A stretch of DNA of 64,000 bases from Bacteroidota bacterium (GTDB lineage: Bacteria > Bacteroidota > Ignavibacteria > Tepidaquicellales > Tepidaquicellaceae): positions 1 through 64,000 of the forward strand of contig JAFDZP010000001.1 in the NCBI GenBank assembly GCA_018266835.1, given 5' to 3'. The notes under the pieces are model-generated. The model saw only the letters and a program-made list of their open reading frames with translations. It did no database searches and was not told the DNA's origin. The position numbers and the translations under genes are program-made. Every line of letters begins with the position of its first letter. Within the stretch, counting starts at the first letter, position 1. Positions 1 to 64,000 of this stretch are shown piece after piece.

Positions 1-1865
1 GGAGTTACGTTTACCTGTCCTCTTTTTAATGTTAATGCTCTCGGACCGTTTGTTGATTTTAATGAATCAGCGCCCGGTGCTCCGGGAGCTTTGAATGCCC
101 AAACATCCCATTGACCAACAACTGAGTCAGTTGCTGCACCTGTATTTGTAAATCCGTTAGCAGCTAAAATATCATCAAGAGCGCCTAACGTTGTTGTGAT
201 TGAATTTTGACCTGCAGGAATCGTTAATCTTCTTGTCGGTAATGAAGCACCGAAAATGAATTTATAATTTGCAGTAATTGTTGCTGTATCCCATGTAATT
301 GTCACAGGAGTTGTTGAACCCGGGAATGTAACAATTCTTGCACCTGCTGTAGGTGTCTGAATATTGAATGGGCTTAAAGCATTTAAAGAAATTGTAACTG
401 AACCAACCCATGTCTGGAATAATGTTGATGCTGATGCATTCTTATCATCCATCCATGCAGCATATAATTTACCGTTACCTGAAGTTACGCCAATGTAATC
501 ACCCATTGTGTTTACGCCCGGTAATAACTTTGGTTTGAAGTTGTGGTCTGCAATTTTTTGGTCTGTCCATGTGGTACCGCCGTCAAGTGAACGTGACATA
601 TATACTGTACAAGAGTCACCTGAAGATGGAAAATCTCTGTTATCATAATAAACTACGTTTACGCCGCCGGCTTCGTCAACTCTAACGCAAGGGAAGAATT
701 GTACTTTTCCGTTATTAAGTGCATCCTGGTTTACTCTGATGTTTGGTGACCATGTTACACCGCCATCTGTTGATCTGTTTAAAATAATATCAGCGTCAGT
801 TCCTGCAGGTGCTAAGTTAATTTGTGATGTAACAATATAGATATTGCCATTTCTGGGTCCGCCTGATTTATCGCAATCTATTCTTGGGAAACCGTTTGTT
901 CTGATACCCCATCCGTTGAATGAAGATGAACGTGAACCGTTATCATCGCAAGCATTTTCAGTAACTGTGAAATTCAATCCGCCGTTAGTTGATTTAGCAA
1001 AACCGATAAAATCTTCCGTAAATGGTGAAGAAGAAATACCTGCTGTCCAGGTCACATAAACTTGTCCTTGAGGACCTGTTACAACGTCATGTCCTTGTGC
1101 ATTATGTCCTGTTGGTGTTGCATTTAAAACTATTGGTGTTGACCAGCTTACGCCGCCGTCTGTTGTTCTGGAGAATCTTCCGTTACCGGGAGTTGTTCCG
1201 AAGCTTGTCCATGCCATGTACGTGTTACCATAGTAAGGACTGGCAGGTGCGTTGTCTGAAGTTGCTAAATTCTTATCACAGTTAGCATCTAAAACAACAT
1301 CAAAAGTAGAAGACCAAGTTACACCTTTGTTAGTTGAATAATTTGCACCCATACCTTTCAAACCGCCGAAGTTGGTTGTAGATGTTAGGTGTGTAAATAA
1401 AAATCTTCCGTTCTTATCAATTGCAGGACCTGGATCTCCTCTTTGGTCTGCCTGACTTGGAGCGCCGAGTGTATCAGTACCGTACCATGATGTTCCTCCA
1501 TTTGTTGAAACATAAGTACCGGCATTGATAGAAGCGCCGCCTACAATATTTTGTGAAGCTACATATAAAATTTGGGGGTTAACCGGGTCTCTTGTCATGT
1601 AAATTTCGCATTGTTGGTTTAGCGAAGGATACACTCTGATACTTGGGTTAATAACGAGAGTTTGTTGTGGTGTGTAAACAATTCTCGAATCTGTAGATCT
1701 TTGTTCTATTCCAAGATCAGTCGCAACAGGGAGCTGCGCGCCGTTCTTTTGTGCTGCCATCATCTGAGGATTGAAAGACCACCTGGGGCTTTCATCCGTT
1801 TTTTGACCTGTGAAATACACAAAGCCAATGATAACTAGTGAAAAAAGTAATATTAACTTCTTCAC
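1..1865 (-). CDS. Secreted Asp-box (BNR, sialidase-like) protein, C-terminus cut by window edge
   Basis: The minus-strand frame from a GTG at 1865 stays open to the window edge, about 621 codons, so the gene is partial. An AGGAG-like ribosome site precedes the GTG. The product starts with Lys-Lys and a hydrophobic signal peptide. It then carries about six Asp-box motifs of the form S-T/D-x-G-G-x-T/S-W (for example STNGGTSW, STDGGVTW), the signature of sialidase-like beta-propellers. From about residue 498 it has a module ending in KSTNGPRALTLKR that closely matches two tandem modules in the protease at 11986-14922. By analogy with the other secreted proteins here, a T9SS sorting tail probably lies beyond position 1; this is inference. 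Asp boxes do not prove sialidase activity, and no substrate can be named. Confidence 0.88.
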   Translation of the reverse strand, partial: MKKLILLFSLVIIGFVYFTGQKTDESPRWSFNPQMMAAQKNGAQLPVATDLGIEQRSTDSRIVYTPQQTLVINPSIRVYPSLNQQCEIYMTRDPVNPQILYVASQNIVGGASINAGTYVSTNGGTSWYGTDTLGAPSQADQRGDPGPAIDKNGRFLFTHLTSTTNFGGLKGMGANYSTNKGVTWSSTFDVVLDANCDKNLATSDNAPASPYYGNTYMAWTSFGTTPGNGRFSRTTDGGVSWSTPIVLNATPTGHNAQGHDVVTGPQGQVYVTWTAGISSSPFTEDFIGFAKSTNGGLNFTVTENACDDNGSRSSSFNGWGIRTNGFPRIDCDKSGGPRNGNIYIVTSQINLAPAGTDADIILNRSTDGGVTWSPNIRVNQDALNNGKVQFFPCVRVDEAGGVNVVYYDNRDFPSSGDSCTVYMSRSLDGGTTWTDQKIADHNFKPKLLPGVNTMGDYIGVTSGNGKLYAAWMDDKNASASTLFQTWVGSVTISLNALSPFNIQTPTAGARIVTFPGSTTPVTITWDTATITANYKFIFGASLPTRRLTIPAGQNSITTTLGALDDILAANGFTNTGAATDSVVGQWDVWAFKAPGAPGADSLKSTNGPRALTLKRGQVNVT

Positions 1866-1968
1866 GGTTTCTCCTTAAGGTTTAATTTAAATTAACAAAG
1901 TCAAATTAACTCATTCGGATTTTAAAATCAATTATGAACAAGTTACAAGTGTAAGAGTTTTTAGGACT

Positions 1969-2952
1969 TTAGGATTGATTTTCAAGAGCATCAAGCTCGT
2001 CAAGTTTATGCTTTGAATGTTTATTGTAGAAGTAAACTGATATTACCCCAACAACTACTGCAAACCATAAAGTGGCTACGCGAATGATAATGGTTGATGC
2101 AGCGGAAACATCTTTAGGAATTTTTAAGATAATTAAAAGTCCGGTGAGAGATGCTTCTGTAACACCGAGTCCTCCCGGAAGCATAGCAATAGCCCCGACA
2201 AGAGTTGAGAAGCAATAAATAAATGATGCGGTAAGCAGACTGGTTTCTATATTTGAAGTAGATGAGAAAATTTTTAATACAAAATAAAATCCGCCGCATT
2301 CAAATCCCCAGGCAACAAAACTCATTAAAATAGCAATCAGAAGTGGTTTTATTTTTACTAACTGATATATACTTTCATAGGCGACATGAATTTTGTGAAC
2401 ATGTTTTGAGATGAATTTTATCTTTTCTAATGAATCTATAATTGCTAACGAAAGCTTTTGAAAGCTGAGAATTAAAGTTACTCCTATGAAAAATATTCCA
2501 ACTCCTATGATAATAGTGCGACCATAATCAAAAAAATATGCTCCGACTATACATATAATTATTATTGAAATAAAATCAGTGATTCTTTCGGCAATGATTA
2601 TTGGGGCAGATTTTGCAATAGGCGTTCCGGTTTCTTCTTTAAGCAAATAAGATTTTAAAACCTCACCCATTTTCCCGGGAGTAACACTCATTACAAATGC
2701 AGATAAAAAAATTTTGAAGCTAAGAAGAGGTGCGACTTTTATTTTTAAAATTTTAAGATAATATTCCCACTTAAAAAATCTTGCTACGTAATTTAAAAAT
2801 GAAAGTGAAAGTATAACAGGAAAGTACCACCAGTTGAATTTTCCTAAAGCAGTTACCAGCTTATCAAAATCAGCATAGAGACTGATACCTAAAAATATCA
2901 GCGCCCCGAATGCAGCTGAGAGTAAAATTTTCTTTTTGTATTTGGAAAACAA
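1969..2952 (-). CDS. YbhN/UPF0104-type integral membrane protein (lysylphosphatidylglycerol synthase TM-domain family)
   Basis: This 327-residue protein has about eight hydrophobic segments and the conserved motifs of the LPG_synthase_TM/YbhN family: TPGKMGE at residues 91-97, AERITD near 121, and LPGGLGVTEA near 258. Family members are inner-membrane proteins; some are flippase domains of lipid aminoacylases, while stand-alone ones have no settled function. The start is a TTG one base after the maf stop codon, followed by a Lys-rich N-terminus leading into the first membrane helix, which fits translational coupling. It is the third gene of a proS-maf-ybhN-like run. No aminoacyl-transferase domain is fused or adjacent, so lipid aminoacylation is not implied. 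Confidence 0.85.
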   Translation of the reverse strand: MFSKYKKKILLSAAFGALIFLGISLYADFDKLVTALGKFNWWYFPVILSLSFLNYVARFFKWEYYLKILKIKVAPLLSFKIFLSAFVMSVTPGKMGEVLKSYLLKEETGTPIAKSAPIIIAERITDFISIIIICIVGAYFFDYGRTIIIGVGIFFIGVTLILSFQKLSLAIIDSLEKIKFISKHVHKIHVAYESIYQLVKIKPLLIAILMSFVAWGFECGGFYFVLKIFSSTSNIETSLLTASFIYCFSTLVGAIAMLPGGLGVTEASLTGLLIILKIPKDVSAASTIIIRVATLWFAVVVGVISVYFYNKHSKHKLDELDALENQS

Positions 2953-2953
2953 A

Positions 2954-3541
2954 TCAGATTACTTTTTTAATTGTACTGTAAAGATTTACAAGCGGTAGTC
3001 CCATTATATTATAATAGTCACCGATAATTTTTTCAACAAAAAGGCAGCCGAAATCATCCTGTATCCCGTAAGCTCCTGCTCTATCCAATGGTTTAAACTT
3101 ATTCACATAATAATTAATTTCTTCATCGTTAAGCTTTCGGAAAACTACTTCAGTCTTTTCATATGAAAATTGCTCTTTGCCGTTCTTTGTATTGATAACA
3201 TTCAATCCGGTATAAACGTAATGTTTCTTTCCGCTTAGCTTTTTCAGATATTGTTTTGCTTCTTTTAAAGTAGCAGGCTTATGAAGGATTGTATTACCTA
3301 TAAGTACAATAGTATCTGCACCTATTATTATTTCGTTTTTATAACCCTCAGCAACTATTCTTGATTTCTTTAATGCATTTATCTGAACAAGCTTAATAGG
3401 ATTATACCTTGCGACTTCCAGCTCTTCAGATTTACTGTCAATAATTTTATGCTTTAATCCAATCTGTGTTAATAAATTTGCTCTGCGCTGAGACTTCGAT
3501 GCAAGAATATACTTTGCAGCTAATATTTTTTTTAGAGACAT
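2954..3541 (-). CDS. maf: Maf-family nucleoside triphosphate pyrophosphatase
   Basis: The 195-residue product has the Maf/YhdE fold signatures: ILASKSQRR near residues 12-20 (phosphate-binding loop), GADT with the catalytic Asp at 76, a Lys-Pro pair at 88-89, and DRAGAYGIQ at 153-161. Maf proteins hydrolyse non-canonical or pyrimidine nucleoside triphosphates and are linked to septum arrest. The DRAGAYGIQ motif resembles the dTTP/UTP-hydrolysing YhdE branch; that substrate call is inference. The ATG overlaps the proS stop by one base (TAATG), so the genes are coupled. Length is typical of the family. Confidence 0.93.
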   Translation of the reverse strand: MSLKKILAAKYILASKSQRRANLLTQIGLKHKIIDSKSEELEVARYNPIKLVQINALKKSRIVAEGYKNEIIIGADTIVLIGNTILHKPATLKEAKQYLKKLSGKKHYVYTGLNVINTKNGKEQFSYEKTEVVFRKLNDEEINYYVNKFKPLDRAGAYGIQDDFGCLFVEKIIGDYYNIMGLPLVNLYSTIKKVI

Positions 3542-5244
3542 TATTTTAGAAGCTCTTGAAGTTTGTTCATTAAATCATCTTTTGAAATAATATGTCTCTC
3601 GCCCGTCTTTCTTATTTTAATCTCAACGTTGCCGTTCTTTAAATTCTTTTCGCCTAAGATAACATGAATTGGTGTTCCAATTAAATCAGCATCTTTAAAT
3701 TTAAATCCTGCAGATATTTCCTTTCTGTCATCATATAAAACTTCAATTCCTTTTTCATTAAGTTCATTATAAACCTGTTCCGAGTAACTTACTACGCTAT
3801 CGATATTCGTATTTGCACAAATAAGCTGTACCTGGAAAGGAGCAATTTCACCGTTCCAGATTATTCCGAACTTATCGTGATTCTGTTCAATGTGCGCAGC
3901 CGCAATTCTCTCAACTCCGATTCCGTAACTTCCCATGATAATCGGATGTGAGTTTCCCTGCTCATCTAAAAAAGTTGAACCGAGAGCTTCAGAATATTTT
4001 GTGCCTAATTTAAATATGTGCCCGACTTCAATTGCCTTAGTAATTCTTATCTTATCTTTTTTATCAGTCGTAAGCTCGCCGTCTTTTACTGTTCTTATAT
4101 CATAGTATTTAATTGAAGGTACATCTCTTTTTAAATCAATATTCTTAAAGTGATAATCGTTTTTATTTGCTCCGCTGATTAATTCATCTGCATCTTCTAA
4201 TCTTAAATCTGCAATAACTGAAATTTTTGGGTTAGAAATTTTCAAGGGACCTATAGAACCTGCATCTGCACCGCTGATTGACATAAGTTCTTCAGGATGT
4301 CCGGGGCGTATATTCTGCCCAAAGATATTCTGAAGTTTAGTTTCACTGACTTCATCATCTCCGCAGACAAGTGTAAGTACATATGAATCGCCGTTCACAA
4401 ATAAACGTGACTTTGCTAACCTTGTCCAGTCGCTTTCTGTTCCGACAAATTTTGCAAGCTGCTCAATTGTTTTTATGTCCGGTGTATGAAATTCTTCGGG
4501 TTCAAGATTGGAATTCTTTCTTTCAACTTTATCAATGTAAGAAACTGCAACTTCTATATTGGAGCAGTAAGAATTATTTTCAGTTACTACAATGTTGTCT
4601 TCGCCTGCATCAGATTCAACCATGAACTCTTCTGAATCGCTTCCGCCCATTGCACCGCTGAAAGCAGTAACGACATAGAAATTCAATCCGCAGCGTGTAA
4701 AAATATTACGATAAGCCTGCGCATGTTTCTCATATGATACATCTAAAGCTTCCCATGTAGAATCAAACGAATAAGCATCCTTCATAGTAAACTGTCTGCC
4801 TCTCAATACGCCTGAGCGTGGACGTGCTTCATTTCTGAACTTAGTCTGTATCTGATACCAGATCTGTGGTAAATCTTTATATGAAATTAAGTTGCTCTTC
4901 GCTATTGTTGAAAAAACCTCTTCATGAGTCGGAGCAAGTACAAGCTCTCTGTTCTTTATTCTGAATATTGTATCACCGTAATCTTCAAGTCTTCCGGTTT
5001 GACTCCAAAGTTCGTTAGGGGAGAGTGCGGGAAGGAAAAATTCCTGTCCCCCGATTGCATTCATTTCTTCTCTGATAACTTTTTCAACTTTTTTGAAAAC
5101 TCTGAGACCGAAAGGGAGATAAGAATACACGCCTGAAGTAAGCTGGCGGATCATTCCGGAACGAATCATTAATTTGTGTGAAGTGACAACTGCATCAGCA
5201 GGCTCTTCTTTGATAGTCGGTAAAAAAAACTGTGTTAATCGCAT
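3541..5244 (-). CDS. proS: Prolyl-tRNA synthetase, bacterial type with editing insertion
   Basis: The product attaches proline to tRNA-Pro in the cytoplasm. Bacterial-type ProRS features are clear: the N-terminal MRLTQFFLP, SGVYSYLPFGLRV (motif 1 region), RNEARPRSGVLRGRQF with FTMKDAYSF (motif 2), an insertion of about 180 residues matching the YbaK-like editing domain, then GSYGIGVERI (motif 3) and a C-terminal anticodon-binding domain. I place the start at the ATG at 5244, where the family consensus begins (567 residues). The frame extends upstream to 5295, but those 17 residues are not conserved. No clear Shine-Dalgarno is visible. It heads a proS-maf-membrane protein run. Confidence 0.95.
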   Translation of the reverse strand: MRLTQFFLPTIKEEPADAVVTSHKLMIRSGMIRQLTSGVYSYLPFGLRVFKKVEKVIREEMNAIGGQEFFLPALSPNELWSQTGRLEDYGDTIFRIKNRELVLAPTHEEVFSTIAKSNLISYKDLPQIWYQIQTKFRNEARPRSGVLRGRQFTMKDAYSFDSTWEALDVSYEKHAQAYRNIFTRCGLNFYVVTAFSGAMGGSDSEEFMVESDAGEDNIVVTENNSYCSNIEVAVSYIDKVERKNSNLEPEEFHTPDIKTIEQLAKFVGTESDWTRLAKSRLFVNGDSYVLTLVCGDDEVSETKLQNIFGQNIRPGHPEELMSISGADAGSIGPLKISNPKISVIADLRLEDADELISGANKNDYHFKNIDLKRDVPSIKYYDIRTVKDGELTTDKKDKIRITKAIEVGHIFKLGTKYSEALGSTFLDEQGNSHPIIMGSYGIGVERIAAAHIEQNHDKFGIIWNGEIAPFQVQLICANTNIDSVVSYSEQVYNELNEKGIEVLYDDRKEISAGFKFKDADLIGTPIHVILGEKNLKNGNVEIKIRKTGERHIISKDDLMNKLQELLK

Positions 5245-5331
5245 TGAATTATTTTGATAAGCATTCAAAATAACTTTATATATTTGGTAATTCAATTCAG
5301 AAATAAATTACGGGATTTGTTCAGAGATAAG

Positions 5332-5453
5332 TTAAACGCAAAGACCGCAAAGTTTGATGCGAAGTTCTGCAAAATTTGAAGTATTTATTTAAGTAAAACT
5401 TCTTTGCGTTTAATAAATATTTAATTCAAAGTTGTAGCGCACTAAACCTACAA
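5332..5453. repeat. Inverted repeats in the divergent proS / 5529 intergenic region
   Basis: TTAAACGCAAAG at 5332-5343 is matched by its reverse complement CTTTGCGTTTAA at 5402-5413, 58 bases apart. A second dyad, GTTGTAG at 5430-5436 with CTACAAC at 5447-5453, follows. The first arm continues into a second CGCAAAG, a short-repeat style common in intergenic DNA. They could be operators of the divergent promoters or a folded leader; the sequence alone does not decide. Confidence 0.4.
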
Positions 5454-5528
5454 CTTGCAACACATAATACTGCGTTGTAAAAAAAATAAATTTTGGCTAT
5501 TGTGATAAAAATCAATTTAAAATAATTT

Positions 5529-5987
5529 ATGAGCTCTGCATACCTACACATTCTGCTTAACCATATCCCCGTTATCGGAACAGCGCTTGCAGCATTTGTA
5601 CTTCTTTGGGGTTTTTTCAAAAGAAGCGATGAAATAAAAAAACTCAGCCTTGTTATTCTTTTTCTTGTTACGCTGGTAACGATTGTTGTCTATACTTCCG
5701 GTGATAATTCAAAGGGAAGCGTTGTGAGTATTGAAGGTGTTAATTCCGATTTTATAGACGCTCACGAAGAATTTGCCGAGAAGGCATTTATTGCTTCAGA
5801 CGTAGTAGGAGTGCTTGCATTGACTGCACTTTTTATTTACAGAAAACCTAAGCATATCCCTATGTGGGTTGCGATTGCTTTTTTTGTACTAATACTTGGA
5901 CTCAACGGAATGATGGCATGGACGGCGCATCTTGGAGGTATGATAAATCATACTGAGATAATGGGTATATCACCTTTGAAAAAGTAG
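5529..5987 (+). CDS. Small four-helix membrane protein with conserved histidines (unknown function)
   Basis: I do not recognise a characterised family with certainty. The 152 residues form about four transmembrane segments. Histidines sit at or near helix ends: H7 and H12 in LHILLNHIP, H79 in DAHEEF, and H134/H141 in AHLGGMINH. That layout resembles small membrane cytochrome or DUF2231-like proteins that bind haem or a metal through His pairs, but ligand binding is inference and there is no CxxCH motif. It is transcribed divergently from proS and converges on the SDR gene with only nine bases between the stops, so it is probably a single-gene unit. Confidence 0.8.
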   Translation: MSSAYLHILLNHIPVIGTALAAFVLLWGFFKRSDEIKKLSLVILFLVTLVTIVVYTSGDNSKGSVVSIEGVNSDFIDAHEEFAEKAFIASDVVGVLALTALFIYRKPKHIPMWVAIAFFVLILGLNGMMAWTAHLGGMINHTEIMGISPLKK

Positions 5988-5996
5988 AATAAAATA

Positions 5997-6704
5997 CTAT
6001 ATATTACCTTTGATTGGTCTTATTGTAATATCTTCTATTACAACTTTTTTGGGCTGGTCAAAAATACTTACTACAATCTGAGCGACTTCATTAGGAGTCA
6101 TCATCTTGCTTGCATATTTTTGTCTGGTCTTGCTATCCCACATTGCTGTTTCAGTAGGACCGGGCAGAACATTAGAGACTTTAATGTTTAAATGCCTTAC
6201 TTCTTCCCTTAAAGAATTTGTTAGCGCAAGTAATCCCGCCTTTGATGCAGAGTAAACTGTGCTGTTTTCAAAAACATGGGTAGCTGCAATTGATAAAATG
6301 TTGATAATATGTCCTCTCTTATTTTTAATCATCTGAGGAAGTACATATTTCATTGCGAGAAATGAACCGCGGAGATTGGTATTAATGATGTTATCGAAAT
6401 CGAATGATTTTGTTTCCAGGAATGATTTGAAAGATGTAACTCCCGCATTATTTATCAGGCAGTCTATCCTTCCGTATTTTTCTCTTATCCTTTTGGCAGT
6501 TCCTATTATGCTGCGCTCGGAGAGCATGTTGCATACAAACGCAGTTGCTTCTCGGCCTGCGAATTTTATCTCGCTTGCAATTGCTACAAGACGTGATTTT
6601 CTTCTTCCTGTCACAACTACTATATGCCCGGCTTTGGAAAATTCATTTGCAATTTCTCTTCCAATTCCGGTTGATGCTCCTGTAACCCAGATAACTTTTT
6701 GCAC
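5997..6704 (-). CDS. Short-chain dehydrogenase/reductase
   Basis: A 235-residue classical SDR. The cofactor motif TGASTGIG lies at residues 8-15, NNAG at 85-88, and the catalytic Ser138, Tyr151 and Lys155 are all present with normal spacing. RR at 34-35 after the second beta strand suggests a preference for NADP(H). SDRs of this kind reduce or oxidise a small alcohol/ketone in the cytoplasm; no substrate can be assigned, and neither neighbour gives a pathway. It is distinct from the fabG further along. Confidence 0.88.
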   Translation of the reverse strand: MQKVIWVTGASTGIGREIANEFSKAGHIVVVTGRRKSRLVAIASEIKFAGREATAFVCNMLSERSIIGTAKRIREKYGRIDCLINNAGVTSFKSFLETKSFDFDNIINTNLRGSFLAMKYVLPQMIKNKRGHIINILSIAATHVFENSTVYSASKAGLLALTNSLREEVRHLNIKVSNVLPGPTETAMWDSKTRQKYASKMMTPNEVAQIVVSIFDQPKKVVIEDITIRPIKGNI

Positions 6705-6805
6705 TGCAAAAATTTAATTGCAAAATTTGATTGATAATACAAAAATAGTTTTTCAATTATCAATTAGCAATTTGTTTAAAGCGGACAAGTAATTATTTAA
6801 AAAGA

Positions 6806-7141
6806 TTAAATTGTTCTTAATATACTTTGAACCTCGCTAACTGAAATATTTCCTGTTTCCGATTTATCGTAAATTGTTAAAAGATATATATCAGATAAAT
6901 CCTCTTTCAGACTAAGTTCTATATAATTGATTACTCGGAATCCTCCACTTTTTCCTTTAGATTTACTTTTGACCTTTAATCTGATTTTATATAAATTTTT
7001 CCCTAGAGGTGTACCAAAGTTAGCTGTGTATATTATATCTTTTTGGAGCTTTAATAGATCTGATTTTAAAGATGGGAATTTTTTTGACAATCTTTTTACT
7101 TCCTTTTCAAATCTGGAAGAAGTGAAAAAATTATAGTGCAT
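6806..7141 (-). CDS. RelE/ParE-superfamily toxin of a type II toxin-antitoxin pair
   Basis: The 111-residue basic protein has the RelE/ParE pattern: an N-terminal F-x-K-E-V-K-R-L-x-K-K-F helix, LGKNLYKIRLKV on the core strands, GKSGGFRVINYI with the conserved Gly-Gly-x-R, and a final DIYLLTIYDKSE strand. Such toxins are ribosome-dependent mRNA endonucleases or gyrase poisons; which one cannot be said. Its ATG lies 11 bases inside the end of the upstream antitoxin-like gene, the usual antitoxin-first coupling. Confidence 0.8.
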   Translation of the reverse strand: MHYNFFTSSRFEKEVKRLSKKFPSLKSDLLKLQKDIIYTANFGTPLGKNLYKIRLKVKSKSKGKSGGFRVINYIELSLKEDLSDIYLLTIYDKSETGNISVSEVQSILRTI

Positions 7142-7343
7142 TTAAAACTTCAGCTAAAGTTTTCAATTTTTTTTTACCATTTCTATGTTGCTCGACTTCT
7201 TGAAATGATTTTTTAATATCGAGTAAAGTTTCTAGCTTCTTGATTTTCTGAGAATAGGATTTGTTAACCCTATTCCAGTCTTTTTCTGAAATAACAACTG
7301 ATTTCCTCTTTCCGTTTATATCTGTTATATATTCTATATTCAT
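7131..7343 (-). CDS. Putative antitoxin partner of the RelE/ParE-type toxin
   Basis: A 70-residue charged protein upstream of and overlapping the toxin gene by 11 bases. The N-terminal half reads as two short strands (NIEYITDINGKRKSVVIS), as in Phd/StbD-like or other small antitoxins, followed by a Lys-rich helical tail that could wrap the toxin. I cannot match it to a named antitoxin family; the assignment rests on order, overlap and size. Antitoxins usually repress their own promoter, which would lie in 7344-7400. Confidence 0.7.
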   Translation of the reverse strand: MNIEYITDINGKRKSVVISEKDWNRVNKSYSQKIKKLETLLDIKKSFQEVEQHRNGKKKLKTLAEVLNAL

Positions 7344-7415
7344 GATTTTGCTTTGTTCTTTAAAAATAATATAAAAAGAGAAAAATTAATTGAAAAGGGA
7401 ATTGATAAGCAATAA

Positions 7416-7449
7416 AATCTCGTTAAGATTACTCTATCTTAACGAGATT
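7416..7449 (-). terminator. Rho-independent-like terminator of the methylmalonyl-CoA mutase gene
   Basis: A perfect 14-bp stem (AATCTCGTTAAGAT at 7416-7429 against 7436-7449) with a 6-base loop begins 7 bases after the mutase stop codon. Read on the minus strand it is followed by TTTATTGC, a modest T tract. It separates the mutase from the toxin-antitoxin pair. Confidence 0.75.
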
Positions 7450-7456
7450 ATTAATT

Positions 7457-9016
7457 CTACCCTTTGTATTCTCCCCATACACTTCTCAGTGCATTGGAAA
7501 TTTCACCTATGGTAGCATAGCTTTCAATTGCCTCAAGGAAATAGGGGAGCAGGTTTTCACTCGTCATCGCTTTTTGTTTTATCACTTCAAGCTGAGCTTT
7601 AACTTTTTCATTATCTCTTTCTGATTTCAGTTTTTTGATCTTTGCAATCTGAATATTTCTAACTTCATCGGAGATTTTATTTACTTCGTGAATCGGTTCA
7701 TTCTTAGTTGTGAATTTATTCACACCGACAATAATATTATCACCTTTCTCCAATCCAATCTGAAAATTATATGAATTATTTTCTATTTCGCTTTTCTGAT
7801 ATCTTACTTCAATTGCCTTGGTAGCTCCGCCCATCTCTTCTATTTTATGAATATATTCCCAGGCTTTATCTTCAATCTCATTTGTAAGATGCTCAACAAT
7901 GTATGAACCGCCCATTGGATCAACAGTATCTGCAACTCCGCTTTCATAAGCAATTATCTGCTGTGTTCTTAAGGCAGTCTGTACTGCTTCTTCAGTCGGA
8001 AGTGACAACGCTTCATCTTTTCCGTTTGTATGCAATGACTGGCATCCGCCCATTACTGCAGCAAGCGCCTGCATTGTTACTCTTATAATATTGTTATCGA
8101 TTTGCTTATCTGATAAAGTCGAGCCGCCCGTCTGCGCATGGAAACGAAGCTTCATGCTGTTCTCATCTTTCGCATGGAACATATCTTTCATTATCTTTGC
8201 CCATATTTTTCTTGCTGCTCTGAATTTCGCAACTTCTTCAAGGAAATTATTGTGGGCGTTAAAGAAAAATGACAAACGTTTTGCAAATTTATCCACATCA
8301 AGACCCGAGCTTATTGCCTGTCTTACATATTCAATTCCATCCGATAAAGTAAAAGCAACTTCCTGCACTGCGTTTGAGCCTGCTTCTCTTATATGATAGC
8401 CCGATATTGAAATTGTATTCCACGAAGGTAAGTTATCACTGCACCATGAAAAAATATCGGTGATAAGTCTCATAGATTCCTTCGGAGGATAAATATACGT
8501 GCCTCTGGCAATATATTCTTTCAATACATCGTTCTGAATCGTGCCGGATATTTTCTTCAAGTCCGCATTCTGTTTCTTTGCTATTGCTACATACATTAAT
8601 AATAGCAATGATGCAGTTGCATTGATTGTCATCGAAGTTGTTACATCTGCGAGTTTTATTCCATCGAAGAGAGTTTCCATATCTCTCAATGAATCTATCG
8701 CTACACCGACCTTACCAACTTCACCTTCGGACATTTTATCATCTGAGTCATATCCGATCTGCGTTGGTAAATCAAATGCAACGGATAAGCCCGACGAGCC
8801 GTTTGCTATTAAATATTTATATCTTTGATTTGATTCTTCTGCTGTTCCGAAGCCTGCGTACTGACGCATTGTCCAGAATTTTGAACGGTACATTGACTGG
8901 TGCACGCCGCGTGTGAAATCGAATGTGCCGGGATTTGCCTGCTGATTTGTAGATGTTAGATATTCAGGAAAAACAATTCCTGAATCTGTTTTGAATTCTT
9001 CTTTGCGATTAGCCAT
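7457..9016 (-). CDS. mcmA1: Methylmalonyl-CoA mutase, catalytic subunit without B12 domain
   Basis: The 519 residues cover only the TIM-barrel substrate domain of methylmalonyl-CoA mutase, which interconverts (R)-methylmalonyl-CoA and succinyl-CoA. From known family numbering, Tyr53 (RQYAGF), Gln161 (GTIQND), Arg171 and His208 (SGYH) sit at a constant offset of 36 from Tyr89, Gln197, Arg207 and His244 of the Propionibacterium enzyme. All four are conserved; isobutyryl-CoA mutases change the Tyr and Arg, so methylmalonyl-CoA is the likely substrate. The protein ends soon after GVNKF, with no cobalamin motif DxHxxG, so a separate B12-binding subunit (McmA2 type) must be encoded elsewhere. Its own terminator follows. 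Confidence 0.93.
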
Positions 9017-9064
9017 CTTCTCAGGGTTAATTTTTCGAATTACTTTTCAAAATCACTTTTAGAA

Positions 9065-9427
9065 TTACTTAATGTCCACGCCCGATTTTAAAAACTTATA
9101 GTGTTTCTTTGATTCTTTTGAATAAAACTCGTTTGCATTAATTGCTATAATATCCCATGAGTTTTTTTCCCAGTATTTTGGCTTTTCTTTAAGCTCTACT
9201 GTGTATGTTGAATCATTAATGGTCTTAATTGTATATTCTGATTTATGTGTCGCAACTCCCAATGAATCATCCCATTTCAGATAAATATATTTTTCATCGA
9301 AACCTGCCATCTGTTTTTCGGGTCCGTTTGTATATACGAATACTTTATCTACTAAGTTGAGTTTCTTCTCGTTGCAGGACATAAGCGCAATTGATGTTAT
9401 AAAAAGTAATACTAATAAATATTTCAT
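9065..9427 (-). CDS. Small lipoprotein of unknown function
   Basis: A 120-residue protein with a signal peptide and lipobox (ALMSC, Cys18), so it is probably membrane-anchored and exported. The rest is mostly beta-strand with aromatic residues (YIYLKWDDS, KPKYWEKNSWD) and no recognisable motif. It lies 23 bases downstream of the fabG stop on the same strand and 48 bases before the mutase start, so it may be the tail of the fab operon. Confidence 0.75.
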   Translation of the reverse strand: MKYLLVLLFITSIALMSCNEKKLNLVDKVFVYTNGPEKQMAGFDEKYIYLKWDDSLGVATHKSEYTIKTINDSTYTVELKEKPKYWEKNSWDIIAINANEFYSKESKKHYKFLKSGVDIK

Positions 9428-9450
9428 AAAATTGTTTTATAGATTTAAAA

Positions 9451-10173
9451 TTACATTACAATACCGCCGTCAACACAGAGTGTCTGACCTGTGATATATG
9501 ATGCATCATCCGATGCTAAAAATTTTACTACGCTTGCAACTTCCTTTGTGCTCGCAAATCTTTTCATTGGAATGCTTGCCAGATAATTTTTCTTTACTTC
9601 CTCGCTGAGTTTGTCTGTCATTTCAGTTTCAATAAATCCCGGAGCGATTGCATTCACATTAATATTTCTTGAAGCAAGTTCCTTTGCAACAGCTTTTGTA
9701 AAGCCGATAACACCTGCCTTTGAAGCAGAGTAATTTGCCTGTCCCGCATTACCCATTACACCTGAAATGGAAGTGATGTTTACAATCTTACCTGACTTCT
9801 TTCCCATCATGGGACGTGAAACTGCTTTTGTAAAGTTGAATACTCCTTTGAGATTTGTATCAATAACTGCATCCCAATCTTCCTCTGACATTCTCATTAA
9901 CAATCCGTCTTTTGTAATACCGGCATTATTTACAAGTATATCAATCTTGCCAAACTCTTTTACTAAGGCATCCACTAATTCTGATACAGCTTTTATATCA
10001 GAAACATCGCATTTATGATGCTTTATATTTTTTGAGTTGAAGTACTCTTCATCAATTGCATTTTTATATGTAACTATAACCGTAGCTCCGTCATTTAAAA
10101 ATGACTCAGCAATTGCTTTTCCGATTCCTCTTGAACCGCCTGTAACTACTACAACTTTATCTGTGAAATCCAT
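9451..10173 (-). CDS. fabG: 3-oxoacyl-[acyl-carrier-protein] reductase
   Basis: FabG reduces 3-oxoacyl-ACP to 3-hydroxyacyl-ACP with NADPH in fatty-acid elongation. The 240 residues carry TGGSRGIG at 11-18, NNAG at 82-85, and the catalytic Ser135, Tyr148 and Lys152 (NYSASKAG). The C-terminus GQTLCVDGGIVM is typical of FabG rather than of other SDRs. Its ATG overlaps the stop of the DUF3109 gene by one base (TAATG), and fabD is one gene further upstream, so this is a fatty-acid synthesis operon. Confidence 0.94.
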   Translation of the reverse strand: MDFTDKVVVVTGGSRGIGKAIAESFLNDGATVIVTYKNAIDEEYFNSKNIKHHKCDVSDIKAVSELVDALVKEFGKIDILVNNAGITKDGLLMRMSEEDWDAVIDTNLKGVFNFTKAVSRPMMGKKSGKIVNITSISGVMGNAGQANYSASKAGVIGFTKAVAKELASRNINVNAIAPGFIETEMTDKLSEEVKKNYLASIPMKRFASTKEVASVVKFLASDDASYITGQTLCVDGGIVM

Positions 10174-10865
10174 TATTTTGTTTCAGGTAATTTGATTGTG
10201 TATTTAGGGGTGTAATTCTGTTTATAATAGTCTTCAATTTTATTGTACATATCTTCTCCAAGTACATATTTTATTTCCTCTCTTGTTCCGTCAAATGTAG
10301 TCTGTGTGAAATTGTGTTCTTTATCAATTCCGCAATAAGCTAAGTCCTGTGAGTGTTCATCGTCGTATGTCAAAATTTTATTTACTATGGTTACGGGGTA
10401 CATGATACAGTAAGTCGGCTTAATTGCCCACTTATGCATTCCATTTTTAACTGCTGCAACCTGTAAAGAACAATACTGATTCTCGTCATTGAAAACACAT
10501 TTCTCCACACCTTTTGAATCAGTATAAATATTTGAACCTGCTGCATAACCGGAAGGGAAGTCAGCATCTTCAACCACTTCCTCATCGAACCATTGCGACT
10601 CGTCTTTTATCTGGTCAGCGCTCATTACATCTTTAATCATGTCTTTGTGAGCAAGTATGACTTCAGGAAAATGTTTATCCATGTAAACACCTGATTTGCA
10701 GCACTCGCCGAAACAGATTTTCATATCACAGCCTGCAACAAAGCCTTGTGTAAAAATAGAAGTGTTAACTTTCTGTCCGTCAAATTCTACAACTTCGTCT
10801 CCGTTTGTTATCTCATATTCGTGAGTAGTACCTGAGGCAATTTTATCTTCTGAATTGTGTTCCAA
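10173..10865 (-). CDS. DUF3109-family cysteine-rich protein
   Basis: A 230-residue soluble protein with eight cysteines in an arrangement seen in the DUF3109/YkgJ-like group: C46, C51, C55-C56 (CFGECC), C123, C132, C153 and C178. Members are thought to bind zinc or an iron-sulfur cluster; function is not established. It sits between fabD (four bases between genes) and fabG (one-base overlap), so it is translated with the fatty-acid synthesis genes. The first 45 residues, before the first Cys, form a short beta-rich segment. Confidence 0.85.
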   Translation of the reverse strand: MEHNSEDKIASGTTHEYEITNGDEVVEFDGQKVNTSIFTQGFVAGCDMKICFGECCKSGVYMDKHFPEVILAHKDMIKDVMSADQIKDESQWFDEEVVEDADFPSGYAAGSNIYTDSKGVEKCVFNDENQYCSLQVAAVKNGMHKWAIKPTYCIMYPVTIVNKILTYDDEHSQDLAYCGIDKEHNFTQTTFDGTREEIKYVLGEDMYNKIEDYYKQNYTPKYTIKLPETK

Positions 10866-10869
10866 ATTA

Positions 10870-11799
10870 TTATTTTAAGTTTTCTAAATTATCAAGATCT
10901 TCCGCAGTTGAAATGTTGAAACATTTAACTGACGGATCAATTTTTTTAACTAAACCTGTTAAAACTTTTCCTGAACCAATTTCATAGAACATAGTCGCTC
11001 CAGCATGTACCATATTTCTTATACAGGTCTCCCATTTAACCGATGACATTAATTGTCTATAAAGAGCATTTTTAATTTTATCTTTATTTTCAAACGGCTC
11101 GGCTTCTACATTGCAGAATACAGGAATCTTTGCATTACTAAAATTTGTAGTATTGATTGCAAGTCTAAGCTCTTCTGCTGATGTAAGCATTAAGTTTGAG
11201 TGGAACGCTCCGCTCACTTCAAGCTCCTTTACCATTCTTGCGCCGTATTCCTCTTTTGCAATTTTCATTGCGCGGTGAACTGCTTCAACATCGCCTGAAA
11301 TAACAATCTGTCCCGGAGAATTATAATTAGCGGGCTGTACAATTTTTCCTTCGCCTGCTTTATCACAGACTTCTGTTACTTTGGTATCATCTAATCCTAT
11401 AATAGCTGCCATAGTGCCGGGCTGCTGAACTCCCGAGTTCTTCATAAGCTCACCTCTTTTTTTCACAAGTCTTAGTCCGTCTTCGAATGAAAACGATTCA
11501 GCGTAAGCGTTTGCAGTGTACTCACCGAGTGAATGCCCTGCAGTAACATCTGCTTTGATTTTATCTCCGATTAATCGTGTTAAAATATATGAGTGAACGT
11601 AAAGTGCGGGTTGTGTAATGTGTGTTTCTTTAAGAACGTCTGCAGGTCCTTCAAAGCATAGATTTGAAAGATGAAATCCCATAATCTCATCAGCCTTATG
11701 ATAAAGCTCATTTGCCAAAGCATGTTTTTCAAACAGATCTTTTCCCATTCCAACTGCCTGGGAGCCCTGTCCCGGAAATATAAAAGCAATTTTACTCAA
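10870..11799 (-). CDS. fabD: Malonyl-CoA:ACP transacylase
   Basis: FabD moves malonyl groups from CoA to acyl-carrier protein. The 309-residue product shows FPGQGSQAVGMG at 8-19, the nucleophile elbow GHSLGEY with Ser90, and the catalytic His200 in SGAFHS. The C-terminal EIGSGKVLTGLVKK is also typical. It is the first gene of fabD-DUF3109-fabG. The promoter should lie in the 186-base gap shared with the divergent protease gene at 11986. Confidence 0.95.
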   Translation of the reverse strand: MSKIAFIFPGQGSQAVGMGKDLFEKHALANELYHKADEIMGFHLSNLCFEGPADVLKETHITQPALYVHSYILTRLIGDKIKADVTAGHSLGEYTANAYAESFSFEDGLRLVKKRGELMKNSGVQQPGTMAAIIGLDDTKVTEVCDKAGEGKIVQPANYNSPGQIVISGDVEAVHRAMKIAKEEYGARMVKELEVSGAFHSNLMLTSAEELRLAINTTNFSNAKIPVFCNVEAEPFENKDKIKNALYRQLMSSVKWETCIRNMVHAGATMFYEIGSGKVLTGLVKKIDPSVKCFNISTAEDLDNLENLK

Positions 11800-11985
11800 T
11801 GTTTCGTCTTCTTAAATTCTATAAAAAACTGATTGTTTTGAAAGTTAGTCATTATGTAAAAGACATTCAATTTAAGATATTTTCCCATGTCATAAGGAAA
11901 AATCTTACATTTTAAAATAAATAGTTGTAAATTATTATATCTAAACACCCAGTCAGAATATTTTAAACAAATAAAACTAAATGAA

Positions 11986-14922
11986 ATGAAAACCACTATT
12001 TCTCATTTCAGGATAGTTCTGTTTGCTTTAGGATTCTTGGCGTTCTCATCTTTAACATATTCACAAATCAGTTCGCCCGGAACACCCCTCAGCATTCTAA
12101 GAAATCTTGAAAGAAATAATATAGAACAAAAAATAATGCCTGGCTTCGATATGGAAGAAGTAAAGAGGCAGGATAAGATTGAATCAGCAATGAAGGATAT
12201 TCCGTTCAGGTTTGGTTATGGCTATTCAGTCAACATTGGACTAACAAATGCCGGTACTTGGAATACTTTAGCCGATGGAAGCAAAGTGTGGAGAGTAGAA
12301 ATTACATCTGCAGGTGCCTTCGGATTAAATTTTATTTACAATAAATTCTATATGCCAAAGGGATGTAAGTTTTTTGTATACAGTCAGGATAGAACAATGA
12401 TATTGGGTGCATTTGACGAAAACAACAATATACCTGAAAGAATGTTCTCAACCGCTCCTGTAAAAGGAGAAACAGTTGTTCTTGAATTAAATGTGCCCGC
12501 CGGAGTATCTGAAACTCCTGAACTGAATGTCTCATCTGTTGTTCACGAATACAAAGATATTTTCAGATTTATGAAGGCGTTCACCGATGATTTCGGAACA
12601 TCAGGTTCGTGCGAAATAAACGTGAACTGCCCGCTAGGTGATCCTTGGAAAAAGCAATCCCGTTCAGTTGCTATGGTATTATTATCTGACGGTACCAGAT
12701 GGTGCTCGGGTTCTTTATTAAATAATACAAGAAATGACGGAACACCATTTTTTATGTCAGCAAACCACTGTCTTTCCGGTTCTACTACAACATGGATTTT
12801 CATGTTCAAATATGAAAGTCCGAACTGCTCAATAATTGATGGTCCTACAAATTTTACAATCACTGGCGCTACATTGCTTGCAAATAATGCTGCATCTGAT
12901 TTTGCTTTGATGAAATTATCAAGCAAACCGCCATCTTCTTATAATGTATATTATGCAGGTTGGAACAGAGCAGATGTCGGCGCAACTTCAGGCGCAGGTA
13001 TCCATCACCCTGACGGAGATATCAAAAAGATATCTTTCAGTTTAGTTCCATACACAAGTGATACATGGTCAGGCACTCCTGCTAATTCACACTGGAAAGT
13101 AAACTGGTCAGCAATTAACGGTAATACTGCAGTTACAGAAGGCGGTTCCTCAGGTTCACCAATGTATGACCAGAATCAGAGATTCATCGGTCAGCTTCAT
13201 GGCGGACCTTCTGCCTGCGGAGCATCTCAGCTCTGGGATTTCTATGGAAAGTTCTCAATGTCATGGGATTACGGTTCGACTTCATCAACAAGAGTGAAAG
13301 ACTGGTTAGACTCAGCTAATACAGGAGTAACAGTATTGGATGGATATGATCCGTTCGGAACTGCCCTAAGCGCATTCAATTTACAAACTCCAACTGCCGG
13401 AGCAAGAATAGTAACTATCGGCGGTTCAAATGTCCCTGTAACAATTACGTGGGATACTGCATCACAGGGAATTAATTATAGATTTATATTTGGAAATGTT
13501 GTTACTCCAAGAAGAATTTCTATTTCGGCTTCATCCAATAGCATTACCACAACACTTGGAGCATTAGATGCAATGCTTGCATCGGCAGGATTTACCAATA
13601 ACGGAACAGCTTCAGACTCACTCGTTGGTCAATGGGATATCTGGGCTTATAAAAATCCGGGCTCGCCGGGAGCTGACTCTATCAAGTCAACTAACGGGCC
13701 GAGGGCAATTACATTCAGAAGACAGCAAACTACAATTTCTGCTTTCAATTTAGTATCTCCTGCTACAGGATTTAGAATTGTAACTAATCCGATAGATCCA
13801 ACCCCTATTAATATAATATGGAATAAATCCGGCAACGGAGGCGCAGCTTATAAATGGTTGTTTAAAACAGGAGCCTCATATTCTGATCCTGCTACAATCA
13901 GATTAACTTCTAATAATCTTGGATACGATACAGTTTTATCTTTCAGAACTTCTCAGGCAGATTCTCTGCTGGCTTCTTTTGGTCTTGCACCCGGGGATTC
14001 AGTTGTCGGTTACTGGAGAGTCAGAGCTTATGCTACAGATTCTATAAATTCAACTGGACCTGACAGACAAATTACATTAAGAAGAGCAAGCCTTCTTCCA
14101 TTGTATCAGGATTTCACTGATGCTGCTTTCCCGCCGGCTTTCTGGACACTTACCGGAACAGGTACTCAATACTGGACAAGAGCTACTGTTAGTGGTTATG
14201 GTCATGGAACAGCTTCCGCAAAGTATGACTTCTGGACTGCAACTGCGACGACAGGTTCGCAGACATTGGTATCAAACCAATTTCCACCTGTAACTGCAGG
14301 AAGCAATTATTTGAGGTTCAATTATGCGGCTGCATATTATTCAGCTACGGCAATTGATTCATGCGTTGTTGAAACATCAACGGATAACGGAACGACCTGG
14401 ACAAGATTAATAGGAATGTATCAGTCAACATCCTTGTCATCAGGGGTAAATTCTTCCTCTATAATGTCAACTGTTTCATCAACTTCGTCATTCACACCGA
14501 CAAATACTCAATGGGCAACTAAAGTTTACACAATGCCTATCGGTACAAATAAAGTAAGATTCAACGCCAAAAGCGCATACGGAAACAATTTATATATTGA
14601 TGATATCATAGCGGGAGTAGCAACGGGTATTGGCGGAACTCCGTTAACACTTACACCTGATAAATATGAAATATCTCAGAATTATCCGAATCCGTTTAAC
14701 CCGACTACAAAAATAAACTTCTCATTACCTAAGCAGGGCTTTGTGACTTTGAAGGTTTATGATGTTCTTGGAAAGATGGTAGCAAAGTTGGTAAGCGAAG
14801 TAAAACCTGCAGGTGTTTACTCAGTGGATTTCAACGCAAATACACTTGCCAGCGGAATTTACTTCTATAGAATTGAATCGTTAGACTTCGTTGAAACAAA
14901 ACGAATGATGCTTATTAAGTAG
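11986..14922 (+). CDS. Secreted trypsin-like (lysyl endopeptidase-type) serine protease with T9SS sorting domain
   Basis: A 978-residue exported protein. After the signal peptide and a beta-rich pro-region (to about 195) comes a chymotrypsin-fold domain with the triad visible as SANHC (His), SDFALMKL (Asp) and EGGSSGSPM (Ser), resembling Achromobacter-type lysyl endopeptidases; paired cysteines in SCEINVNC and RWCSG support an extracellular fold. Residues about 460-580 and 585-702 are two tandem copies of a module also found in the partial gene at 1-1865. About 703-880 looks like a choice-of-anchor-J/MAM-type jelly roll, and the end is a sorting domain starting QNYPNPFNPTTKI and ending KRMMLIK. 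It likely crosses the outer membrane by T9SS. Cleavage specificity is inferred only. Confidence 0.9.
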   Translation: MKTTISHFRIVLFALGFLAFSSLTYSQISSPGTPLSILRNLERNNIEQKIMPGFDMEEVKRQDKIESAMKDIPFRFGYGYSVNIGLTNAGTWNTLADGSKVWRVEITSAGAFGLNFIYNKFYMPKGCKFFVYSQDRTMILGAFDENNNIPERMFSTAPVKGETVVLELNVPAGVSETPELNVSSVVHEYKDIFRFMKAFTDDFGTSGSCEINVNCPLGDPWKKQSRSVAMVLLSDGTRWCSGSLLNNTRNDGTPFFMSANHCLSGSTTTWIFMFKYESPNCSIIDGPTNFTITGATLLANNAASDFALMKLSSKPPSSYNVYYAGWNRADVGATSGAGIHHPDGDIKKISFSLVPYTSDTWSGTPANSHWKVNWSAINGNTAVTEGGSSGSPMYDQNQRFIGQLHGGPSACGASQLWDFYGKFSMSWDYGSTSSTRVKDWLDSANTGVTVLDGYDPFGTALSAFNLQTPTAGARIVTIGGSNVPVTITWDTASQGINYRFIFGNVVTPRRISISASSNSITTTLGALDAMLASAGFTNNGTASDSLVGQWDIWAYKNPGSPGADSIKSTNGPRAITFRRQQTTISAFNLVSPATGFRIVTNPIDPTPINIIWNKSGNGGAAYKWLFKTGASYSDPATIRLTSNNLGYDTVLSFRTSQADSLLASFGLAPGDSVVGYWRVRAYATDSINSTGPDRQITLRRASLLPLYQDFTDAAFPPAFWTLTGTGTQYWTRATVSGYGHGTASAKYDFWTATATTGSQTLVSNQFPPVTAGSNYLRFNYAAAYYSATAIDSCVVETSTDNGTTWTRLIGMYQSTSLSSGVNSSSIMSTVSSTSSFTPTNTQWATKVYTMPIGTNKVRFNAKSAYGNNLYIDDIIAGVATGIGGTPLTLTPDKYEISQNYPNPFNPTTKINFSLPKQGFVTLKVYDVLGKMVAKLVSEVKPAGVYSVDFNANTLASGIYFYRIESLDFVETKRMMLIK

Positions 14923-14956
14923 TTCTTAGATATAGTTAAGAGTTGTTAATAAATTC

Positions 14957-14990
14957 AAAGCCCGGCGATTGTAAAATCATCGGGCTTTTT
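14957..14990 (+). terminator. Terminator after the protease gene
   Basis: AAAGCCCG at 14957-14964 pairs with CGGGCTTT at 14981-14988, with an extra GAT/ATC pairing inside, and the stem runs into a T tract. It stands 35 bases after the protease stop. Confidence 0.85.
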
Positions 14991-15006
14991 ATTTAGAGTA
15001 AATGTT

Positions 15007-15040
15007 CCCCTCCTTTTCAAGGAGGGGTTAGGGGTGGTTA
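15007..15040. repeat. Palindromic intergenic element (CCCCTCCTT hairpin)
   Basis: CCCCTCCTT at 15007-15015 pairs perfectly with AAGGAGGGG at 15019-15027, followed by TTAGGGGTGGTTA. The G-rich tail after the hairpin has the look of a dispersed genomic repeat rather than a terminator, because there is no T run. Only one copy lies in this window. Confidence 0.55.
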
Positions 15041-15134
15041 TCCTTTCTCAAATTTAAATTTTATTTAACCGATGAAATTCGTAATTTCTGAAATTCAATA
15101 AATTTCTCAACATTTTATTTTATAATAAAACACT

Positions 15135-17093
15135 ATGAGCTCATCAGAACAAAACATTACGTCTTTATCAACAGAAAAAAGATTATTCAAGCCGAAGAAA
15201 GCATTCTCCGAGCAGGCTCACATAAAATCATTTGACCAGTATAAAAAAATGTATGCGCAGTCTATTAAGAATCCTGAAAAATTCTGGGGCAAAGCTGCTG
15301 AAGAACTACACTGGTTTAAAAAATGGAAAAAGGTTTTGAAATGGAAAGCCCCTCACTCAGAATGGTTCGTAGGCGGCAAATTGAATCTTTCTTATAACTG
15401 TCTTGATATACATGTTGAGAACGGAAGAAAAAACAAAGTTGCTTTGTTCTTCGAAGGTGAGCCCGGTGATACAGCAACATATACATACGGTCAATTATTA
15501 AATGAAGTAAAGAAATTTGCAAACGTTTTAAAATATAATAATGTAAAGAAAGGCGACAGGGTAGTAATCTATATGCCTATGATTCCTGAAGCCGTAATTG
15601 CAATGCTTGCTTGCGCAAGAATTGGCGCAGTGCATTCAGTTATCTTTGGCGGATTTGCGGCTCATGCATTAGTCGATAGAATAAACGATGCAGAAGCATG
15701 TATGGTTATCACTGCCGACGGTGCTAACAGAAGAGGGCAGCTTGTTGAGCTAAAGAAAAACGTTGATGAAGCTATGCCGAAATGCCCGACAATTAAGAAT
15801 TGTATAGCAGTAAAAAGAACGGGAACTCCAATCGGATGGAATGACCTGCTTGATAAATGGTATCACGTTGAAATGGACGCAGTTGATAATAACTGTCCTG
15901 CTGAAAAACTCGATTCAGAACATCCACTCTATATATTGTATACCAGCGGAACTACAGGTAAACCAAAGGGAATTTTACATACTACAGGAGGATATTCTGT
16001 TCAAACTTATCTTACTTCCAAATATGTTTTCGATTTAAAAGACGATGATATCTACTGGTGTACTGCCGATATCGGCTGGGTAACGGGACACAGTTATGTT
16101 GTTTACGGTCCTTTGCAAAACGGTTCAACAGTTTTAATATACGAAGGAGCACCCAATTATCCCGAGCCTGATAGATTCTGGAAGCTTATTGATAAATACA
16201 AAGTAACAATTTTCTATACAGCGCCTACAGCTATCCGAGCATTTATTAAATGGGGAACTCACTGGGTAGATAAATATAAACTCGATTCTCTTAGACTGCT
16301 TGGAACAGTAGGGGAGCCTATTAATCCTGAAGCATGGATGTGGTATAACAAAGTTATCGGTAAGGAGAAATGTCCTATTGTTGATACATGGTGGCAGACG
16401 GAAACGGGAGCTATCATGGTCTCGCCAATTCCGGGTGCAACTTCAACGAAGCCGGGAAGCGGAACGTTGCCTTTCTTCGGAATCGATATTGAAGTACTGG
16501 ATAAAGATGGCAAGAAAGTAGCTGCTAACCAGGGCGGTCTGCTTGTAATCCGCAAGCCATGGCCTTCAATGCTCAGAACAATTTACAGAGATGATGAGAG
16601 ATATCAAAAACAATACTGGAGCGAGTTTGAAGGAATGTACTTTACAGGTGACGGAGCACGTAGAGATAAGGACGGATACTTTTGGGTCATGGGTAGAGTT
16701 GACGACGTACTAAACGTAAGCGGTCACAGACTCGGCACTGCTGAAATCGAATCTGCATTAGTAGCACATGTTAAAGTCGCAGAGGCTGCAGTAGTCGGCA
16801 AGCCGGATGAAATGAAGGGCAGCTCAGTATTTGCATTCGTCACACTTGAAGGCAGCCACACACCAAGTGATGAATTGAAGACAGAACTTAAAGCATGGGT
16901 AGCGAAGGAAATCGGCGCCCTTGCAAGACCTGATGAAATAAGATTTACAGACGCATTGCCAAAAACCCGCAGCGGAAAAATTATGAGAAGACTTTTAAGA
17001 GAGCTCGCCGCCGGCGGAAGCGTAACAGGCGACGTAACTACTCTTGAAGACTTTGCAGTACTTGAAAAATTGAGAGAGGGCGAAGAGGAGTAG
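15135..17093 (+). CDS. acs: Acetyl-CoA synthetase (AMP-forming)
   Basis: Acs activates acetate to acetyl-CoA through acetyl-AMP. The 652 residues match the usual size. Visible motifs are the P-loop-like [11 protein letters not shown] near 269-279, WWQTETG, the hinge region [16 protein letters not shown], and [11 protein letters not shown] with Lys615, the position equivalent to the lysine whose acetylation switches the enzyme off in other bacteria. Terminators lie on both sides, so it is a one-gene unit. No acetyltransferase or deacetylase lies nearby. Confidence 0.96.
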
Positions 17094-17131
17094 TTTTAAA
17101 ATTAAGAATTTAGAGTTATGAATTAAGAATT

Positions 17132-17167
17132 ACCTGATCACATACAACGTGATCAGGTTTTTTATTT
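17132..17167 (+). terminator. Terminator between acs and the convergent lipoprotein gene
   Basis: ACCTGATCAC at 17132-17141 pairs perfectly with 17149-17158 and is followed by TTTTTTATTT. It lies between two convergent genes; the T run favours use by acs on the plus strand. Confidence 0.88.
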
Positions 17168-17171
17168 ATAT

Positions 17172-18233
17172 TCAATTCCTTACATAATTTCCTCTGACCA
17201 GCCTTCCACCCACGTTATAATAATAAAAATAAAACGTATTATCTTTATAATCACTTGCTGTGATGTAGCCCGTTGTTGTTCCGTAACCAATTCCTTCAGG
17301 AAAGTTTTCTTGCTTTTTCAAAATATTTCTATCCCATGCATAAACTGAAAATATTGAATTACTGTCATTCAATATCATTACAAATTTATTTCGTGATTCA
17401 CCTGTAACGTGCCAAATTCTATCGAGAGTAGATTCAGTATTAAAAGTATAAAAATCTGTCCAGTCGTTTTCAGTAAAATATGAGAAAATATTTTCATTAT
17501 TCAATGTTCTTACTTTTATTAAATCGTTCTCTAATCTGTACTGAGTTATATGCATTTCAATAGGTTCTCTTCGTAAAAAATTAACTCCTTCATTGGTGAT
17601 TTTATAAATATCGTTTCCTGAACCGGGTGACGAATTCGCATAAAGATAAAGATTCCCCTGTGATTTAAAGATTGTTCCCGGTGTACTGTTCAAAGAATAA
17701 GAAGTTACTATTCCATTATCGAACAAGTAAAGCTTATTCTGTTGATACAGCATAAAGTAAAACTTCCCGGGTGATACAGTATATAAAACAACGTTATATC
17801 CAAAGAGAGAAGAGTCCTGAAAGTTTACCTTTGTAAAAACTCCGTTATTATAAATTTTGAACTGAGGAATCTTATAGCCGTTAACAACCGGCGATTTATA
17901 TCCGCTCATTACAAAATAATTTGCATCATAAAAATTAGTTGCATTGCAGCTGAATGTCGTATCCGTATTTGAGAGGTCAGTTGTGACGCCATCTTTTATT
18001 TGATAAACATGCCCCAGTGTTTCTATAAATGCTGTATGTGAATCTCCAGCTGCCATTCTTATAATAGTATCATGAGGAACATACATTGTTGTAAAGTTAT
18101 AAATATTACTATTCCTGAAAGGTGAGGAATCAACCGGCATATCTGATTTGCATCCAAAGAAACAGAATGAAGTAATGCCGATAAAAAGTGAGACAATGAA
18201 ATACTTAATGATTGATTCAAATAAGAGTTTCAT
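17172..18233 (-). CDS. Lipoprotein with beta-rich (propeller-like) body, unknown function
   Basis: The 353 residues begin with a signal peptide and lipobox (FFGC, Cys at 28), so the protein is a predicted lipoprotein. The body consists of repeated short aromatic strands with loops such as KFYFMLYQQNKLYLFDNG and NDIYKITNEGVNFL, consistent with a beta-propeller, but no Asp-box or kelch consensus is clear. I do not recognise a family. It stands alone, with an AT-rich 490-base gap upstream and a terminator downstream. Confidence 0.78.
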   Translation of the reverse strand: MKLLFESIIKYFIVSLFIGITSFCFFGCKSDMPVDSSPFRNSNIYNFTTMYVPHDTIIRMAAGDSHTAFIETLGHVYQIKDGVTTDLSNTDTTFSCNATNFYDANYFVMSGYKSPVVNGYKIPQFKIYNNGVFTKVNFQDSSLFGYNVVLYTVSPGKFYFMLYQQNKLYLFDNGIVTSYSLNSTPGTIFKSQGNLYLYANSSPGSGNDIYKITNEGVNFLRREPIEMHITQYRLENDLIKVRTLNNENIFSYFTENDWTDFYTFNTESTLDRIWHVTGESRNKFVMILNDSNSIFSVYAWDRNILKKQENFPEGIGYGTTTGYITASDYKDNTFYFYYYNVGGRLVRGNYVRN

Positions 18234-18723
18234 AGGATTGGGTTAAATTATGAAATTGCTTTTCCATTTAAATTGAAAAACAAAAGCAATAAAATTTTAT
18301 CCTATATACTTACTTGATTTAGATTTGTATCATTAATTTAATTAATATTTATTTAAAATCAAACTAAAAATTCTGTAACCTTATTCCGTATTTTAAAGTA
18401 AATGAAATCGACTTTTTGAAAAATAAATTAGCCTATTTAATTCTTCAAATATTATATCATTTAAACCATCTCACAAACAGAAAAAATTGTCGGGAGTATT
18501 TTTAAAATTTACACTGATGATTTAGAATTCTTAAAGTAAAAATTGTTAATCTAACTTCATTTTAAGTGATGTTAAAATAAATTCCATATACCTTATTCTT
18601 TGCATTGATAATATTGGTATTAACTTAGTATGCACAATTTTAAAAAACAATAATCACTTACCATTCGTAATCGCATTTAAAATACAAAGCACGTTTTTTA
18701 ATTTTAAAAAACGAAAATCAGCT
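18234..18723. other. 490-base AT-rich intergenic region between divergent genes
   Basis: No gene or RNA is recognisable. It separates the minus-strand lipoprotein from the plus-strand secreted protein at 18724 and so must hold two promoters. Immediately before the latter gene a near-palindrome, CGTTTTTTAA at 18692-18701 and TTAAAAAACG at 18704-18713 around two bases, ends ten bases from the start codon; it could be an operator or a leader hairpin. Confidence 0.4.
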
Positions 18724-20001
18724 ATGAAAAAAATTCTAATTACCTCCCTCTTTATTTTTACTTTTATATTAAATTCCCTCAATGCACAATGGGTTCAGCA
18801 AACTAGCGGAACAACGGCATTATTAAAATCAGTCTCTGCAGTCAGTGACCAGATCTGCTGGGCAAGCGGCGCAGGTGTCGTTCTCAGAACAACGGATGGC
18901 GGCGCAACATGGATTAATGCCCTGGGAAACATTGCCTCAACCTTCGGTGGCTCAAACATCTGGGGCGTTGACGGACAAACTGCTTTAGTTACAGGTACAA
19001 TTTCCGGAAACGCATTTGTTTACAGAACATCTAACGGCGGTACATCATGGTCTCAGGTATTTACACAAACCGGAGGCTTCATTAATTCAGTTCAGCTTAC
19101 AGGAGGATTAAACGGTTACATGATGGGTGACCCCGTTGGTAACAGATGGTCACTCTGGAATACAGGTACAATCGGTTTAAGCTGGGACTCAACCGGCATC
19201 AGACTTGACGGTACAGGCGAAGCCAGCTGGAACAACGGCATGATGATATCCGGTTCAAAAATGTGGTTCGTTACAAATACAGCAACAGGCAAAATTTATT
19301 ATTCAACAAATTCAGGAACAACTTTTACAGCTCAACAAACAGGTGCAACATCTGCTACCTTTGGAGCAATCTGGTTTAACTATCCGTTTCAGGGATTAGC
19401 AAGCTCTAATGGCTCACTTTTCTCAACATCAAACAGCGGAACGACTTGGACTGTAGTTTCTAATGCTCCGGGCGGAACCGCTAACATTGGCGGCATCACC
19501 GGCAAAAATTTAAAATGGTGGTTTACAAGAAACACTGCCAGCACAAGTATTTATACTTCCGGGGATAACGGGACAACATGGTCATCACAAACCTGCCCGA
19601 GCGGAGCTTACTCACATATTTCTATGGGAAGACTTTCCACCGGCGGCACTGCAAATATATGGGCAGTCGGAGATGCAGGAAAAATAATTTTCCTTTCGGG
19701 AGTAGTTGGTGTAGAGCCAATTAACTCACAAATGCCTTCCAAATATTTATTGGAACAGAATTATCCTAATCCATTTAATCCTCAGACAAATATAAATTTT
19801 TCAATTCCGAAAAATACATTTGTAAAACTTAAAGTATTCAATACAACAGGTAAACTTATTTCTGAACTTGTTAACGAATACGAAACTGCAGGCAATTACT
19901 CAGTCAAATTTGACGGAAGCGATTTAAGCAGCGGAATTTATTTTTACACAATTGAATCAGAAGGATTTAGAGAAACAAAATCAATGATGCTGATAAAGTA
20001 A
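18724..20001 (+). CDS. Secreted YCF48/Asp-box-like protein with T9SS sorting domain
   Basis: The 425-residue product has a signal peptide ending near LNAQ, then a propeller of repeats carrying Asp-box-like motifs (TTDGGATW, TSNGGTSW, STNSGTTF, TSNSGTTW, SGDNGTTW). This layout matches YCF48-type and sialidase-like beta-propellers used as extracellular binding domains. The last 85 residues are a T9SS sorting domain (QNYPNPFNPQTNI to KSMMLIK). It is probably secreted or surface-attached; no enzymatic residues can be named. A terminator follows. Confidence 0.87.
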   Translation: MKKILITSLFIFTFILNSLNAQWVQQTSGTTALLKSVSAVSDQICWASGAGVVLRTTDGGATWINALGNIASTFGGSNIWGVDGQTALVTGTISGNAFVYRTSNGGTSWSQVFTQTGGFINSVQLTGGLNGYMMGDPVGNRWSLWNTGTIGLSWDSTGIRLDGTGEASWNNGMMISGSKMWFVTNTATGKIYYSTNSGTTFTAQQTGATSATFGAIWFNYPFQGLASSNGSLFSTSNSGTTWTVVSNAPGGTANIGGITGKNLKWWFTRNTASTSIYTSGDNGTTWSSQTCPSGAYSHISMGRLSTGGTANIWAVGDAGKIIFLSGVVGVEPINSQMPSKYLLEQNYPNPFNPQTNINFSIPKNTFVKLKVFNTTGKLISELVNEYETAGNYSVKFDGSDLSSGIYFYTIESEGFRETKSMMLIK

Positions 20002-20034
20002 TTTCTAATTTGTCGTTAAATTTCCCTATTATAC

Positions 20035-20069
20035 AAGGCGGCGGAGTTTCTACCCCGTCGCTTTTTGTT
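20035..20069 (+). terminator. Terminator after the YCF48-like gene
   Basis: GCGGCGG (20038-20044) pairs with CCGTCGC (20055-20061) including one G-T pair, followed by TTTTTGTTTTT. Confidence 0.75.
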
Positions 20070-20141
20070 TTTAATTGAAACTTTTTTCCTTTCATCACTA
20101 TTAAGTTTTTAAGATATTGTTCTTAACTAAACATTGTTAAA

Positions 20142-20714
20142 ATGAAAAACCTAGTATTAATCCTCTTCTCTATTTTTTTACTGAGCACTGTTTCAAATGC
20201 TCAGACAAAAACATCTACTTCTGATACATCAAAATCCAAAGGGACGATAAAAAGAACCGTAACGGCAATTGCTGTAATTTCCGGTAACACATACGATGGA
20301 ATTACCGGCGTTATCCGTTTCACAAGATTGAAAAAAGGCGTCCGCATTTCAGGTGAACTTTATGGTTTGACTCCCGGTAAACACGGATTCCACATTCATG
20401 AAAAAGGATTATGTGACCGTCCTGACTTTTCAACTGCGGGCGGACATTTTAATCCGGGCGGTATGAAACACGGAAGCACGCATTCCGAGCAAAGACATGA
20501 AGGTGACTTCGGAAATATAATTGCAGATGACTACGGTGTAGCAAAGTTTACTTTTACTGACTATACATTAAGCTTTAAAGGAACTAACAGCATTATTGGT
20601 AAAGCTGCTATTATACATGAAAAAGAAGATGATTTAAAAACTGACCCGAGCGGTAACTCAGGCAGCAGAATAGGTTGCGGAGTTATACAATTAAATACCT
20701 ATAGAAGACACTGA
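20142..20714 (+). CDS. sodC: Exported Cu/Zn superoxide dismutase
   Basis: The 190-residue protein converts superoxide to peroxide and oxygen outside the cytoplasm; a signal peptide ends near residue 20 (SNAQ). All metal ligands are visible: His84, His86, His102 and His159 for copper, and His102, His110, His119 and Asp122 for zinc. Cys91 and Cys179 can form the structural disulfide, and Arg176 is the active-site arginine. Spacings match the family exactly except for the longer loop before His102 that is usual in bacterial SodC. It is flanked by terminators, so it is a single-gene unit. Confidence 0.95.
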   Translation: MKNLVLILFSIFLLSTVSNAQTKTSTSDTSKSKGTIKRTVTAIAVISGNTYDGITGVIRFTRLKKGVRISGELYGLTPGKHGFHIHEKGLCDRPDFSTAGGHFNPGGMKHGSTHSEQRHEGDFGNIIADDYGVAKFTFTDYTLSFKGTNSIIGKAAIIHEKEDDLKTDPSGNSGSRIGCGVIQLNTYRRH

Positions 20715-20754
20715 TAGATTTCAGATTTCAGATTTTAAATGTTATTAAAGAAAG

Positions 20755-20790
20755 ACCCTTGTATATTTTTCATACAAGGGTTTTCTTTTT
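20755..20790 (+). terminator. Terminator between sodC and the convergent beta-helix gene
   Basis: ACCCTTGTAT at 20755-20764 pairs with ATACAAGGGT at 20772-20781 and is followed by TTTCTTTTT; A-rich bases on the other side may let it serve both strands. Confidence 0.85.
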
Positions 20791-20822
20791 ACAGCAATTA
20801 TAGAAATGAAAATTATTTAAAA

Positions 20823-22283
20823 TTATTTTATAAGAAGCATGGTCTTTGTTATAGACTCAGTTCCGCTAGTTAATTTATAAAAATATGTACCGCTTGCAAG
20901 TCCGTAACTTCCTGCATCAAAATTTATTGAGTAACTTCCTTGTGTTTGCACTCTGTTTACCAATTCAGTAACTTCTTTCCCTGTAGAATTGTAAATTTTC
21001 AGTGATACAAAACTTGCGCTTTTAATATCGTAACTGATTTTAGTTGTTGGATTAAAAGGGTTCGGGAAGTTCTGCTTTAACTGAAATGAACTTACTAAAG
21101 AAACAGGTTCCTGTACGCCTACCATAGTATTTGCAATTAATTTACTTAAAGGACCGCCGTATGCACCCATATCATTTATCAGAGTTCCTCTTGCTGGGAA
21201 TTTAGCCTGTCCGGGTGTTGAGCTTTCAGGATCGTTAAATGCTGCGCCTGGATTTCCTGCATCTATACATGGCGATGAAGCAGAAATTAAATAATTTGTT
21301 GAATCAAACTGCGGTGCTGATGTTATATTTCCTGTTCCTGTATAACCATCCTGTACACATGAATACGTAACTGCAGCAGTGCCTGAAAACCCGTCTGCAA
21401 TCTGTTTTAAAGTAATCGAACTCACTGTAGCAGTGTTGCCCCAGACAATATTATTTCTTATAGTAGTTGGTACAGCATTTACTAAAATCCCGCCTCCTTG
21501 TCCTGCAACTGATGAGCCGGCTCCGGCAGATGAATTATTTACTATTGTATTGTTTTCTACTATAGAAATTGTGGTGCTGTTGCCATTTGTCCATACACCT
21601 CCGCCTCCATAAGTCGGAGTTGAAGCAACTGCCTGATAAACTCTGTTATTAAAAATCACATTATTCTTTAATTGGGAATTGCTGTAATTAAGCACAACTC
21701 CTCCGCCGTACATTCCTTCGTTATTGAAAATAATGTTGTTCAGAATTTTAGCACGTCCGTCTCCCATTCTAATTCCGCCGCCGCCTGTGCTTGCAATGCC
21801 TGATGGTCTTCTTATTACCTGATTATTTTTTATGATATTGAACTGTACCGTTGCGCGGGTGTATTGCATGAGTATTCCTCCGCCTTCGCAGTATCGGCCA
21901 GCGCCATGTTCATCCTGCCAGAAAGTCCCTTGACCGCCTGTGATAGTAAATCCCTGAAGAACAGCTAAGGAATCATTGTTTGAGGAAACAATGCGTACTA
22001 CACTTGCAGAATCGGAATTGAGAGGGATGCTTCCGTTTATAATTGTATTGGATATTAATGATAAATTAAATGTCTGATAAAAAGTTGAAGTTACTACTAT
22101 GTTCTTTCCTCTGAGATGGATGTTCTCAAAGTAAGTCCCGGGAGCTACTAAAACCGTATCACCGTCAACTGCAGCGTTAATGCCGGCCTGAATTGTTACG
22201 TATTGTGAAGGGACATTTTTTATTGCAGCATGTAATGAGGGTAACAATGCAATCAATAAAAGAACTGTAAATATTTTTTTCAT
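20823..22283 (-). CDS. Secreted right-handed parallel beta-helix protein with T9SS sorting domain
   Basis: The 486 residues start with a signal peptide (LPSLHA) and then the DUF1565-like entry IQAGINAAVDGDTVLVAPGT, typical of parallel beta-helix proteins. Many N-N-x-I rungs follow (IIKNNQVI, ILNNIIFNN, QLKNNVIFNN, IVENNTIVNN, TIRNNIVWGN). The last 90 residues are a T9SS sorting domain (QNFPNPFNPTTKI to KTMLLIK). Such folds bind or cleave polysaccharides, but no catalytic residues can be assigned. It starts 18 bases after the ECF sigma gene on the same strand, so the two are probably co-transcribed. Confidence 0.87.
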   Translation of the reverse strand: MKKIFTVLLLIALLPSLHAAIKNVPSQYVTIQAGINAAVDGDTVLVAPGTYFENIHLRGKNIVVTSTFYQTFNLSLISNTIINGSIPLNSDSASVVRIVSSNNDSLAVLQGFTITGGQGTFWQDEHGAGRYCEGGGILMQYTRATVQFNIIKNNQVIRRPSGIASTGGGGIRMGDGRAKILNNIIFNNEGMYGGGVVLNYSNSQLKNNVIFNNRVYQAVASTPTYGGGGVWTNGNSTTISIVENNTIVNNSSAGAGSSVAGQGGGILVNAVPTTIRNNIVWGNTATVSSITLKQIADGFSGTAAVTYSCVQDGYTGTGNITSAPQFDSTNYLISASSPCIDAGNPGAAFNDPESSTPGQAKFPARGTLINDMGAYGGPLSKLIANTMVGVQEPVSLVSSFQLKQNFPNPFNPTTKISYDIKSASFVSLKIYNSTGKEVTELVNRVQTQGSYSINFDAGSYGLASGTYFYKLTSGTESITKTMLLIK

Positions 22284-22301
22284 TATTTGTTAAGTGATGA
22301 T

Positions 22302-23195
22302 TTAATTCGCGTTAAATATATTTAAGAATCTCTCGCTTTCTAAAATTTTTCTTAGTGATAGAATAAAGTCAGGGGATTTTTCAAACGGATGAGTTCTGAA
22401 TAAATCGTTACATTCATTATCAAGAACGCTTACAAGCTCCTGTACTTTTTCACCGGCCATTTTATCCATTTTAAAATAATAGCTTCGTGTGAATTTCAGA
22501 TTATTAGGATTCACATAACCAATGTTAATAAGAGCTTTTGTTTTTTTACTGCATCTGCATGGATTTTCTTTATTAACCAGACCGCATTTATTGTTCATAA
22601 AATTGTGAAGGTCTCTTCTTGCGCGTGAAAGTTTCTGTCTGAAATTATCTTTTGAGATTTCCATTATTTCGCTTCCTACTGTATCGGATATTTGCATCAG
22701 TCCTCCAAGTGTATATACCAGTCGCTGCTCTCTGTCTAAACACAGAAGCATTCCGAACATGCAGGATATCTTAACTTCCTCAACAAGAATTTTAGAGTCG
22801 ACAGGGTAGCTTGTGTTATCGGGAAAATCGGAGTCAGGGCAGTTATCAATATTTTTAGCATATTGTGTGAAGTTATTTGCATGCTGCATTTCACCCATGC
22901 TTTTTTTCATGTTGAGGACATGGTTGACTACAATTCTGTATGCCCAAGTCCTGAAGCTGCTTCTGCCTTCAAAGCTGCCGAGCTTTGTAATGATTTTTAT
23001 AAGGACTTCCTGAGTCACATCTTTAGCCTCATCGGGATTGAATACCATCCTTAAAGCAATATTATAGATATAATCCTGATGTTTCTTTATCAGCTTTTCA
23101 AGCGAGGGTTTATCTCCCGATACAGAAAGCGCGACAAGCTCGCTATCGGAAGTATCGCCTTTGTATTTATCTGAAAGTATGTTTTGCGGTTCCAT
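22302..23195 (-). CDS. ECF-type sigma-70 factor with C-terminal extension
   Basis: The 297-residue protein has sigma region 2 (about residues 31-97: YIYNIALRMVFNPDEAKDVTQEV, then SFRTWAYRIVVNHVLNMKK) and region 4 (about 150-200, with SKDNFRQKLSRARRDL as the DNA-binding helix). ECF factors are normally near 180-200 residues; here about 95 more follow, beginning with a cysteine motif C204-x8-C213-x-C215 (NPCRC). The extension may sense a signal or replace an anti-sigma factor; that is inference. No anti-sigma gene is adjacent. The next gene, 18 bases on, encodes a T9SS-sorted beta-helix protein. The conserved box at 23268-23283 lies about 75 bases upstream of the start and is a candidate control site. 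Confidence 0.9.
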   Translation of the reverse strand: MEPQNILSDKYKGDTSDSELVALSVSGDKPSLEKLIKKHQDYIYNIALRMVFNPDEAKDVTQEVLIKIITKLGSFEGRSSFRTWAYRIVVNHVLNMKKSMGEMQHANNFTQYAKNIDNCPDSDFPDNTSYPVDSKILVEEVKISCMFGMLLCLDREQRLVYTLGGLMQISDTVGSEIMEISKDNFRQKLSRARRDLHNFMNNKCGLVNKENPCRCSKKTKALINIGYVNPNNLKFTRSYYFKMDKMAGEKVQELVSVLDNECNDLFRTHPFEKSPDFILSLRKILESERFLNIFNAN

Positions 23196-23267
23196 ATTGT
23201 GTTAGACGGTTAAAAATTGAAAGTGTGACAACATTAGTATAAAGTAGCAGGTATAAAGTAAAAAGTA

Positions 23268-23283
23268 ACATTATTGTTACATT
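23268..23283 (+). promoter_or_regulatory. Conserved box A, copy 1 (ACATTATTGTTACATT)
   Basis: The core ACATTATTGTnACATT occurs here, at 23745-23760 and, inverted, at 57773-57788; only the n position changes (T, C, A). This copy extends to a perfect dyad GTAACA-TTAT-TGTTAC at 23265-23280. It lies upstream of the sigma gene and at the left border of the tandem-repeat region. Role unknown: operator or part of a dispersed repeat. Confidence 0.5.
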
Positions 23284-23320
23284 CCGGTGGTCCATTGTTG
23301 TTTTTACAATATTGCTCATT

Positions 23321-23575
23321 TTATTTTTCGAAATTTGACGGGGTTTTGACGGATTTTGGAGAAAAATTTATCCCCATTAAATTTAATCTATTTTCAAAGT
23401 ATTTAAATTTGATAAAATTATTTTTCAAAATTGATGGTTTTTTGACGGATTTTGGAGAAAAATTTATCCCCATCAAAAATAATCTATTTTCAAAGTATTT
23501 AAATTTGATAAAATTATTTTTCAAAATTGATGGGTTTTTGACGGATTTTGGAGAAAAATTTATCCCTATCAAAAA
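23321..23575. repeat. 96-bp direct tandem repeat, about 2.6 units
   Basis: The sequence GACGGATTTTGGAGAAAAAT recurs at 23348, 23444 and 23540, exactly 96 bases apart. Unit 1 (from about 23321) is slightly diverged with one indel, unit 2 (23418-23513) and the partial unit 3 (23514-23575) are almost identical. Because 96 is a multiple of three, open frames run through it on both strands (about 111-130 codons). They have no start context or family match, and I do not call them genes. A shortened relative follows at 23676-23710. Confidence 0.85.
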
Positions 23576-23592
23576 TAGAACAAAATTTCCCT

Positions 23593-23649
23593 GTCTCCCA
23601 AACCCCCGTTTGGGAGACATCTTCCGTCCCAAACAGGGGTTTAGGACGG
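23593..23649. repeat. Two adjacent palindromes with the TCCCAAAC core
   Basis: Hairpin 1: GTCTCCCAAAC at 23593-23603 with GTTTGGGAGAC at 23608-23618, a perfect 11-bp stem around CCCC. Hairpin 2: CCGTCCCAAAC at 23624-23634 with GTTTAGGACGG at 23639-23649, one mismatch. The same core recurs in a palindrome at 25226-25253. These look like REP-type dispersed elements. Confidence 0.65.
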
Positions 23650-23675
23650 AGAGCAAAAGTAAGTGACAAAAATCT

Positions 23676-23710
23676 TTTCAAAATTGATGAATTTTTGACG
23701 GGTTTTCCTG
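23676..23710. repeat. Diverged fragment of the 96-bp repeat
   Basis: TTTTCAAAATTGATGA followed by TTTTTGACGGGTTTT matches the start of the 96-bp unit, separated from the main array by the two palindromes. It suggests that the array was once longer or that the palindromes were inserted into it. Confidence 0.6.
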
Positions 23711-23744
23711 CAAAATAAAATTCTCTCTTCAATATAAAAAAGAT

Positions 23745-23760
23745 ACATTATTGTCACATT
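23745..23760 (+). promoter_or_regulatory. Conserved box A, copy 2 (ACATTATTGTCACATT)
   Basis: Second copy of the box at 23268, now at the right border of the repeat region, about 210 bases before the thiolase start. It shares the flank TTTTTG with the inverted copy near 57773. Confidence 0.45.
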
Positions 23761-23835
23761 TTTGGTATTTGAAACAAACAATCCTACTCACTTTTAAAAT
23801 TAATATATTTTATTCAGATATAAAAGAAATTCCTC

Positions 23836-23847
23836 CCTATTAGTAGG
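23836..23847 (+). promoter_or_regulatory. Conserved box B, copy 1 (CCTATTAGTAGG)
   Basis: A 12-base sequence with CCTA/TAGG arms, embedded in TCCCTATTAGTAGGTA and followed by TAGGGAA. It recurs identically at 57954-57965, and as CCCTATTAGTGG in inverted orientation at 57568-57580. It lies about 125 bases upstream of the thiolase gene. Confidence 0.45.
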
Positions 23848-23971
23848 TATAGGGAATTTTTTCCCCCCCATTACCATCCGGATTAAATTCAGTGAAAAAC
23901 TTATCTGTTTATAAACTTTAATAAATTGAGTAAATTGAAAGTTATTACAAAAATTAACTTATCAGAATTAA

Positions 23972-25177
23972 ATGAAAGAAGTATATATTGTTGACGGACT
24001 ACGCACACCTATCGGAAAATACGGCGGAACATTAAAGGATACGAGACCGGATGACATGATGGCTTTATTAATGAAAGAGCTTGTAAAAAGAAATTTTGAA
24101 TATAAAGGAATTCAAAAAGAAGAAATAGAAGATGCTATAATCGGAAACGCAAACGGCGCAGGCGAAGAGAACAGAAACATTGCGCGTATGTGCGTGCTGC
24201 TCGCAGGACTTCCGTTGACAGTAGGCGGAGTTACAGTGAATAGGCTTTGCGGCTCAGGCATGCAGGCATATCTTGATGCTGTAAGAGCAATAAGAAACGG
24301 CGATGGAGATTGTTATTTAGCAGGCGGAGTTGAATCAATGACCCGCGCTCCTTTTGTAATGGCAAAAGCAACTGAACCGTTCTCAAGAAAAGTTGACGTA
24401 TTCGATACTACTATCGGCTGGAGATTCACAAATCCTTTGCTTGCAAAAATGCATCATCCGTTTTCTATGGGTGAAACAGCAGAGAACGTTGCAGAGAAAT
24501 ATAAAATCACAAGAGAGAGACAGGATGAGTTTTCATACAAATCACAGATGAAAGCTAAAGCGGCAATTGAAACAGGGAAGTTTAATAATGAAATTCTACC
24601 AGTTGAAATAAAATCAAAGAAAGATGTTGTAATATTTAATACTGATGAGTTCCCGAGATTCGATACCACAATAGAGAAGCTTGCTAAGCTGAAACCGGCA
24701 TTCAGAGAAGGCGGAACTGTTACAGCAGGAAATTCCAGCGGGGTAAATGACGGAGCGAGCTTACTTTTAATATGCTCGGAAGATTTTGTAAAGAAGCATA
24801 ATTTAAAGCCAAGAGCAAGATTTGTATCAGGCGCAGTTGCAGGAGTTGATCCTGCATGTATGGGTATCGGTCCCGTACCTGCAACAGTTAAAGCGCTATC
24901 GAGAGCTAACTTGAAAGTTGATGACTTAGATTTAATTGAACTGAACGAAGCATTCGCTGCGCAGTCACTTGCAGTAATAGATGAACTTATGCTTGATGAA
25001 AGCAAAATTAATGTTAACGGCGGAGCTATTGCATTAGGCCATCCGTTAGGCAGCAGCGGCTCAAGAATTTTACTGACACTTCTGAATGAAATGGAAAAGA
25101 GAAATAAAAGATACGGACTTGCCACTATGTGTATTGGAGTTGGACAGGGAATAGCTAGTATTATCGAAAGAATTTAA
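23972..25177 (+). CDS. Thiolase (acetyl-CoA C-acyltransferase, PcaF/FadA-like)
   Basis: The 401-residue enzyme has the full thiolase active site: acyl-accepting Cys93 in NRLCGSGMQ, NEAFAAQS, His357 in GHPLGSSGSR and Cys387 in CIGVGQG. The N-terminal half (GEENRNIARM, FDTTIGWRFTNPL) resembles 3-oxoadipyl-CoA thiolases such as PcaF/PaaJ, but those motifs also occur in beta-oxidation thiolases. No other aromatic-degradation or beta-oxidation gene is adjacent, so the pathway stays open: fatty-acid oxidation or acetoacetyl-CoA metabolism are equally plausible. Confidence 0.92.
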   Translation: MKEVYIVDGLRTPIGKYGGTLKDTRPDDMMALLMKELVKRNFEYKGIQKEEIEDAIIGNANGAGEENRNIARMCVLLAGLPLTVGGVTVNRLCGSGMQAYLDAVRAIRNGDGDCYLAGGVESMTRAPFVMAKATEPFSRKVDVFDTTIGWRFTNPLLAKMHHPFSMGETAENVAEKYKITRERQDEFSYKSQMKAKAAIETGKFNNEILPVEIKSKKDVVIFNTDEFPRFDTTIEKLAKLKPAFREGGTVTAGNSSGVNDGASLLLICSEDFVKKHNLKPRARFVSGAVAGVDPACMGIGPVPATVKALSRANLKVDDLDLIELNEAFAAQSLAVIDELMLDESKINVNGGAIALGHPLGSSGSRILLTLLNEMEKRNKRYGLATMCIGVGQGIASIIERI

Positions 25178-25189
25178 TTCTGAATTCAG

Positions 25190-25253
25190 GTTGTTGGTCA
25201 GGAGACCAACAACGGCAACTTTTTCTGCTTCCCAAACCCCTGTTTGGGAAGCA
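25190..25253. repeat. Double-hairpin element before pgsA
   Basis: Two perfect stems stand side by side. GTTGTTGGTC at 25190-25199 pairs with 25204-25213 around AGGA, followed by GGCAACTTTTT. TGCTTCCCAAAC at 25226-25237 pairs with GTTTGGGAAGCA at 25242-25253 around CCCT. The second shares its core with the palindromes at 23593-23649. The first could also terminate thiolase transcription. The second ends 20 bases before the pgsA start. Confidence 0.65.
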
Positions 25254-25273
25254 AAATCACAATTCAAATAAAG

Positions 25274-25837
25274 GTGACACTGCCAAATCAATTATCGGTT
25301 TTAAGAATAATTCTTGCTCCACTCTTTCTGTATTTTTTTCTTTCAGATAATTTGTTGTTGAAAAAAATCTCAGTAGGTGTCTATCTTATTGCAACGATAA
25401 CTGACTGGTACGACGGCTGGCATGCGCGCAAATTCGGAGTGGTAACAAAAACCGGAATTTTTCTTGACCCTCTTGCAGATAAAATTCTCACTTCCTGCGC
25501 GTTCATCGGATTTTTTCTGATAGGTATGATGCCTCTCTGGATGGTGATTATTATTGTGGTTCGCGATATAGTGATTACACTGATGCGTTCATATTCTGAA
25601 ATGAACGGCAAAACTTTACCAACTTCCTACATAGCAAAAGTGAAGACATTCGTACAGATGACGTATATATTTGCAATTCTTGTTTTATTTTTCTGGAGCA
25701 TATCAACAAAAGATTTAACTATTAGTGTTGATATTGGTGTGTTCCTCCTCTCTCCATACAATTATTTTTTAATGGCATTAGTCACATTCCTAACTGTATA
25801 TACAGGCATCACATATTTTTTTGAAAAGAAATCTTAA
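25274..25837 (+). CDS. pgsA: CDP-diacylglycerol--glycerol-3-phosphate 3-phosphatidyltransferase
   Basis: PgsA makes phosphatidylglycerophosphate in the inner membrane. The CDP-alcohol phosphotransferase motif DGx2ARx8Gx3Dx3D is visible as DGWHARKFG followed by G..LDPLAD, within a protein of about five membrane segments. I choose the GTG at 25274, which gives the family N-terminus (M/V)TLPNQLSVLRI and 187 residues and is preceded by AAAG. The frame also opens at a TTG at 25244 inside the palindrome, which is less likely. The pgpA gene for the next step follows after 12 bases. Confidence 0.92.
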   Translation: MTLPNQLSVLRIILAPLFLYFFLSDNLLLKKISVGVYLIATITDWYDGWHARKFGVVTKTGIFLDPLADKILTSCAFIGFFLIGMMPLWMVIIIVVRDIVITLMRSYSEMNGKTLPTSYIAKVKTFVQMTYIFAILVLFFWSISTKDLTISVDIGVFLLSPYNYFLMALVTFLTVYTGITYFFEKKS

Positions 25838-25849
25838 CCCTGTTTAAAT

Positions 25850-26374
25850 ATGAGATTTGTAAAAACTAAAGAGATTGTAAATCCCGATTTCAAAGTCGAT
25901 TTTTTCAGTAAACTGATTGCAAGCTGGTTCTTCACAGGATATTTCCCAAAGGGTTCGGGCACTGTCGGCAGTCTTGCTGCATTTGTTATATTTCTTTTTC
26001 CGTCTATGAATGACCCTTACATGCTCAGTATTGCCTTCCTTATTGTTTTTATTTTGGGAACGTATGCAACAATTCCTATGATGAAACGTTATGGAAATGA
26101 CCCCTCGACAGTAGTTGTTGACGAAGTGGTAGGGCAGTGGTTTACAATTATGATAGTAATGGCTGCAGGATACTGGAAGCTGAATTTTATATGCTGCGCT
26201 GTAACTTTTATAGGATTCAGAGGTTTTGATATATTGAAGCTTCAGCCTGCCAAATATTTCGATAGAAAACACACTGCTTTAGGTGTAATGCTTGATGACG
26301 TTATGGCTGCTATTTACGGCGGTGTTGCTTCAATCTTTGCAATTATTTTACTACAAAGATTATTAAATTTATAA
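25850..26374 (+). CDS. pgpA: Phosphatidylglycerophosphatase A
   Basis: PgpA removes the phosphate from phosphatidylglycerophosphate to give phosphatidylglycerol. The 174 residues show the family signatures: FFTGYFPKGSGTVGSL, VVDEVVGQW, GFRGFDILKLQPAKYFDR and GVMLDDVMAAIYGG, with four membrane segments. The acidic DE and DD residues are the likely metal-binding catalytic positions. It follows pgsA directly, so two consecutive steps are encoded together, and cinA begins four bases later. Confidence 0.94.
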   Translation: MRFVKTKEIVNPDFKVDFFSKLIASWFFTGYFPKGSGTVGSLAAFVIFLFPSMNDPYMLSIAFLIVFILGTYATIPMMKRYGNDPSTVVVDEVVGQWFTIMIVMAAGYWKLNFICCAVTFIGFRGFDILKLQPAKYFDRKHTALGVMLDDVMAAIYGGVASIFAIILLQRLLNL

Positions 26375-26377
26375 TAA

Positions 26378-27631
26378 ATGAACTCAAAGATACTGACAGT
26401 CGGTGATGAAATTTTAATCGGGCAGATTGTAAATACCAATGCCGCATTCTTGGGTGATGTATTGTTTAATACTGGACTTCCTGTAGAAAAATCGGTAACA
26501 ATCGGTGACGATGAAAAAATACTTATTGATGAACTGCAGGACTCTCTTTACAATTATGATGTAACAATTATAACAGGCGGATTAGGACCGACGCACGATG
26601 ATATAACAAAGCCCGTACTTCTTAAATTTTTCAAAGATAAGCTGATACTTGATGAAAAGGTTTTAGAGCATGTAAAAAAAATATTTTCGACACGCAATGT
26701 TCCAATGCCGGAAACAAACATAGGGCAGGCAATGGTGCCCTCCAAGTCAAAAGTAATATGGAATGAAAACGGAACAGCTCCGGGAATATGGATTGAGAAG
26801 GCAAATAAAGTTTTTGTTGCTTTGCCGGGTGTTCCTTATGAAATGAAGGCGATGATAAGTGATACAGTAGTTCCGATGCTGAAAGAAAAATATTTAAAAG
26901 ATTTGGGATATGTCCTGAAACAAAAAACATTACTAACAACGGGAGTAGGGGAATCTATCCTAAATGAAATGATGGGAGATGTCCCTTCGATAATCGGAGA
27001 AGATAAACTTGCGTTTCTTCCCAGCATTGAAGGAGTACGATTAAGAATAAATGTGAAGGCTGATACTGAAGAAAATGCTTCTCAGAGAATTTCAGAGATT
27101 GAAAGTAAAATCCGGGAAAAAATAGGTGAGCATATTTTCGGGGAAGGTGAAGAAATACTTGAAGAAATTATCGGCAAATTACTTACAAAAAAGAAATTTT
27201 CAATTGCAGTTGCGGAGTCGTGTACAGGCGGAATGATTTCATCCAGAATTACTGATGTAAGCGGAAGCTCTGAATATTTTAAAGGCGGGATGGTAACATA
27301 TTCCAATAAGTCTAAAGTGAAATTTTTAGATGTAAAGAAAAAAACTCTGACTAAGTATGGAGCCGTAAGTGAAAAGACAGCGAAGCAAATGGCAGAGGGA
27401 GTTCGAAGGCACTTTAAAACTGATATAGGTATTTCAACAACAGGAATTGCCGGACCAACAGGCGGCAGCGATGAAAAACCGGTTGGTTTAGTTTACATTG
27501 GCTACTCAGATAAAAAAAATACTTTTGCAAAGAAATTTCTGTTTGGAAATTTCAGAGACAGAAACAAGAAAAGAGCAGCGCAAATGGCTCTGGAAATCGT
27601 AAGAAAAGAATTGTTGAAATTACAAATATGA
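26378..27631 (+). CDS. cinA: CinA-family protein (MoCF-like domain plus NMN deamidase domain)
   Basis: The 417 residues contain an N-terminal molybdopterin-binding-like domain (VGDEILIGQIVNTNAAFLG, TGGLGPTHDD), a middle domain, and the C-terminal CinA/PncC domain (VAESCTGGMISSRITD, MVTYSNKSKVKFL, STTGIAGPTGG). The C-terminal domain deamidates nicotinamide mononucleotide in other bacteria; the N-terminal one hydrolyses ADP-ribose in some. It is the last gene of pgsA-pgpA-cinA, an arrangement seen in many bacteria. No terminator is evident downstream. Confidence 0.94.
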   Translation: MNSKILTVGDEILIGQIVNTNAAFLGDVLFNTGLPVEKSVTIGDDEKILIDELQDSLYNYDVTIITGGLGPTHDDITKPVLLKFFKDKLILDEKVLEHVKKIFSTRNVPMPETNIGQAMVPSKSKVIWNENGTAPGIWIEKANKVFVALPGVPYEMKAMISDTVVPMLKEKYLKDLGYVLKQKTLLTTGVGESILNEMMGDVPSIIGEDKLAFLPSIEGVRLRINVKADTEENASQRISEIESKIREKIGEHIFGEGEEILEEIIGKLLTKKKFSIAVAESCTGGMISSRITDVSGSSEYFKGGMVTYSNKSKVKFLDVKKKTLTKYGAVSEKTAKQMAEGVRRHFKTDIGISTTGIAGPTGGSDEKPVGLVYIGYSDKKNTFAKKFLFGNFRDRNKKRAAQMALEIVRKELLKLQI

Positions 27632-27736
27632 ATTGTTAATTTTATTGACCTCGAGAACTATTTTTCCCTTTAAAAATAATTATAAAATTGCTTCATTACA
27701 CGATAGCAAAAATTAAACTTCTGGAAGGAGAAGAAA

Positions 27737-29710
27737 ATGAACAAAAATTACTCTTTAGCATTTAAGAGTATGTCAATATTTACAATGCTATTCTTGATTT
27801 TTAACTTAAACACAGGAAAGGCAGCGTCAATGTTAGACGACCCTCGGTTTGACCGCATACCTCAAAGCTACCTTGAGCAGGTTGCGATGCAAAACGATTT
27901 CTTTGCCCCTGCAACGGTTACTATTGGCGATTACGACAATTTTGATATGGGAACCAGTACTGCCGAACCGCACATCTCACAAAATCCATTGAATCCTCTT
28001 TGGAATTTCTGCGCATACAATATAAATACAAGTTTCAGAACATTGGATGGCGGAATGACATGGACAGCAACTTCAGTTCCTTTTGCAAACACAGCAGGTG
28101 ACCCTGTAACAGCTTATGACAGTTTAGGAAATCTTTTCTACGATAACATGAAGAGTCCAATCACCGGAACATGGACAAATAAATCTACTAACGGTGGTGT
28201 AACATGGGGTACCGGTGTATCAGCAAATGTAGGTAATGATAAGAACTGGATCTGCGCTGACCAAACTGGCGGTCCTTACGGCGGATATATTTACGGCGGA
28301 ATGACACCCGGTAACTTTGTAAGAAGCACAGACCACGGTGCAACATTCTCAACAATGTTTACAGCAAGCACGCAGACTCTACCGGGAAGTATGACAGCAG
28401 TCGGACCAAACGGTAGTGTTCAGGGTGGAAGTGTTTATTACATGACACACTCAGGAGCTAATTCAGCAGGTGTTTATACATTATACAGATCAACAAACGG
28501 AGGAGCTAATTTTACGCAGATGTCCTCAAATCAATTTTCGAATTACATCGGAACAGAAATCAGCTCACGTTCCACAGTTCAGGGAATGAGAACAAGACCA
28601 TATCCAATGATTGCATGTGATAACAGCTACGGACCATACAGAGGTCGCGTATATTTAGTTTATGCATCAAACAATCCTGCAGGAAATGGAAACAAATCAG
28701 ATATATTCTTAAGATATTCAACGGATTTTGGCGCAACTTGGTCAGCCCCAGCTGTAGTAAATGATGACCTGAATTCACAAAATAATTTTCAGTTCTTCCC
28801 TGCAATATGGTGTGAAAAAAATACAGGAAAGCTTTATTTAAAATGGTATGATACAAGATTATGTCCGACATCTGACAGTATGGATGTTTATGCAACTTAT
28901 ACCACAAATGGAGGAGCATCGTTTGCTCCAAACCAAAGAGTTACAAACAAAACATTTAAGATTAAATTAGCTTCATCAGGTTCAGCACCTGCTTATCAGG
29001 GTGATTATGATGCTATCTGCGGAAATCCTATTTCTGCAATGGCTTGTTGGACAGATTTCAGAAACAGCAATTACGGTTCATACACAGGTTACTTCCCTGA
29101 TTTTGCCATGAGGGTAAGTAGCACAAGCCTTAATATAAATGGAAACGGCAATACAACGATCTATACTTCTGTTCCGGGTGTAAAACTTTATACAAATTCA
29201 GTTAAGTTATCTGCAACTGTTTCTCCAACTCCTTCGGCTGGCTCCGTTTATGTTCAATTTATAGGAAGAGATTCATTGACTGTATATCCGGATTCAATCC
29301 AAACCAGAATCGGAGCAACATCAGGTACAACAACAGGCACATATACAGTAACTATTCTTGCTCAGGGACCTAACGGAACACCTAGACACCAAAGAACAAT
29401 TACAGTTAATGTTGGACCTACAGGAATTATCGGAAATGAAGTTCCTGCAAAGTTTGAACTTTCACAAAATTATCCTAATCCATTCAACCCCACAACGAAA
29501 ATTCAATACTCAGTTGCAAAGCAAACTGATGTAAGAATTATTGTATTCGATGCAGTTGGAAAGCAAGTTTCGGAAATGGTTAAGAGTGATGTTCCTGCGG
29601 GAAGTTATTCTGTAGATTTCAACGGAACAAGATTAGGCTCCGGAGTTTACTTCTATAGATTAATTACAAATGAATTTACAGATACAAAGAAAATGATGCT
29701 TGTTAAGTAA
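27737..29710 (+). CDS. Secreted Asp-box (sialidase-like) protein with T9SS sorting domain
   Basis: The 657-residue protein has a signal peptide and a beta-propeller with about six Asp-box motifs (TLDGGMTW, STNGGVTW, STDHGATF, STNGGANF, STDFGATW, TTNGGASF). An Ig-like region (about 480-570) and a T9SS sorting domain (QNYPNPFNPTTKI to KKMMLVK) follow. It resembles the partial protein at 1-1865 in the propeller but has a different middle domain. A good GGAAGGAG ribosome site precedes the ATG, unusual in this window and a hint of strong translation. Sialidase activity is not shown by the sequence. Confidence 0.88.
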   Translation: MNKNYSLAFKSMSIFTMLFLIFNLNTGKAASMLDDPRFDRIPQSYLEQVAMQNDFFAPATVTIGDYDNFDMGTSTAEPHISQNPLNPLWNFCAYNINTSFRTLDGGMTWTATSVPFANTAGDPVTAYDSLGNLFYDNMKSPITGTWTNKSTNGGVTWGTGVSANVGNDKNWICADQTGGPYGGYIYGGMTPGNFVRSTDHGATFSTMFTASTQTLPGSMTAVGPNGSVQGGSVYYMTHSGANSAGVYTLYRSTNGGANFTQMSSNQFSNYIGTEISSRSTVQGMRTRPYPMIACDNSYGPYRGRVYLVYASNNPAGNGNKSDIFLRYSTDFGATWSAPAVVNDDLNSQNNFQFFPAIWCEKNTGKLYLKWYDTRLCPTSDSMDVYATYTTNGGASFAPNQRVTNKTFKIKLASSGSAPAYQGDYDAICGNPISAMACWTDFRNSNYGSYTGYFPDFAMRVSSTSLNINGNGNTTIYTSVPGVKLYTNSVKLSATVSPTPSAGSVYVQFIGRDSLTVYPDSIQTRIGATSGTTTGTYTVTILAQGPNGTPRHQRTITVNVGPTGIIGNEVPAKFELSQNYPNPFNPTTKIQYSVAKQTDVRIIVFDAVGKQVSEMVKSDVPAGSYSVDFNGTRLGSGVYFYRLITNEFTDTKKMMLVK

Positions 29711-29736
29711 TATTATTTTCTTTTAGTTTTTTAAGA

Positions 29737-29771
29737 ATGGCTCATAGCTGAAAAGTTGTGAGCCATTTTTA
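29737..29771 (+). terminator. Terminator between the Asp-box gene and the convergent methyltransferase
   Basis: ATGGCTCA at 29737-29744 pairs with TGAGCCAT at 29759-29766, followed by a T-rich tail (TTTTATTTT). Confidence 0.75.
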
Positions 29772-30542
29772 TTTTAAAACGGTTTTAAAATTATAAAGAA
29801 GTATTCCTGCCGAAACGGAGAGATTGAGTGATTCACAATCGGAGTAATCATCAATTTTTATCAATTCAAATTCCTGATTCTTAATTTCTTGAGAAATACC
29901 ATTCGCTTCATTGCCGAAAACAATAGCATATTTTTTATTTTTATTGATAGGAAATTGTGAGAGATTTTTCTTTGCCCCGAGATCAGTAAGAAGAACCTCA
30001 TATTGCTCACTTAAATTAAGGAGTTCTAAATTTAAGTCACAGTCAGGCAGTATATCAACATGAAACATTGCTCCCTGTGAAGCGCGGAGTACTTTGGAGT
30101 TATACAAATCAACACTGTTTTTAGAGATAAGAATTTTATCAACATTGAACCAGTAACAAGTCCTTATTATTGTTCCGAGATTTCCCGGGTCGTTAATGTT
30201 ATCGAGCGCAACAATCAGTTTTGCAGATTCAGATAAAACTAATTTTTCAGGATGTTCAGGTTTCCTCACGACTGCAATAATTCCTTGGGGATTAACGGTA
30301 TCCGCTAATCTGTTAAAATTCTTTTCAGATGCGTAAAGAATTTCGATATCTTTTGTAGGTACGAGGGATAAGTCAAAATCATCTCTGGCAATAATGCAGT
30401 CGATATAATCTTTGTAATATAAATCAGATGAAAGACATTCCTTAATTAAGTGAATTCCTTCAATAAGAAATTTCCCTTCTTCGTCACGTGTCCGCTTGTT
30501 TTTTAAATCAGCAAAGTACTTTATCTCTTTATTTGTTAACAT
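29769..30542 (-). CDS. TrmH/SpoU-family RNA 2'-O-methyltransferase
   Basis: The 257 residues contain an N-terminal L30e-like substrate-binding segment and the SPOUT knot motifs: LDNINDPGNLGTIIRT (motif 1), IVFGNEANGIS (motif 2) and SLNLSVSAGILLY (motif 3), with the catalytic Asn and Arg in the first. It methylates a ribose of rRNA or tRNA; RlmB-like 23S rRNA activity is possible but the target cannot be fixed from sequence. It lies 8 bases after rdgB on the same strand, so both are probably one transcript. Confidence 0.9.
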   Translation of the reverse strand: MLTNKEIKYFADLKNKRTRDEEGKFLIEGIHLIKECLSSDLYYKDYIDCIIARDDFDLSLVPTKDIEILYASEKNFNRLADTVNPQGIIAVVRKPEHPEKLVLSESAKLIVALDNINDPGNLGTIIRTCYWFNVDKILISKNSVDLYNSKVLRASQGAMFHVDILPDCDLNLELLNLSEQYEVLLTDLGAKKNLSQFPINKNKKYAIVFGNEANGISQEIKNQEFELIKIDDYSDCESLNLSVSAGILLYNFKTVLK

Positions 30543-30550
30543 GTGAAGAA

Positions 30551-31150
30551 TTAATGTTCTCTGGATAAAAATTTCTTGAATTTCTTTAACGCAAGTGCTC
30601 TGTGTGATATATCATTTTTCTTTTCATCTCCCATTTCAGCATAAGTCTTTGCAAATCCTTTTGGAATGAAGAGTGGATCATAGCCGAAGCCGTTATCTCC
30701 TTTTGCCTGCTTTATTATTTTACCTTCAACAATTCCTTTAAAAAAATAATGCTCAGTTTCATTTATATAAAGACATTGAACTGATTCAAATTTAGCAGTG
30801 CGGTTTATACCGTCGACATCTTTCAAATTAAGTAAAAGTTTATCACAATTATCTTTGTAAGTTGCATTTTCTCCTGCGTATCTTGCAGAGTAAACTCCGG
30901 GTTGACCATTCAATGCATCAACAAATAATCCTGTATCATCGGCAAGAGTAGCAACATTGAATTTTTCAAAAATAGTTTTTGCCTTAAGCAAAGAGTTTTC
31001 TTCAAGAGTTGAGCCTGTTTCTTCAACCTCGGGGAAGTTTGGAAAATCTTTCAAGGATAGAATTTCTATTTGTAATGGTGCAAGTATATCAGAAATTTCT
31101 TTTATCTTGTGAAGATTATTTGATGCTATTAAAAGCCTGGTAAGTTTCAT
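30551..31150 (-). CDS. rdgB: RdgB/HAM1 non-canonical purine NTP pyrophosphatase
   Basis: The enzyme removes dITP/XTP from nucleotide pools. The 199-residue protein has SNNLHKIKEI at 9-18, LADDTGLFVDALNGQPGVYSARYAG (catalytic Asp), GFGYDPLFIP, the Lys of KTYAEM and the terminal SHRALALKKF. Length and motif order are those of the family. With the Maf-family gene at 2954 this is the second house-cleaning nucleotide hydrolase in the window. Confidence 0.95.
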   Translation of the reverse strand: MKLTRLLIASNNLHKIKEISDILAPLQIEILSLKDFPNFPEVEETGSTLEENSLLKAKTIFEKFNVATLADDTGLFVDALNGQPGVYSARYAGENATYKDNCDKLLLNLKDVDGINRTAKFESVQCLYINETEHYFFKGIVEGKIIKQAKGDNGFGYDPLFIPKGFAKTYAEMGDEKKNDISHRALALKKFKKFLSREH

Positions 31151-31228
31151 CTGTAAATTTATTAAACCTTTTTGATATTATTAAGTCTTATAAGAAGACA
31201 GTAAAAGATATGAAAAGAAAAAACGAAT

Positions 31229-31453
31229 ATGTTAAAATCAATTTTATTTGCGCTTGTATTCTGCTTGGCCGCGGCATTTTTTACTGCGTCAAAAGCAGAT
31301 GCATGGCCAAAACACAGACATCATCACATTAAAAGAGTTTACCTAAGAACTTATGTAGCTCCGGCAACAGTATGGGTTCCGGGTCACTGGGCTTATAATA
31401 AATTTGGTATTGCCGTATGGAGAAAAGGTCACTGGAAAAGAGTTTACAGATAA
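31229..31453 (+). CDS. Small secreted WXXGXW-repeat protein
   Basis: The 74-residue precursor has a signal peptide ending near SKADA and then a short, very basic His/Trp/Tyr-rich chain. Two repeats of the form W-x-x-G-H-W (VWVPGHW and VWRKGHW) place it with the YXWGXW/WXXGXW repeat proteins, whose function is unknown. The KHRHHH stretch could bind metals; this is inference. It is divergent from rdgB, and a strong hairpin follows. Confidence 0.78.
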   Translation: MLKSILFALVFCLAAAFFTASKADAWPKHRHHHIKRVYLRTYVAPATVWVPGHWAYNKFGIAVWRKGHWKRVYR

Positions 31454-31539
31454 ATGGAACTAAACATAAAAGAACAAGTTTAAAACATAACTATAAAAAA
31501 TCTAAATAACATATCGAGATTTCCTACTATAAACCCACT

Positions 31540-31576
31540 AAGCTCTATTCAGCAATGAACAGGGCTTTCCTCTTTG
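31540..31576 (+). terminator. Terminator after the WXXGXW gene
   Basis: AAGCTCTATTCA at 31540-31551 pairs with TGAACAGGGCTT at 31556-31567 (one mismatch, one G-T pair) around GCAA, followed by TCCTCTTT. Confidence 0.65.
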
Positions 31577-31600
31577 GTAAAAATTAATTAAAAAAATTGA

Positions 31601-33385
31601 TTAAGCTGTAATATCTTCTTTGTATTGCAACTGATAAAGTTTGTGATACAAACCTTTCTTATCAAGCAACTCCTGATGTGAACCCATTTCTTTTATTTCA
31701 CCCTTATGCATTACAATAATCTTATCACAGTTCTGAATTGTCGAAAGTCTGTGGGCAATAACTATTGAAGTCCTGCCTTCGATGAGTTTCTTTATTGCTT
31801 CCTGAATAAGAATTTCTGTAGTAGTATCTATATTAGATGTCGCCTCGTCGAGAATTAAAATCTTCGGATCGTATGCCAGCGCTCTTGCAAATGAAATAAG
31901 CTGTCTCTGACCTGTTGAGAAAGTTGAACCTCGCTCATTCACTTTGTGATACATTCCGTCCGGCAGCGAATTAATAAAGTATCTTAATCCTGTTTGGTCA
32001 ATAGCGTTGTTAATTGCTTCATCGGTAATATCTTTGTTTCCGAGAGTAATATTTTTTCTTATATCACCCGAAAATAAAAATACATCCTGCAATACTACTG
32101 AGATGTTTCTTCTTAAATCTCTTTGCTTTAAATTGTTAATGTTAATTCCGTCTATAGTTATCTCACCTTTATTAATCTGATAGAACTTTGAAATCAAATT
32201 TATGATTGTCGTCTTGCCTGAACCCGTTGCCCCAACAAATGCAACTTTCTCACCTTCCTTAATATTGAATGAAATATCTTTCAGTACATAATCTTCATTG
32301 TTATATGCAAACCATACATTTTTAAATTCAATATTTCCTTTCAGCTTTTCAATATGAACTGAATCCTTACCGTCAACAATTGCAGGCTTCTCATCAAGTA
32401 AAGTAAAGATGCGCTCGCTGGATGCCATAGCAGTCTGAAGAATATTATACTTTTCGGATAAGTCTCTTATAGGACGGAAGAACATTTCAGAATACTGAAT
32501 AAATGTTATAAGAACACCAAGCGAAACTGCTCCTTGTAAAACTTCTCCGCCGCCGTACCAGATTATTAATCCCGATGATACTGCAAGAAATAATTCAACA
32601 ATAGGGAAGAAGATAGCATAGTAAAAAATGCTTCTCTTGTTTTCTCTTGTATGTTCCTGATTTATTTCTTCAAACTCATCTACTGTTCTTTTCTCTTTTG
32701 CAAAAACGTGTACGATTGAAATTCCGGTTATATGTTCCTGTAAATATGAATTCAGTTTAGAAATTAAAATTCTTATTCTTGAATAAGATACACGGATTTT
32801 CCTTCTGAAAATAAATGTGGCGTAAATTAATATAGGAAGAATTGAAAGCGTAACTAATGCCAGTCTCCAGTCAAGCGTAAACATAAAATATAAAATCCAG
32901 AACAGAGTAAATATATCTCCGAAAGCTGTTACAAGTCCCGATGAAAAAACATCAAACAAAACTTCCACATCAGATGTAACTCTTGTAATTAATCTTCCTA
33001 CGGGATTGTTGTCGTAAAATTTCAAATGAAGGTTCTGAAGATGCTCAAATATTTTCATCCGTAAATCCATGATGATATTCTGACCAATCCAGCTGGTAAG
33101 GTAAGTCATTCCGTATTGAATTATGCCCTGCACGATTAATGTCCCGAATAGAATAAGCATGATAGTTTGCAATCCGGGTAAATCCTTGTGAGCAATCTTA
33201 TCATCTATAGCAATAGGAGTCAGTCTCGGTCTAACTGCAGCAAGCGCAGAGACTGTAATAGTAAGAACAACAGCCAGCACAATGTAACGTGTGTACGGCT
33301 TGAAGTACGCAATGAGGCGTTTCAGTAAATATGAATCGAGTCCTTTGTGGAGCTGTTCTTCGTTTTTAGTTTTAGTTTCTGCCAA
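31601..33385 (-). CDS. ABC exporter half-transporter with catalytic Walker B (subunit 2)
   Basis: The 594-residue protein has six membrane helices (about 35-320) and a nucleotide-binding domain. Walker A GATGSGKTT lies near residue 384, the signature is STGQ rather than LSGGQ (near 488), and Walker B LILDEATS keeps the catalytic Glu. Together with the neighbour at 33394 it fits a heterodimeric multidrug/lipid exporter of the BmrCD/TM287-288 kind. In such pairs one ATP site is degenerate; here that site would combine this STGQ signature with the partner's Walker B Asp. The substrate is unknown. Confidence 0.9.
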   Translation of the reverse strand: MAETKTKNEEQLHKGLDSYLLKRLIAYFKPYTRYIVLAVVLTITVSALAAVRPRLTPIAIDDKIAHKDLPGLQTIMLILFGTLIVQGIIQYGMTYLTSWIGQNIIMDLRMKIFEHLQNLHLKFYDNNPVGRLITRVTSDVEVLFDVFSSGLVTAFGDIFTLFWILYFMFTLDWRLALVTLSILPILIYATFIFRRKIRVSYSRIRILISKLNSYLQEHITGISIVHVFAKEKRTVDEFEEINQEHTRENKRSIFYYAIFFPIVELFLAVSSGLIIWYGGGEVLQGAVSLGVLITFIQYSEMFFRPIRDLSEKYNILQTAMASSERIFTLLDEKPAIVDGKDSVHIEKLKGNIEFKNVWFAYNNEDYVLKDISFNIKEGEKVAFVGATGSGKTTIINLISKFYQINKGEITIDGININNLKQRDLRRNISVVLQDVFLFSGDIRKNITLGNKDITDEAINNAIDQTGLRYFINSLPDGMYHKVNERGSTFSTGQRQLISFARALAYDPKILILDEATSNIDTTTEILIQEAIKKLIEGRTSIVIAHRLSTIQNCDKIIVMHKGEIKEMGSHQELLDKKGLYHKLYQLQYKEDITA

Positions 33386-33393
33386 TTGAAAAT

Positions 33394-35145
33394 TTAAGAT
33401 TCTTGTATTTCTTCTTCGAGTAATTGTTTCTGATATATATCATAATAAATTCCGCCGAGACTTATTAATTCGTTATGTGTGCCTTGTTCTCTTATCACAG
33501 AATCTGACAGCACAATTATATTGTTAGCATTTTTTATAGATGAAATTCTGTGTGATATGATAATGCTTGTCCTGTTCTTCATCACTTTTTTCAATTCATT
33601 CAGTATCTCTTCTTCAGTATGAGTATCAACTGCTGATAGGGAATCATCAAGTATTAAAATTTTTGGATTTTTGTATATTGCTCTTGCAATGGAAGTCCTT
33701 TGTTTCTGCCCGCCCGAAAGCGTTATTCCGCGTTCACCAACAACGGTTTGAAATTTTTCAGGGAACTCGGATACATCTTTATAGAGAGAAGCAGACTTGG
33801 CTGATTCAATCATTCTGTCATAATCAACTTTATCGTATGAATAAGAAATATTTTTTTCTATGGAAGTTGAAAATAAAAATGATTCCTGCGGAACTACTCC
33901 GATAGCTTCTCTTAATGTTCTCAGAGGAATTTGTTTAATACTTTTACCGTCAATTAAAATCTCGCCTTCGCTTATATCATAAATTCTTGATAAAAGACTT
34001 ATCAGTGTTGTCTTTCCGCTTCCCGTATGGCCTATAATTCCGAGTGTTGTACCTTTATTAACTTTTAAATTAATATTTTTTAATGCGTATGCATGACCTG
34101 AATCATATTTGAAAGAAACGTTCTTTAATTCTATTTCACCGTCAATATTTTCCAATGTAATTGTATTATCCGTTTCCGCTGAGTCAGCTATCTCGGGCTT
34201 TATTTTCATTATTTGTATAAGTCTCTGCATAGATGGTGCAGCGCGCTGTGATAAATTGATAATCCAACCGAATGCAATCATAGGGAAAGTTAATAATCCA
34301 AGATAAATCAGGAATGATGATAGATTTCCCAGAGTCATTCTGTCGTTTATAATTTCAATTCCGCCGAAATATATAACAAGGACTAATGAGACACTTGTAA
34401 GAAGGAACATCATTGGAAAAGAAAATGACTGTACCTTTGCCAGTGACAAATTTTTTCTGAAATAATCCCTTGAGCTGTTGTAAAACTCTTCAATTTCATT
34501 TTTTTCTCTTACATACGATTTTACTACTCTGATCCCCGATAAATTTTCCTGCGCCTTAGATGTTAAATCTGAAAAAGATTCTTTTACTTTCAGCGAGCGG
34601 CTGTGAGTCATTCGCCCGACTTTATAAACTATATAGCTTATTAACGGAAGCGGACTTAAAGAAACAAGTGCGAGAAATGGATTTATATAGAATAAAATGG
34701 ATACTGTTAAAATTGTTCTGTACACTACCTGTATAGTGTACATTATTCCCGGACCGACGAATTCACGCAAGGCATTAATATCGTTTGTGGCAAGCGCCAT
34801 TATGTTACCGGTAGAATTTTTATTAAAGAAATCTCTTGGCATATAAACAATGTGCTCGAAGAAATCGAATCTTAAATCATTTTCAATGTCCCGGGATACA
34901 ACTATTATATGCTGTCTTACTAAATAAAGGAATATCCCTGCAATCAGTGAAGAAAGGACTGCCATTGCAGAATAAAAAATGATGGTAGAAGGTGTTGCTC
35001 CTGATTTTAAGGCATCAATTCCGTTACCCACTATAAGCGGGAAAAGTGAGCTGAAAGAAATTGAAAGGAATATAAAAATACATCCCATTATTAATTTCTT
35101 TCTGTAATTTTTTATGTAGGGGAGTAAGCTATAGAGTGCTTTCAT
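33394..35145 (-). CDS. ABC exporter half-transporter with degenerate Walker B (subunit 1)
   Basis: The 583 residues hold six membrane helices and an NBD with Walker A GHTGSGKTT (near 372), a canonical LSGGQ signature (near 473), and Walker B LILDDSLS, where the catalytic Glu is replaced by Asp. That is the hallmark of the degenerate subunit of heterodimeric exporters. The downstream partner gene starts after 8 bases. The pair shares a strand with the VWA-like protein upstream (54 bases), but a functional link is not evident. Confidence 0.9.
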   Translation of the reverse strand: MKALYSLLPYIKNYRKKLIMGCIFIFLSISFSSLFPLIVGNGIDALKSGATPSTIIFYSAMAVLSSLIAGIFLYLVRQHIIVVSRDIENDLRFDFFEHIVYMPRDFFNKNSTGNIMALATNDINALREFVGPGIMYTIQVVYRTILTVSILFYINPFLALVSLSPLPLISYIVYKVGRMTHSRSLKVKESFSDLTSKAQENLSGIRVVKSYVREKNEIEEFYNSSRDYFRKNLSLAKVQSFSFPMMFLLTSVSLVLVIYFGGIEIINDRMTLGNLSSFLIYLGLLTFPMIAFGWIINLSQRAAPSMQRLIQIMKIKPEIADSAETDNTITLENIDGEIELKNVSFKYDSGHAYALKNINLKVNKGTTLGIIGHTGSGKTTLISLLSRIYDISEGEILIDGKSIKQIPLRTLREAIGVVPQESFLFSTSIEKNISYSYDKVDYDRMIESAKSASLYKDVSEFPEKFQTVVGERGITLSGGQKQRTSIARAIYKNPKILILDDSLSAVDTHTEEEILNELKKVMKNRTSIIISHRISSIKNANNIIVLSDSVIREQGTHNELISLGGIYYDIYQKQLLEEEIQES

Positions 35146-35199
35146 ATGGACAATTACAAATTACAACAAAAAAAATATTGAAATAAGTCCAAAAGAAGG

Positions 35200-37281
35200 T
35201 TAAGAAAGGTTATTTCTTTTTCTTAAGAACCATTCAAGGCAAAGCGTGAAAATTACAAGTGAAAGAAAATATGGATTAAATTTTAAACTGAAATCTTTAC
35301 GTGACTTGGTGCTTAAGTTTTGTGAAGAGCTTAATGAATCTAAGTAACTCTGTATCTGATTTTTAGAATAATCTGAAAAATTTCTTCCGTTAGTTGCGGC
35401 TGATATTTCAGAAAGAATTGTCCTGTCTGCATTTGTTTTCTTGAACTCAAGATTATTCTCATCTGAAAGTAATCTTGCTGATGATGTTTCAATAGAATTT
35501 CCATTGGAGAATAATTCCGCTGAGATTTTAAAATCACCTTTGAAGTCAGGAGTAAACTTACCTTCAAAATAGTCGGAAGAAATTTTTGAAAGTTCTAACT
35601 CTTTACTGAAATCTTTAGAATTGATTTTAACTTTTACTGAAGGAACGGAAATATCTTCATAATTTTTTAATCGGGCTATCAAAGTAACTTCATCTCCCGG
35701 GCCAACTATATTTTTTGAAAGCTCAAAGTCCATTATTTTCTTTTTATCTTTTGATGATATAGAAATTATGGAAGAGGATAATAGCTTACTGAAAACAAGG
35801 GAGAAATCATTTTGCTTGTTAAGCCTCAGTTTGTAAAAACCATGAAACAAAAATGCCGCTGAACCCTTTTCATCGCTGTTTGCAATTACTACTACGGGCT
35901 GTGAGTTTTTCGAATTAGTTAAAATCGTTTCAGCCCCCGGTTTTACACTGTATGAATTTGAATTCACAAAAATCGCCGGTGATGAGTTTATTGAATTTAA
36001 ATCCGTATTTTTTAGAAATTCTGAGTTTGAATTTGAAATTAATTTTAGCTGCGATTCAACTTCATTGTTCGATGAACTTATTACAGTCATCGGTAAATTA
36101 TCTTTAAAAATGCTTAGCTTTGAGTAATCAACATTGCGGCTCTCAATATATATTAACGGAGTTTTATATTTATCAATTGATGACTTAAGTTCGTTCACAA
36201 CAGATGCATTAGTTTGTACTACAGGAAATCCTGCAAATATAATTGCATCGTAGTCTTTGTAATTGTTGACTGCCGGTTCGTAAAACTCGGCAGGGGACTT
36301 TTGAGTCTGATAAGTTACCTGAAAATTATTTATTGATGAGAGCTGCTCTTTCAGAAAAGCAAAATCAGATGACGGTCCGCCGCTGTACACAAGGACTTTG
36401 AATTTATTATTGAGATAGTTTATGAAGAAATAATCGGTATTGTTCTTTAAAGTGATTTCATCTTTTAACGGTTCAATTTCAATTTTATATTTTTTAATTC
36501 CTTCAGTGCCTGATGAAATCAAAAAATCTGCTTCGTATAAATTGTTTTTATCGTTTGTCTGAATTGTTTTGGAATCTATCTGTGTTTCCTCCTCAAATAA
36601 ATTTACTTTTATTCCTTCATTAATCTTGTAAGAATTCAATTCAACTCTCACAGAAACTTTACTATCTATAAAAGCAGTATTGTTTACATAAATGTTCTTT
36701 ACAAGAACATCTCTTTTTTGAGTAGTATCTCCAATTAAAATATATGAAAAAGGTATATTAAATGACTTTGCAAGCTCAGTTGGATTCCCGCCTTCGTTTA
36801 TATTGCCATCAGATAGAATGGTTACGGAATTCATATCCTGAAAACTGCTTAGGGAACTGATTGATTTCAGCAGATTGGTAGAATTAATATGATTACTTAT
36901 CTTTTGAATAGAGTCAAAGTCATTTTTTCTTATTTCCTTAATCACTCCGTCTGAAAAAGCAAAGAATGAGTTATCAGAAGGAATTTTATCATTTAAAATA
37001 CTCTGTTCACCATTAAATCTGTTTTCTATCTCTAAACTTTTGGATGCGTCGATTAAAAAAATATTTTTGTGTAACTGCGCATCAGATGAAATAAAAGATA
37101 ATACCGGTGTTAAAAACAAAAGAAGTATAAATAGGGTTGAAAAAAATCTAATTGCAGGAAATACATATTTCTTTGGTGACTCAAGTGTGGATTTTCTGTA
37201 ATAAACATAAGCTACCGCAGCAGCAATAGCTGCTATCAGAATAAAAAAAAGTATGTTACCTGATTTTAAAAAGATATCCAT
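35200..37281 (-). CDS. Large membrane protein with VWA-like periplasmic domain, unknown function
   Basis: The 693-residue protein has two N-terminal membrane helices (about 10-27 and 40-62), a long extracytoplasmic part and one C-terminal helix followed by Arg-Lys. Shortly after the second helix comes FLIDASKSL, which resembles the D-x-S-x-S metal site of von Willebrand factor A domains. A later IIFAGFP-type segment may be a glutamine-amidotransferase-like fold. The overall plan resembles BatA/BatB-like or DUF1194-type aerotolerance proteins, but I cannot assign it. It lies between the PPIases and the ABC exporter on the same strand. Confidence 0.78.
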   Translation of the reverse strand: MDIFLKSGNILFFILIAAIAAAVAYVYYRKSTLESPKKYVFPAIRFFSTLFILLLFLTPVLSFISSDAQLHKNIFLIDASKSLEIENRFNGEQSILNDKIPSDNSFFAFSDGVIKEIRKNDFDSIQKISNHINSTNLLKSISSLSSFQDMNSVTILSDGNINEGGNPTELAKSFNIPFSYILIGDTTQKRDVLVKNIYVNNTAFIDSKVSVRVELNSYKINEGIKVNLFEEETQIDSKTIQTNDKNNLYEADFLISSGTEGIKKYKIEIEPLKDEITLKNNTDYFFINYLNNKFKVLVYSGGPSSDFAFLKEQLSSINNFQVTYQTQKSPAEFYEPAVNNYKDYDAIIFAGFPVVQTNASVVNELKSSIDKYKTPLIYIESRNVDYSKLSIFKDNLPMTVISSSNNEVESQLKLISNSNSEFLKNTDLNSINSSPAIFVNSNSYSVKPGAETILTNSKNSQPVVVIANSDEKGSAAFLFHGFYKLRLNKQNDFSLVFSKLLSSSIISISSKDKKKIMDFELSKNIVGPGDEVTLIARLKNYEDISVPSVKVKINSKDFSKELELSKISSDYFEGKFTPDFKGDFKISAELFSNGNSIETSSARLLSDENNLEFKKTNADRTILSEISAATNGRNFSDYSKNQIQSYLDSLSSSQNLSTKSRKDFSLKFNPYFLSLVIFTLCLEWFLRKRNNLS

Positions 37282-37300
37282 TCGGTCATGTTAGAATGAA

Positions 37301-37337
37301 ATAAGAAAGAATGGCACTCCTGAAAAACAGAAGTGCC
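37301..37337 (-). terminator. Terminator after the SurA-like gene
   Basis: GGCACT at 37313-37318 and CTG at 37320-37322 pair with CAG at 37328-37330 and AGTGCC at 37332-37337. On the minus strand the stem is followed by ATTCTTTCTTATTT. Confidence 0.75.
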
Positions 37338-37350
37338 GAGAGGGATGATG

Positions 37351-38643
37351 TTAAAATCGTGTATCTATATAAATTGATTCGCGCATATCGCTTATCCATT
37401 TTTCAAGCTCTTTGCCTTCTTTATACTGGTCAGCAAGTTTTTTTACCTTATCATAGTCGCCTTCGATAGTAAGACTATGCTCAGGGGTTTTTGCAATCAC
37501 TTTTATAATTTCGTATCCGTAGTCAGTTCCGTTTGTTGTCATTCTAGCGGGGTCAGTTATTCCGTTTATCGGAGTTTCATTTATTCTGGAAATAACTGTG
37601 CTGTCTAACTGGTCTATTGAAAGGACTCCAATGTATCCGCCCTTATTCTTCGTATTATCATCCTGCGAGTATTCTTTTGCAGCATCCTCAAAAGTTATTT
37701 TGCCTGCAATAATTTTATCTTTTAAATCTTTTAAGAACGAAATAGTTTCAAGATCTGAAGATTCAAACTTTGGAAACTTTACTAAAATATGCTGTGAAGT
37801 AAAACCGTCAACTTTTTTATCAACCAGTTTGATTATGTGATAGCCGAATTGTGTCTCTACTAAATCTGAAACTTCCCCCGGCTGCATGACCAATACTGCT
37901 TCTTCAAACGGTTTCACAAAACTTCCTTTTTTTACGTAGCCTAAGTTACCGCCTGTAATTGCAGAGAGTGAGTCATCAGAATTTCTTCTTGCCAGGTCTG
38001 AAAAATCTGCACCTTTCTTTAAGCTGTCAAGAATCTGTTTTGCTTTTTCCTTTGCATAATTCTTTTCTGCATCGCTCACTTTTCTATTAAGAAATATATG
38101 TGCTATTTCAAATTCTTCAGGAGCTTTTGGAAGACTATCCTGATATGTTTTGTAAAACTCTCTTACTTCTCTATCAGTTGCTTTTACTCCGCTGCCAAAT
38201 TTCTGGCGTTTGAGTTTTTCCGTCATCATTCTTTTCTTCAAATCTTCTTTCAATAGCATTCTGATCTTTACAATTGACATCTCATAAATTTCTTCAAGCC
38301 TCTGCTGAGAGCCCACCTGGTCAATAAGATTCTTTATCCTGTTATCCAGTTCTTTGGTAACCTCATCATCGGTCACTTCAATACTATCTTGCTGGGCTTT
38401 AGCAAGTATAATTTTATCTGTAATAAGGCTGTTGAAAATTTCCTGCGCTAATGAAGGAGGAATTTGTGTAAGTTTGTTCTGTCTGGCGTATAATGAGAGC
38501 TGATATTGCAAATCGGATTCAAGTATAATTTCATTGCCGACTACGGCCAATATTCTATCGCCTTCCTGCTGAGCATAAGAGTTGATAGGGAAGTAAATGC
38601 TCAATAGAATTACAGGGAATAAGAAAAATTTTATAAGTTTCAA
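37351..38643 (-). CDS. SurA-like periplasmic peptidyl-prolyl isomerase/chaperone
   Basis: The exported chaperone has a SurA N-terminal domain (ILAVVGNEIILESDLQYQL, typical of SurA) and two parvulin domains; the signatures GGNLGYVKKGSFVKPFEEAV with FGYHIIKLVDKK, and the second GGYIGVLSIDQL, are visible. It would escort outer-membrane barrels across the periplasm, useful for the many T9SS and TonB proteins nearby. The best start is the TTG at 38643 (430 residues), which begins a clean signal peptide ending SYAQ. The frame is open to a TTG at 38682, but that lies inside the upstream gene's terminator. Confidence 0.9.
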   Translation of the reverse strand: MKLIKFFLFPVILLSIYFPINSYAQQEGDRILAVVGNEIILESDLQYQLSLYARQNKLTQIPPSLAQEIFNSLITDKIILAKAQQDSIEVTDDEVTKELDNRIKNLIDQVGSQQRLEEIYEMSIVKIRMLLKEDLKKRMMTEKLKRQKFGSGVKATDREVREFYKTYQDSLPKAPEEFEIAHIFLNRKVSDAEKNYAKEKAKQILDSLKKGADFSDLARRNSDDSLSAITGGNLGYVKKGSFVKPFEEAVLVMQPGEVSDLVETQFGYHIIKLVDKKVDGFTSQHILVKFPKFESSDLETISFLKDLKDKIIAGKITFEDAAKEYSQDDNTKNKGGYIGVLSIDQLDSTVISRINETPINGITDPARMTTNGTDYGYEIIKVIAKTPEHSLTIEGDYDKVKKLADQYKEGKELEKWISDMRESIYIDTRF

Positions 38644-38662
38644 ACGTAAAAAATTGATTTTA

Positions 38663-38695
38663 AAAATAAAGTGATGCCGCAAAATGCAGCATCAC
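38663..38695 (-). terminator. Terminator after the lipoprotein PPIase gene
   Basis: GTGATGC at 38671-38677 pairs with GCATCAC at 38689-38695, with more pairing inside. Read on the minus strand the stem is followed by TTTATTTTTA. It overlaps the upstream-extended frame of the SurA-like gene and argues against that longer start. Confidence 0.7.
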
Positions 38696-38730
38696 TACTT
38701 TATACTAACAAAAATAAAATTTGTTCAGTT

Positions 38731-40488
38731 CTAATCTTTGAATGCTTCCATCAGAACTTTGTCGTTAATCTTTACAGGATATTTCTGACGAAGCTTATTC
38801 ACGTATTCTGTTTCCATTTCTTTGAATTTCTCCTGCTGCAATGTATTCGATATTTCAGCTTTTACATCGTCGAAAGGTCTGATTTTCGTTTCATTGTTTT
38901 CAGTGAACTGATACTTTGCCTTATTATTTTCATAATACTTCATCATATCTTCATTTGTGATTTTAATCTTGCTCCATAATTCTTCCTGGTCAATTTTAAA
39001 GCTTAACAGTCCGTTTTCGTATTCGGTTAATAACTCTACATAGTCAGGATCTTTTTCAATCTTATCTTTAAGCGCAATTGCATTTAATAATGGAAGTTCA
39101 CAGGCGCCGTCTAACAATTTTTTTATATTTTCAGAATTTGCAAAACTGTTTGCAAGGTCTCTGTTTCTGTTATAATAATTAATCAGGTCTTCTACTTTTA
39201 TATTTCCGTCTTTGAATGTTGCTAATACTTTCTCCCTGTCAGATTTTGAGAACAAGCTGTCGAAATTATAGTTGCCGATTGTTTTTGTGGAATCAAATTT
39301 TGATTTTAAATAGCTGAATGCATCGCCATTGAGTTTAAAATCAAGACTTTTCTTTGAGGTCTCAATATACTTTGCATATTCATCTTTAAACGCTTTGCCT
39401 TTTTTATATTCCTGCTTCAGGTTGTCTTTTTGTTTATCAAAAGACTGGTACTCTTTTACATCTGTCATCTTAATTATATGCCAACCGAAAGGAGTTCTGA
39501 CAAGTCCGGATATTTGTCCCGGTTTTAAAAGAAAAGCAGCGCTATCAAATGATTGAACCATTCTTCTTCTGTCAAAGAATCCTAAGTCACCGCCTTTAGG
39601 GGCAGAACCCGGGTCCTGTGAGAATTCAGTTGCAAGTTTTGCAAAATCTTCTCCGTTTTTAATTCTATCAAGAATAGATTTAGCTTTATTATATGTGCCG
39701 ATTGAGTCTATTGTTTTTCCTAAGCTGTCTTTAGTATCCTGAATTAAAATATGTGATGCTCTTATTGATTCAAATCTTGGTCTTTTATCTGTAAGCTTAA
39801 CAATGTGAAGTCCGTACATTGTTCTTACAGGTTTTTTGGAATGCTCACCGACTTTTAAAGAATAAACTTCATTTTCAAATTCCGGTACTGTCATCCCTGC
39901 AGTGAAGTAGTACAGGTCACCGTTGTTTTGCTGAACAGTAAAATCTTCGGAGTATTTTTTAGCTACAGTTATGAAGTCAACACCGGCTTTTAAATCAGCC
40001 ATGGCATCGTTCGCTTTTTTGTAAGCTTTAATTGAGTCTTCAGGATTTGCTGTCTGAGGAAGATTTATTAAGATATGTGAAGCTCTTACTTCATATTTCT
40101 TCATATCATATAAATCTTTTATGTGAGGCTCAACGATTTTCTTATCAATTAAAAAAGCTGAAAGAAAATTTTTCTTATATTCATTGATATCATTTTGAAT
40201 ATCTGCTGATTGAAGAAGTCCTCTGTCTCTTGCGTCTTTTACTTTAAGTCTGAACTTTATTAATAAATCAAGAAAATCTTTTCTATCCTGAAGTGATTTG
40301 CTCTTTGCAGAATCTAAATTTGGATTTGATTTTAAGAATTGCTTTTCGTATTCATAAAGATAAATTTTTTCATTTCCGATTTCAGCCACAACCTGTTTCT
40401 TCTTCATTGAAGAGCAGGCAACAATCATAGTCACTGAGGAAAGCAATAAAAAAGTTAAAAACTTAAACGTATAGCTGTTTTTAGTCAT
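38731..40488 (-). CDS. Lipoprotein peptidyl-prolyl isomerase with two parvulin domains
   Basis: The 585-residue protein has a lipobox (IVACSS, Cys25), so it is a predicted lipoprotein. A SurA/PrsA-like helical N-domain precedes two parvulin (PpiC) repeats: ASHILINLPQ ... MYGLHIVKLTDKR at about 130-240 and ASHILIQDTK ... PFGWHIIKMTDV at about 245-350. The C-terminal 220 residues are helical and charged. It probably assists folding of exported proteins, working with the SurA-like protein encoded next. Each gene has its own terminator. Confidence 0.9.
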   Translation of the reverse strand: MTKNSYTFKFLTFLLLSSVTMIVACSSMKKKQVVAEIGNEKIYLYEYEKQFLKSNPNLDSAKSKSLQDRKDFLDLLIKFRLKVKDARDRGLLQSADIQNDINEYKKNFLSAFLIDKKIVEPHIKDLYDMKKYEVRASHILINLPQTANPEDSIKAYKKANDAMADLKAGVDFITVAKKYSEDFTVQQNNGDLYYFTAGMTVPEFENEVYSLKVGEHSKKPVRTMYGLHIVKLTDKRPRFESIRASHILIQDTKDSLGKTIDSIGTYNKAKSILDRIKNGEDFAKLATEFSQDPGSAPKGGDLGFFDRRRMVQSFDSAAFLLKPGQISGLVRTPFGWHIIKMTDVKEYQSFDKQKDNLKQEYKKGKAFKDEYAKYIETSKKSLDFKLNGDAFSYLKSKFDSTKTIGNYNFDSLFSKSDREKVLATFKDGNIKVEDLINYYNRNRDLANSFANSENIKKLLDGACELPLLNAIALKDKIEKDPDYVELLTEYENGLLSFKIDQEELWSKIKITNEDMMKYYENNKAKYQFTENNETKIRPFDDVKAEISNTLQQEKFKEMETEYVNKLRQKYPVKINDKVLMEAFKD

Positions 40489-40876
40489 TTGGAAAATATG
40501 GAATAATTTGATTTAAAAATGAGATAGCACAAATTTTACTCATTTTAGGTTTGAATAACAAGTCAGCTAAATTTCTGAATTAATGGTTTATTAGGGTTTT
40601 ATATGATGTCAGAAAGTCAATTATTTTGCAGATAGAATTGAAAATATTAAAAAAAATAAACAATTTACAAAAAAATAATATAATTATTTTTTAACGTAGA
40701 ACTTTATCAATTCTTTTCAACCTATATATCTATATATTATTAAGTAAGTTTGGAAAAATTTGCAAGCAATTCTGCAAATTAAAAAAAAAATCTATAATAC
40801 TTGATTTTATAAACCGAATGAGTTAATTTTGAAGTAATTATGTAATTATCAAACCAAATTTAAAAGGAAATTTGCA
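40489..40876. other. 388-base AT-rich intergenic region with a candidate promoter and dyad
   Basis: No gene or RNA recognisable. TAAGTTTG at 40745-40752 fits the Bacteroidetes -7 pattern TAnnTTTG for the plus-strand gene at 40877. Just behind it a dyad, AATTTGCA at 40757-40764 and TGCAAATT at 40773-40780, could be an operator. No good -33 TTTG stands at the right spacing, so the promoter call is tentative. AAAGGA precedes the start codon of that gene. Confidence 0.4.
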
Positions 40877-41626
40877 ATGAGAAAATCATTCGTCTATTTA
40901 ATACTGGGGATATTCTGCCTCGGAATAATTTCTAACAATGCTTTTGCCCAGTTCACCGCACCTGAAACAGTCCTTGGATTACACATCACCGGGAATATGG
41001 CAACCAATGAAGGCTACGGAGTTGGTAATGCAATCTACGGCGGTAATTATTCCGGAGCAACATACGGAATGAAATGGGGAAGAGGTGTTGGCTTAGATTT
41101 TTCCATTGGTCTCGGTAAAACCAAAAGAAACAGAATTACACTTGGAGCTGAGTGGAATGCAATGATTAATGCAAATACTGCCAATGTACCTTTCTTACTT
41201 ATAAGCCCGGATGAAAAAATAATGACATATTACAATATAATCAGTGCTTCAATTGGTTACCAGTATATGTTCAATGCAAGATGCAGACAAAAACAATGGG
41301 TAGGTATCGCATTAACAGGCAGCTCAATCAGCGCACCACGCTATAGTGTTATTAACTTCAATAGCGCAATGAGAGGCGGCGTTGCTCTTTCAACAGGTTA
41401 TGATTGGGTTCTTGGTGATTCAGGTAAATGGGGTATTTCTCTTTACGGAAAATATCACGTAGTAAATTACTTCTTCAATGCTAATGGAGATAACGGTGAA
41501 AACTTTATTAATGACGGTAATGGCCAGCCGGGTGCAGGTTATAACAGATACATTGGTTTGTTAAGCATCAACCTTGCTATTAATATGTATGGCGGCGTTC
41601 AGTCACTTACAAACTTGATGAAATAA
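40877..41626 (+). CDS. Exported beta-barrel-like protein of unknown function
   Basis: The 249-residue protein has a signal peptide ending NAFAQ. The mature part alternates Gly/aromatic-rich strands (GLDFSIGLGKTKRNRITLGAEW, GISLYGKYHVVNYFF, YIGLLSINLAINMYGG) as in small outer-membrane barrels. It ends in Met-Lys, not the aromatic residue typical of BAM substrates. I do not recognise a family. An AAAGGA ribosome site precedes the ATG and a terminator follows, so it is a single-gene unit. Confidence 0.8.
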   Translation: MRKSFVYLILGIFCLGIISNNAFAQFTAPETVLGLHITGNMATNEGYGVGNAIYGGNYSGATYGMKWGRGVGLDFSIGLGKTKRNRITLGAEWNAMINANTANVPFLLISPDEKIMTYYNIISASIGYQYMFNARCRQKQWVGIALTGSSISAPRYSVINFNSAMRGGVALSTGYDWVLGDSGKWGISLYGKYHVVNYFFNANGDNGENFINDGNGQPGAGYNRYIGLLSINLAINMYGGVQSLTNLMK

Positions 41627-41648
41627 TTTTTTTGATTTTTTATATTCA

Positions 41649-41680
41649 AGCCCTGCACAATTTGCAGGGCTTTTTTTATT
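41649..41680 (+). terminator. Terminator after the barrel-like gene
   Basis: AGCCCTGCA at 41649-41657 pairs with TGCAGGGCT at 41663-41671 and is followed by a run of seven T. Confidence 0.9.
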
Positions 41681-41769
41681 CTATTGCTTGTAATACAAGT
41701 TACAGTTAATTTATTCAAAAGAATCCTATCGAATAACTACTATACCTTTTTAAAAATTACACCAAATAT

Positions 41770-42615
41770 TTGTTAAGGTTAAATCTATTTAATCGCGGAA
41801 AGTTAGTTTTATTAGCACTTATACTCTCCATGATTTCATTTTATTCTTGCGAAAAGAAAAGCGACGCTATTATAGACCCTACACTAATAGCTCCTTCTAT
41901 TTCAAATCCGTCTAAATCCAAAGATACAGTTTATACAAACTCTACGACTCCGGTTGTAAATTTTATTACATCTGTAAGAGTTCAGCAGGGCGGTGATGAC
42001 GCTATTACAAGTGTTGTCTGTTCATTGCTTGACCCAAGCGGAAACGTAATCCAAAACTTCAGCATGAGCGATAACGGAGGCTCGCCTGATACTACAGGCA
42101 ATAACGGAGTATATACGACAACGGTTAATTACTCTATTACAAGCTGTTTAACAGTAGGGAATTACTCATTGCAGTATTTAGCAACGGCTCAGTCAGGCTT
42201 AACAAGTAATCTTATTGTAATCAGTCAGCCGGTATATTATAGTAATAACGTTGCTCCGGAAGTTTCATTTGTAAATGCTCCGGATACAGTAATCAGACCA
42301 ACAACAGGTGATGTACCACTAATGATTGGAATTAAAGCCAGTGACCCCAATGGACAATGTGATATAAAGACAGTATTTTTTAATTCTATTCTTCCAAACG
42401 GAAATCCTTCAAATCAAAATCCATTTACAATGTATGATGATGGGGATTTATTGGCTCATGGAGATACAGTCGCAGGGGATGGAAGATATAGTTTGATTAT
42501 TAGAATTCCTCCATCAGCCTTAATTGGAACTTACCAATTCAAATATCAGGCTTCGGATAATTCAGGTCTTAACAGTGCAATTTTAAATAAACCACTTTAC
42601 GTAAAAGCTCCATAA
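41770..42615 (+). CDS. Lipoprotein with Ig-like repeats
   Basis: The 281 residues start at a TTG (no ATG is available before the signal peptide) and show a lipobox (FYSCEKK). Two similar domains follow, each with a Pro-rich strand then D-x-G-x-G-x-Y (DTTGNNGVYTT and VAGDGRYSLII), typical of bacterial Ig-like or CARDB-type folds. The function is unknown. It is the first gene of a close run: the next starts four bases later. Confidence 0.78.
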   Translation: MLRLNLFNRGKLVLLALILSMISFYSCEKKSDAIIDPTLIAPSISNPSKSKDTVYTNSTTPVVNFITSVRVQQGGDDAITSVVCSLLDPSGNVIQNFSMSDNGGSPDTTGNNGVYTTTVNYSITSCLTVGNYSLQYLATAQSGLTSNLIVISQPVYYSNNVAPEVSFVNAPDTVIRPTTGDVPLMIGIKASDPNGQCDIKTVFFNSILPNGNPSNQNPFTMYDDGDLLAHGDTVAGDGRYSLIIRIPPSALIGTYQFKYQASDNSGLNSAILNKPLYVKAP

Positions 42616-42619
42616 TTTA

Positions 42620-44248
42620 ATGCGATATTTAGCAATCATATTATTAATAACAGGAAGTTTATTCTCGCAGACGTTTGATAAAAGCTATCAGCTGAATAAA
42701 AAACTGTTGGAATTAAAATCCAATCAGAATACTATTCCAAACAGCATTAAAGACAGAATAACTTTTGCGCCTGTAACACCAAACATTTCCAAATACCCTA
42801 TAAGTAATTTCATTATTGATATTCTTAAAAGCGGAGACACAACATGGTTTTCCACCGGTAAAGGTGTGATGAGAACCGTTGACCACTTCCAGTCTTTTCA
42901 GTCGTTCAGAGGATTAGATCCGTTTGGGAATGATGACGTTGCAGGTTTGATGCTATACAATAACGTTGTTGCCGTCTCAACTGCCAGAACAGAAATTATC
43001 AACGATGAAGGTGTTGCAACAGGAACAGGAATAAAAATATCTACAGATAGAGGACTTAACTGGACAAGCTGTCCGCAGCCGACAGATGCAAGAGATGCAG
43101 ATACAATTTTTTACGGAAGCAATATAATTACTACTTTACCCGTAACTGTTCCTCAGCAGAATTTATCTTATGATATAGCAATAACAAAAACTCAGAACGA
43201 TTTAACAAACTATACAGTCTGGATTACATCATTTGCAGGCGGACTCAGAAAAAGCACTGATTACGGAAATTCATGGGAAAGAGTAGTTCTTCCACCGGAT
43301 AACTTGGACAGTATTTACATTGGCGGAACAGGATATAATTTTGTTTTAAATCCATTGGTAAATCTAAATCAGAGAGCATTTAGTATTGTATCAGTAAATG
43401 ATTCAACTCTTTATGTAGGAACTGCAGGCGGTATAAATAAATCTACTGACTGGGGAAAGAGCTGGAGAAAATACAATTATAATAATTCAGGCAGCGGAAC
43501 AAACCGCGTAGCAGGAAACTTTGTAGTCAACTTAGATGTACAAAGATTTAACGGTAAAGAAATTATATGGGGCGCAACACGCAGAGCAGACAGCCCTCAG
43601 GAAACAAATGCTTTAAGTTATACAACAAACGGCGGGCTTAACTGGAACTACACTCTTAAAGATTATTCACCAAACAATATGAGCTTTAAAGACTCTATTA
43701 TATATGGTGAAACAGATAACGGTGTATGGAAAAGTAATTTCGGTACTTTCAACTGGAATAAGCCGGGATTAATTTACGATGCATCAACAAAAGATCAGTT
43801 AAGAACAACACAATTTTACTGCGGAAATTATTTTGGCGATACTTTATTTTTCGGAAGCGCAGATGGTCTTCTGAGAACAACAGAACCGGGTAATGGTTCA
43901 TGGGTAAGCGACTGGAAAATATTCAGAGCATTTGAACCGATTAATTTATCCTCTGACATAAAGACTTACGCTGCTCCTAATCCTTTTGCTCCCGATGATG
44001 AAATAACAAGAATATTTTTCAAAACGGGCAAGACAAATGCAAAAGTTACTATAAGAATCTTTGACTTTGGAATGAATCAGGTCAGAACACTTATTCAGAA
44101 TGCAACAAGAACAAGTCCCGATGATTTATTTACATCTTGGGATGGAAAAAATAACGAAGGCAACCAGGTTGCAAACGGAGTATATTTTTACAGAGTTGAT
44201 GTAGATTCAGATACTCCTGTTTGGGGTAAAATTTTAGTTCTTCAATAA
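42620..44248 (+). CDS. Secreted Asp-box protein with FlgD-like C-terminal sorting domain
   Basis: The 542-residue product has a signal peptide (GSLFSQ) and a propeller-like body with Asp-box motifs (STDRGLNW, STDYGNSW, STDWGKSW, TTNGGLNW). Its end, YAAPNPFAPDDE followed by VTIRIFDFGMNQV and GVYFYRVDV, is a FlgD-Ig-like/T9SS sorting domain related to but distinct from the QNYPNPFNP type in the other cargo proteins; it ends WGKILVLQ. It is co-directional with the PorV-like genes that follow, which may handle its outer-membrane passage. Confidence 0.85.
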   Translation: MRYLAIILLITGSLFSQTFDKSYQLNKKLLELKSNQNTIPNSIKDRITFAPVTPNISKYPISNFIIDILKSGDTTWFSTGKGVMRTVDHFQSFQSFRGLDPFGNDDVAGLMLYNNVVAVSTARTEIINDEGVATGTGIKISTDRGLNWTSCPQPTDARDADTIFYGSNIITTLPVTVPQQNLSYDIAITKTQNDLTNYTVWITSFAGGLRKSTDYGNSWERVVLPPDNLDSIYIGGTGYNFVLNPLVNLNQRAFSIVSVNDSTLYVGTAGGINKSTDWGKSWRKYNYNNSGSGTNRVAGNFVVNLDVQRFNGKEIIWGATRRADSPQETNALSYTTNGGLNWNYTLKDYSPNNMSFKDSIIYGETDNGVWKSNFGTFNWNKPGLIYDASTKDQLRTTQFYCGNYFGDTLFFGSADGLLRTTEPGNGSWVSDWKIFRAFEPINLSSDIKTYAAPNPFAPDDEITRIFFKTGKTNAKVTIRIFDFGMNQVRTLIQNATRTSPDDLFTSWDGKNNEGNQVANGVYFYRVDVDSDTPVWGKILVLQ

Positions 44249-44265
44249 TATATAGAATAAAGAGC

Positions 44266-45288
44266 TTGAAAAAATTTATCATAATATTTTTATTTTTTGC
44301 ATCTGCCACAGCATTCTCTCAGGAAGGCAGTTATGCAGGCGGATTTGCGAGATTAGGTTTCGGCGCGCGCGGTATGGCTATGGGTAATGCAATGGTCTCA
44401 AATATATTCGGAGATGTATCGGGATATTATAATCCTGCCCTTGCATGCTTTCAGGAAAAAGGAGTTGTAAATCTTGGCTATACTTTTCTATCAATGGATA
44501 GAAAACTTAACTTCGTTGGCTTCTCTAAAAAATTCAAACTTCCAAACCAATCACAAGGCGGAGCGGGGATATCATTCTCATTAATAAACTCAGGTGTTAA
44601 TAATATTGACGGAAGAGATAACGACGGAACTCAAATAGGAACTTTCACAACCTATGAAAATCAATTTTACTTAGGTACTTCATTTTTATTAAGCGAAAAC
44701 TTTGCTGCAGGTGTCGGATTTAAAATGTATCTCTCTAAATTGTTTGATAAAGTAACGACAACATCAGTTGCATTTGATATCGGCGCAGTTTATAAATACA
44801 GCGATAAGCTTGCATTCGGGGTTGCTGTAAAAGATATATCTGCAAAGTATAAATGGGATACATCGGATTTATACGGAAGCAATGGAAACACAACTGAAGA
44901 TAAATTCCCAACATTAGCAAATATCGGAGCATCATATTTATTACCGAAGAATTTAGGATGTGTTTCACTGGAGTTCGAAAGTTATTTCAATCCAAAAGTT
45001 ATAGACAAATCAACCGGCATTACAGGTACCAGAAAAAATATTTCTTATTTTAAAGTTGGCGGTGAAATAATTCTTAACGAATATCTGAAAGTAAGAGCGG
45101 GAATGGACAGAATCGATTTTGCAAATAAAACAGAAGATATCGGCGGCAACCTTAAACCAAGTTTTGGTGTTGGATTTGTAAAGCCATTGGGAAAATCAAC
45201 AATGCTGGGACTTGATTATTCATTTCAGTTTGAACCATACAGCAAGGACCCTATTCAGAACATCGGTATTAATTTTAAATTCAATTAA
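44266..45288 (+). CDS. PorV/PorQ-family outer-membrane protein, copy 1
   Basis: The 340-residue protein begins at a TTG, with a clear signal peptide (ATAFSQ). Its first strands carry GFARLGFGARGMAMGNAM and GYYNPAL, the PorV/UPF0164 signature of FadL-like 14-strand barrels. In characterised T9SS, PorV binds the C-terminal signal of cargo and carries it to the sortase. The C-terminus FKFN is near an aromatic residue. A second copy follows after two bases; whether either is the true PorV cannot be decided here. Confidence 0.88.
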   Translation: MKKFIIIFLFFASATAFSQEGSYAGGFARLGFGARGMAMGNAMVSNIFGDVSGYYNPALACFQEKGVVNLGYTFLSMDRKLNFVGFSKKFKLPNQSQGGAGISFSLINSGVNNIDGRDNDGTQIGTFTTYENQFYLGTSFLLSENFAAGVGFKMYLSKLFDKVTTTSVAFDIGAVYKYSDKLAFGVAVKDISAKYKWDTSDLYGSNGNTTEDKFPTLANIGASYLLPKNLGCVSLEFESYFNPKVIDKSTGITGTRKNISYFKVGGEIILNEYLKVRAGMDRIDFANKTEDIGGNLKPSFGVGFVKPLGKSTMLGLDYSFQFEPYSKDPIQNIGINFKFN

Positions 45289-45290
45289 TT

Positions 45291-46187
45291 ATGTTTAGAA
45301 AAATAATTTTAGTAACATTTTTATTTGTGTCAGGTTATTCATACTCTCAGAATGACGGTGCAGGAAATACAGGACTCTCATTTTTGAAAACAGGTGTCGG
45401 CGCTCGTGAAATATCGATGGGTGAAGCTGTATCATCAATCTCAGATGACGGTACAGCAGTTTATTACAATCCCGCAAGATTATTCAACGGTCCAAATAAC
45501 AGCCTTACTTTGATGCATAATGCTTCAGTTGCAGATTATACAATTGATTACATCGGGGCAAAAATAAGCTGGAGTAAATTTGCATTCGGCGTAGGAATAC
45601 ATTCAGCAAGTGTAAGCGATATTGAAATAAGAACTGCGCCGGGAGCAGTGATAGATAAGTTCAATTCAAGAGATTTGTCAATCGGTTTATCCTTAGCTTA
45701 TAAATTAAGTGAAAATTTATCTATTGGCGTAACTCCAAAGTTTTTGTACGAAAAAATTTATGTGGATGAATCATCAGGTATGGCATTTGATTTCGGAGCG
45801 AACTACACTAAAAATAATATTAATATGTCATTTGTTGTCGCAAATGTTGGAAGTGTGAATGAATTGAAGAATGAAGAAACAAAGCTGCCTACATATGTAA
45901 GATTTGGAGCGAGCTATAAAACAGGCAAAGGAAATATGTCTTACTTAATCGGTGCAGATGGTTTTAAAGTTATGGATGGCGGTATATTTCATCTTCACAC
46001 CGGGGTAGAAGCCGGATACAAACAAATAGTTTTTTTAAGAGCAGGATATCAGACTCAGTATGAAAATAAAAGTTTTACTGCAGGTGTAGGTTTGAAGTAC
46101 AAGTCTTTGAATTTTGATTATGCATTTGTCCCGTATAAAAATGAATTCGGTTCAAGCAATTCGTTCTCATTAGGATTTACTTTTTAA
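45291..46187 (+). CDS. PorV/PorQ-family outer-membrane protein, copy 2
   Basis: The 298 residues contain a signal peptide (YSYSQ) followed by GLSFLKTGVGAREISMGEA and AVYYNPAR, matching the first copy at the same positions. It is a predicted beta-barrel ending in Phe (LGFTF), as expected for outer-membrane barrels. It is shorter than copy 1 by about 40 residues. The glycosyltransferase at 46223 starts 35 bases downstream. Confidence 0.88.
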   Translation: MFRKIILVTFLFVSGYSYSQNDGAGNTGLSFLKTGVGAREISMGEAVSSISDDGTAVYYNPARLFNGPNNSLTLMHNASVADYTIDYIGAKISWSKFAFGVGIHSASVSDIEIRTAPGAVIDKFNSRDLSIGLSLAYKLSENLSIGVTPKFLYEKIYVDESSGMAFDFGANYTKNNINMSFVVANVGSVNELKNEETKLPTYVRFGASYKTGKGNMSYLIGADGFKVMDGGIFHLHTGVEAGYKQIVFLRAGYQTQYENKSFTAGVGLKYKSLNFDYAFVPYKNEFGSSNSFSLGFTF

Positions 46188-46222
46188 TTCATAAAATTTC
46201 CTGTTCCGGTTAACATGAAAGA

Positions 46223-47923
46223 ATGTTCTTTAATCCTCTCTCATATAAAAAATTTTCAGATTACATAAATGACAAGAAAAACTTTTATGTAATCTTTTTT
46301 GTATTAGTAATTTTTTTATCAATCCTGAAGTTACCTCCGGTTTTTAATACAGATATTCAGCCATGGGATGAAGGTATGTATGCCTCCCGTGTTCTCTCAA
46401 TAGAAAAGTTCGGCGATTTTTTTGACCAGTCAAGCCACTCAGTCGGCAAGTATTATTCGGGTTCTCATCCTCCTTTACTAATATGGATAGGCTACGCAGT
46501 TTCCCGGGTAACAGGTCTCAATGCTGTAACGTTAAAACTAATTTCATATTCTTTCGCTTTGCTTTGCCTTTTATTTTTAATGAAGATAGGAACGTTACTG
46601 CGTTCAATGGAAGTTGGCATTTTTGCTGCAATTATTTTTAGTTCAAATATATTATTTAATATTTTCTCGAAGCGGTTCCAGTTTGATATTGCTTATACTT
46701 TTTTTGTAATATTATCGTTTTATTTTTTCTTTAAATATTTAGTTGAAGGTAAGAAAAAATTCGTTATCTATTGCGGTATTGCTGCAGGATTATGTCTGCT
46801 CTCCAAGCTTCTTGTTGGCGCAATTGTTCCGATTGTTTTGTTTGTCACGTATTTTATTCTCAGGAGAGAAACAAAATATTCCTTTAAAGATTTTCTGTTC
46901 ATAACCGGGTTATCACTTCTGATATCGTTACCATGGTACGTATATTTAATAGTTCACAACGGTAATGAAGCATTAGATTATATTTTAAATTTTCATTTAT
47001 ATCAGAGAGCTACTGTTGGCATAGAGCAAAACGCAAAAAGCACCGGAGTTTTTTATTTTGTAAATTATGTGCTTACTATTATACCCTATGGATTTTTAGC
47101 TTTTTATGCAATTATCCTTAACTTAAAGAATTTTAAAACTATAGACTGGAAAATAAAATTTGTTACTATCTGGTTTATAATTGGAATGGGAATTGTAACT
47201 ATTTTTAAAACAAAACTGGAATCATATTCTTTTCTATTCTTACCGGCAGCCTGCATTCTTATTGCTAATCTGATATATGAATTTAAAACAACATCTTCAA
47301 AAGAAAAAATTTTTACTCTTGTATTATTTGTCCTGAATCTAACTTGGTATTTTACTGAGCACTACCGGACTGTCATAAAAGAATTCTTGTTAAACGGTTT
47401 TATACCTAAACTGGAAATATTTGTCTGTGTAATGTTTTTAGTTTTGTTCTTACTGTTTTTGTTTAGGTTAACTTCTACGAGGATTAATTTAAATTTTGCT
47501 TTTACTCTGATTGTTTTAGTTACATTTGCTTTGAGTAATGTTTATTATCTCATACGTGTACCGTACTGGGAAGACGGTTACAAAATAAGCAATATAAAAA
47601 CGGAAATTGATAAAAATAAAGAAAAAGATATCCTGTATGTTTCAACAGATTACAGACATAATCCTCAATTAACTTTTTATTTTAATGGGGCTGATTTAAA
47701 TTGGGGTAGGGAAGTAACAGGGTACAACTTTAACATGATTGATACGAAAGTCGGAACAGATAGCGTTAAAAAAAAAATAAACCAGCTTGCAAAAAATTAT
47801 TTTATTATTGTAGAGAAAGATAATATTAACCGCGCTATTTATCCTGATTCAAAATTATTTATTCCTGAAGGTTTTACTTTGATTAGCAAAACTTCCGGAT
47901 ACGAACTTTATAAAAATTTTTAA
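46223..47923 (+). CDS. GT39-family membrane glycosyltransferase (ArnT/PMT-like)
   Basis: The 566-residue protein has about 11-12 membrane helices and the acidic GT-C motif WDEGMYASR in the first extracytoplasmic loop, where the Asp-Glu is needed for catalysis in ArnT/PMT enzymes. It transfers a sugar from a polyprenyl-phosphate donor to an acceptor on the outer face of the inner membrane. The acceptor may be a lipid, glycan or protein. The stop directly abuts the next ATG (0 bases), so it heads the glycan run. Confidence 0.88.
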   Translation: MFFNPLSYKKFSDYINDKKNFYVIFFVLVIFLSILKLPPVFNTDIQPWDEGMYASRVLSIEKFGDFFDQSSHSVGKYYSGSHPPLLIWIGYAVSRVTGLNAVTLKLISYSFALLCLLFLMKIGTLLRSMEVGIFAAIIFSSNILFNIFSKRFQFDIAYTFFVILSFYFFFKYLVEGKKKFVIYCGIAAGLCLLSKLLVGAIVPIVLFVTYFILRRETKYSFKDFLFITGLSLLISLPWYVYLIVHNGNEALDYILNFHLYQRATVGIEQNAKSTGVFYFVNYVLTIIPYGFLAFYAIILNLKNFKTIDWKIKFVTIWFIIGMGIVTIFKTKLESYSFLFLPAACILIANLIYEFKTTSSKEKIFTLVLFVLNLTWYFTEHYRTVIKEFLLNGFIPKLEIFVCVMFLVLFLLFLFRLTSTRINLNFAFTLIVLVTFALSNVYYLIRVPYWEDGYKISNIKTEIDKNKEKDILYVSTDYRHNPQLTFYFNGADLNWGREVTGYNFNMIDTKVGTDSVKKKINQLAKNYFIIVEKDNINRAIYPDSKLFIPEGFTLISKTSGYELYKNF

Positions 47924-48904
47924 ATGCTTGAAAAAGGTCAGTCTTTAGAAGTAATACAATCGGATATCGAGACCGATATTGAATGGAAGGAGTTTGTCCG
48001 AAATCAATATAATTTGTTTTATGATGATAAATTTTTGAAGTATCACAATGAATTCAAAAAAAATATTAACTGGCATCATCTTAAAATAAAAATTAAAGAT
48101 ACTAACAGGGTGTTTGCAATAATAACCGGATGTATTGAAAATGATACTTTTGTTTCGTGCAGAGGTGTGAGTTTCGGAGGTTTTTTATGGAAGCACAAGA
48201 TAAATGTTGTTGATTATATGCAGCTTGTAGATGTTTTTAAAAAATATTTTGCTAATACCGATATTAAAAATTGTATTCTGACTGTACCGCCGTTTATTTA
48301 TATGACAAGCCGCAATGAAGAAAATGATTATGCACTTTTTAAAAATGGATTTAAAATCAAAGATGTTTCTATAACTAACATTATTGACCTATATGACTTT
48401 AGCCATAATAAAATATCTTATACAGTTTATAAGCAGGTTGTAAAGCAGCCCGTTGATACTATTGAATATGAAATGATTGAGGATATAAAAGATGGAGACC
48501 TGATTGATATTTATAATCTATTGAAAAAAGACAGAGAGCTTAAAGGTGCAATTCCAACCCATACAAGGGAAGAGCTTATTTACTTGAAACAAAATTTACC
48601 TGATAACATTAAAATATTTCAAGCTAAAATTAGCGGTGAATTGGCAGGCATTTGTGTATTATTTGTCATAAATAAAAATATTATTTTGAATTTTTACCTG
48701 GCTGCAGGTGAAAAATTTAAAGATACAACTGTTATGAAAAATCTTCTGCTTTATACTATAGAATGGAGCGTCGATAATAAATACAAGTACTACGATATAG
48801 GCACATCTGATGTAAACGGAAAATTACTTGATGGATTGTTCAAATTTAAAAAGAGATTTTCTGCTCACGGATTTTTAAGAAAAAATTTTGAAATTAATTT
48901 ATAA
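47924..48904 (+). CDS. FemAB/GNAT-like acyltransferase
   Basis: The 326 residues show two GNAT-like halves as in FemAB peptidyltransferases: an N-terminal part with an EWKEFVRNQYNLFYDD opening and a C-terminal part with YKYYDIGTSDVNG and LFKFKKRFSAHG, the latter matching the FemAB end motif G..FK..FG. Such enzymes add amino-acyl or acyl groups to glycan or peptide precursors. In this operon, modification of a surface glycan is a reasonable inference. No Shine-Dalgarno is needed, because it starts right at the preceding stop. Confidence 0.75.
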   Translation: MLEKGQSLEVIQSDIETDIEWKEFVRNQYNLFYDDKFLKYHNEFKKNINWHHLKIKIKDTNRVFAIITGCIENDTFVSCRGVSFGGFLWKHKINVVDYMQLVDVFKKYFANTDIKNCILTVPPFIYMTSRNEENDYALFKNGFKIKDVSITNIIDLYDFSHNKISYTVYKQVVKQPVDTIEYEMIEDIKDGDLIDIYNLLKKDRELKGAIPTHTREELIYLKQNLPDNIKIFQAKISGELAGICVLFVINKNIILNFYLAAGEKFKDTTVMKNLLLYTIEWSVDNKYKYYDIGTSDVNGKLLDGLFKFKKRFSAHGFLRKNFEINL

Positions 48905-48909
48905 TCAAA

Positions 48910-49872
48910 TTGAGTTTAAAAAATAAAAGAATATTTTTAACAGGCGGCGCAGGATTTATAGGAAGCACTTTAGTTTCTAAGTTATACAAAGATAATGAAA
49001 TTTTAATTTACGATAACTTTTCAAGAGACTCTCTTAAATACAAAAATTTAAAATCAAAGAATATCACAATTGTAAAAGGTGATGTCTTAGATTTAGATTT
49101 AATTAAAAAAACAGTTGAAGGCTTTCAGCCTCAGGTCGCAGTGCATCTTGCTGCTATCGCAGGAATCGATACTGTTATCAAAAGTCCGGTAAGAACTCTT
49201 GAAGTAAATATGGTTGGCACATTTAACTTTTTGAGAGCTTTGCAAAAATATTCCTCGAAGCTTGAACGAGTTCTTGATTTTTCTACCAGTGAAGTACTTG
49301 GTTCATATGCGTACAAATCGACTGAGCTATCCGATACTAACTTTGCTCCTGTCGGCGAAGCGCGATGGACATATTCCATAGGCAAAGTAGCCGGTGAACA
49401 TCTTGTTCACTCATTTTATAAAGAATACGGTTATCCCGCGGTCACTATCAGACCGTTCAATATTTACGGGGCTGGTCAGGTTGGCGAGGGTGCAATACAT
49501 GTATTCATAAAAAATGCAGTCAGGAATAAAACGATTGAAATTCATGGCGACGGAGATCAAATTCGTTCATGGTGTTATGTAGATGATATGATTGACGGAT
49601 TGTTTTTATGTCTTACTAAGAAACAGGCGATAGGAGAGATATTCAATATTGGAAATCCTAAAGGGACGATAACTATTTCATCGCTTGCAGAAAAAATTGT
49701 TTCAATATGTAAATCAAAATCTAAGATAAAATATATACCTAAAAATTATGTAGATGTTGAGCTTAGAATTCCAAGCATTGAAAAAGCAAAAGAACTTCTG
49801 GGATTTATGCCTAAAGTTGATTTAAATGAAGGTATAAGAAGAGCAAGTTTGTTTTATAAAAAGTATTCATAA
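48910..49872 (+). CDS. NAD-dependent nucleotide-sugar epimerase/dehydratase
   Basis: An extended SDR of 320 residues with TGGAGFIG at 11-18, the catalytic Tyr155 and Lys159 (YSIGK) and Ser/Thr near 126-127. It resembles UDP-glucose 4-epimerase or dTDP-glucose 4,6-dehydratase; the Ser-Thr-Ser at 125-127 is followed by Glu, as in dehydratases and some epimerases, so the reaction remains open. It starts at a TTG five bases after the previous stop. Neighbours imply that it makes a sugar for the surface glycan. Confidence 0.88.
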   Translation: MSLKNKRIFLTGGAGFIGSTLVSKLYKDNEILIYDNFSRDSLKYKNLKSKNITIVKGDVLDLDLIKKTVEGFQPQVAVHLAAIAGIDTVIKSPVRTLEVNMVGTFNFLRALQKYSSKLERVLDFSTSEVLGSYAYKSTELSDTNFAPVGEARWTYSIGKVAGEHLVHSFYKEYGYPAVTIRPFNIYGAGQVGEGAIHVFIKNAVRNKTIEIHGDGDQIRSWCYVDDMIDGLFLCLTKKQAIGEIFNIGNPKGTITISSLAEKIVSICKSKSKIKYIPKNYVDVELRIPSIEKAKELLGFMPKVDLNEGIRRASLFYKKYS

Positions 49873-49882
49873 ATATTTCTGA

Positions 49883-50785
49883 ATGAAGTTCTTTATTCTG
49901 ATTCATTCCGTTTCGAGTCTTGTTTGTCTTAACAAATTAATTAAAAAAGGTTATGCGCCTGATTTAGTTATAGCTCACGATAAATATGAAAGAGAAAAGT
50001 TAGATAAAGTATTTTTCACTCCTGTAAAAAAGCTTTGTAAGAGATTCAATATAAAGTTCATAGAATCCGATTACCCCAATGATTTTAAAGTTGATGTAAG
50101 AAATTATGAAATAGGTTTTTGTGTCGGGTACATGAAAATTCTAAGAAAAGATTTTTTTGAAATTCCGAAGTACGGAATATTCAATCTTCACTGTGGAAAG
50201 CTGCCTGAATACAGAGGGCGCGCGCCGATTTCCAGAACCATTATGAACGGCGATGAGAATTTAATAGCATCGCTGCACAAAATTGATGAAGGTGTTGATT
50301 CAGGTCCGGTTGCAATCGAAACTAAAATAAAAATCACTTTAAAAGACGACGTAAATACTCTCTATGAAAAATTTAGTGAAAATTCTTATAAAAGTATAGT
50401 TGAACTGCTAAAAATTTTAAAGAACGGAAAATTAAAATTAAGAAAACAAAGAACAACTAACAGAAAACCATACACAAGATTAACTGAGGAGGAATGCAGG
50501 ATTGACTGGGGTAAAGGACAATTAACTGTCTTTAATAAAATTCGCGCACTGAAGTTTCCTTATCCGGGAGCATTTACTAAGTTGAAAGATAAGAAATATA
50601 TTATAAATGATGCAGTTATTACTAAAAGAAATGTTTCTGGGAAACCGGGTATGATAAGAGAAGTAAAAAGTGATGCTATATATATAACTGTAAAGAGCGG
50701 GGTAATAAAAGCAAGCGACATTTACTGCGGAGGAAAGAAGGTAAATATTGTTAAAGAATTTTTAACGGGAGATAAATTTATTTAA
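49883..50785 (+). CDS. Fmt/ArnA-like formyltransferase
   Basis: The 300-residue protein has the folate-dependent formyltransferase core. Asn101, His103 (NLHCG), LPEYRGRAP at 107-115 and Asp139 (DEGVDSG) match Asn106, His108 and Asp144 of methionyl-tRNA formyltransferase, with the same 36-residue spacing. A C-terminal formyl-transferase domain follows (FPYPGAFTKL region). Context in a glycan operon, not beside a deformylase or fmt neighbours, argues for N-formylation of an amino sugar, as ArnA and WbkC-type enzymes do; the substrate is inferred. Its stop overlaps the next ATG by one base. Confidence 0.85.
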   Translation: MKFFILIHSVSSLVCLNKLIKKGYAPDLVIAHDKYEREKLDKVFFTPVKKLCKRFNIKFIESDYPNDFKVDVRNYEIGFCVGYMKILRKDFFEIPKYGIFNLHCGKLPEYRGRAPISRTIMNGDENLIASLHKIDEGVDSGPVAIETKIKITLKDDVNTLYEKFSENSYKSIVELLKILKNGKLKLRKQRTTNRKPYTRLTEEECRIDWGKGQLTVFNKIRALKFPYPGAFTKLKDKKYIINDAVITKRNVSGKPGMIREVKSDAIYITVKSGVIKASDIYCGGKKVNIVKEFLTGDKFI

Positions 50786-51522
50786 TGAAAATAATTGATG
50801 CACATATACATATTGGCAAGTGGAGCGAGATTTTTTTAAATCTTGAATCTACAGTTGATGAAGCAGTCGCTGAGTTAAAAAAATCAGGAATTGATGAAGC
50901 CATTTGTATGCCTACAGATAGAACTTCGAACACAGAGCTTCTTTCTGAAATAAAATCACGAACTGATTATAAGTTTTATTTTAATGCCTGGATAAATCCT
51001 AAGGATGCAGAATTAGATGAGTTTCTAGAAAAAAATATTTCCGATGTTCATTTTTTTAAAATTCATCCTTCTATAGATAAATTAAAAATTACAGATCCAT
51101 CATTTGAAAAATATTTATATCTTGCTTCAGAAAAGAAAATTCCGATAGTTGTTCATTGCGGAAGATGGAAAGAAATGGCAGGATATGAAATCTGTCTGGA
51201 AGCAGCAAAGAAATTTCCGGACTTGAGATTAATTCTTGCTCATCTTGGCGGAGACCAGCCTTCAATATGTACGCAATGTGCCAAAGATGTTAAGGCAGGG
51301 GGATATGAGAATGTTTACCTTGGTACTGAGTCAGTAAGAGAATTTTATTTTGTAAATGAAGTGGTGAAAACTCTCGGTGCAGAAAGAGTTTTATTCGGCA
51401 GTGATTACAATTTAGGATTACCTGCATCTTACCTCCCTATAATTGACAGACTAAAAGTCAGCAATGAAGAGAAAGAGCTGATATATTCAGGCAACGCAAT
51501 GAAGCTGCTTCAGAAATTGTAA
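50785..51522 (+). CDS. Amidohydrolase-family metal-dependent hydrolase
   Basis: The 245 residues match the amidohydrolase-2/TatD-like barrel: HxH at residues 7 and 9 (DAHIHIG), a Lys in FFKIHPS, His in VVHCG and ILAHLGG, and the catalytic Asp in FGSDYNLG. It is translationally coupled to the formyltransferase by a TAATG overlap. Such a pair suggests an enzyme acting on the same intermediate, for example hydrolysis of an amide or ester of a sugar, but no substrate can be named. Family members also include decarboxylases. Confidence 0.82.
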   Translation: MKIIDAHIHIGKWSEIFLNLESTVDEAVAELKKSGIDEAICMPTDRTSNTELLSEIKSRTDYKFYFNAWINPKDAELDEFLEKNISDVHFFKIHPSIDKLKITDPSFEKYLYLASEKKIPIVVHCGRWKEMAGYEICLEAAKKFPDLRLILAHLGGDQPSICTQCAKDVKAGGYENVYLGTESVREFYFVNEVVKTLGAERVLFGSDYNLGLPASYLPIIDRLKVSNEEKELIYSGNAMKLLQKL

Positions 51523-51541
51523 CAAATTAAGCGGAGCACAG

Positions 51542-52603
51542 TTGGCAAAAATTCTTCACATAGCCCCACAGAATACCGCCGGAATGCCAATGGATTTTGT
51601 AAAAATGCACAGGCAGTTCGGTTTCGAATCCAATCTTGTAACCATATATAAAAATAAATTACACTTCGAAGAAGATATATCTTTAAATCTTGAGCTCCCT
51701 CAAAGCAATTTAGCTAAAAAATGGCGTGATAAAAAAATTGAAACTCCATCTGAGCCCGCACTAAAAATTTATAAGCCAAAAAATATTGTTGAAGAAATAT
51801 ATTTCGGTTTAAGAGATTCTAAGAATAAAAAAAGAATTAATGAACTGATTGAAGAATATAATCTGTTTGATTACGATATTTATCATTTTGACGGGGGAAT
51901 GGATTTTTTCCGGAATCTCAGCTTTGCAAAAGAACTAAAAAAGAGAAAGAAAAAAATTGTATGCTGCTACTTTGGAAGTGATTTACGAACCCGGGGGATT
52001 TTCAAAGAACTTGAAGATATGTCTGATTTATTGCTAACTGTCGAATACGACCATCTTTTACTCCACAGTAAAGTAAATTATATTTTTTTCCCTTTTGATG
52101 TAAAGAATATTAAATTCAAACCGGCGAATAATAATATAAAGAAAATAATTCACTCGCCGACAAACCGCGCATTTAAAGGAACAGATAAGATTTTGCCTGA
52201 AATAGAAAAAGCAAAAAAAGAATGTGACTTTGAATTTTTATTAATGGAAAATATTGATAGGGAAGAACTCTTAAAAATAAAATCAGGCTGCGATTTAGCA
52301 ATTGATCAGGTTGGGGGAGAAATGGGAGGAAGCGGATATGGGAAAAATTCGATAGAAAATTTATCAATGGGAATTCCGACATTCACAGAATTTTTTGATG
52401 ACTATTATAATTTTTTGGATTCAAATCCGTTTATCAATTCAAATATTGGAAATCTTAAAGAAAATATAGTTAAGTTTGTAAAGAGTGTGGCATTAGTTGA
52501 GGAGTATGCAGTTAAAGGAAGAAAATGGGTTGAAGAAACTCATTCCTTTGAAGCAGTGAATGAAAAACTGTTATCATATTATAAAAAGTTCAATATTATT
52601 TGA
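51542..52603 (+). CDS. Putative glycosyltransferase (GT-B-like)
   Basis: The 353-residue soluble protein starts at a TTG (MAKILHIAPQNTAGMP). The early motif and the C-terminal block GYGKNSIENLSMGIPTF, with a Glu-x7-type acidic site, resemble GT4-like nucleotide-binding halves, but conservation is weak and no exact family is recognised. Its location between the amidohydrolase and a flippase supports a role in building the surface glycan. The stop TGA overlaps the flippase ATG (TGATG). Confidence 0.7.
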   Translation: MAKILHIAPQNTAGMPMDFVKMHRQFGFESNLVTIYKNKLHFEEDISLNLELPQSNLAKKWRDKKIETPSEPALKIYKPKNIVEEIYFGLRDSKNKKRINELIEEYNLFDYDIYHFDGGMDFFRNLSFAKELKKRKKKIVCCYFGSDLRTRGIFKELEDMSDLLLTVEYDHLLLHSKVNYIFFPFDVKNIKFKPANNNIKKIIHSPTNRAFKGTDKILPEIEKAKKECDFEFLLMENIDREELLKIKSGCDLAIDQVGGEMGGSGYGKNSIENLSMGIPTFTEFFDDYYNFLDSNPFINSNIGNLKENIVKFVKSVALVEEYAVKGRKWVEETHSFEAVNEKLLSYYKKFNII

Positions 52604-54081
52604 TGGCTAAGTCACCTATAAAAACATTGCTTTCGCATACTGCAATTTATGGAGTAGGATTAGTGCTCAATAAATCGCTTGGCTTTTTATTGCTCCCTGT
52701 TTATACAAATTATTTTACTCCGGGTGACTGGGGAGTTTTTAATATTGTCTGGTCACTATGGATTTTTCTTTCAGTGCTATACAGCCTTGGATTCGAAAAT
52801 TCATTCATGAAGTACTTTATTGAAGAAAAAAATAAAGCAAAAAAATCCGTTATTTATTCTTCCATACTAGCTGCATTATTGATATCATCTTTTATCTTTT
52901 CAGTTTGTATTTATTTCGGCGCCAATACTATAAACAACCTTCTTCATTTCGAAGATACCATAAAGGGAGTGTTTCTTATCAAAGTTCTTGCAGTTCTCCT
53001 ATTCTTTGATACCATTTACAGAATTCCTTTGCTTCTGCTGCGCGCTGAGCTCAACACAAAAGTTTATACATACCTTACAATTGTAACACTTATCATAAAT
53101 CTAGGATTAAATCTTTTTCTAATAATCGTCCAGCACTATGGTATTGAAGCAATTTTCTACAGCTATATCGTTTCGGTTTTTGTCACTACAGTTATTTGTT
53201 TGTTTGTTACCGGCCCTTATCTGACACTAAAAATTTCATTCAACGAAATTAAAAGACAGCTTTCGTTCGGTTTTAAATTTATTTTTATTGGTCTTTTTAT
53301 TTTAGTAATAGATATTTCGGATAGATTTTTTCTCAAGTATTATTACAACGAAAGCGTTGTTGGTGTGTACAGCGCAAATTACAGACTTGGTACGGTTATG
53401 AGTTTAATAATTTCAGCTTATAAATTTTCGTGGACTCCGTATTTCATGAATCTTTCCGAAAATCCCGATAACAAAAATATTATTTCAAAAATATTCACCT
53501 ACTTTGTATTTACAGGTTTATTTTTATTTCTTTTCTTTTCCTTTTTCATTGCACCGATTGTTCAGTTAAAAATCAGCGGCTATTATATTCTCAACGAAGC
53601 TTACTGGAGCGGTCTGAAAATCATTCCTATAATTTTGCTTTCATATTTTTTCTCGGGACTTCATTCAAACTTAACAGTCGCCCCATTCTTTTCTGACAGG
53701 ACAGATGTACTGCTTAAAATTTCCATTATTGGATTAGCTGCAAATCTGGGATTGAACTTATGGCTAATTCCGAATTACGGAATGACCGGGGCAGCTCTTT
53801 CTACTTTGTTTACTTATGTAATAATGTTCGTTGTACTTTATATCCAGTCTCAGCAATTATTCAGAATTGATTTTGATTTAAGAAAATTAGGGATTATCTC
53901 TCTTTTAACTATCATTTCTTATTTCGCAGTTTTTTTTCTGCAAAGTAATTATTTTAAAAATCCACTTTACCATAGTATAATTGCTATAGTAATATTAAGC
54001 TTATTTTTACTTTTTTGCGTAAAATTTAATATAATTCAGTTTAATTACCTAAAGAAAATCTTTGTTAGAGAGAAGACTTAA
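52603..54081 (+). CDS. Wzx-type polysaccharide flippase (MATE/MOP superfamily)
   Basis: The 492-residue protein has about 12-14 membrane helices and the opening TLLSHTAIYGVGLVLNKSLGFLLLP typical of Wzx/RfbX flippases, which move lipid-linked glycan units across the inner membrane. I start it at the ATG at 52603, overlapping the previous stop by one base (TGATG); a TTG at 52600 is also in frame but less likely. It closes the run of glycan genes and indicates Wzx-type export, although no Wzy polymerase or ligase is in this window. Confidence 0.88.
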   Translation: MAKSPIKTLLSHTAIYGVGLVLNKSLGFLLLPVYTNYFTPGDWGVFNIVWSLWIFLSVLYSLGFENSFMKYFIEEKNKAKKSVIYSSILAALLISSFIFSVCIYFGANTINNLLHFEDTIKGVFLIKVLAVLLFFDTIYRIPLLLLRAELNTKVYTYLTIVTLIINLGLNLFLIIVQHYGIEAIFYSYIVSVFVTTVICLFVTGPYLTLKISFNEIKRQLSFGFKFIFIGLFILVIDISDRFFLKYYYNESVVGVYSANYRLGTVMSLIISAYKFSWTPYFMNLSENPDNKNIISKIFTYFVFTGLFLFLFFSFFIAPIVQLKISGYYILNEAYWSGLKIIPIILLSYFFSGLHSNLTVAPFFSDRTDVLLKISIIGLAANLGLNLWLIPNYGMTGAALSTLFTYVIMFVVLYIQSQQLFRIDFDLRKLGIISLLTIISYFAVFFLQSNYFKNPLYHSIIAIVILSLFLLFCVKFNIIQFNYLKKIFVREKT

Positions 54082-54152
54082 AGTAATACTTTAAGCTTTT
54101 ATCTTGACTTTTTTACCGCGATTAATTACGTTTATATAATCTAATTTTACCA

Positions 54153-54662
54153 ATGAAAAATATATATCTACTCCCTATATTTTTCCTCCTATTTTTTTCC
54201 GGGCAGGCATTCTCCCAGCTCACTGGCGAAGGGGAGCCAAGTGAAGAAATTGAATCCGCAGATGTATCAATGGAGCAGATGCTCGGAATGTTCGATGGTA
54301 TTATTAACGAGGATTTGATTGATAATATTTCTGAAATTTTACCGAACGATGCTGTTATCGTAAACTATGGCGCAGGTGATTTTTCCGGCGAAGGAATGAC
54401 AGATATAACTATCTCGTACAAAACCAAATCTACTCCCGATCATAAATTAAACGTTATATTTCTTATCAATGAAGATGATAAACAGTTTAAGGTAATGAAA
54501 GAAGATGTTGTGGAATGGGTAGATGTTCCTTATGATGTTGCATTCAGTATCAGTGAAGGCACATGCGTTTTTACTTATAGAGAAGGCAAGCAGTGGAGAT
54601 TCCAAAGATACTTCTATTATAATGATACAGTCTTCCTTCTTCAGGATGAAACAATAGACTAA
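54153..54662 (+). CDS. Small exported acidic protein of unknown function
   Basis: The 169 residues have a signal peptide ending QAFSQ. The acidic mature part (about 30 Asp/Glu early on) is followed by a beta-rich half with DAVIVNYGAGDFSGEGMTDITISYK, an FG-GAP/VCBS-like calcium-site pattern (D-x-S-x-E-G-x-T-D). Function unknown. It follows the flippase by 71 bases and ends in a strong terminator, so it may be the last gene of the run or a separate unit. Confidence 0.78.
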   Translation: MKNIYLLPIFFLLFFSGQAFSQLTGEGEPSEEIESADVSMEQMLGMFDGIINEDLIDNISEILPNDAVIVNYGAGDFSGEGMTDITISYKTKSTPDHKLNVIFLINEDDKQFKVMKEDVVEWVDVPYDVAFSISEGTCVFTYREGKQWRFQRYFYYNDTVFLLQDETID

Positions 54663-54690
54663 AAATATTTATTTTATATCAGAGATTTCA

Positions 54691-54722
54691 AAAGGCGAAC
54701 TTATAATGTTCGCCTTTTTTAT
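54691..54722 (+). terminator. Terminator between the acidic protein gene and the convergent TonB receptor
   Basis: AAAGGCGAAC at 54691-54700 pairs with GTTCGCCTTT at 54708-54717, followed by TTTATTT. It probably also ends the minus-strand receptor transcript. Confidence 0.9.
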
Positions 54723-54738
54723 TTGAAGTTATATGATA

Positions 54739-57069
54739 TTAAAAATTAAAAGGAGCGCTTAGCTTCAGGTTAAAACTTCTTCCCGGATTCATTGCATATG
54801 TTTTGTACCTGCTGAGATGGTCAACATATTTTGTATCTGCAAGATTATCTATTGAAAAATCCATTGAAGCTATTGACTTGGATAAAACAAAATCAAATCC
54901 TATTCCCGTCTTTAATAAAACATATCCGTCAGTAGAAGTCTCAAGCGGATTAACCTGGTTTTGTGCTGAAACAATTTTTGTTGAAAAACTGAAGTATGGA
55001 TTATAAATAGAATTCCCAAACTGTCTCTCCTGAAATTTTACTTCAATAATATTTTTTGCCGGAGGAATAAGAGGCAGATAATTTCCGGTTGCATCATTCT
55101 TTGCTGTTACATAATCACCGGTTAAGGAAAGCAGAATAAAATTTACAGGTTGAATTTGCAGGGAATATTCAAACCCCCAAAAGACCCCTTTTGCCTGCCT
55201 TAAATTATAAACAGGAAGCATTGCAGTCGAATCGAAAATCCCGGTTGGAGCAGGATAGATGAAATCATTAATGATATTATTGAAAAATGACAAAGATGCA
55301 TTTATTTTTTTAAAATTTGCTCTTAACCCCAGGTCAATATTCCATGAAGATTCAGGATTAGGATTTGAAGTTGAATCTAATGTAATCAACCCTTTTTCGT
55401 TTCTTCCTGTCCCTTCATGTTCTCCGTCTACAAAAAGTTCAAACTCCGATGGCGCTCTCCATCCTCTTCCCAGATTTGCAAATAAATCAATATTACTTAC
55501 CGGGTGAGTTACAATTCCTAAAGAACCTGTAAAAGCATTAAACTTAAGATTCCTATCCGAAACTGATTTTAATGTATTGCCGAGGGAATCTGTTTCAAAT
55601 ACCGTATTTTCTACATTAAGATTTTTTGTATCAAATCTTCCGCCAATAGAAACTGAGAAATATTTCTTCTGCATTTTTTCAGAAACATAGAAACCAATAG
55701 CTGATGAATTGTAATTGGGAATAAGTTTTTCTATTCCCAAAGTTTCATTTATTGTTGATGTCAAAGAAGCTCCTATTGTTCCAGAAATATCTTTGGTAAG
55801 TATATGCTGCAATCTTAAATCACTCTGAAAATTTTTCATTTCAAGATTTAACGAAGCATTATCTTCATCTTTATCTGTATTAGTTTCAAATTCTTTGCGC
55901 GACTGAATCTGATAAGAAATAACAGGCTCAAGAATTAATTTTTTATTAAGACTGAATTCGCCGCTAAGCTCAAATTGTTTTGTTCTTATTTTTTGATTTG
56001 CTGTGGAGAGCGGATCAATATCATGCATTTGAATATCACGGTTGAACAGTTCAAAGCCTGCTACAATCTGTCCGTACTTTCCTATTGTGCCAAACGAAAC
56101 TCCTCCTTCAAGTTCCTTTGCACCGCTATTGCTAAGTAAACCGCCTGTAATTGTATCTTTTATATCGGGATTAATACTGTTTGTAATTAAGACTCCATCG
56201 GGAGTTTTAGTGTCGTTGTTGCTTCTATAACCGAGATGTCCCTTTACTCCCCAGTTACTTAATCCATATCCCAGAGTTAAGTTTCCGGTTTTTTGTTCAT
56301 TCACTGAGTAACCTGCAGCATCAAATCCTCCGTAAAGAATACTCTTTTTCCCTGAAGAGAATTGCAGCGGTTTAGAAATTATATTTATAACTCCTCCGAT
56401 TGCATCTGAACCGTAAACAAGGCTGGCAGGTCCGCGGAGAATTTCAATCCTATCAAGATCGTATAACGAAACTTCGGGAGCGTGTTCATCTCCCCATTGC
56501 TGAGATTCATGTTTTACTCCGTCGTGAACAATTATCACTCCCAGTGAAGTTAGTCCTCTGATGACCGGCTTTCCAAGTGATATGCCGGTGGAAATATTAT
56601 TTATACCGGGAATATTTTCTATTGTAGATGCTAAAATTTCTCCGCGATGCTTTGTAAGTTCACGCAGACTGATTGTAGATAAAGAAAAAGTACTGTTTTT
56701 TATTTCGGTTGGAGTGAAAGAACTTGTAACATCTATTGTGGGAGTTTCGATTAGCGTCTTTTCCAGTTTGAACTCAAGATTGGTTGTGTTCGCATTAATG
56801 TAAATTAAAAAAGTATTAGATTTATAACCCGTCAAAGAAACTATAAAGTGATAGTTTCCCGGAGGAATTGTATTAAATTCAAACTCTCCTTTTGTATTTG
56901 AAGTTGTGGATATTGAAAGCTCTTCCATTCTGACTTCGGCTAAATGAAGAGAAGTGTTTGTCTCGGAATCGATAATATTTCCTGAAACCGAATAATATTC
57001 TTCAGCAAAAATATTCTGAAAGCAGATAAAAATAAATAGTATGGCTGAAAGGACTTTTAAACTTTTCAT
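54739..57069 (-). CDS. TonB-dependent outer-membrane receptor with carboxypeptidase-regulatory-like N-domain
   Basis: The 776 residues contain a signal peptide (IFAEE), a CarboxypepD_reg-like beta-sandwich (about 25-105, YSVSGNIIDSETNTSL...), a plug (about 125-230 with EILRGPASLVYGSDAIGGVI) and a 22-strand barrel ending in Phe (APFNF). The plug has HESQQWGDEHAPE, a His/Glu-rich stretch seen in some metal-type receptors. Substrate is unknown. A small Cys/His secreted protein lies upstream on the same strand (90 bases), an arrangement common in Bacteroidetes copper/zinc receptor loci; metal uptake is inference. Confidence 0.9.
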   Translation of the reverse strand: MKSLKVLSAILFIFICFQNIFAEEYYSVSGNIIDSETNTSLHLAEVRMEELSISTTSNTKGEFEFNTIPPGNYHFIVSLTGYKSNTFLIYINANTTNLEFKLEKTLIETPTIDVTSSFTPTEIKNSTFSLSTISLRELTKHRGEILASTIENIPGINNISTGISLGKPVIRGLTSLGVIIVHDGVKHESQQWGDEHAPEVSLYDLDRIEILRGPASLVYGSDAIGGVINIISKPLQFSSGKKSILYGGFDAAGYSVNEQKTGNLTLGYGLSNWGVKGHLGYRSNNDTKTPDGVLITNSINPDIKDTITGGLLSNSGAKELEGGVSFGTIGKYGQIVAGFELFNRDIQMHDIDPLSTANQKIRTKQFELSGEFSLNKKLILEPVISYQIQSRKEFETNTDKDEDNASLNLEMKNFQSDLRLQHILTKDISGTIGASLTSTINETLGIEKLIPNYNSSAIGFYVSEKMQKKYFSVSIGGRFDTKNLNVENTVFETDSLGNTLKSVSDRNLKFNAFTGSLGIVTHPVSNIDLFANLGRGWRAPSEFELFVDGEHEGTGRNEKGLITLDSTSNPNPESSWNIDLGLRANFKKINASLSFFNNIINDFIYPAPTGIFDSTAMLPVYNLRQAKGVFWGFEYSLQIQPVNFILLSLTGDYVTAKNDATGNYLPLIPPAKNIIEVKFQERQFGNSIYNPYFSFSTKIVSAQNQVNPLETSTDGYVLLKTGIGFDFVLSKSIASMDFSIDNLADTKYVDHLSRYKTYAMNPGRSFNLKLSAPFNF

Positions 57070-57159
57070 AAAATTATAAAGCGTTATAATTAATAGATGT
57101 GTAACTCAGTTAACAAAACTGAATTAATTTATTGTAAGAGAATGATATGATATGAAAAG

Positions 57160-57501
57160 TTAAATCTTGGGCGGAGGAAAAGGGGAATCTGCTATTTCCT
57201 GAGGTGACGAACTGATAAAAGAAATAGCTAAAGTATGTTTCGGAATTTGAGGAGCAAAGATGAAATAAGTATATGTATGTGATGAAAAATTATCTAAACT
57301 GATTTTAATTGATTTCGTATCACTGCTCTTATCTGATTTTTCGGCATCAATAATAATAGTACAGGAACCGTCGCAATCTTTATCGTTGTGCTGTTCATTG
57401 CTTATTTTATGGAATAAGTTGTGACTTGAGTAAACAAAGCCGAGTTTCGTAATCCCGAAAACATAAAAACACAGAAGCAGTATTGAAAGCAATTTTTTCA
57501 C
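57160..57501 (-). CDS. Small exported Cys/His protein next to the TonB receptor
   Basis: A 113-residue protein starting at GTG, with an N-terminal hydrophobic signal/anchor, then SHNLFHK (His27, His31), QHNDKDCDGSC (His38, Cys43, Cys47) and a proline-rich C-terminus (SPFPPPKI). I do not recognise it firmly; short proteins with clustered Cys/His and a proline-rich end often precede TonB receptors in Bacteroidetes (HYC_CC_PP type), but the canonical CC pair is not seen. It might help metal handling. Direct repeats in front of it are a candidate operator. Confidence 0.65.
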   Translation of the reverse strand: MKKLLSILLLCFYVFGITKLGFVYSSHNLFHKISNEQHNDKDCDGSCTIIIDAEKSDKSSDTKSIKISLDNFSSHTYTYFIFAPQIPKHTLAISFISSSPQEIADSPFPPPKI

Positions 57502-57509
57502 ACTTAAAG

Positions 57510-57537
57510 TTATTGCAAACGAATTGCAAATGCAATG
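57510..57537 (-). promoter_or_regulatory. TTTGCAAT direct repeats upstream of the Cys/His-protein and TonB-receptor genes
   Basis: On the minus strand, TTTGCAAT occurs twice with 11-base spacing (about one helical turn), preceded by ATTGCATTTGCAAT, a dyad around TT. The cluster stands about 12-35 bases from the GTG start. It could be a regulator-binding site, but the family is unknown. Confidence 0.4.
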
Positions 57538-57567
57538 CAGAGAAAATTATATAAATTTACCTCATTA

Positions 57568-57580
57568 CCACTAATAGGGA
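57568..57580 (-). promoter_or_regulatory. Conserved box B, copy 3 (CCCTATTAGTGG)
   Basis: Inverted copy of the box at 23836-23847 with one change. It lies about 70 bases upstream of the Cys/His gene. Confidence 0.4.
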
Positions 57581-57725
57581 AGAGTTCATTTGAATGAAAA
57601 ATTAAATATTGTATTTTTGAATTTGTATTAATTAGAAATAAGAGCACTTATTCTGTAGTGAATCTTAAGTTTAAAACTGAGCAAAAATTCGTCAAATTTA
57701 CAAAAAAATAGTGGTAAAATAAAAA

Positions 57726-57895
57726 CCCGACTAAAATCCGACTTTTTTTAAATACTGAAACAGCTAAACAAAAATGTTACAATAATGTTACTTTCATTTT
57801 AAAACCGGAGCGATGGAACGAAGGGATGTATAATATATGATAATTTTGGAAGTCGTAACTTTTGTTTGAGTAAATAATCCGACTATTTCCCGACT
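57726..57895. repeat. Repeated CCGACT pairs
   Basis: CCCGACT and TCCGACT occur at 57726-57732 and 57737-57743, and again as TCCGACT at 57878-57884 and CCCGACT at 57889-57895, each pair followed by ATTTTAAATA or TTTTTAAATA. The same short unit in a two-pair layout suggests a repeat or regulatory module rather than chance. Confidence 0.4.
57773..57788 (-). promoter_or_regulatory. Conserved box A, copy 3 (inverted)
   Basis: On the minus strand this reads ACATTATTGTAACATT, followed by TTTGT. It matches the boxes at 23268 and 23745, with the variable base as A. It lies between the CCGACT pairs. Confidence 0.45.
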
Positions 57896-57902
57896 ATTTT
57901 AA

Positions 57903-57938
57903 ATAAAAAGACCTGACGGATTTTAATCCTGTCAGGTC
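57903..57938 (-). terminator. Terminator after the DUF885 peptidase gene
   Basis: GACCTGAC at 57910-57917 pairs with GTCAGGTC at 57931-57938, with GGATT/AATCC inside. On the minus strand the stem is followed by TTTTTATTT. Confidence 0.85.
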
Positions 57939-57953
57939 AAATAAATAAAGTTA

Positions 57954-57965
57954 CCTATTAGTAGG
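57954..57965 (+). promoter_or_regulatory. Conserved box B, copy 2 (CCTATTAGTAGG)
   Basis: Identical to the 12-base sequence at 23836-23847. Here it lies just downstream of the peptidase stop codon (six bases), an unexpected place for a promoter element, which favours a dispersed-repeat explanation. Confidence 0.45.
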
Positions 57966-57970
57966 AAAGA

Positions 57971-59581
57971 TTATGCCAGTATATATTTTTCTGCCATTCT
58001 GTAAGTCGGGCAGCCCATAGAGACGATTCGTTTATGGAATTCTTTAAGCTCTTTATCTTTGTGTTTGTCAAAGAACATCTGCTTAAGCTTTTTGAGGTAT
58101 ATTTTACCCAGTGTATAACTCAGATATCCCGGATCAAATGCTCCACGTTCGGCTTCCTGTCTAGCAGTTGTTTCAGGCATGAATGCGTTCTTCATAAAGA
58201 ACTGAACTGCCTCCTCTATGGTCATCTTTTCGGTGTGCAGCCCGACTGCGACTAAGTAACGGCAGCAGCGGATAAGCGCTTCAATCAATTGAGCAAGTTT
58301 CATTTTGGGATCAAATGAATCGTAACCCATATCTGACATCATTTCTTCCGTATAATGAGCCCATCCTTCAACATAAGTGTAGCTCATGGAAATTTTAGCG
58401 AACCTGTTTGCATATTTATTTGAGTAAAGAAAATGTGTATAGTGTCCCGGGAAAGCTTCATGGATAGAGATCATTTTTAAAGTAGGGAAGTTGAAAAGAG
58501 TCATCCATTCCTCTGTCTTTTTTTCATCCCATTCTTTCTCAGGAAGGTTCACATAGTAGTAAGATTCATCCGATTTCTCAAAAGGTCCTGCTGTATCCAT
58601 AGCAGCAAAACCGAAACCCATGTACTTTGGCATTTCAGTTACAATACAATTCATTTTTTCAGGGAACTCGATGATATCTCTTTCTTTTATGAATTCAATC
58701 AGGTCATTCAATGTTCCTGTTGTTTCTTCTACAAGTGTAGCAGCAGAAGGATGGTCTTCTTCAAGAACATATGGGTCCAGTCCAGGATGTTTTACATTAA
58801 CAAGCTCGTTGTATTCATTAAGCAGACGGTGCAATTCCATTTCGCCCAGCTTCTTGATTTTATCAATAGGAAGGTCAATGTGTTCTTTAATGCTTAGCAT
58901 CTTTTGAAATTTATCCTCTCCTAATCTGAAGTTATCATCTGCATTAGGAACCAATGTTTCTTCTATAAACCTAAGGTACTTTTCAATTGATTCAATAGCT
59001 GTTTTAGAAGCAGTATTGTATTTATCAATTAACTCTTCCGATACTTCACGTTTATTAATTTCAGCAGATAAATCATCCCTGAAAAACTGAACATACCCTT
59101 CAGTGAAAAGCTTGGCATATTTGCAATGAAGAGCTGCGCATTTGTGTTCAAGATTTTTCTGAGCGTTTTCAAACACCGTAGGAACTCCCCCAAGTAAATT
59201 GATTACTGATTGTAAACGTTCTTCAAAGGGTGCATAATCCCGGCTGATGTATTGTCCGATATTTCCTAAAGCGCCTGCATAAAACATTGGATTTTTTTTG
59301 TAACTCTGAAGTTCATCGTGCTCAAAAAAATATGATTCAAGTATCCATTTTATAAAATCAAATTCAAGAGGCTGGTCGCCTGATAATTCTTCCTTTTTAA
59401 AAGTAAGTAATTCATTGTATAGTTCACCGAATTCTTTCCTTACTGATTCGAGTTCTTCAATTGACAATGTTGATAGTTTGCCGTCATGCTCGTGAAGTCC
59501 TAATGAAGAAGCGTGAACGGGATCTTTCTCTAAGAAGGTATTAAATGCTTTATCTGAGAATTCCTGGAAATTGTTTGCCAT
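57971..59581 (-). CDS. DUF885-family metallopeptidase-like protein
   Basis: The 536-residue protein has the HEAFPGH motif near residues 370-376, the zinc-site pattern (H-E-x-x-x-G-H variant) shared by DUF885 proteins, and helical segments on both sides. Further conserved pieces, such as MSYTYVEGWAHYTEEM and GAFDPGYLSYTLGK, are typical. It is cytoplasmic by sequence, without a signal peptide. Likely a peptidase of unknown substrate. It is followed by a terminator and starts 11 bases after the nucleotidyltransferase stop on the same strand. Confidence 0.88.
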   Translation of the reverse strand: MANNFQEFSDKAFNTFLEKDPVHASSLGLHEHDGKLSTLSIEELESVRKEFGELYNELLTFKKEELSGDQPLEFDFIKWILESYFFEHDELQSYKKNPMFYAGALGNIGQYISRDYAPFEERLQSVINLLGGVPTVFENAQKNLEHKCAALHCKYAKLFTEGYVQFFRDDLSAEINKREVSEELIDKYNTASKTAIESIEKYLRFIEETLVPNADDNFRLGEDKFQKMLSIKEHIDLPIDKIKKLGEMELHRLLNEYNELVNVKHPGLDPYVLEEDHPSAATLVEETTGTLNDLIEFIKERDIIEFPEKMNCIVTEMPKYMGFGFAAMDTAGPFEKSDESYYYVNLPEKEWDEKKTEEWMTLFNFPTLKMISIHEAFPGHYTHFLYSNKYANRFAKISMSYTYVEGWAHYTEEMMSDMGYDSFDPKMKLAQLIEALIRCCRYLVAVGLHTEKMTIEEAVQFFMKNAFMPETTARQEAERGAFDPGYLSYTLGKIYLKKLKQMFFDKHKDKELKEFHKRIVSMGCPTYRMAEKYILA

Positions 59582-59592
59582 TATATAGTAGT

Positions 59593-60582
59593 TTAAATCT
59601 CGGAGTATTCGCCGAGGTATAGTTTTTTGCTTTGGTTATGAATTTTACAATGTTCACCGACTAACGATTCGTGCAATATTGAATCAGTAATTGTAGTATG
59701 TGAATTAATTATGCTGTCTTTTATTTTACTGTCTTTGATGTGACAGTTATCGTTTATAGTTGCATAAGGACCTATGATGCTGTTTTCAATTTTAACATTT
59801 TCTCCTATGTAAACAGGTTCTATAATTTTTACGTCGCCGTCAAAGTTATATTTCTTACTCATCTTTGTAAGTAAGTAACGGTTGGTTTCCAGCATTGTTT
59901 CAGGTTTGCCGCAGTCAAGCCATCCTTCAATAGGATAAGTTATCATTTGTTCTTTCTGTGTTGATAGCATATATTCAAGCGCATCTGTTAGCTGATATTC
60001 ACCTTTAACAGTGATTTCATTGTTGATAACATGTTCAAGCGCCTCGAACAGTTTATCAGAATTCTTTAAATAATAAATACCGGTAATAGCTTCATTGGAA
60101 GGGGATACTTCTTTTGATGCAGGTTTCTCTATGAAGCGTGTAATTAATCCTTCCTGATTCGTTTCTACAACTCCGAATCTTCGTGGGTCTTCTACTTTCT
60201 TAACAGCAATAACTGATTTATCAGTTGAAGTAAGTTCTTTTAAATTAACATCAAACAGAGTATCACCCAGGATTATAAGTGCGTCTTCATTTTTATCGAA
60301 GCCCGGTTTTGCTGAGTGAATTGCATGCCCCAGGCCTTTTGGTTCTTCCTGAATTAAAAATTTATAATTATAATCGAATGTCTTTTTTATATAGTGTTCA
60401 AATTTATCACCTAAGTATCCTGTTACAAATATTATTTCATCGACTAACTTTTCTTTTATGAGCTGGTCAACAACGAAATAAATCATCGGCTTGCCGGCAA
60501 CATTTAATAAAACTTTTGGATTTGTAAGAGTAAACGGTTTAAGTCTTGTGCCAAAGCCTGCAACAGGTATTATTGCTTTCAT
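59593..60582 (-). CDS. Sugar-1-phosphate nucleotidyltransferase with beta-helix C-terminus
   Basis: The 329 residues start with MKAIIPVAGFGTRLKPFTL, the signature of nucleotide-sugar pyrophosphorylases, followed by TNPKVLLNVAGKPM and EEPKGLGHAI. The C-terminal 80 residues (VYIGENVKIENSIIGPYATI) have hexapeptide repeats of a left-handed beta-helix. It makes an NDP-sugar such as dTDP- or UDP-glucose/GlcNAc; which one is not fixed. It lies 11 bases downstream of alaS on the same strand. Confidence 0.9.
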   Translation of the reverse strand: MKAIIPVAGFGTRLKPFTLTNPKVLLNVAGKPMIYFVVDQLIKEKLVDEIIFVTGYLGDKFEHYIKKTFDYNYKFLIQEEPKGLGHAIHSAKPGFDKNEDALIILGDTLFDVNLKELTSTDKSVIAVKKVEDPRRFGVVETNQEGLITRFIEKPASKEVSPSNEAITGIYYLKNSDKLFEALEHVINNEITVKGEYQLTDALEYMLSTQKEQMITYPIEGWLDCGKPETMLETNRYLLTKMSKKYNFDGDVKIIEPVYIGENVKIENSIIGPYATINDNCHIKDSKIKDSIINSHTTITDSILHESLVGEHCKIHNQSKKLYLGEYSEI

Positions 60583-60593
60583 ATTTTATATGA

Positions 60594-63344
60594 TTAAGAT
60601 AGTAGTTTTTTAATTTCTTCAGAGGTAGAACTTAAAACTTCATCCAATCTTTTAATATCTTTTCCGCCGGCAGTTGCAAGCTGAGGTCTTCCGCCACCGC
60701 CACCGCCAAGCTGTTTTGCAGCATCACGGATAATGTTTCCGGCACTGAGTTTTTTATCACTTATTAAATTATCACTGACTGTACATACTAAATTTATTTT
60801 ATCATCTAATATTGAAGCAAGCAGAGCAATTCCGTTCCTTAATTTTTTTCTGACTTCTTCACCAATGAGTTTAAATTCTTCACTGCTGTGTACGATTATT
60901 TTTGATACTAAAACTTTGCTTCCGTTTAATTCAGGAGCTTTATTAATTAATTCATCCAGTAACACAAATGCTTTTTCAAGATTTTGCTTCAACATCTGCT
61001 TATCAAGCTCTTTTTTCTCTTCGAGATATTTTTCTTTTAATTCATTTAATTTTAGTAAAATTGAACTATGCTCTTCAACGAGCTTTTTCATTAAATTTAT
61101 ATCTTTGAAATCAGAATCAATAATTTGTATCTGTAAGTTACCAACAATTGCATAATAAATTTGTGAGTAATTTTCAGGTAAAAAATCTAAAATGGAATAA
61201 AGTTCTTTATTCTTTTCATTCAGATAATCAATTATACTTTTTCCTGTTATTGCAAAAATTCTTCTGACCCCCGATGAAATACTTTCTTCTTTTATAATTT
61301 TGAAAAGGCCTATTTCACCTGTAGACTTTACGTGTGTACCACCGCAGAACTCAACACTGAAATCGGGATCAATTGTAACTACTCTTACTTCATCCCCATA
61401 TTTTTCAGTAAATAATTTTTTTACATTTGGTATTTTATTGGCTTCTTCAATGGTCTTTATTTCCGTTTTGACAATAATATTTTGGGCGATTTTTTCATTA
61501 ACCATATCCTCTATTTTCTTTATCTCCTCGGCTTCGACTTTCTTAAAATGGGGGAAATCGAATCTTAAATATTCATCACTAACTAGTGATCCCATTTGTT
61601 TAACTGTATCTCCTAAAGTTCTTTTTAATGCTTCATGCATTAAGTGAGTTGCAGAGTGATTACGTTCTATTGATTGTCGTCTATCATAATCTACTTTTAC
61701 TTTCACATCAAACCCTTTTTTAAATTCATAAGGTCTATCAATTATCACACTATTTTGTAATGACTGTATTACGTTAAGAGTATCTTTATCTTCAGTAATA
61801 AGTTTTCCTGTATCCGAAATTTGGCCACCGGACTCCGCAAAAAATGGATTTTTCCATAAATATATTCTCATCTTTTGAGCTTCTTCCACGAGTACAGTTC
61901 CAAGTACATTTGTTGCAACTTCACTACCGTCATATTCCCATGGAACATATTTATAATCTATATTAATTTTATGTTCGTCTCCATCTGAAAATTGAAATTG
62001 CATAGTTAAGTCTTTCTGTGCTTTCCTTGACATATCTTTTTGCCTTTTCATAGCAAGGTTGAAGGCATCCATGTCAACTTCATAACCATTTTCTTTAGCC
62101 ATGACTTGAGTTAAATCAACTGGAAAACCATAAGTATCATAAAGTTTAAATGCATCTTCTCCTGAAAATATTTTGTATCCTCCTAATTCTCTATTCACAA
62201 CATCTTCAACTTGTTTGTGAATATTTCCCCTTAATATATTGTTGAATAACTCAATACCTCTATCAAGAGTAATATTAAAGCTATCTTCTTCTGCTTTTAT
62301 TATTTTTTTTGAGTCCTCTTTCTTTTGTGCAACTTCTGGAAATATATATCCGAAGTTTTCTGCAACAGTATCAACAAGCTGCCATAAAATTGGTCTGTGA
62401 AAATCAAGCTTTCGGGCAAAGCGTGATGCTCTGCGTAAAATTCTTCTTAGTACATATCCTCTACCTTCATTTGAAGGAATTGCTCCGTCGCTTATTGCAA
62501 ATACAAGTGTGCGTATATGGTCAGCTAAAATATTCATAGGAGAAATATTATCTCCCTCGTATTTTTTTCCTGTAAGTTCAGATATTTTATTTAATATTGG
62601 AGTGAAAACATCAGTCTCGTAATTTGATTTTTTCTTTTGCAGAGCGCGGCATACACGTTCAAATCCCATACCTGTATCAACATGTTTATTCGGAAGGGGA
62701 GTGAGAACACCGTTTTCATCTCTGTTATATTGGATGAATACATTGTTCCAGATTTCTATTACGTTTTCATTATCCGAATTTACATCGTTGGCAGTGCAGC
62801 CGTCTTCAGTCAGGTCAATGTGGATTTCAGAGCACGGACCGCATGGACCCGTGTCGCCCATTTCCCAGAAATTATCTTTTTCATCGAAGCGTAATATATG
62901 CGAAGGGTCTATGTCAGTTTCATTTTTCCAGATTTCATATGATTCGTCATCGTCTCTATAAACAGTTGCCCAGAGCCTGTCTTTCGGAATTCCCCATGTT
63001 TTTGTGAGAAGCTCCCATGACCATGTTAAAGCTTCTTTTTTATAATAGTCGCCGAACGACCAGTTGCCGAGCATTTCAAAAAATGTATGATGATAACCGT
63101 CAAATCCGACTTCTTCCAGGTCATTATGCTTACCGCCTGCACGGATACATTTTTGTGTATCGGCAGCGCGCTTATAGTCGCGGGTTCCTACTCCAAGGAA
63201 AACATCCTTGAACTGGTTCATACCTGCATTTGTGAACAGCAATGTAGGGTCGTCATAAGGCACGACAGAAGAAGATGGGACAATTTTATGGCCTCTATCT
63301 TCAAAAAACTTTAAAAACGAATCTCTGATTTCTTTAGATTTCAA
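60594..63344 (-). CDS. alaS: Alanyl-tRNA synthetase
   Basis: The 916-residue enzyme carries the class II core (LLFTNAGMNQFKDVF, GKHNDLEEVG), the tRNA-recognition domain and the editing domain with the zinc-binding HxxxH (HSATH near 560) and CxxxH (CGGTH near 665) sets. The C-terminal C-Ala domain ends with GGGGGGRPQLATAGG. The length is about 40 residues above the E. coli enzyme, mostly in variable insertions. Start MKSKEIRDSFLKFF is canonical. The nucleotidyltransferase gene follows, so alaS may drive its transcription. Confidence 0.96.
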   Translation of the reverse strand: MKSKEIRDSFLKFFEDRGHKIVPSSSVVPYDDPTLLFTNAGMNQFKDVFLGVGTRDYKRAADTQKCIRAGGKHNDLEEVGFDGYHHTFFEMLGNWSFGDYYKKEALTWSWELLTKTWGIPKDRLWATVYRDDDESYEIWKNETDIDPSHILRFDEKDNFWEMGDTGPCGPCSEIHIDLTEDGCTANDVNSDNENVIEIWNNVFIQYNRDENGVLTPLPNKHVDTGMGFERVCRALQKKKSNYETDVFTPILNKISELTGKKYEGDNISPMNILADHIRTLVFAISDGAIPSNEGRGYVLRRILRRASRFARKLDFHRPILWQLVDTVAENFGYIFPEVAQKKEDSKKIIKAEEDSFNITLDRGIELFNNILRGNIHKQVEDVVNRELGGYKIFSGEDAFKLYDTYGFPVDLTQVMAKENGYEVDMDAFNLAMKRQKDMSRKAQKDLTMQFQFSDGDEHKINIDYKYVPWEYDGSEVATNVLGTVLVEEAQKMRIYLWKNPFFAESGGQISDTGKLITEDKDTLNVIQSLQNSVIIDRPYEFKKGFDVKVKVDYDRRQSIERNHSATHLMHEALKRTLGDTVKQMGSLVSDEYLRFDFPHFKKVEAEEIKKIEDMVNEKIAQNIIVKTEIKTIEEANKIPNVKKLFTEKYGDEVRVVTIDPDFSVEFCGGTHVKSTGEIGLFKIIKEESISSGVRRIFAITGKSIIDYLNEKNKELYSILDFLPENYSQIYYAIVGNLQIQIIDSDFKDINLMKKLVEEHSSILLKLNELKEKYLEEKKELDKQMLKQNLEKAFVLLDELINKAPELNGSKVLVSKIIVHSSEEFKLIGEEVRKKLRNGIALLASILDDKINLVCTVSDNLISDKKLSAGNIIRDAAKQLGGGGGGRPQLATAGGKDIKRLDEVLSSTSEEIKKLLS

Positions 63345-63511
63345 GTGCTAAAATATTTAATATTTATCAAATTTACGTTTATTTCATTAAAGATTAAATG
63401 TAAAGAAAGGGGGATTTAATCAAAAATCAATAAAATAACGGGCTATAGCTGTTTTCCGGAATATTTACACTTCTTCTGCAAAATAAATCTTCCAAACGCA
63501 CTTCTAAATAG

Positions 63512-63543
63512 ATTGAATAAAACCTATATTTTTAATATATTTG
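63512..63543 (+). promoter_or_regulatory. Candidate Bacteroidetes-type promoter of gcvH
   Basis: TATATTTG at 63536-63543 fits TAnnTTTG, and ATTG at 63512-63515 stands 20 bases upstream, close to the -33 TTTG. The start codon is 35 bases downstream. Confidence 0.4.
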
Positions 63544-63577
63544 TTACTTACTCAAATCTTATTCAAATTTAACGATT

Positions 63578-63961
63578 ATGAATATCCCCAAAAATTTAAA
63601 ATATACAAGCGATCACGAATGGGTTAACGTTGATGGCGCAGTTGCAACAATGGGTATCACAGATTTTGCTCAGGGCGAGCTTGGTGATATAATTTATCTT
63701 GATGTTACAGCAGCAGTCGGCGATGTGGTTAACGCCGGGGATGTATTGGGTACTATAGAAGCTGTGAAAACAGTTTCAGAAATTTTCAGCCCGATATCAG
63801 GTACAATTACGGATATAAACACAGGCATTAATGATGTCCCTTCAATAATTAATCAGGACCCTTATGAAAGAGGCTGGATGATTAAAATTGAACCATCAAA
63901 TGCAGACGAGCTTGCCAACTTAATGGACAGCACATCTTATTCAGAAACAATCGGACAATAA
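63578..63961 (+). CDS. gcvH: Glycine cleavage system H protein
   Basis: The 127-residue lipoyl carrier shuttles the aminomethyl group between the P and T proteins. It has the lipoylation site Lys64 in IEAVKTVSEI, and all typical elements (YTSDHEWV, GITDFAQGELGDIIYLD, NDVPSIINQDPYERGWMIKI). The length and start are normal. The stop lies 39 bases from the window edge; no glycine cleavage partner gene is visible in the window. Confidence 0.97.
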   Translation: MNIPKNLKYTSDHEWVNVDGAVATMGITDFAQGELGDIIYLDVTAAVGDVVNAGDVLGTIEAVKTVSEIFSPISGTITDINTGINDVPSIINQDPYERGWMIKIEPSNADELANLMDSTSYSETIGQ

Positions 63962-64000
63962 TTTTCATAGGTAAAACAGAAGATAAGAACAGATTAAGAG

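Follow-up and report, generated by a model that had tools for sequence, protein, structure and literature searches.

Interspersed repeats in the intergenic regions of bacteria are commonly interpreted as the debris of transposition. Among the described systems, the BOX elements of Streptococcus pneumoniae are MITE-like, give a folded RNA and are enriched between convergent genes (PMC3049150). Similar to these elements, the cassettes that we describe here are interspersed, intergenic, multicopy mosaics, with a variable number of internal modules in a fixed order, potential reading frames on both strands and possible effects on transcription. Unlike BOX elements, they have no supported unit fold and are not enriched between convergent genes (3 of 48 units, P = 0.11, not significant; a depletion there looked real, but at this P value we do not claim it), and their constant end is a predicted promoter unit with a palindrome. 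BIMEs, and the REPs and REPINs with their RAYT transposases, are likewise mosaic intergenic clusters bearing palindromes (PMC3116915), and the TCCCAAAC palindromes inside the cassettes look like REPs. However, the repeats that define the cassettes are polar pairs of direct repeats, and we rejected a REP system of the Y1-transposase type because the genome has no match to PF01797 while the controls were positive.

According to a passage in PMC3049150, the Correia elements of Neisseria are promoter-generating MITEs, interspersed between genes and able to carry promoters as the cassettes appear to do. Compared with that description, the cassettes have no visible terminal inverted repeats or uniform length, and their promoter unit is conserved at key positions only, with an array of variable length behind it. 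In this comparison with MITEs, no ends common to the cassettes are seen in the alignments apart from the unit and the boxes. In CRISPR and integron cassette arrays, too, a leader or promoter stands at the head of oriented, conserved repeats with variable sequence between them. The cassettes differ from these in that the repeat is itself a direct-repeat pair, the boxes are irregularly spaced where CRISPR repeats are identical and nearly constant in spacing, the spacers carry other genomic repeats, and there are about 50 loci per genome.

The window cassette and its 96-bp array

The window is a stretch of 64,000 nucleotides (contig JAFDZP010000001.1, positions 1 to 64,000), in which genes were taken from simple ORF calls. 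The promoter unit of the cassette spans 23853-23797 on the minus strand. It consists of the palindrome M7, CCTATACCTACTAATAGG (23836-23853), an upstream element centred about -54 from the predicted start, and a predicted promoter core at 23797-23825, TTT (23825-23823)-N20-TAATTT (23802-23797), which reads leftwards into the array from a start that its position would place near 23791. Beyond this start lie, on the plus strand, the promoter-proximal M1 box (about 23739-23762), a pair of 11-bp direct repeats antiparallel to the predicted transcript, then the M4 motif (TTCCTGCAAAATAA, 23706-23719) and an M3 box (23684-23706) within a diverged fragment of the 96-bp unit. Two REP-like palindromes follow, CCGTCCCAAAC..GTTTAGGACGG at 23621-23652 and TGTCTCCCAAAC-cccc-GTTTGGGAGACA at 23592-23619, the latter being an insert from another interspersed family. 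The tandem array carries one plus-strand M3 box per copy (23527-23549 in unit 3, 23431-23453 in unit 2 and 23335-23357 in unit 1), and beyond it lie the M2 palindrome TTG-N6-CAA (23296-23313) and a distal M1 box (about 23262-23285, plus strand). From the predicted start, transcription would proceed leftwards across the array in the direction of a gene of the sigma-70 family (region 2; 22302-23195, minus strand), which starts at 23195, downstream of the promoter unit and co-directional with it. The window contains another, smaller cassette of this family at 57561-57896 on the plus strand, with its palindrome at 57561-57578, TATTTT at 57612-57617, and M3r and M1 boxes on the minus strand.

An earlier note on this DNA had reported a sharp 96-base tandem period with units 2 and 3 nearly identical, and TRF bears this out with a single 96-bp array in the window (23321-23577, 2.7 copies, 93% matches). 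Its in-register copies start at 23325, 23421 and 23517; 87 of 96 positions are the same in units 1 and 2, and units 2 and 3 share 59 of the 61 positions that precede the end of unit 3. The diverged fragment described there is present at 23675-23741 (73%), as are the two interrupting palindromes, which fold strongly (z = -5.4), and the bordering copies of its "box A", at 23260-23283 and 23737-23760, are the two M1 boxes. The doubt it cast on coding was also justified, since the frame-preserving ORFs have no Pfam match, and we rejected a coding reading on this ground.

The note further proposed a genome search for the unit and offered as interpretations a structured RNA, a satellite with a role in replication or transcription, or a decayed mobile element, of which only part stands. 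When the region was compared by blastn with its own 4.0-Mb assembly, 55 further matches were found, every one of them partial. The parts recur at many loci (99 copies of M1 at one mismatch or fewer, 47 of M3 and 40 of the promoter palindrome, against 1, 0 and 0 for reversed-pattern controls), but the 96-bp unit occurs at this locus only. The region is a mosaic of pieces found genome-wide, in which the tandem duplication alone is private, and the 96-bp repeat is a local duplication within one cassette of a genome-wide family. With tandem copies confined to one locus, the satellite reading falls. A structured RNA is not supported either, because the 96-bp unit folds no better than its shuffles (z = +0.96 and -1.08 on the two strands), unlike the inserted REP palindromes, and the pairing within M2 does not exceed what its column composition would give; the conserved transcript structure of BOX- or BIME-type elements is found neither in the unit nor in M2. 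Rfam scans gave no match at the gathering score, and no match to a phage, plasmid or virus was found. The role in transcription fits the promoter unit and the orientation of the boxes relative to it. The decayed mobile element keeps a lesser probability, since no cassette stands at this locus in the congener G001.

The REP-like sequence TCCCAAAC is present 7 times in the window, where 1.9 copies would be expected. Behind the thiolase gene (25230-25249 of the window) there are further palindromes of the form TCCCAAAC..GTTTGGGA, which are also found genome-wide, and other interspersed families include CCCCCTCCTTGTAAAGGAGGGGG, hairpins of ACCTGACAGG and runs of ACGAATTACGA.

The probable promoter unit and the polarity of the boxes

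At one end of each array stands a unit of about 60 bp, composed of the palindrome CCTATTAGTANNWATAGG, about 10 bp, and TTK-N20-TAWWTT(TG). In an ungapped alignment of 51 units the palindrome core is invariant and the array-side flank is conserved at fixed positions with variable bases between them: TA and TT of the -7 box at 96-100% and TT of the upstream box at 90-98%, with a mostly variable spacer. A G is preferred at the expected start position, and beyond it there is no conservation. The two boxes resemble the Bacteroidota promoter consensus as quoted in a passage of PMC7366714 (-33 TTTG and a -7 TAnnTTTG-like box), at the spacing usual for this genome. In 356 palindrome-free regions upstream of genes, we counted TTG-N20-TAWWTT 43 times in the forward and 15 times in the reverse direction, and the spacings neighbouring N20 give counts near 11. 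Because the same N20 spacing peaks on the coding strand upstream of genes that have no unit, the unit is very probably a promoter, as judged from its sequence.

The units do not behave as ordinary gene promoters, since their direction is indifferent to the neighbouring genes (tandem same 15, tandem opposite 13), and no functional theme was found among the genes that flank the cassettes. A unit upstream of a lexA-like gene in the congener G001 (locus L167) had prompted us to consider a LexA box, which we rejected in the absence of a DNA-repair theme.

The array behind the unit holds boxes of three kinds: M1, a 24-bp site AWWGTNACATTATTGTNACATTTT (repeat form GTNACATTATTGTNACATTTT); M3, TTGAYGNNTTTTTGACGG, which is the core of the tandem unit of 96 bp; and M3r, GTCGG-N6-GTCGGGTTTT (GTCGG...GTCGG), with 33 copies against 0 in the control and none in G001. 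Each consists of two 11-bp direct repeats, and sequence autocorrelation peaks at a period of 11 bp, with 9.89 per thousand in the arrays and 0.23 in control stretches. The box sequence is GT[C/A/T]ACATT, mixed, in this genome and GTAACATT in the congener. Among 96 copies, M1 is sharply bounded at 24 bp with random flanks. Outside the boxes and the other interspersed repeats, the array sequence is not conserved and grows through local tandem duplication.

To relate the boxes to the promoter units, we scored those within 1.3 kb of a unit, and in this genome all 148 of 148 are placed downstream of the unit and run antiparallel to its predicted transcript (M1 75/75, M3 30/30, M3r 43/43), at distances that vary from about 60 to 1000 bp. 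By the same scoring M4 follows in 15 of 16 cases, and G001 gives 18/18 for M1 and 3/3 for M3. Boxes in one array are not independent, and the arrays scored number 44 in this genome and 9 in the congener. The motif patterns were derived from loci that were also scored, and orientation to the promoter unit was not used in choosing them. The sample is about 0.94 Mb of stretches picked mostly around motif hits, so that its counts are not those of a random sample; in it, 61 of 209 M1, M3 and M3r boxes have no recognised unit within 1.3 kb, because the promoter pattern misses diverged units and only 48 fit it strictly. A polarity linked to replication appears unlikely, as there is no usable GC skew and orientation alternates between neighbouring cassettes on several contigs. 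On contig C2 of this genome a long run of consecutive cassettes (198k-1180k) shares one orientation, and other contigs alternate.

Such regularity bears on the view that these are ordinary intergenic junk, in which unrelated interspersed repeats have piled up in tolerant regions and the 96-bp repeat is a private expansion. REP-like, CTCC and CCTG repeats do occur in the arrays, facing either way, and the 96-bp unit is private. However, neither the uniform polarity and downstream placement of the boxes nor a conserved unit with exact spacing is expected from random accretion. We consider this view highly improbable as a whole: it is contradicted for the ordered parts and holds only for the REP, CTCC and CCTG inserts and for the duplication itself.

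The same data bear on the boxes as operators of a regulator of the OmpR/PhoB kind, each with two head-to-tail 11-bp half-sites. The polarity would then simply be inherited, through tandem duplication, from an ancestral array. The sharp spacing of the pairs and the tandem duplication evident within arrays agree with this, as would a resemblance of M1 to pho-box-like repeats. Against it, no -10-like motif was found at a fixed distance from M1, the random flanks of the boxes speak against copying from a single ancestral array, the genes beside the cassettes are of mixed kinds, and the promoter faces either way relative to them without preference. We hold this explanation to be decidedly unlikely.

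Distribution, linked loci and mobility

There are about 50 gene-free cassettes of this kind in the genome. Among 59 relatives, clusters of M1 exist in G001 alone, the only one of them from the same genus (31 copies), with the other 58 at background, and the palindromes in the same relatives are confined to this genome and G001 except for one isolated match. When 84,980 named species were scanned, M1 was clustered in JAFDZO01, "Bacteroidetes bacterium isolate SZAS-86", and in no other; all remaining matches were single. Several cassettes occupy orthologous places in the two congeners, L128/C5:4k, L134/C6:29k, L138/C5:137k and L170/C4:32k among them. Alignment of six orthologous pairs of units shows agreement at 24/24 positions in the -7 box and 16/18 in TTK, compared with 84/108 for the palindrome and 67/120 for the spacer.

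The window cassette itself lies at about 23246-23890 between flanks conserved in G001 and is absent from its locus there, where other coding sequence separates the sigma gene from the thiolase gene; neither intergenic region adjoining that coding sequence has a unit. This absence implies that the window copy is not an ancestral essential feature. The proximal upstream sequence of the sigma gene (about 23215-23235) is conserved in the congener. The G001 cassette at L162 joins genes that lie beside two separate cassettes in the other genome (C4:118k and C4:221k), which suggests rearrangement between cassettes. G001 also has a larger and more uniform element, with M1, an M2-like palindrome and TTTCTGCAAAATAA, that ends at a different palindrome, CCATA-N6-TATGG (L130, L132, L135, L137, L140, L142, L143, L145 and L146).

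A solo HTH protein of about 230 amino acids has three paralogues in this genome (C2:25209-25853, C1:352532-353053 and C2:70334-70965, the last split by a frameshift) and one in G001 (C44:41009-41695), and all four clear HTH genes of the genus sit directly downstream of a palindrome-promoter unit. One of the proteins passes the cut-off of HTH_23 and one, at L009, that of HTH_Tnp_1 (24.6 bits against a curated 24.1); no catalytic domain was found in them. A second gene directly behind a unit, in G001 (L168:931-1419, minus strand), encodes a protein of 162 amino acids with no family match above cut-off.

The unit also precedes many hairpins of the family AAACTTACG-AGGGGG-CGTAAGTTT (ACTTACGAGGGGGCGTAAG with an AGGGGG loop), which has 38 copies in this genome (C5:129458, C5:167693 and C5:223211 among the loci), 56 in G001 (including L160, L163 and L164) and none in the 58 other relatives. 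These hairpins are flanked by TG-W6-ACA-N3-TTTA-like repeats, and some are near tRNA- or tmRNA-like sequence.

These patterns are where the main rival explanation, an origin from mobile elements, has its evidence. The cassettes would be non-autonomous, mobile or recently mobile elements, with the unit and the boxes as binding sites of a recombinase, the OrfA-like HTH protein as its DNA-binding half, the copies with HTH genes as coding versions and the arrays as non-coding derivatives. The cassettes are genus-restricted and multicopy, the window cassette lies between conserved flanks where another gene fills the gap in G001, units precede the HTH genes, and the L009 protein is just over the HTH_Tnp_1 cut-off. 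However, the alignments contain no conserved element ends and the flanks of M1 are random, several cassettes are at the same positions in the congener, invariant promoter positions amid variable spacers look like constraint and not recent copying, and Y1 transposases are absent. We regard a mobile origin as somewhat unlikely.

A possible role in transcription

We give an even chance to the explanation that this stretch belongs to a family of non-coding cassettes, each led by a promoter and confined to the genus, whose boxes act in a manner that depends on transcription and orientation. The anatomy of the cassettes is well supported by the sequence comparisons; the function we infer from it. 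A promoter that points into paired repeats, all facing the same way, suggests an undescribed non-coding regulatory system. The palindrome would bind a regulator, for which the solo HTH protein is a natural candidate, and if so its own genes would be autoregulated. The promoter would transcribe the array as an untranslated RNA or a long leader, here toward the sigma-factor gene, and the boxes would be active only when transcription passes through them. They would serve either as RNA-protein sites or as roadblocks or terminators that stop the polymerase in one orientation only. A role coupled to transcription is preferred because polarity is strict despite the variable distance between unit and box, and such one-way, strictly downstream placement is hard to square with a plain DNA operator and would be expected of boxes that work when polymerase or transcript runs past.

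Of these options, terminators would fit best with the multiple boxes per array and with the indifference to gene direction, and they leave the retention of the promoter unaccounted for. The sequence beyond the predicted start shows no conservation, an unusual state for a functional RNA and a point against the explanation given here. A wider proposal is that one solo HTH family controls dozens of like promoters across the genus, which transcribe non-coding arrays whose one-orientation boxes of 11-bp pairs form a protein-dependent terminator or an RNA-binding code, with a sequence that shifted in concert between the sister species; we think it unlikely.

What the cassettes offer is a strict and testable polarity rule. 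It connects, at about 50 loci of which several are common to sister species, direct-repeat boxes with a promoter marked by a palindrome. Should the boxes affect transcription in a single orientation, they might represent a terminator or an RNA-binding signal of a kind not described before, and if the cassettes are mobile, they would represent a class of promoter-marked elements paired with a solo DNA-binding protein of the transposase type.
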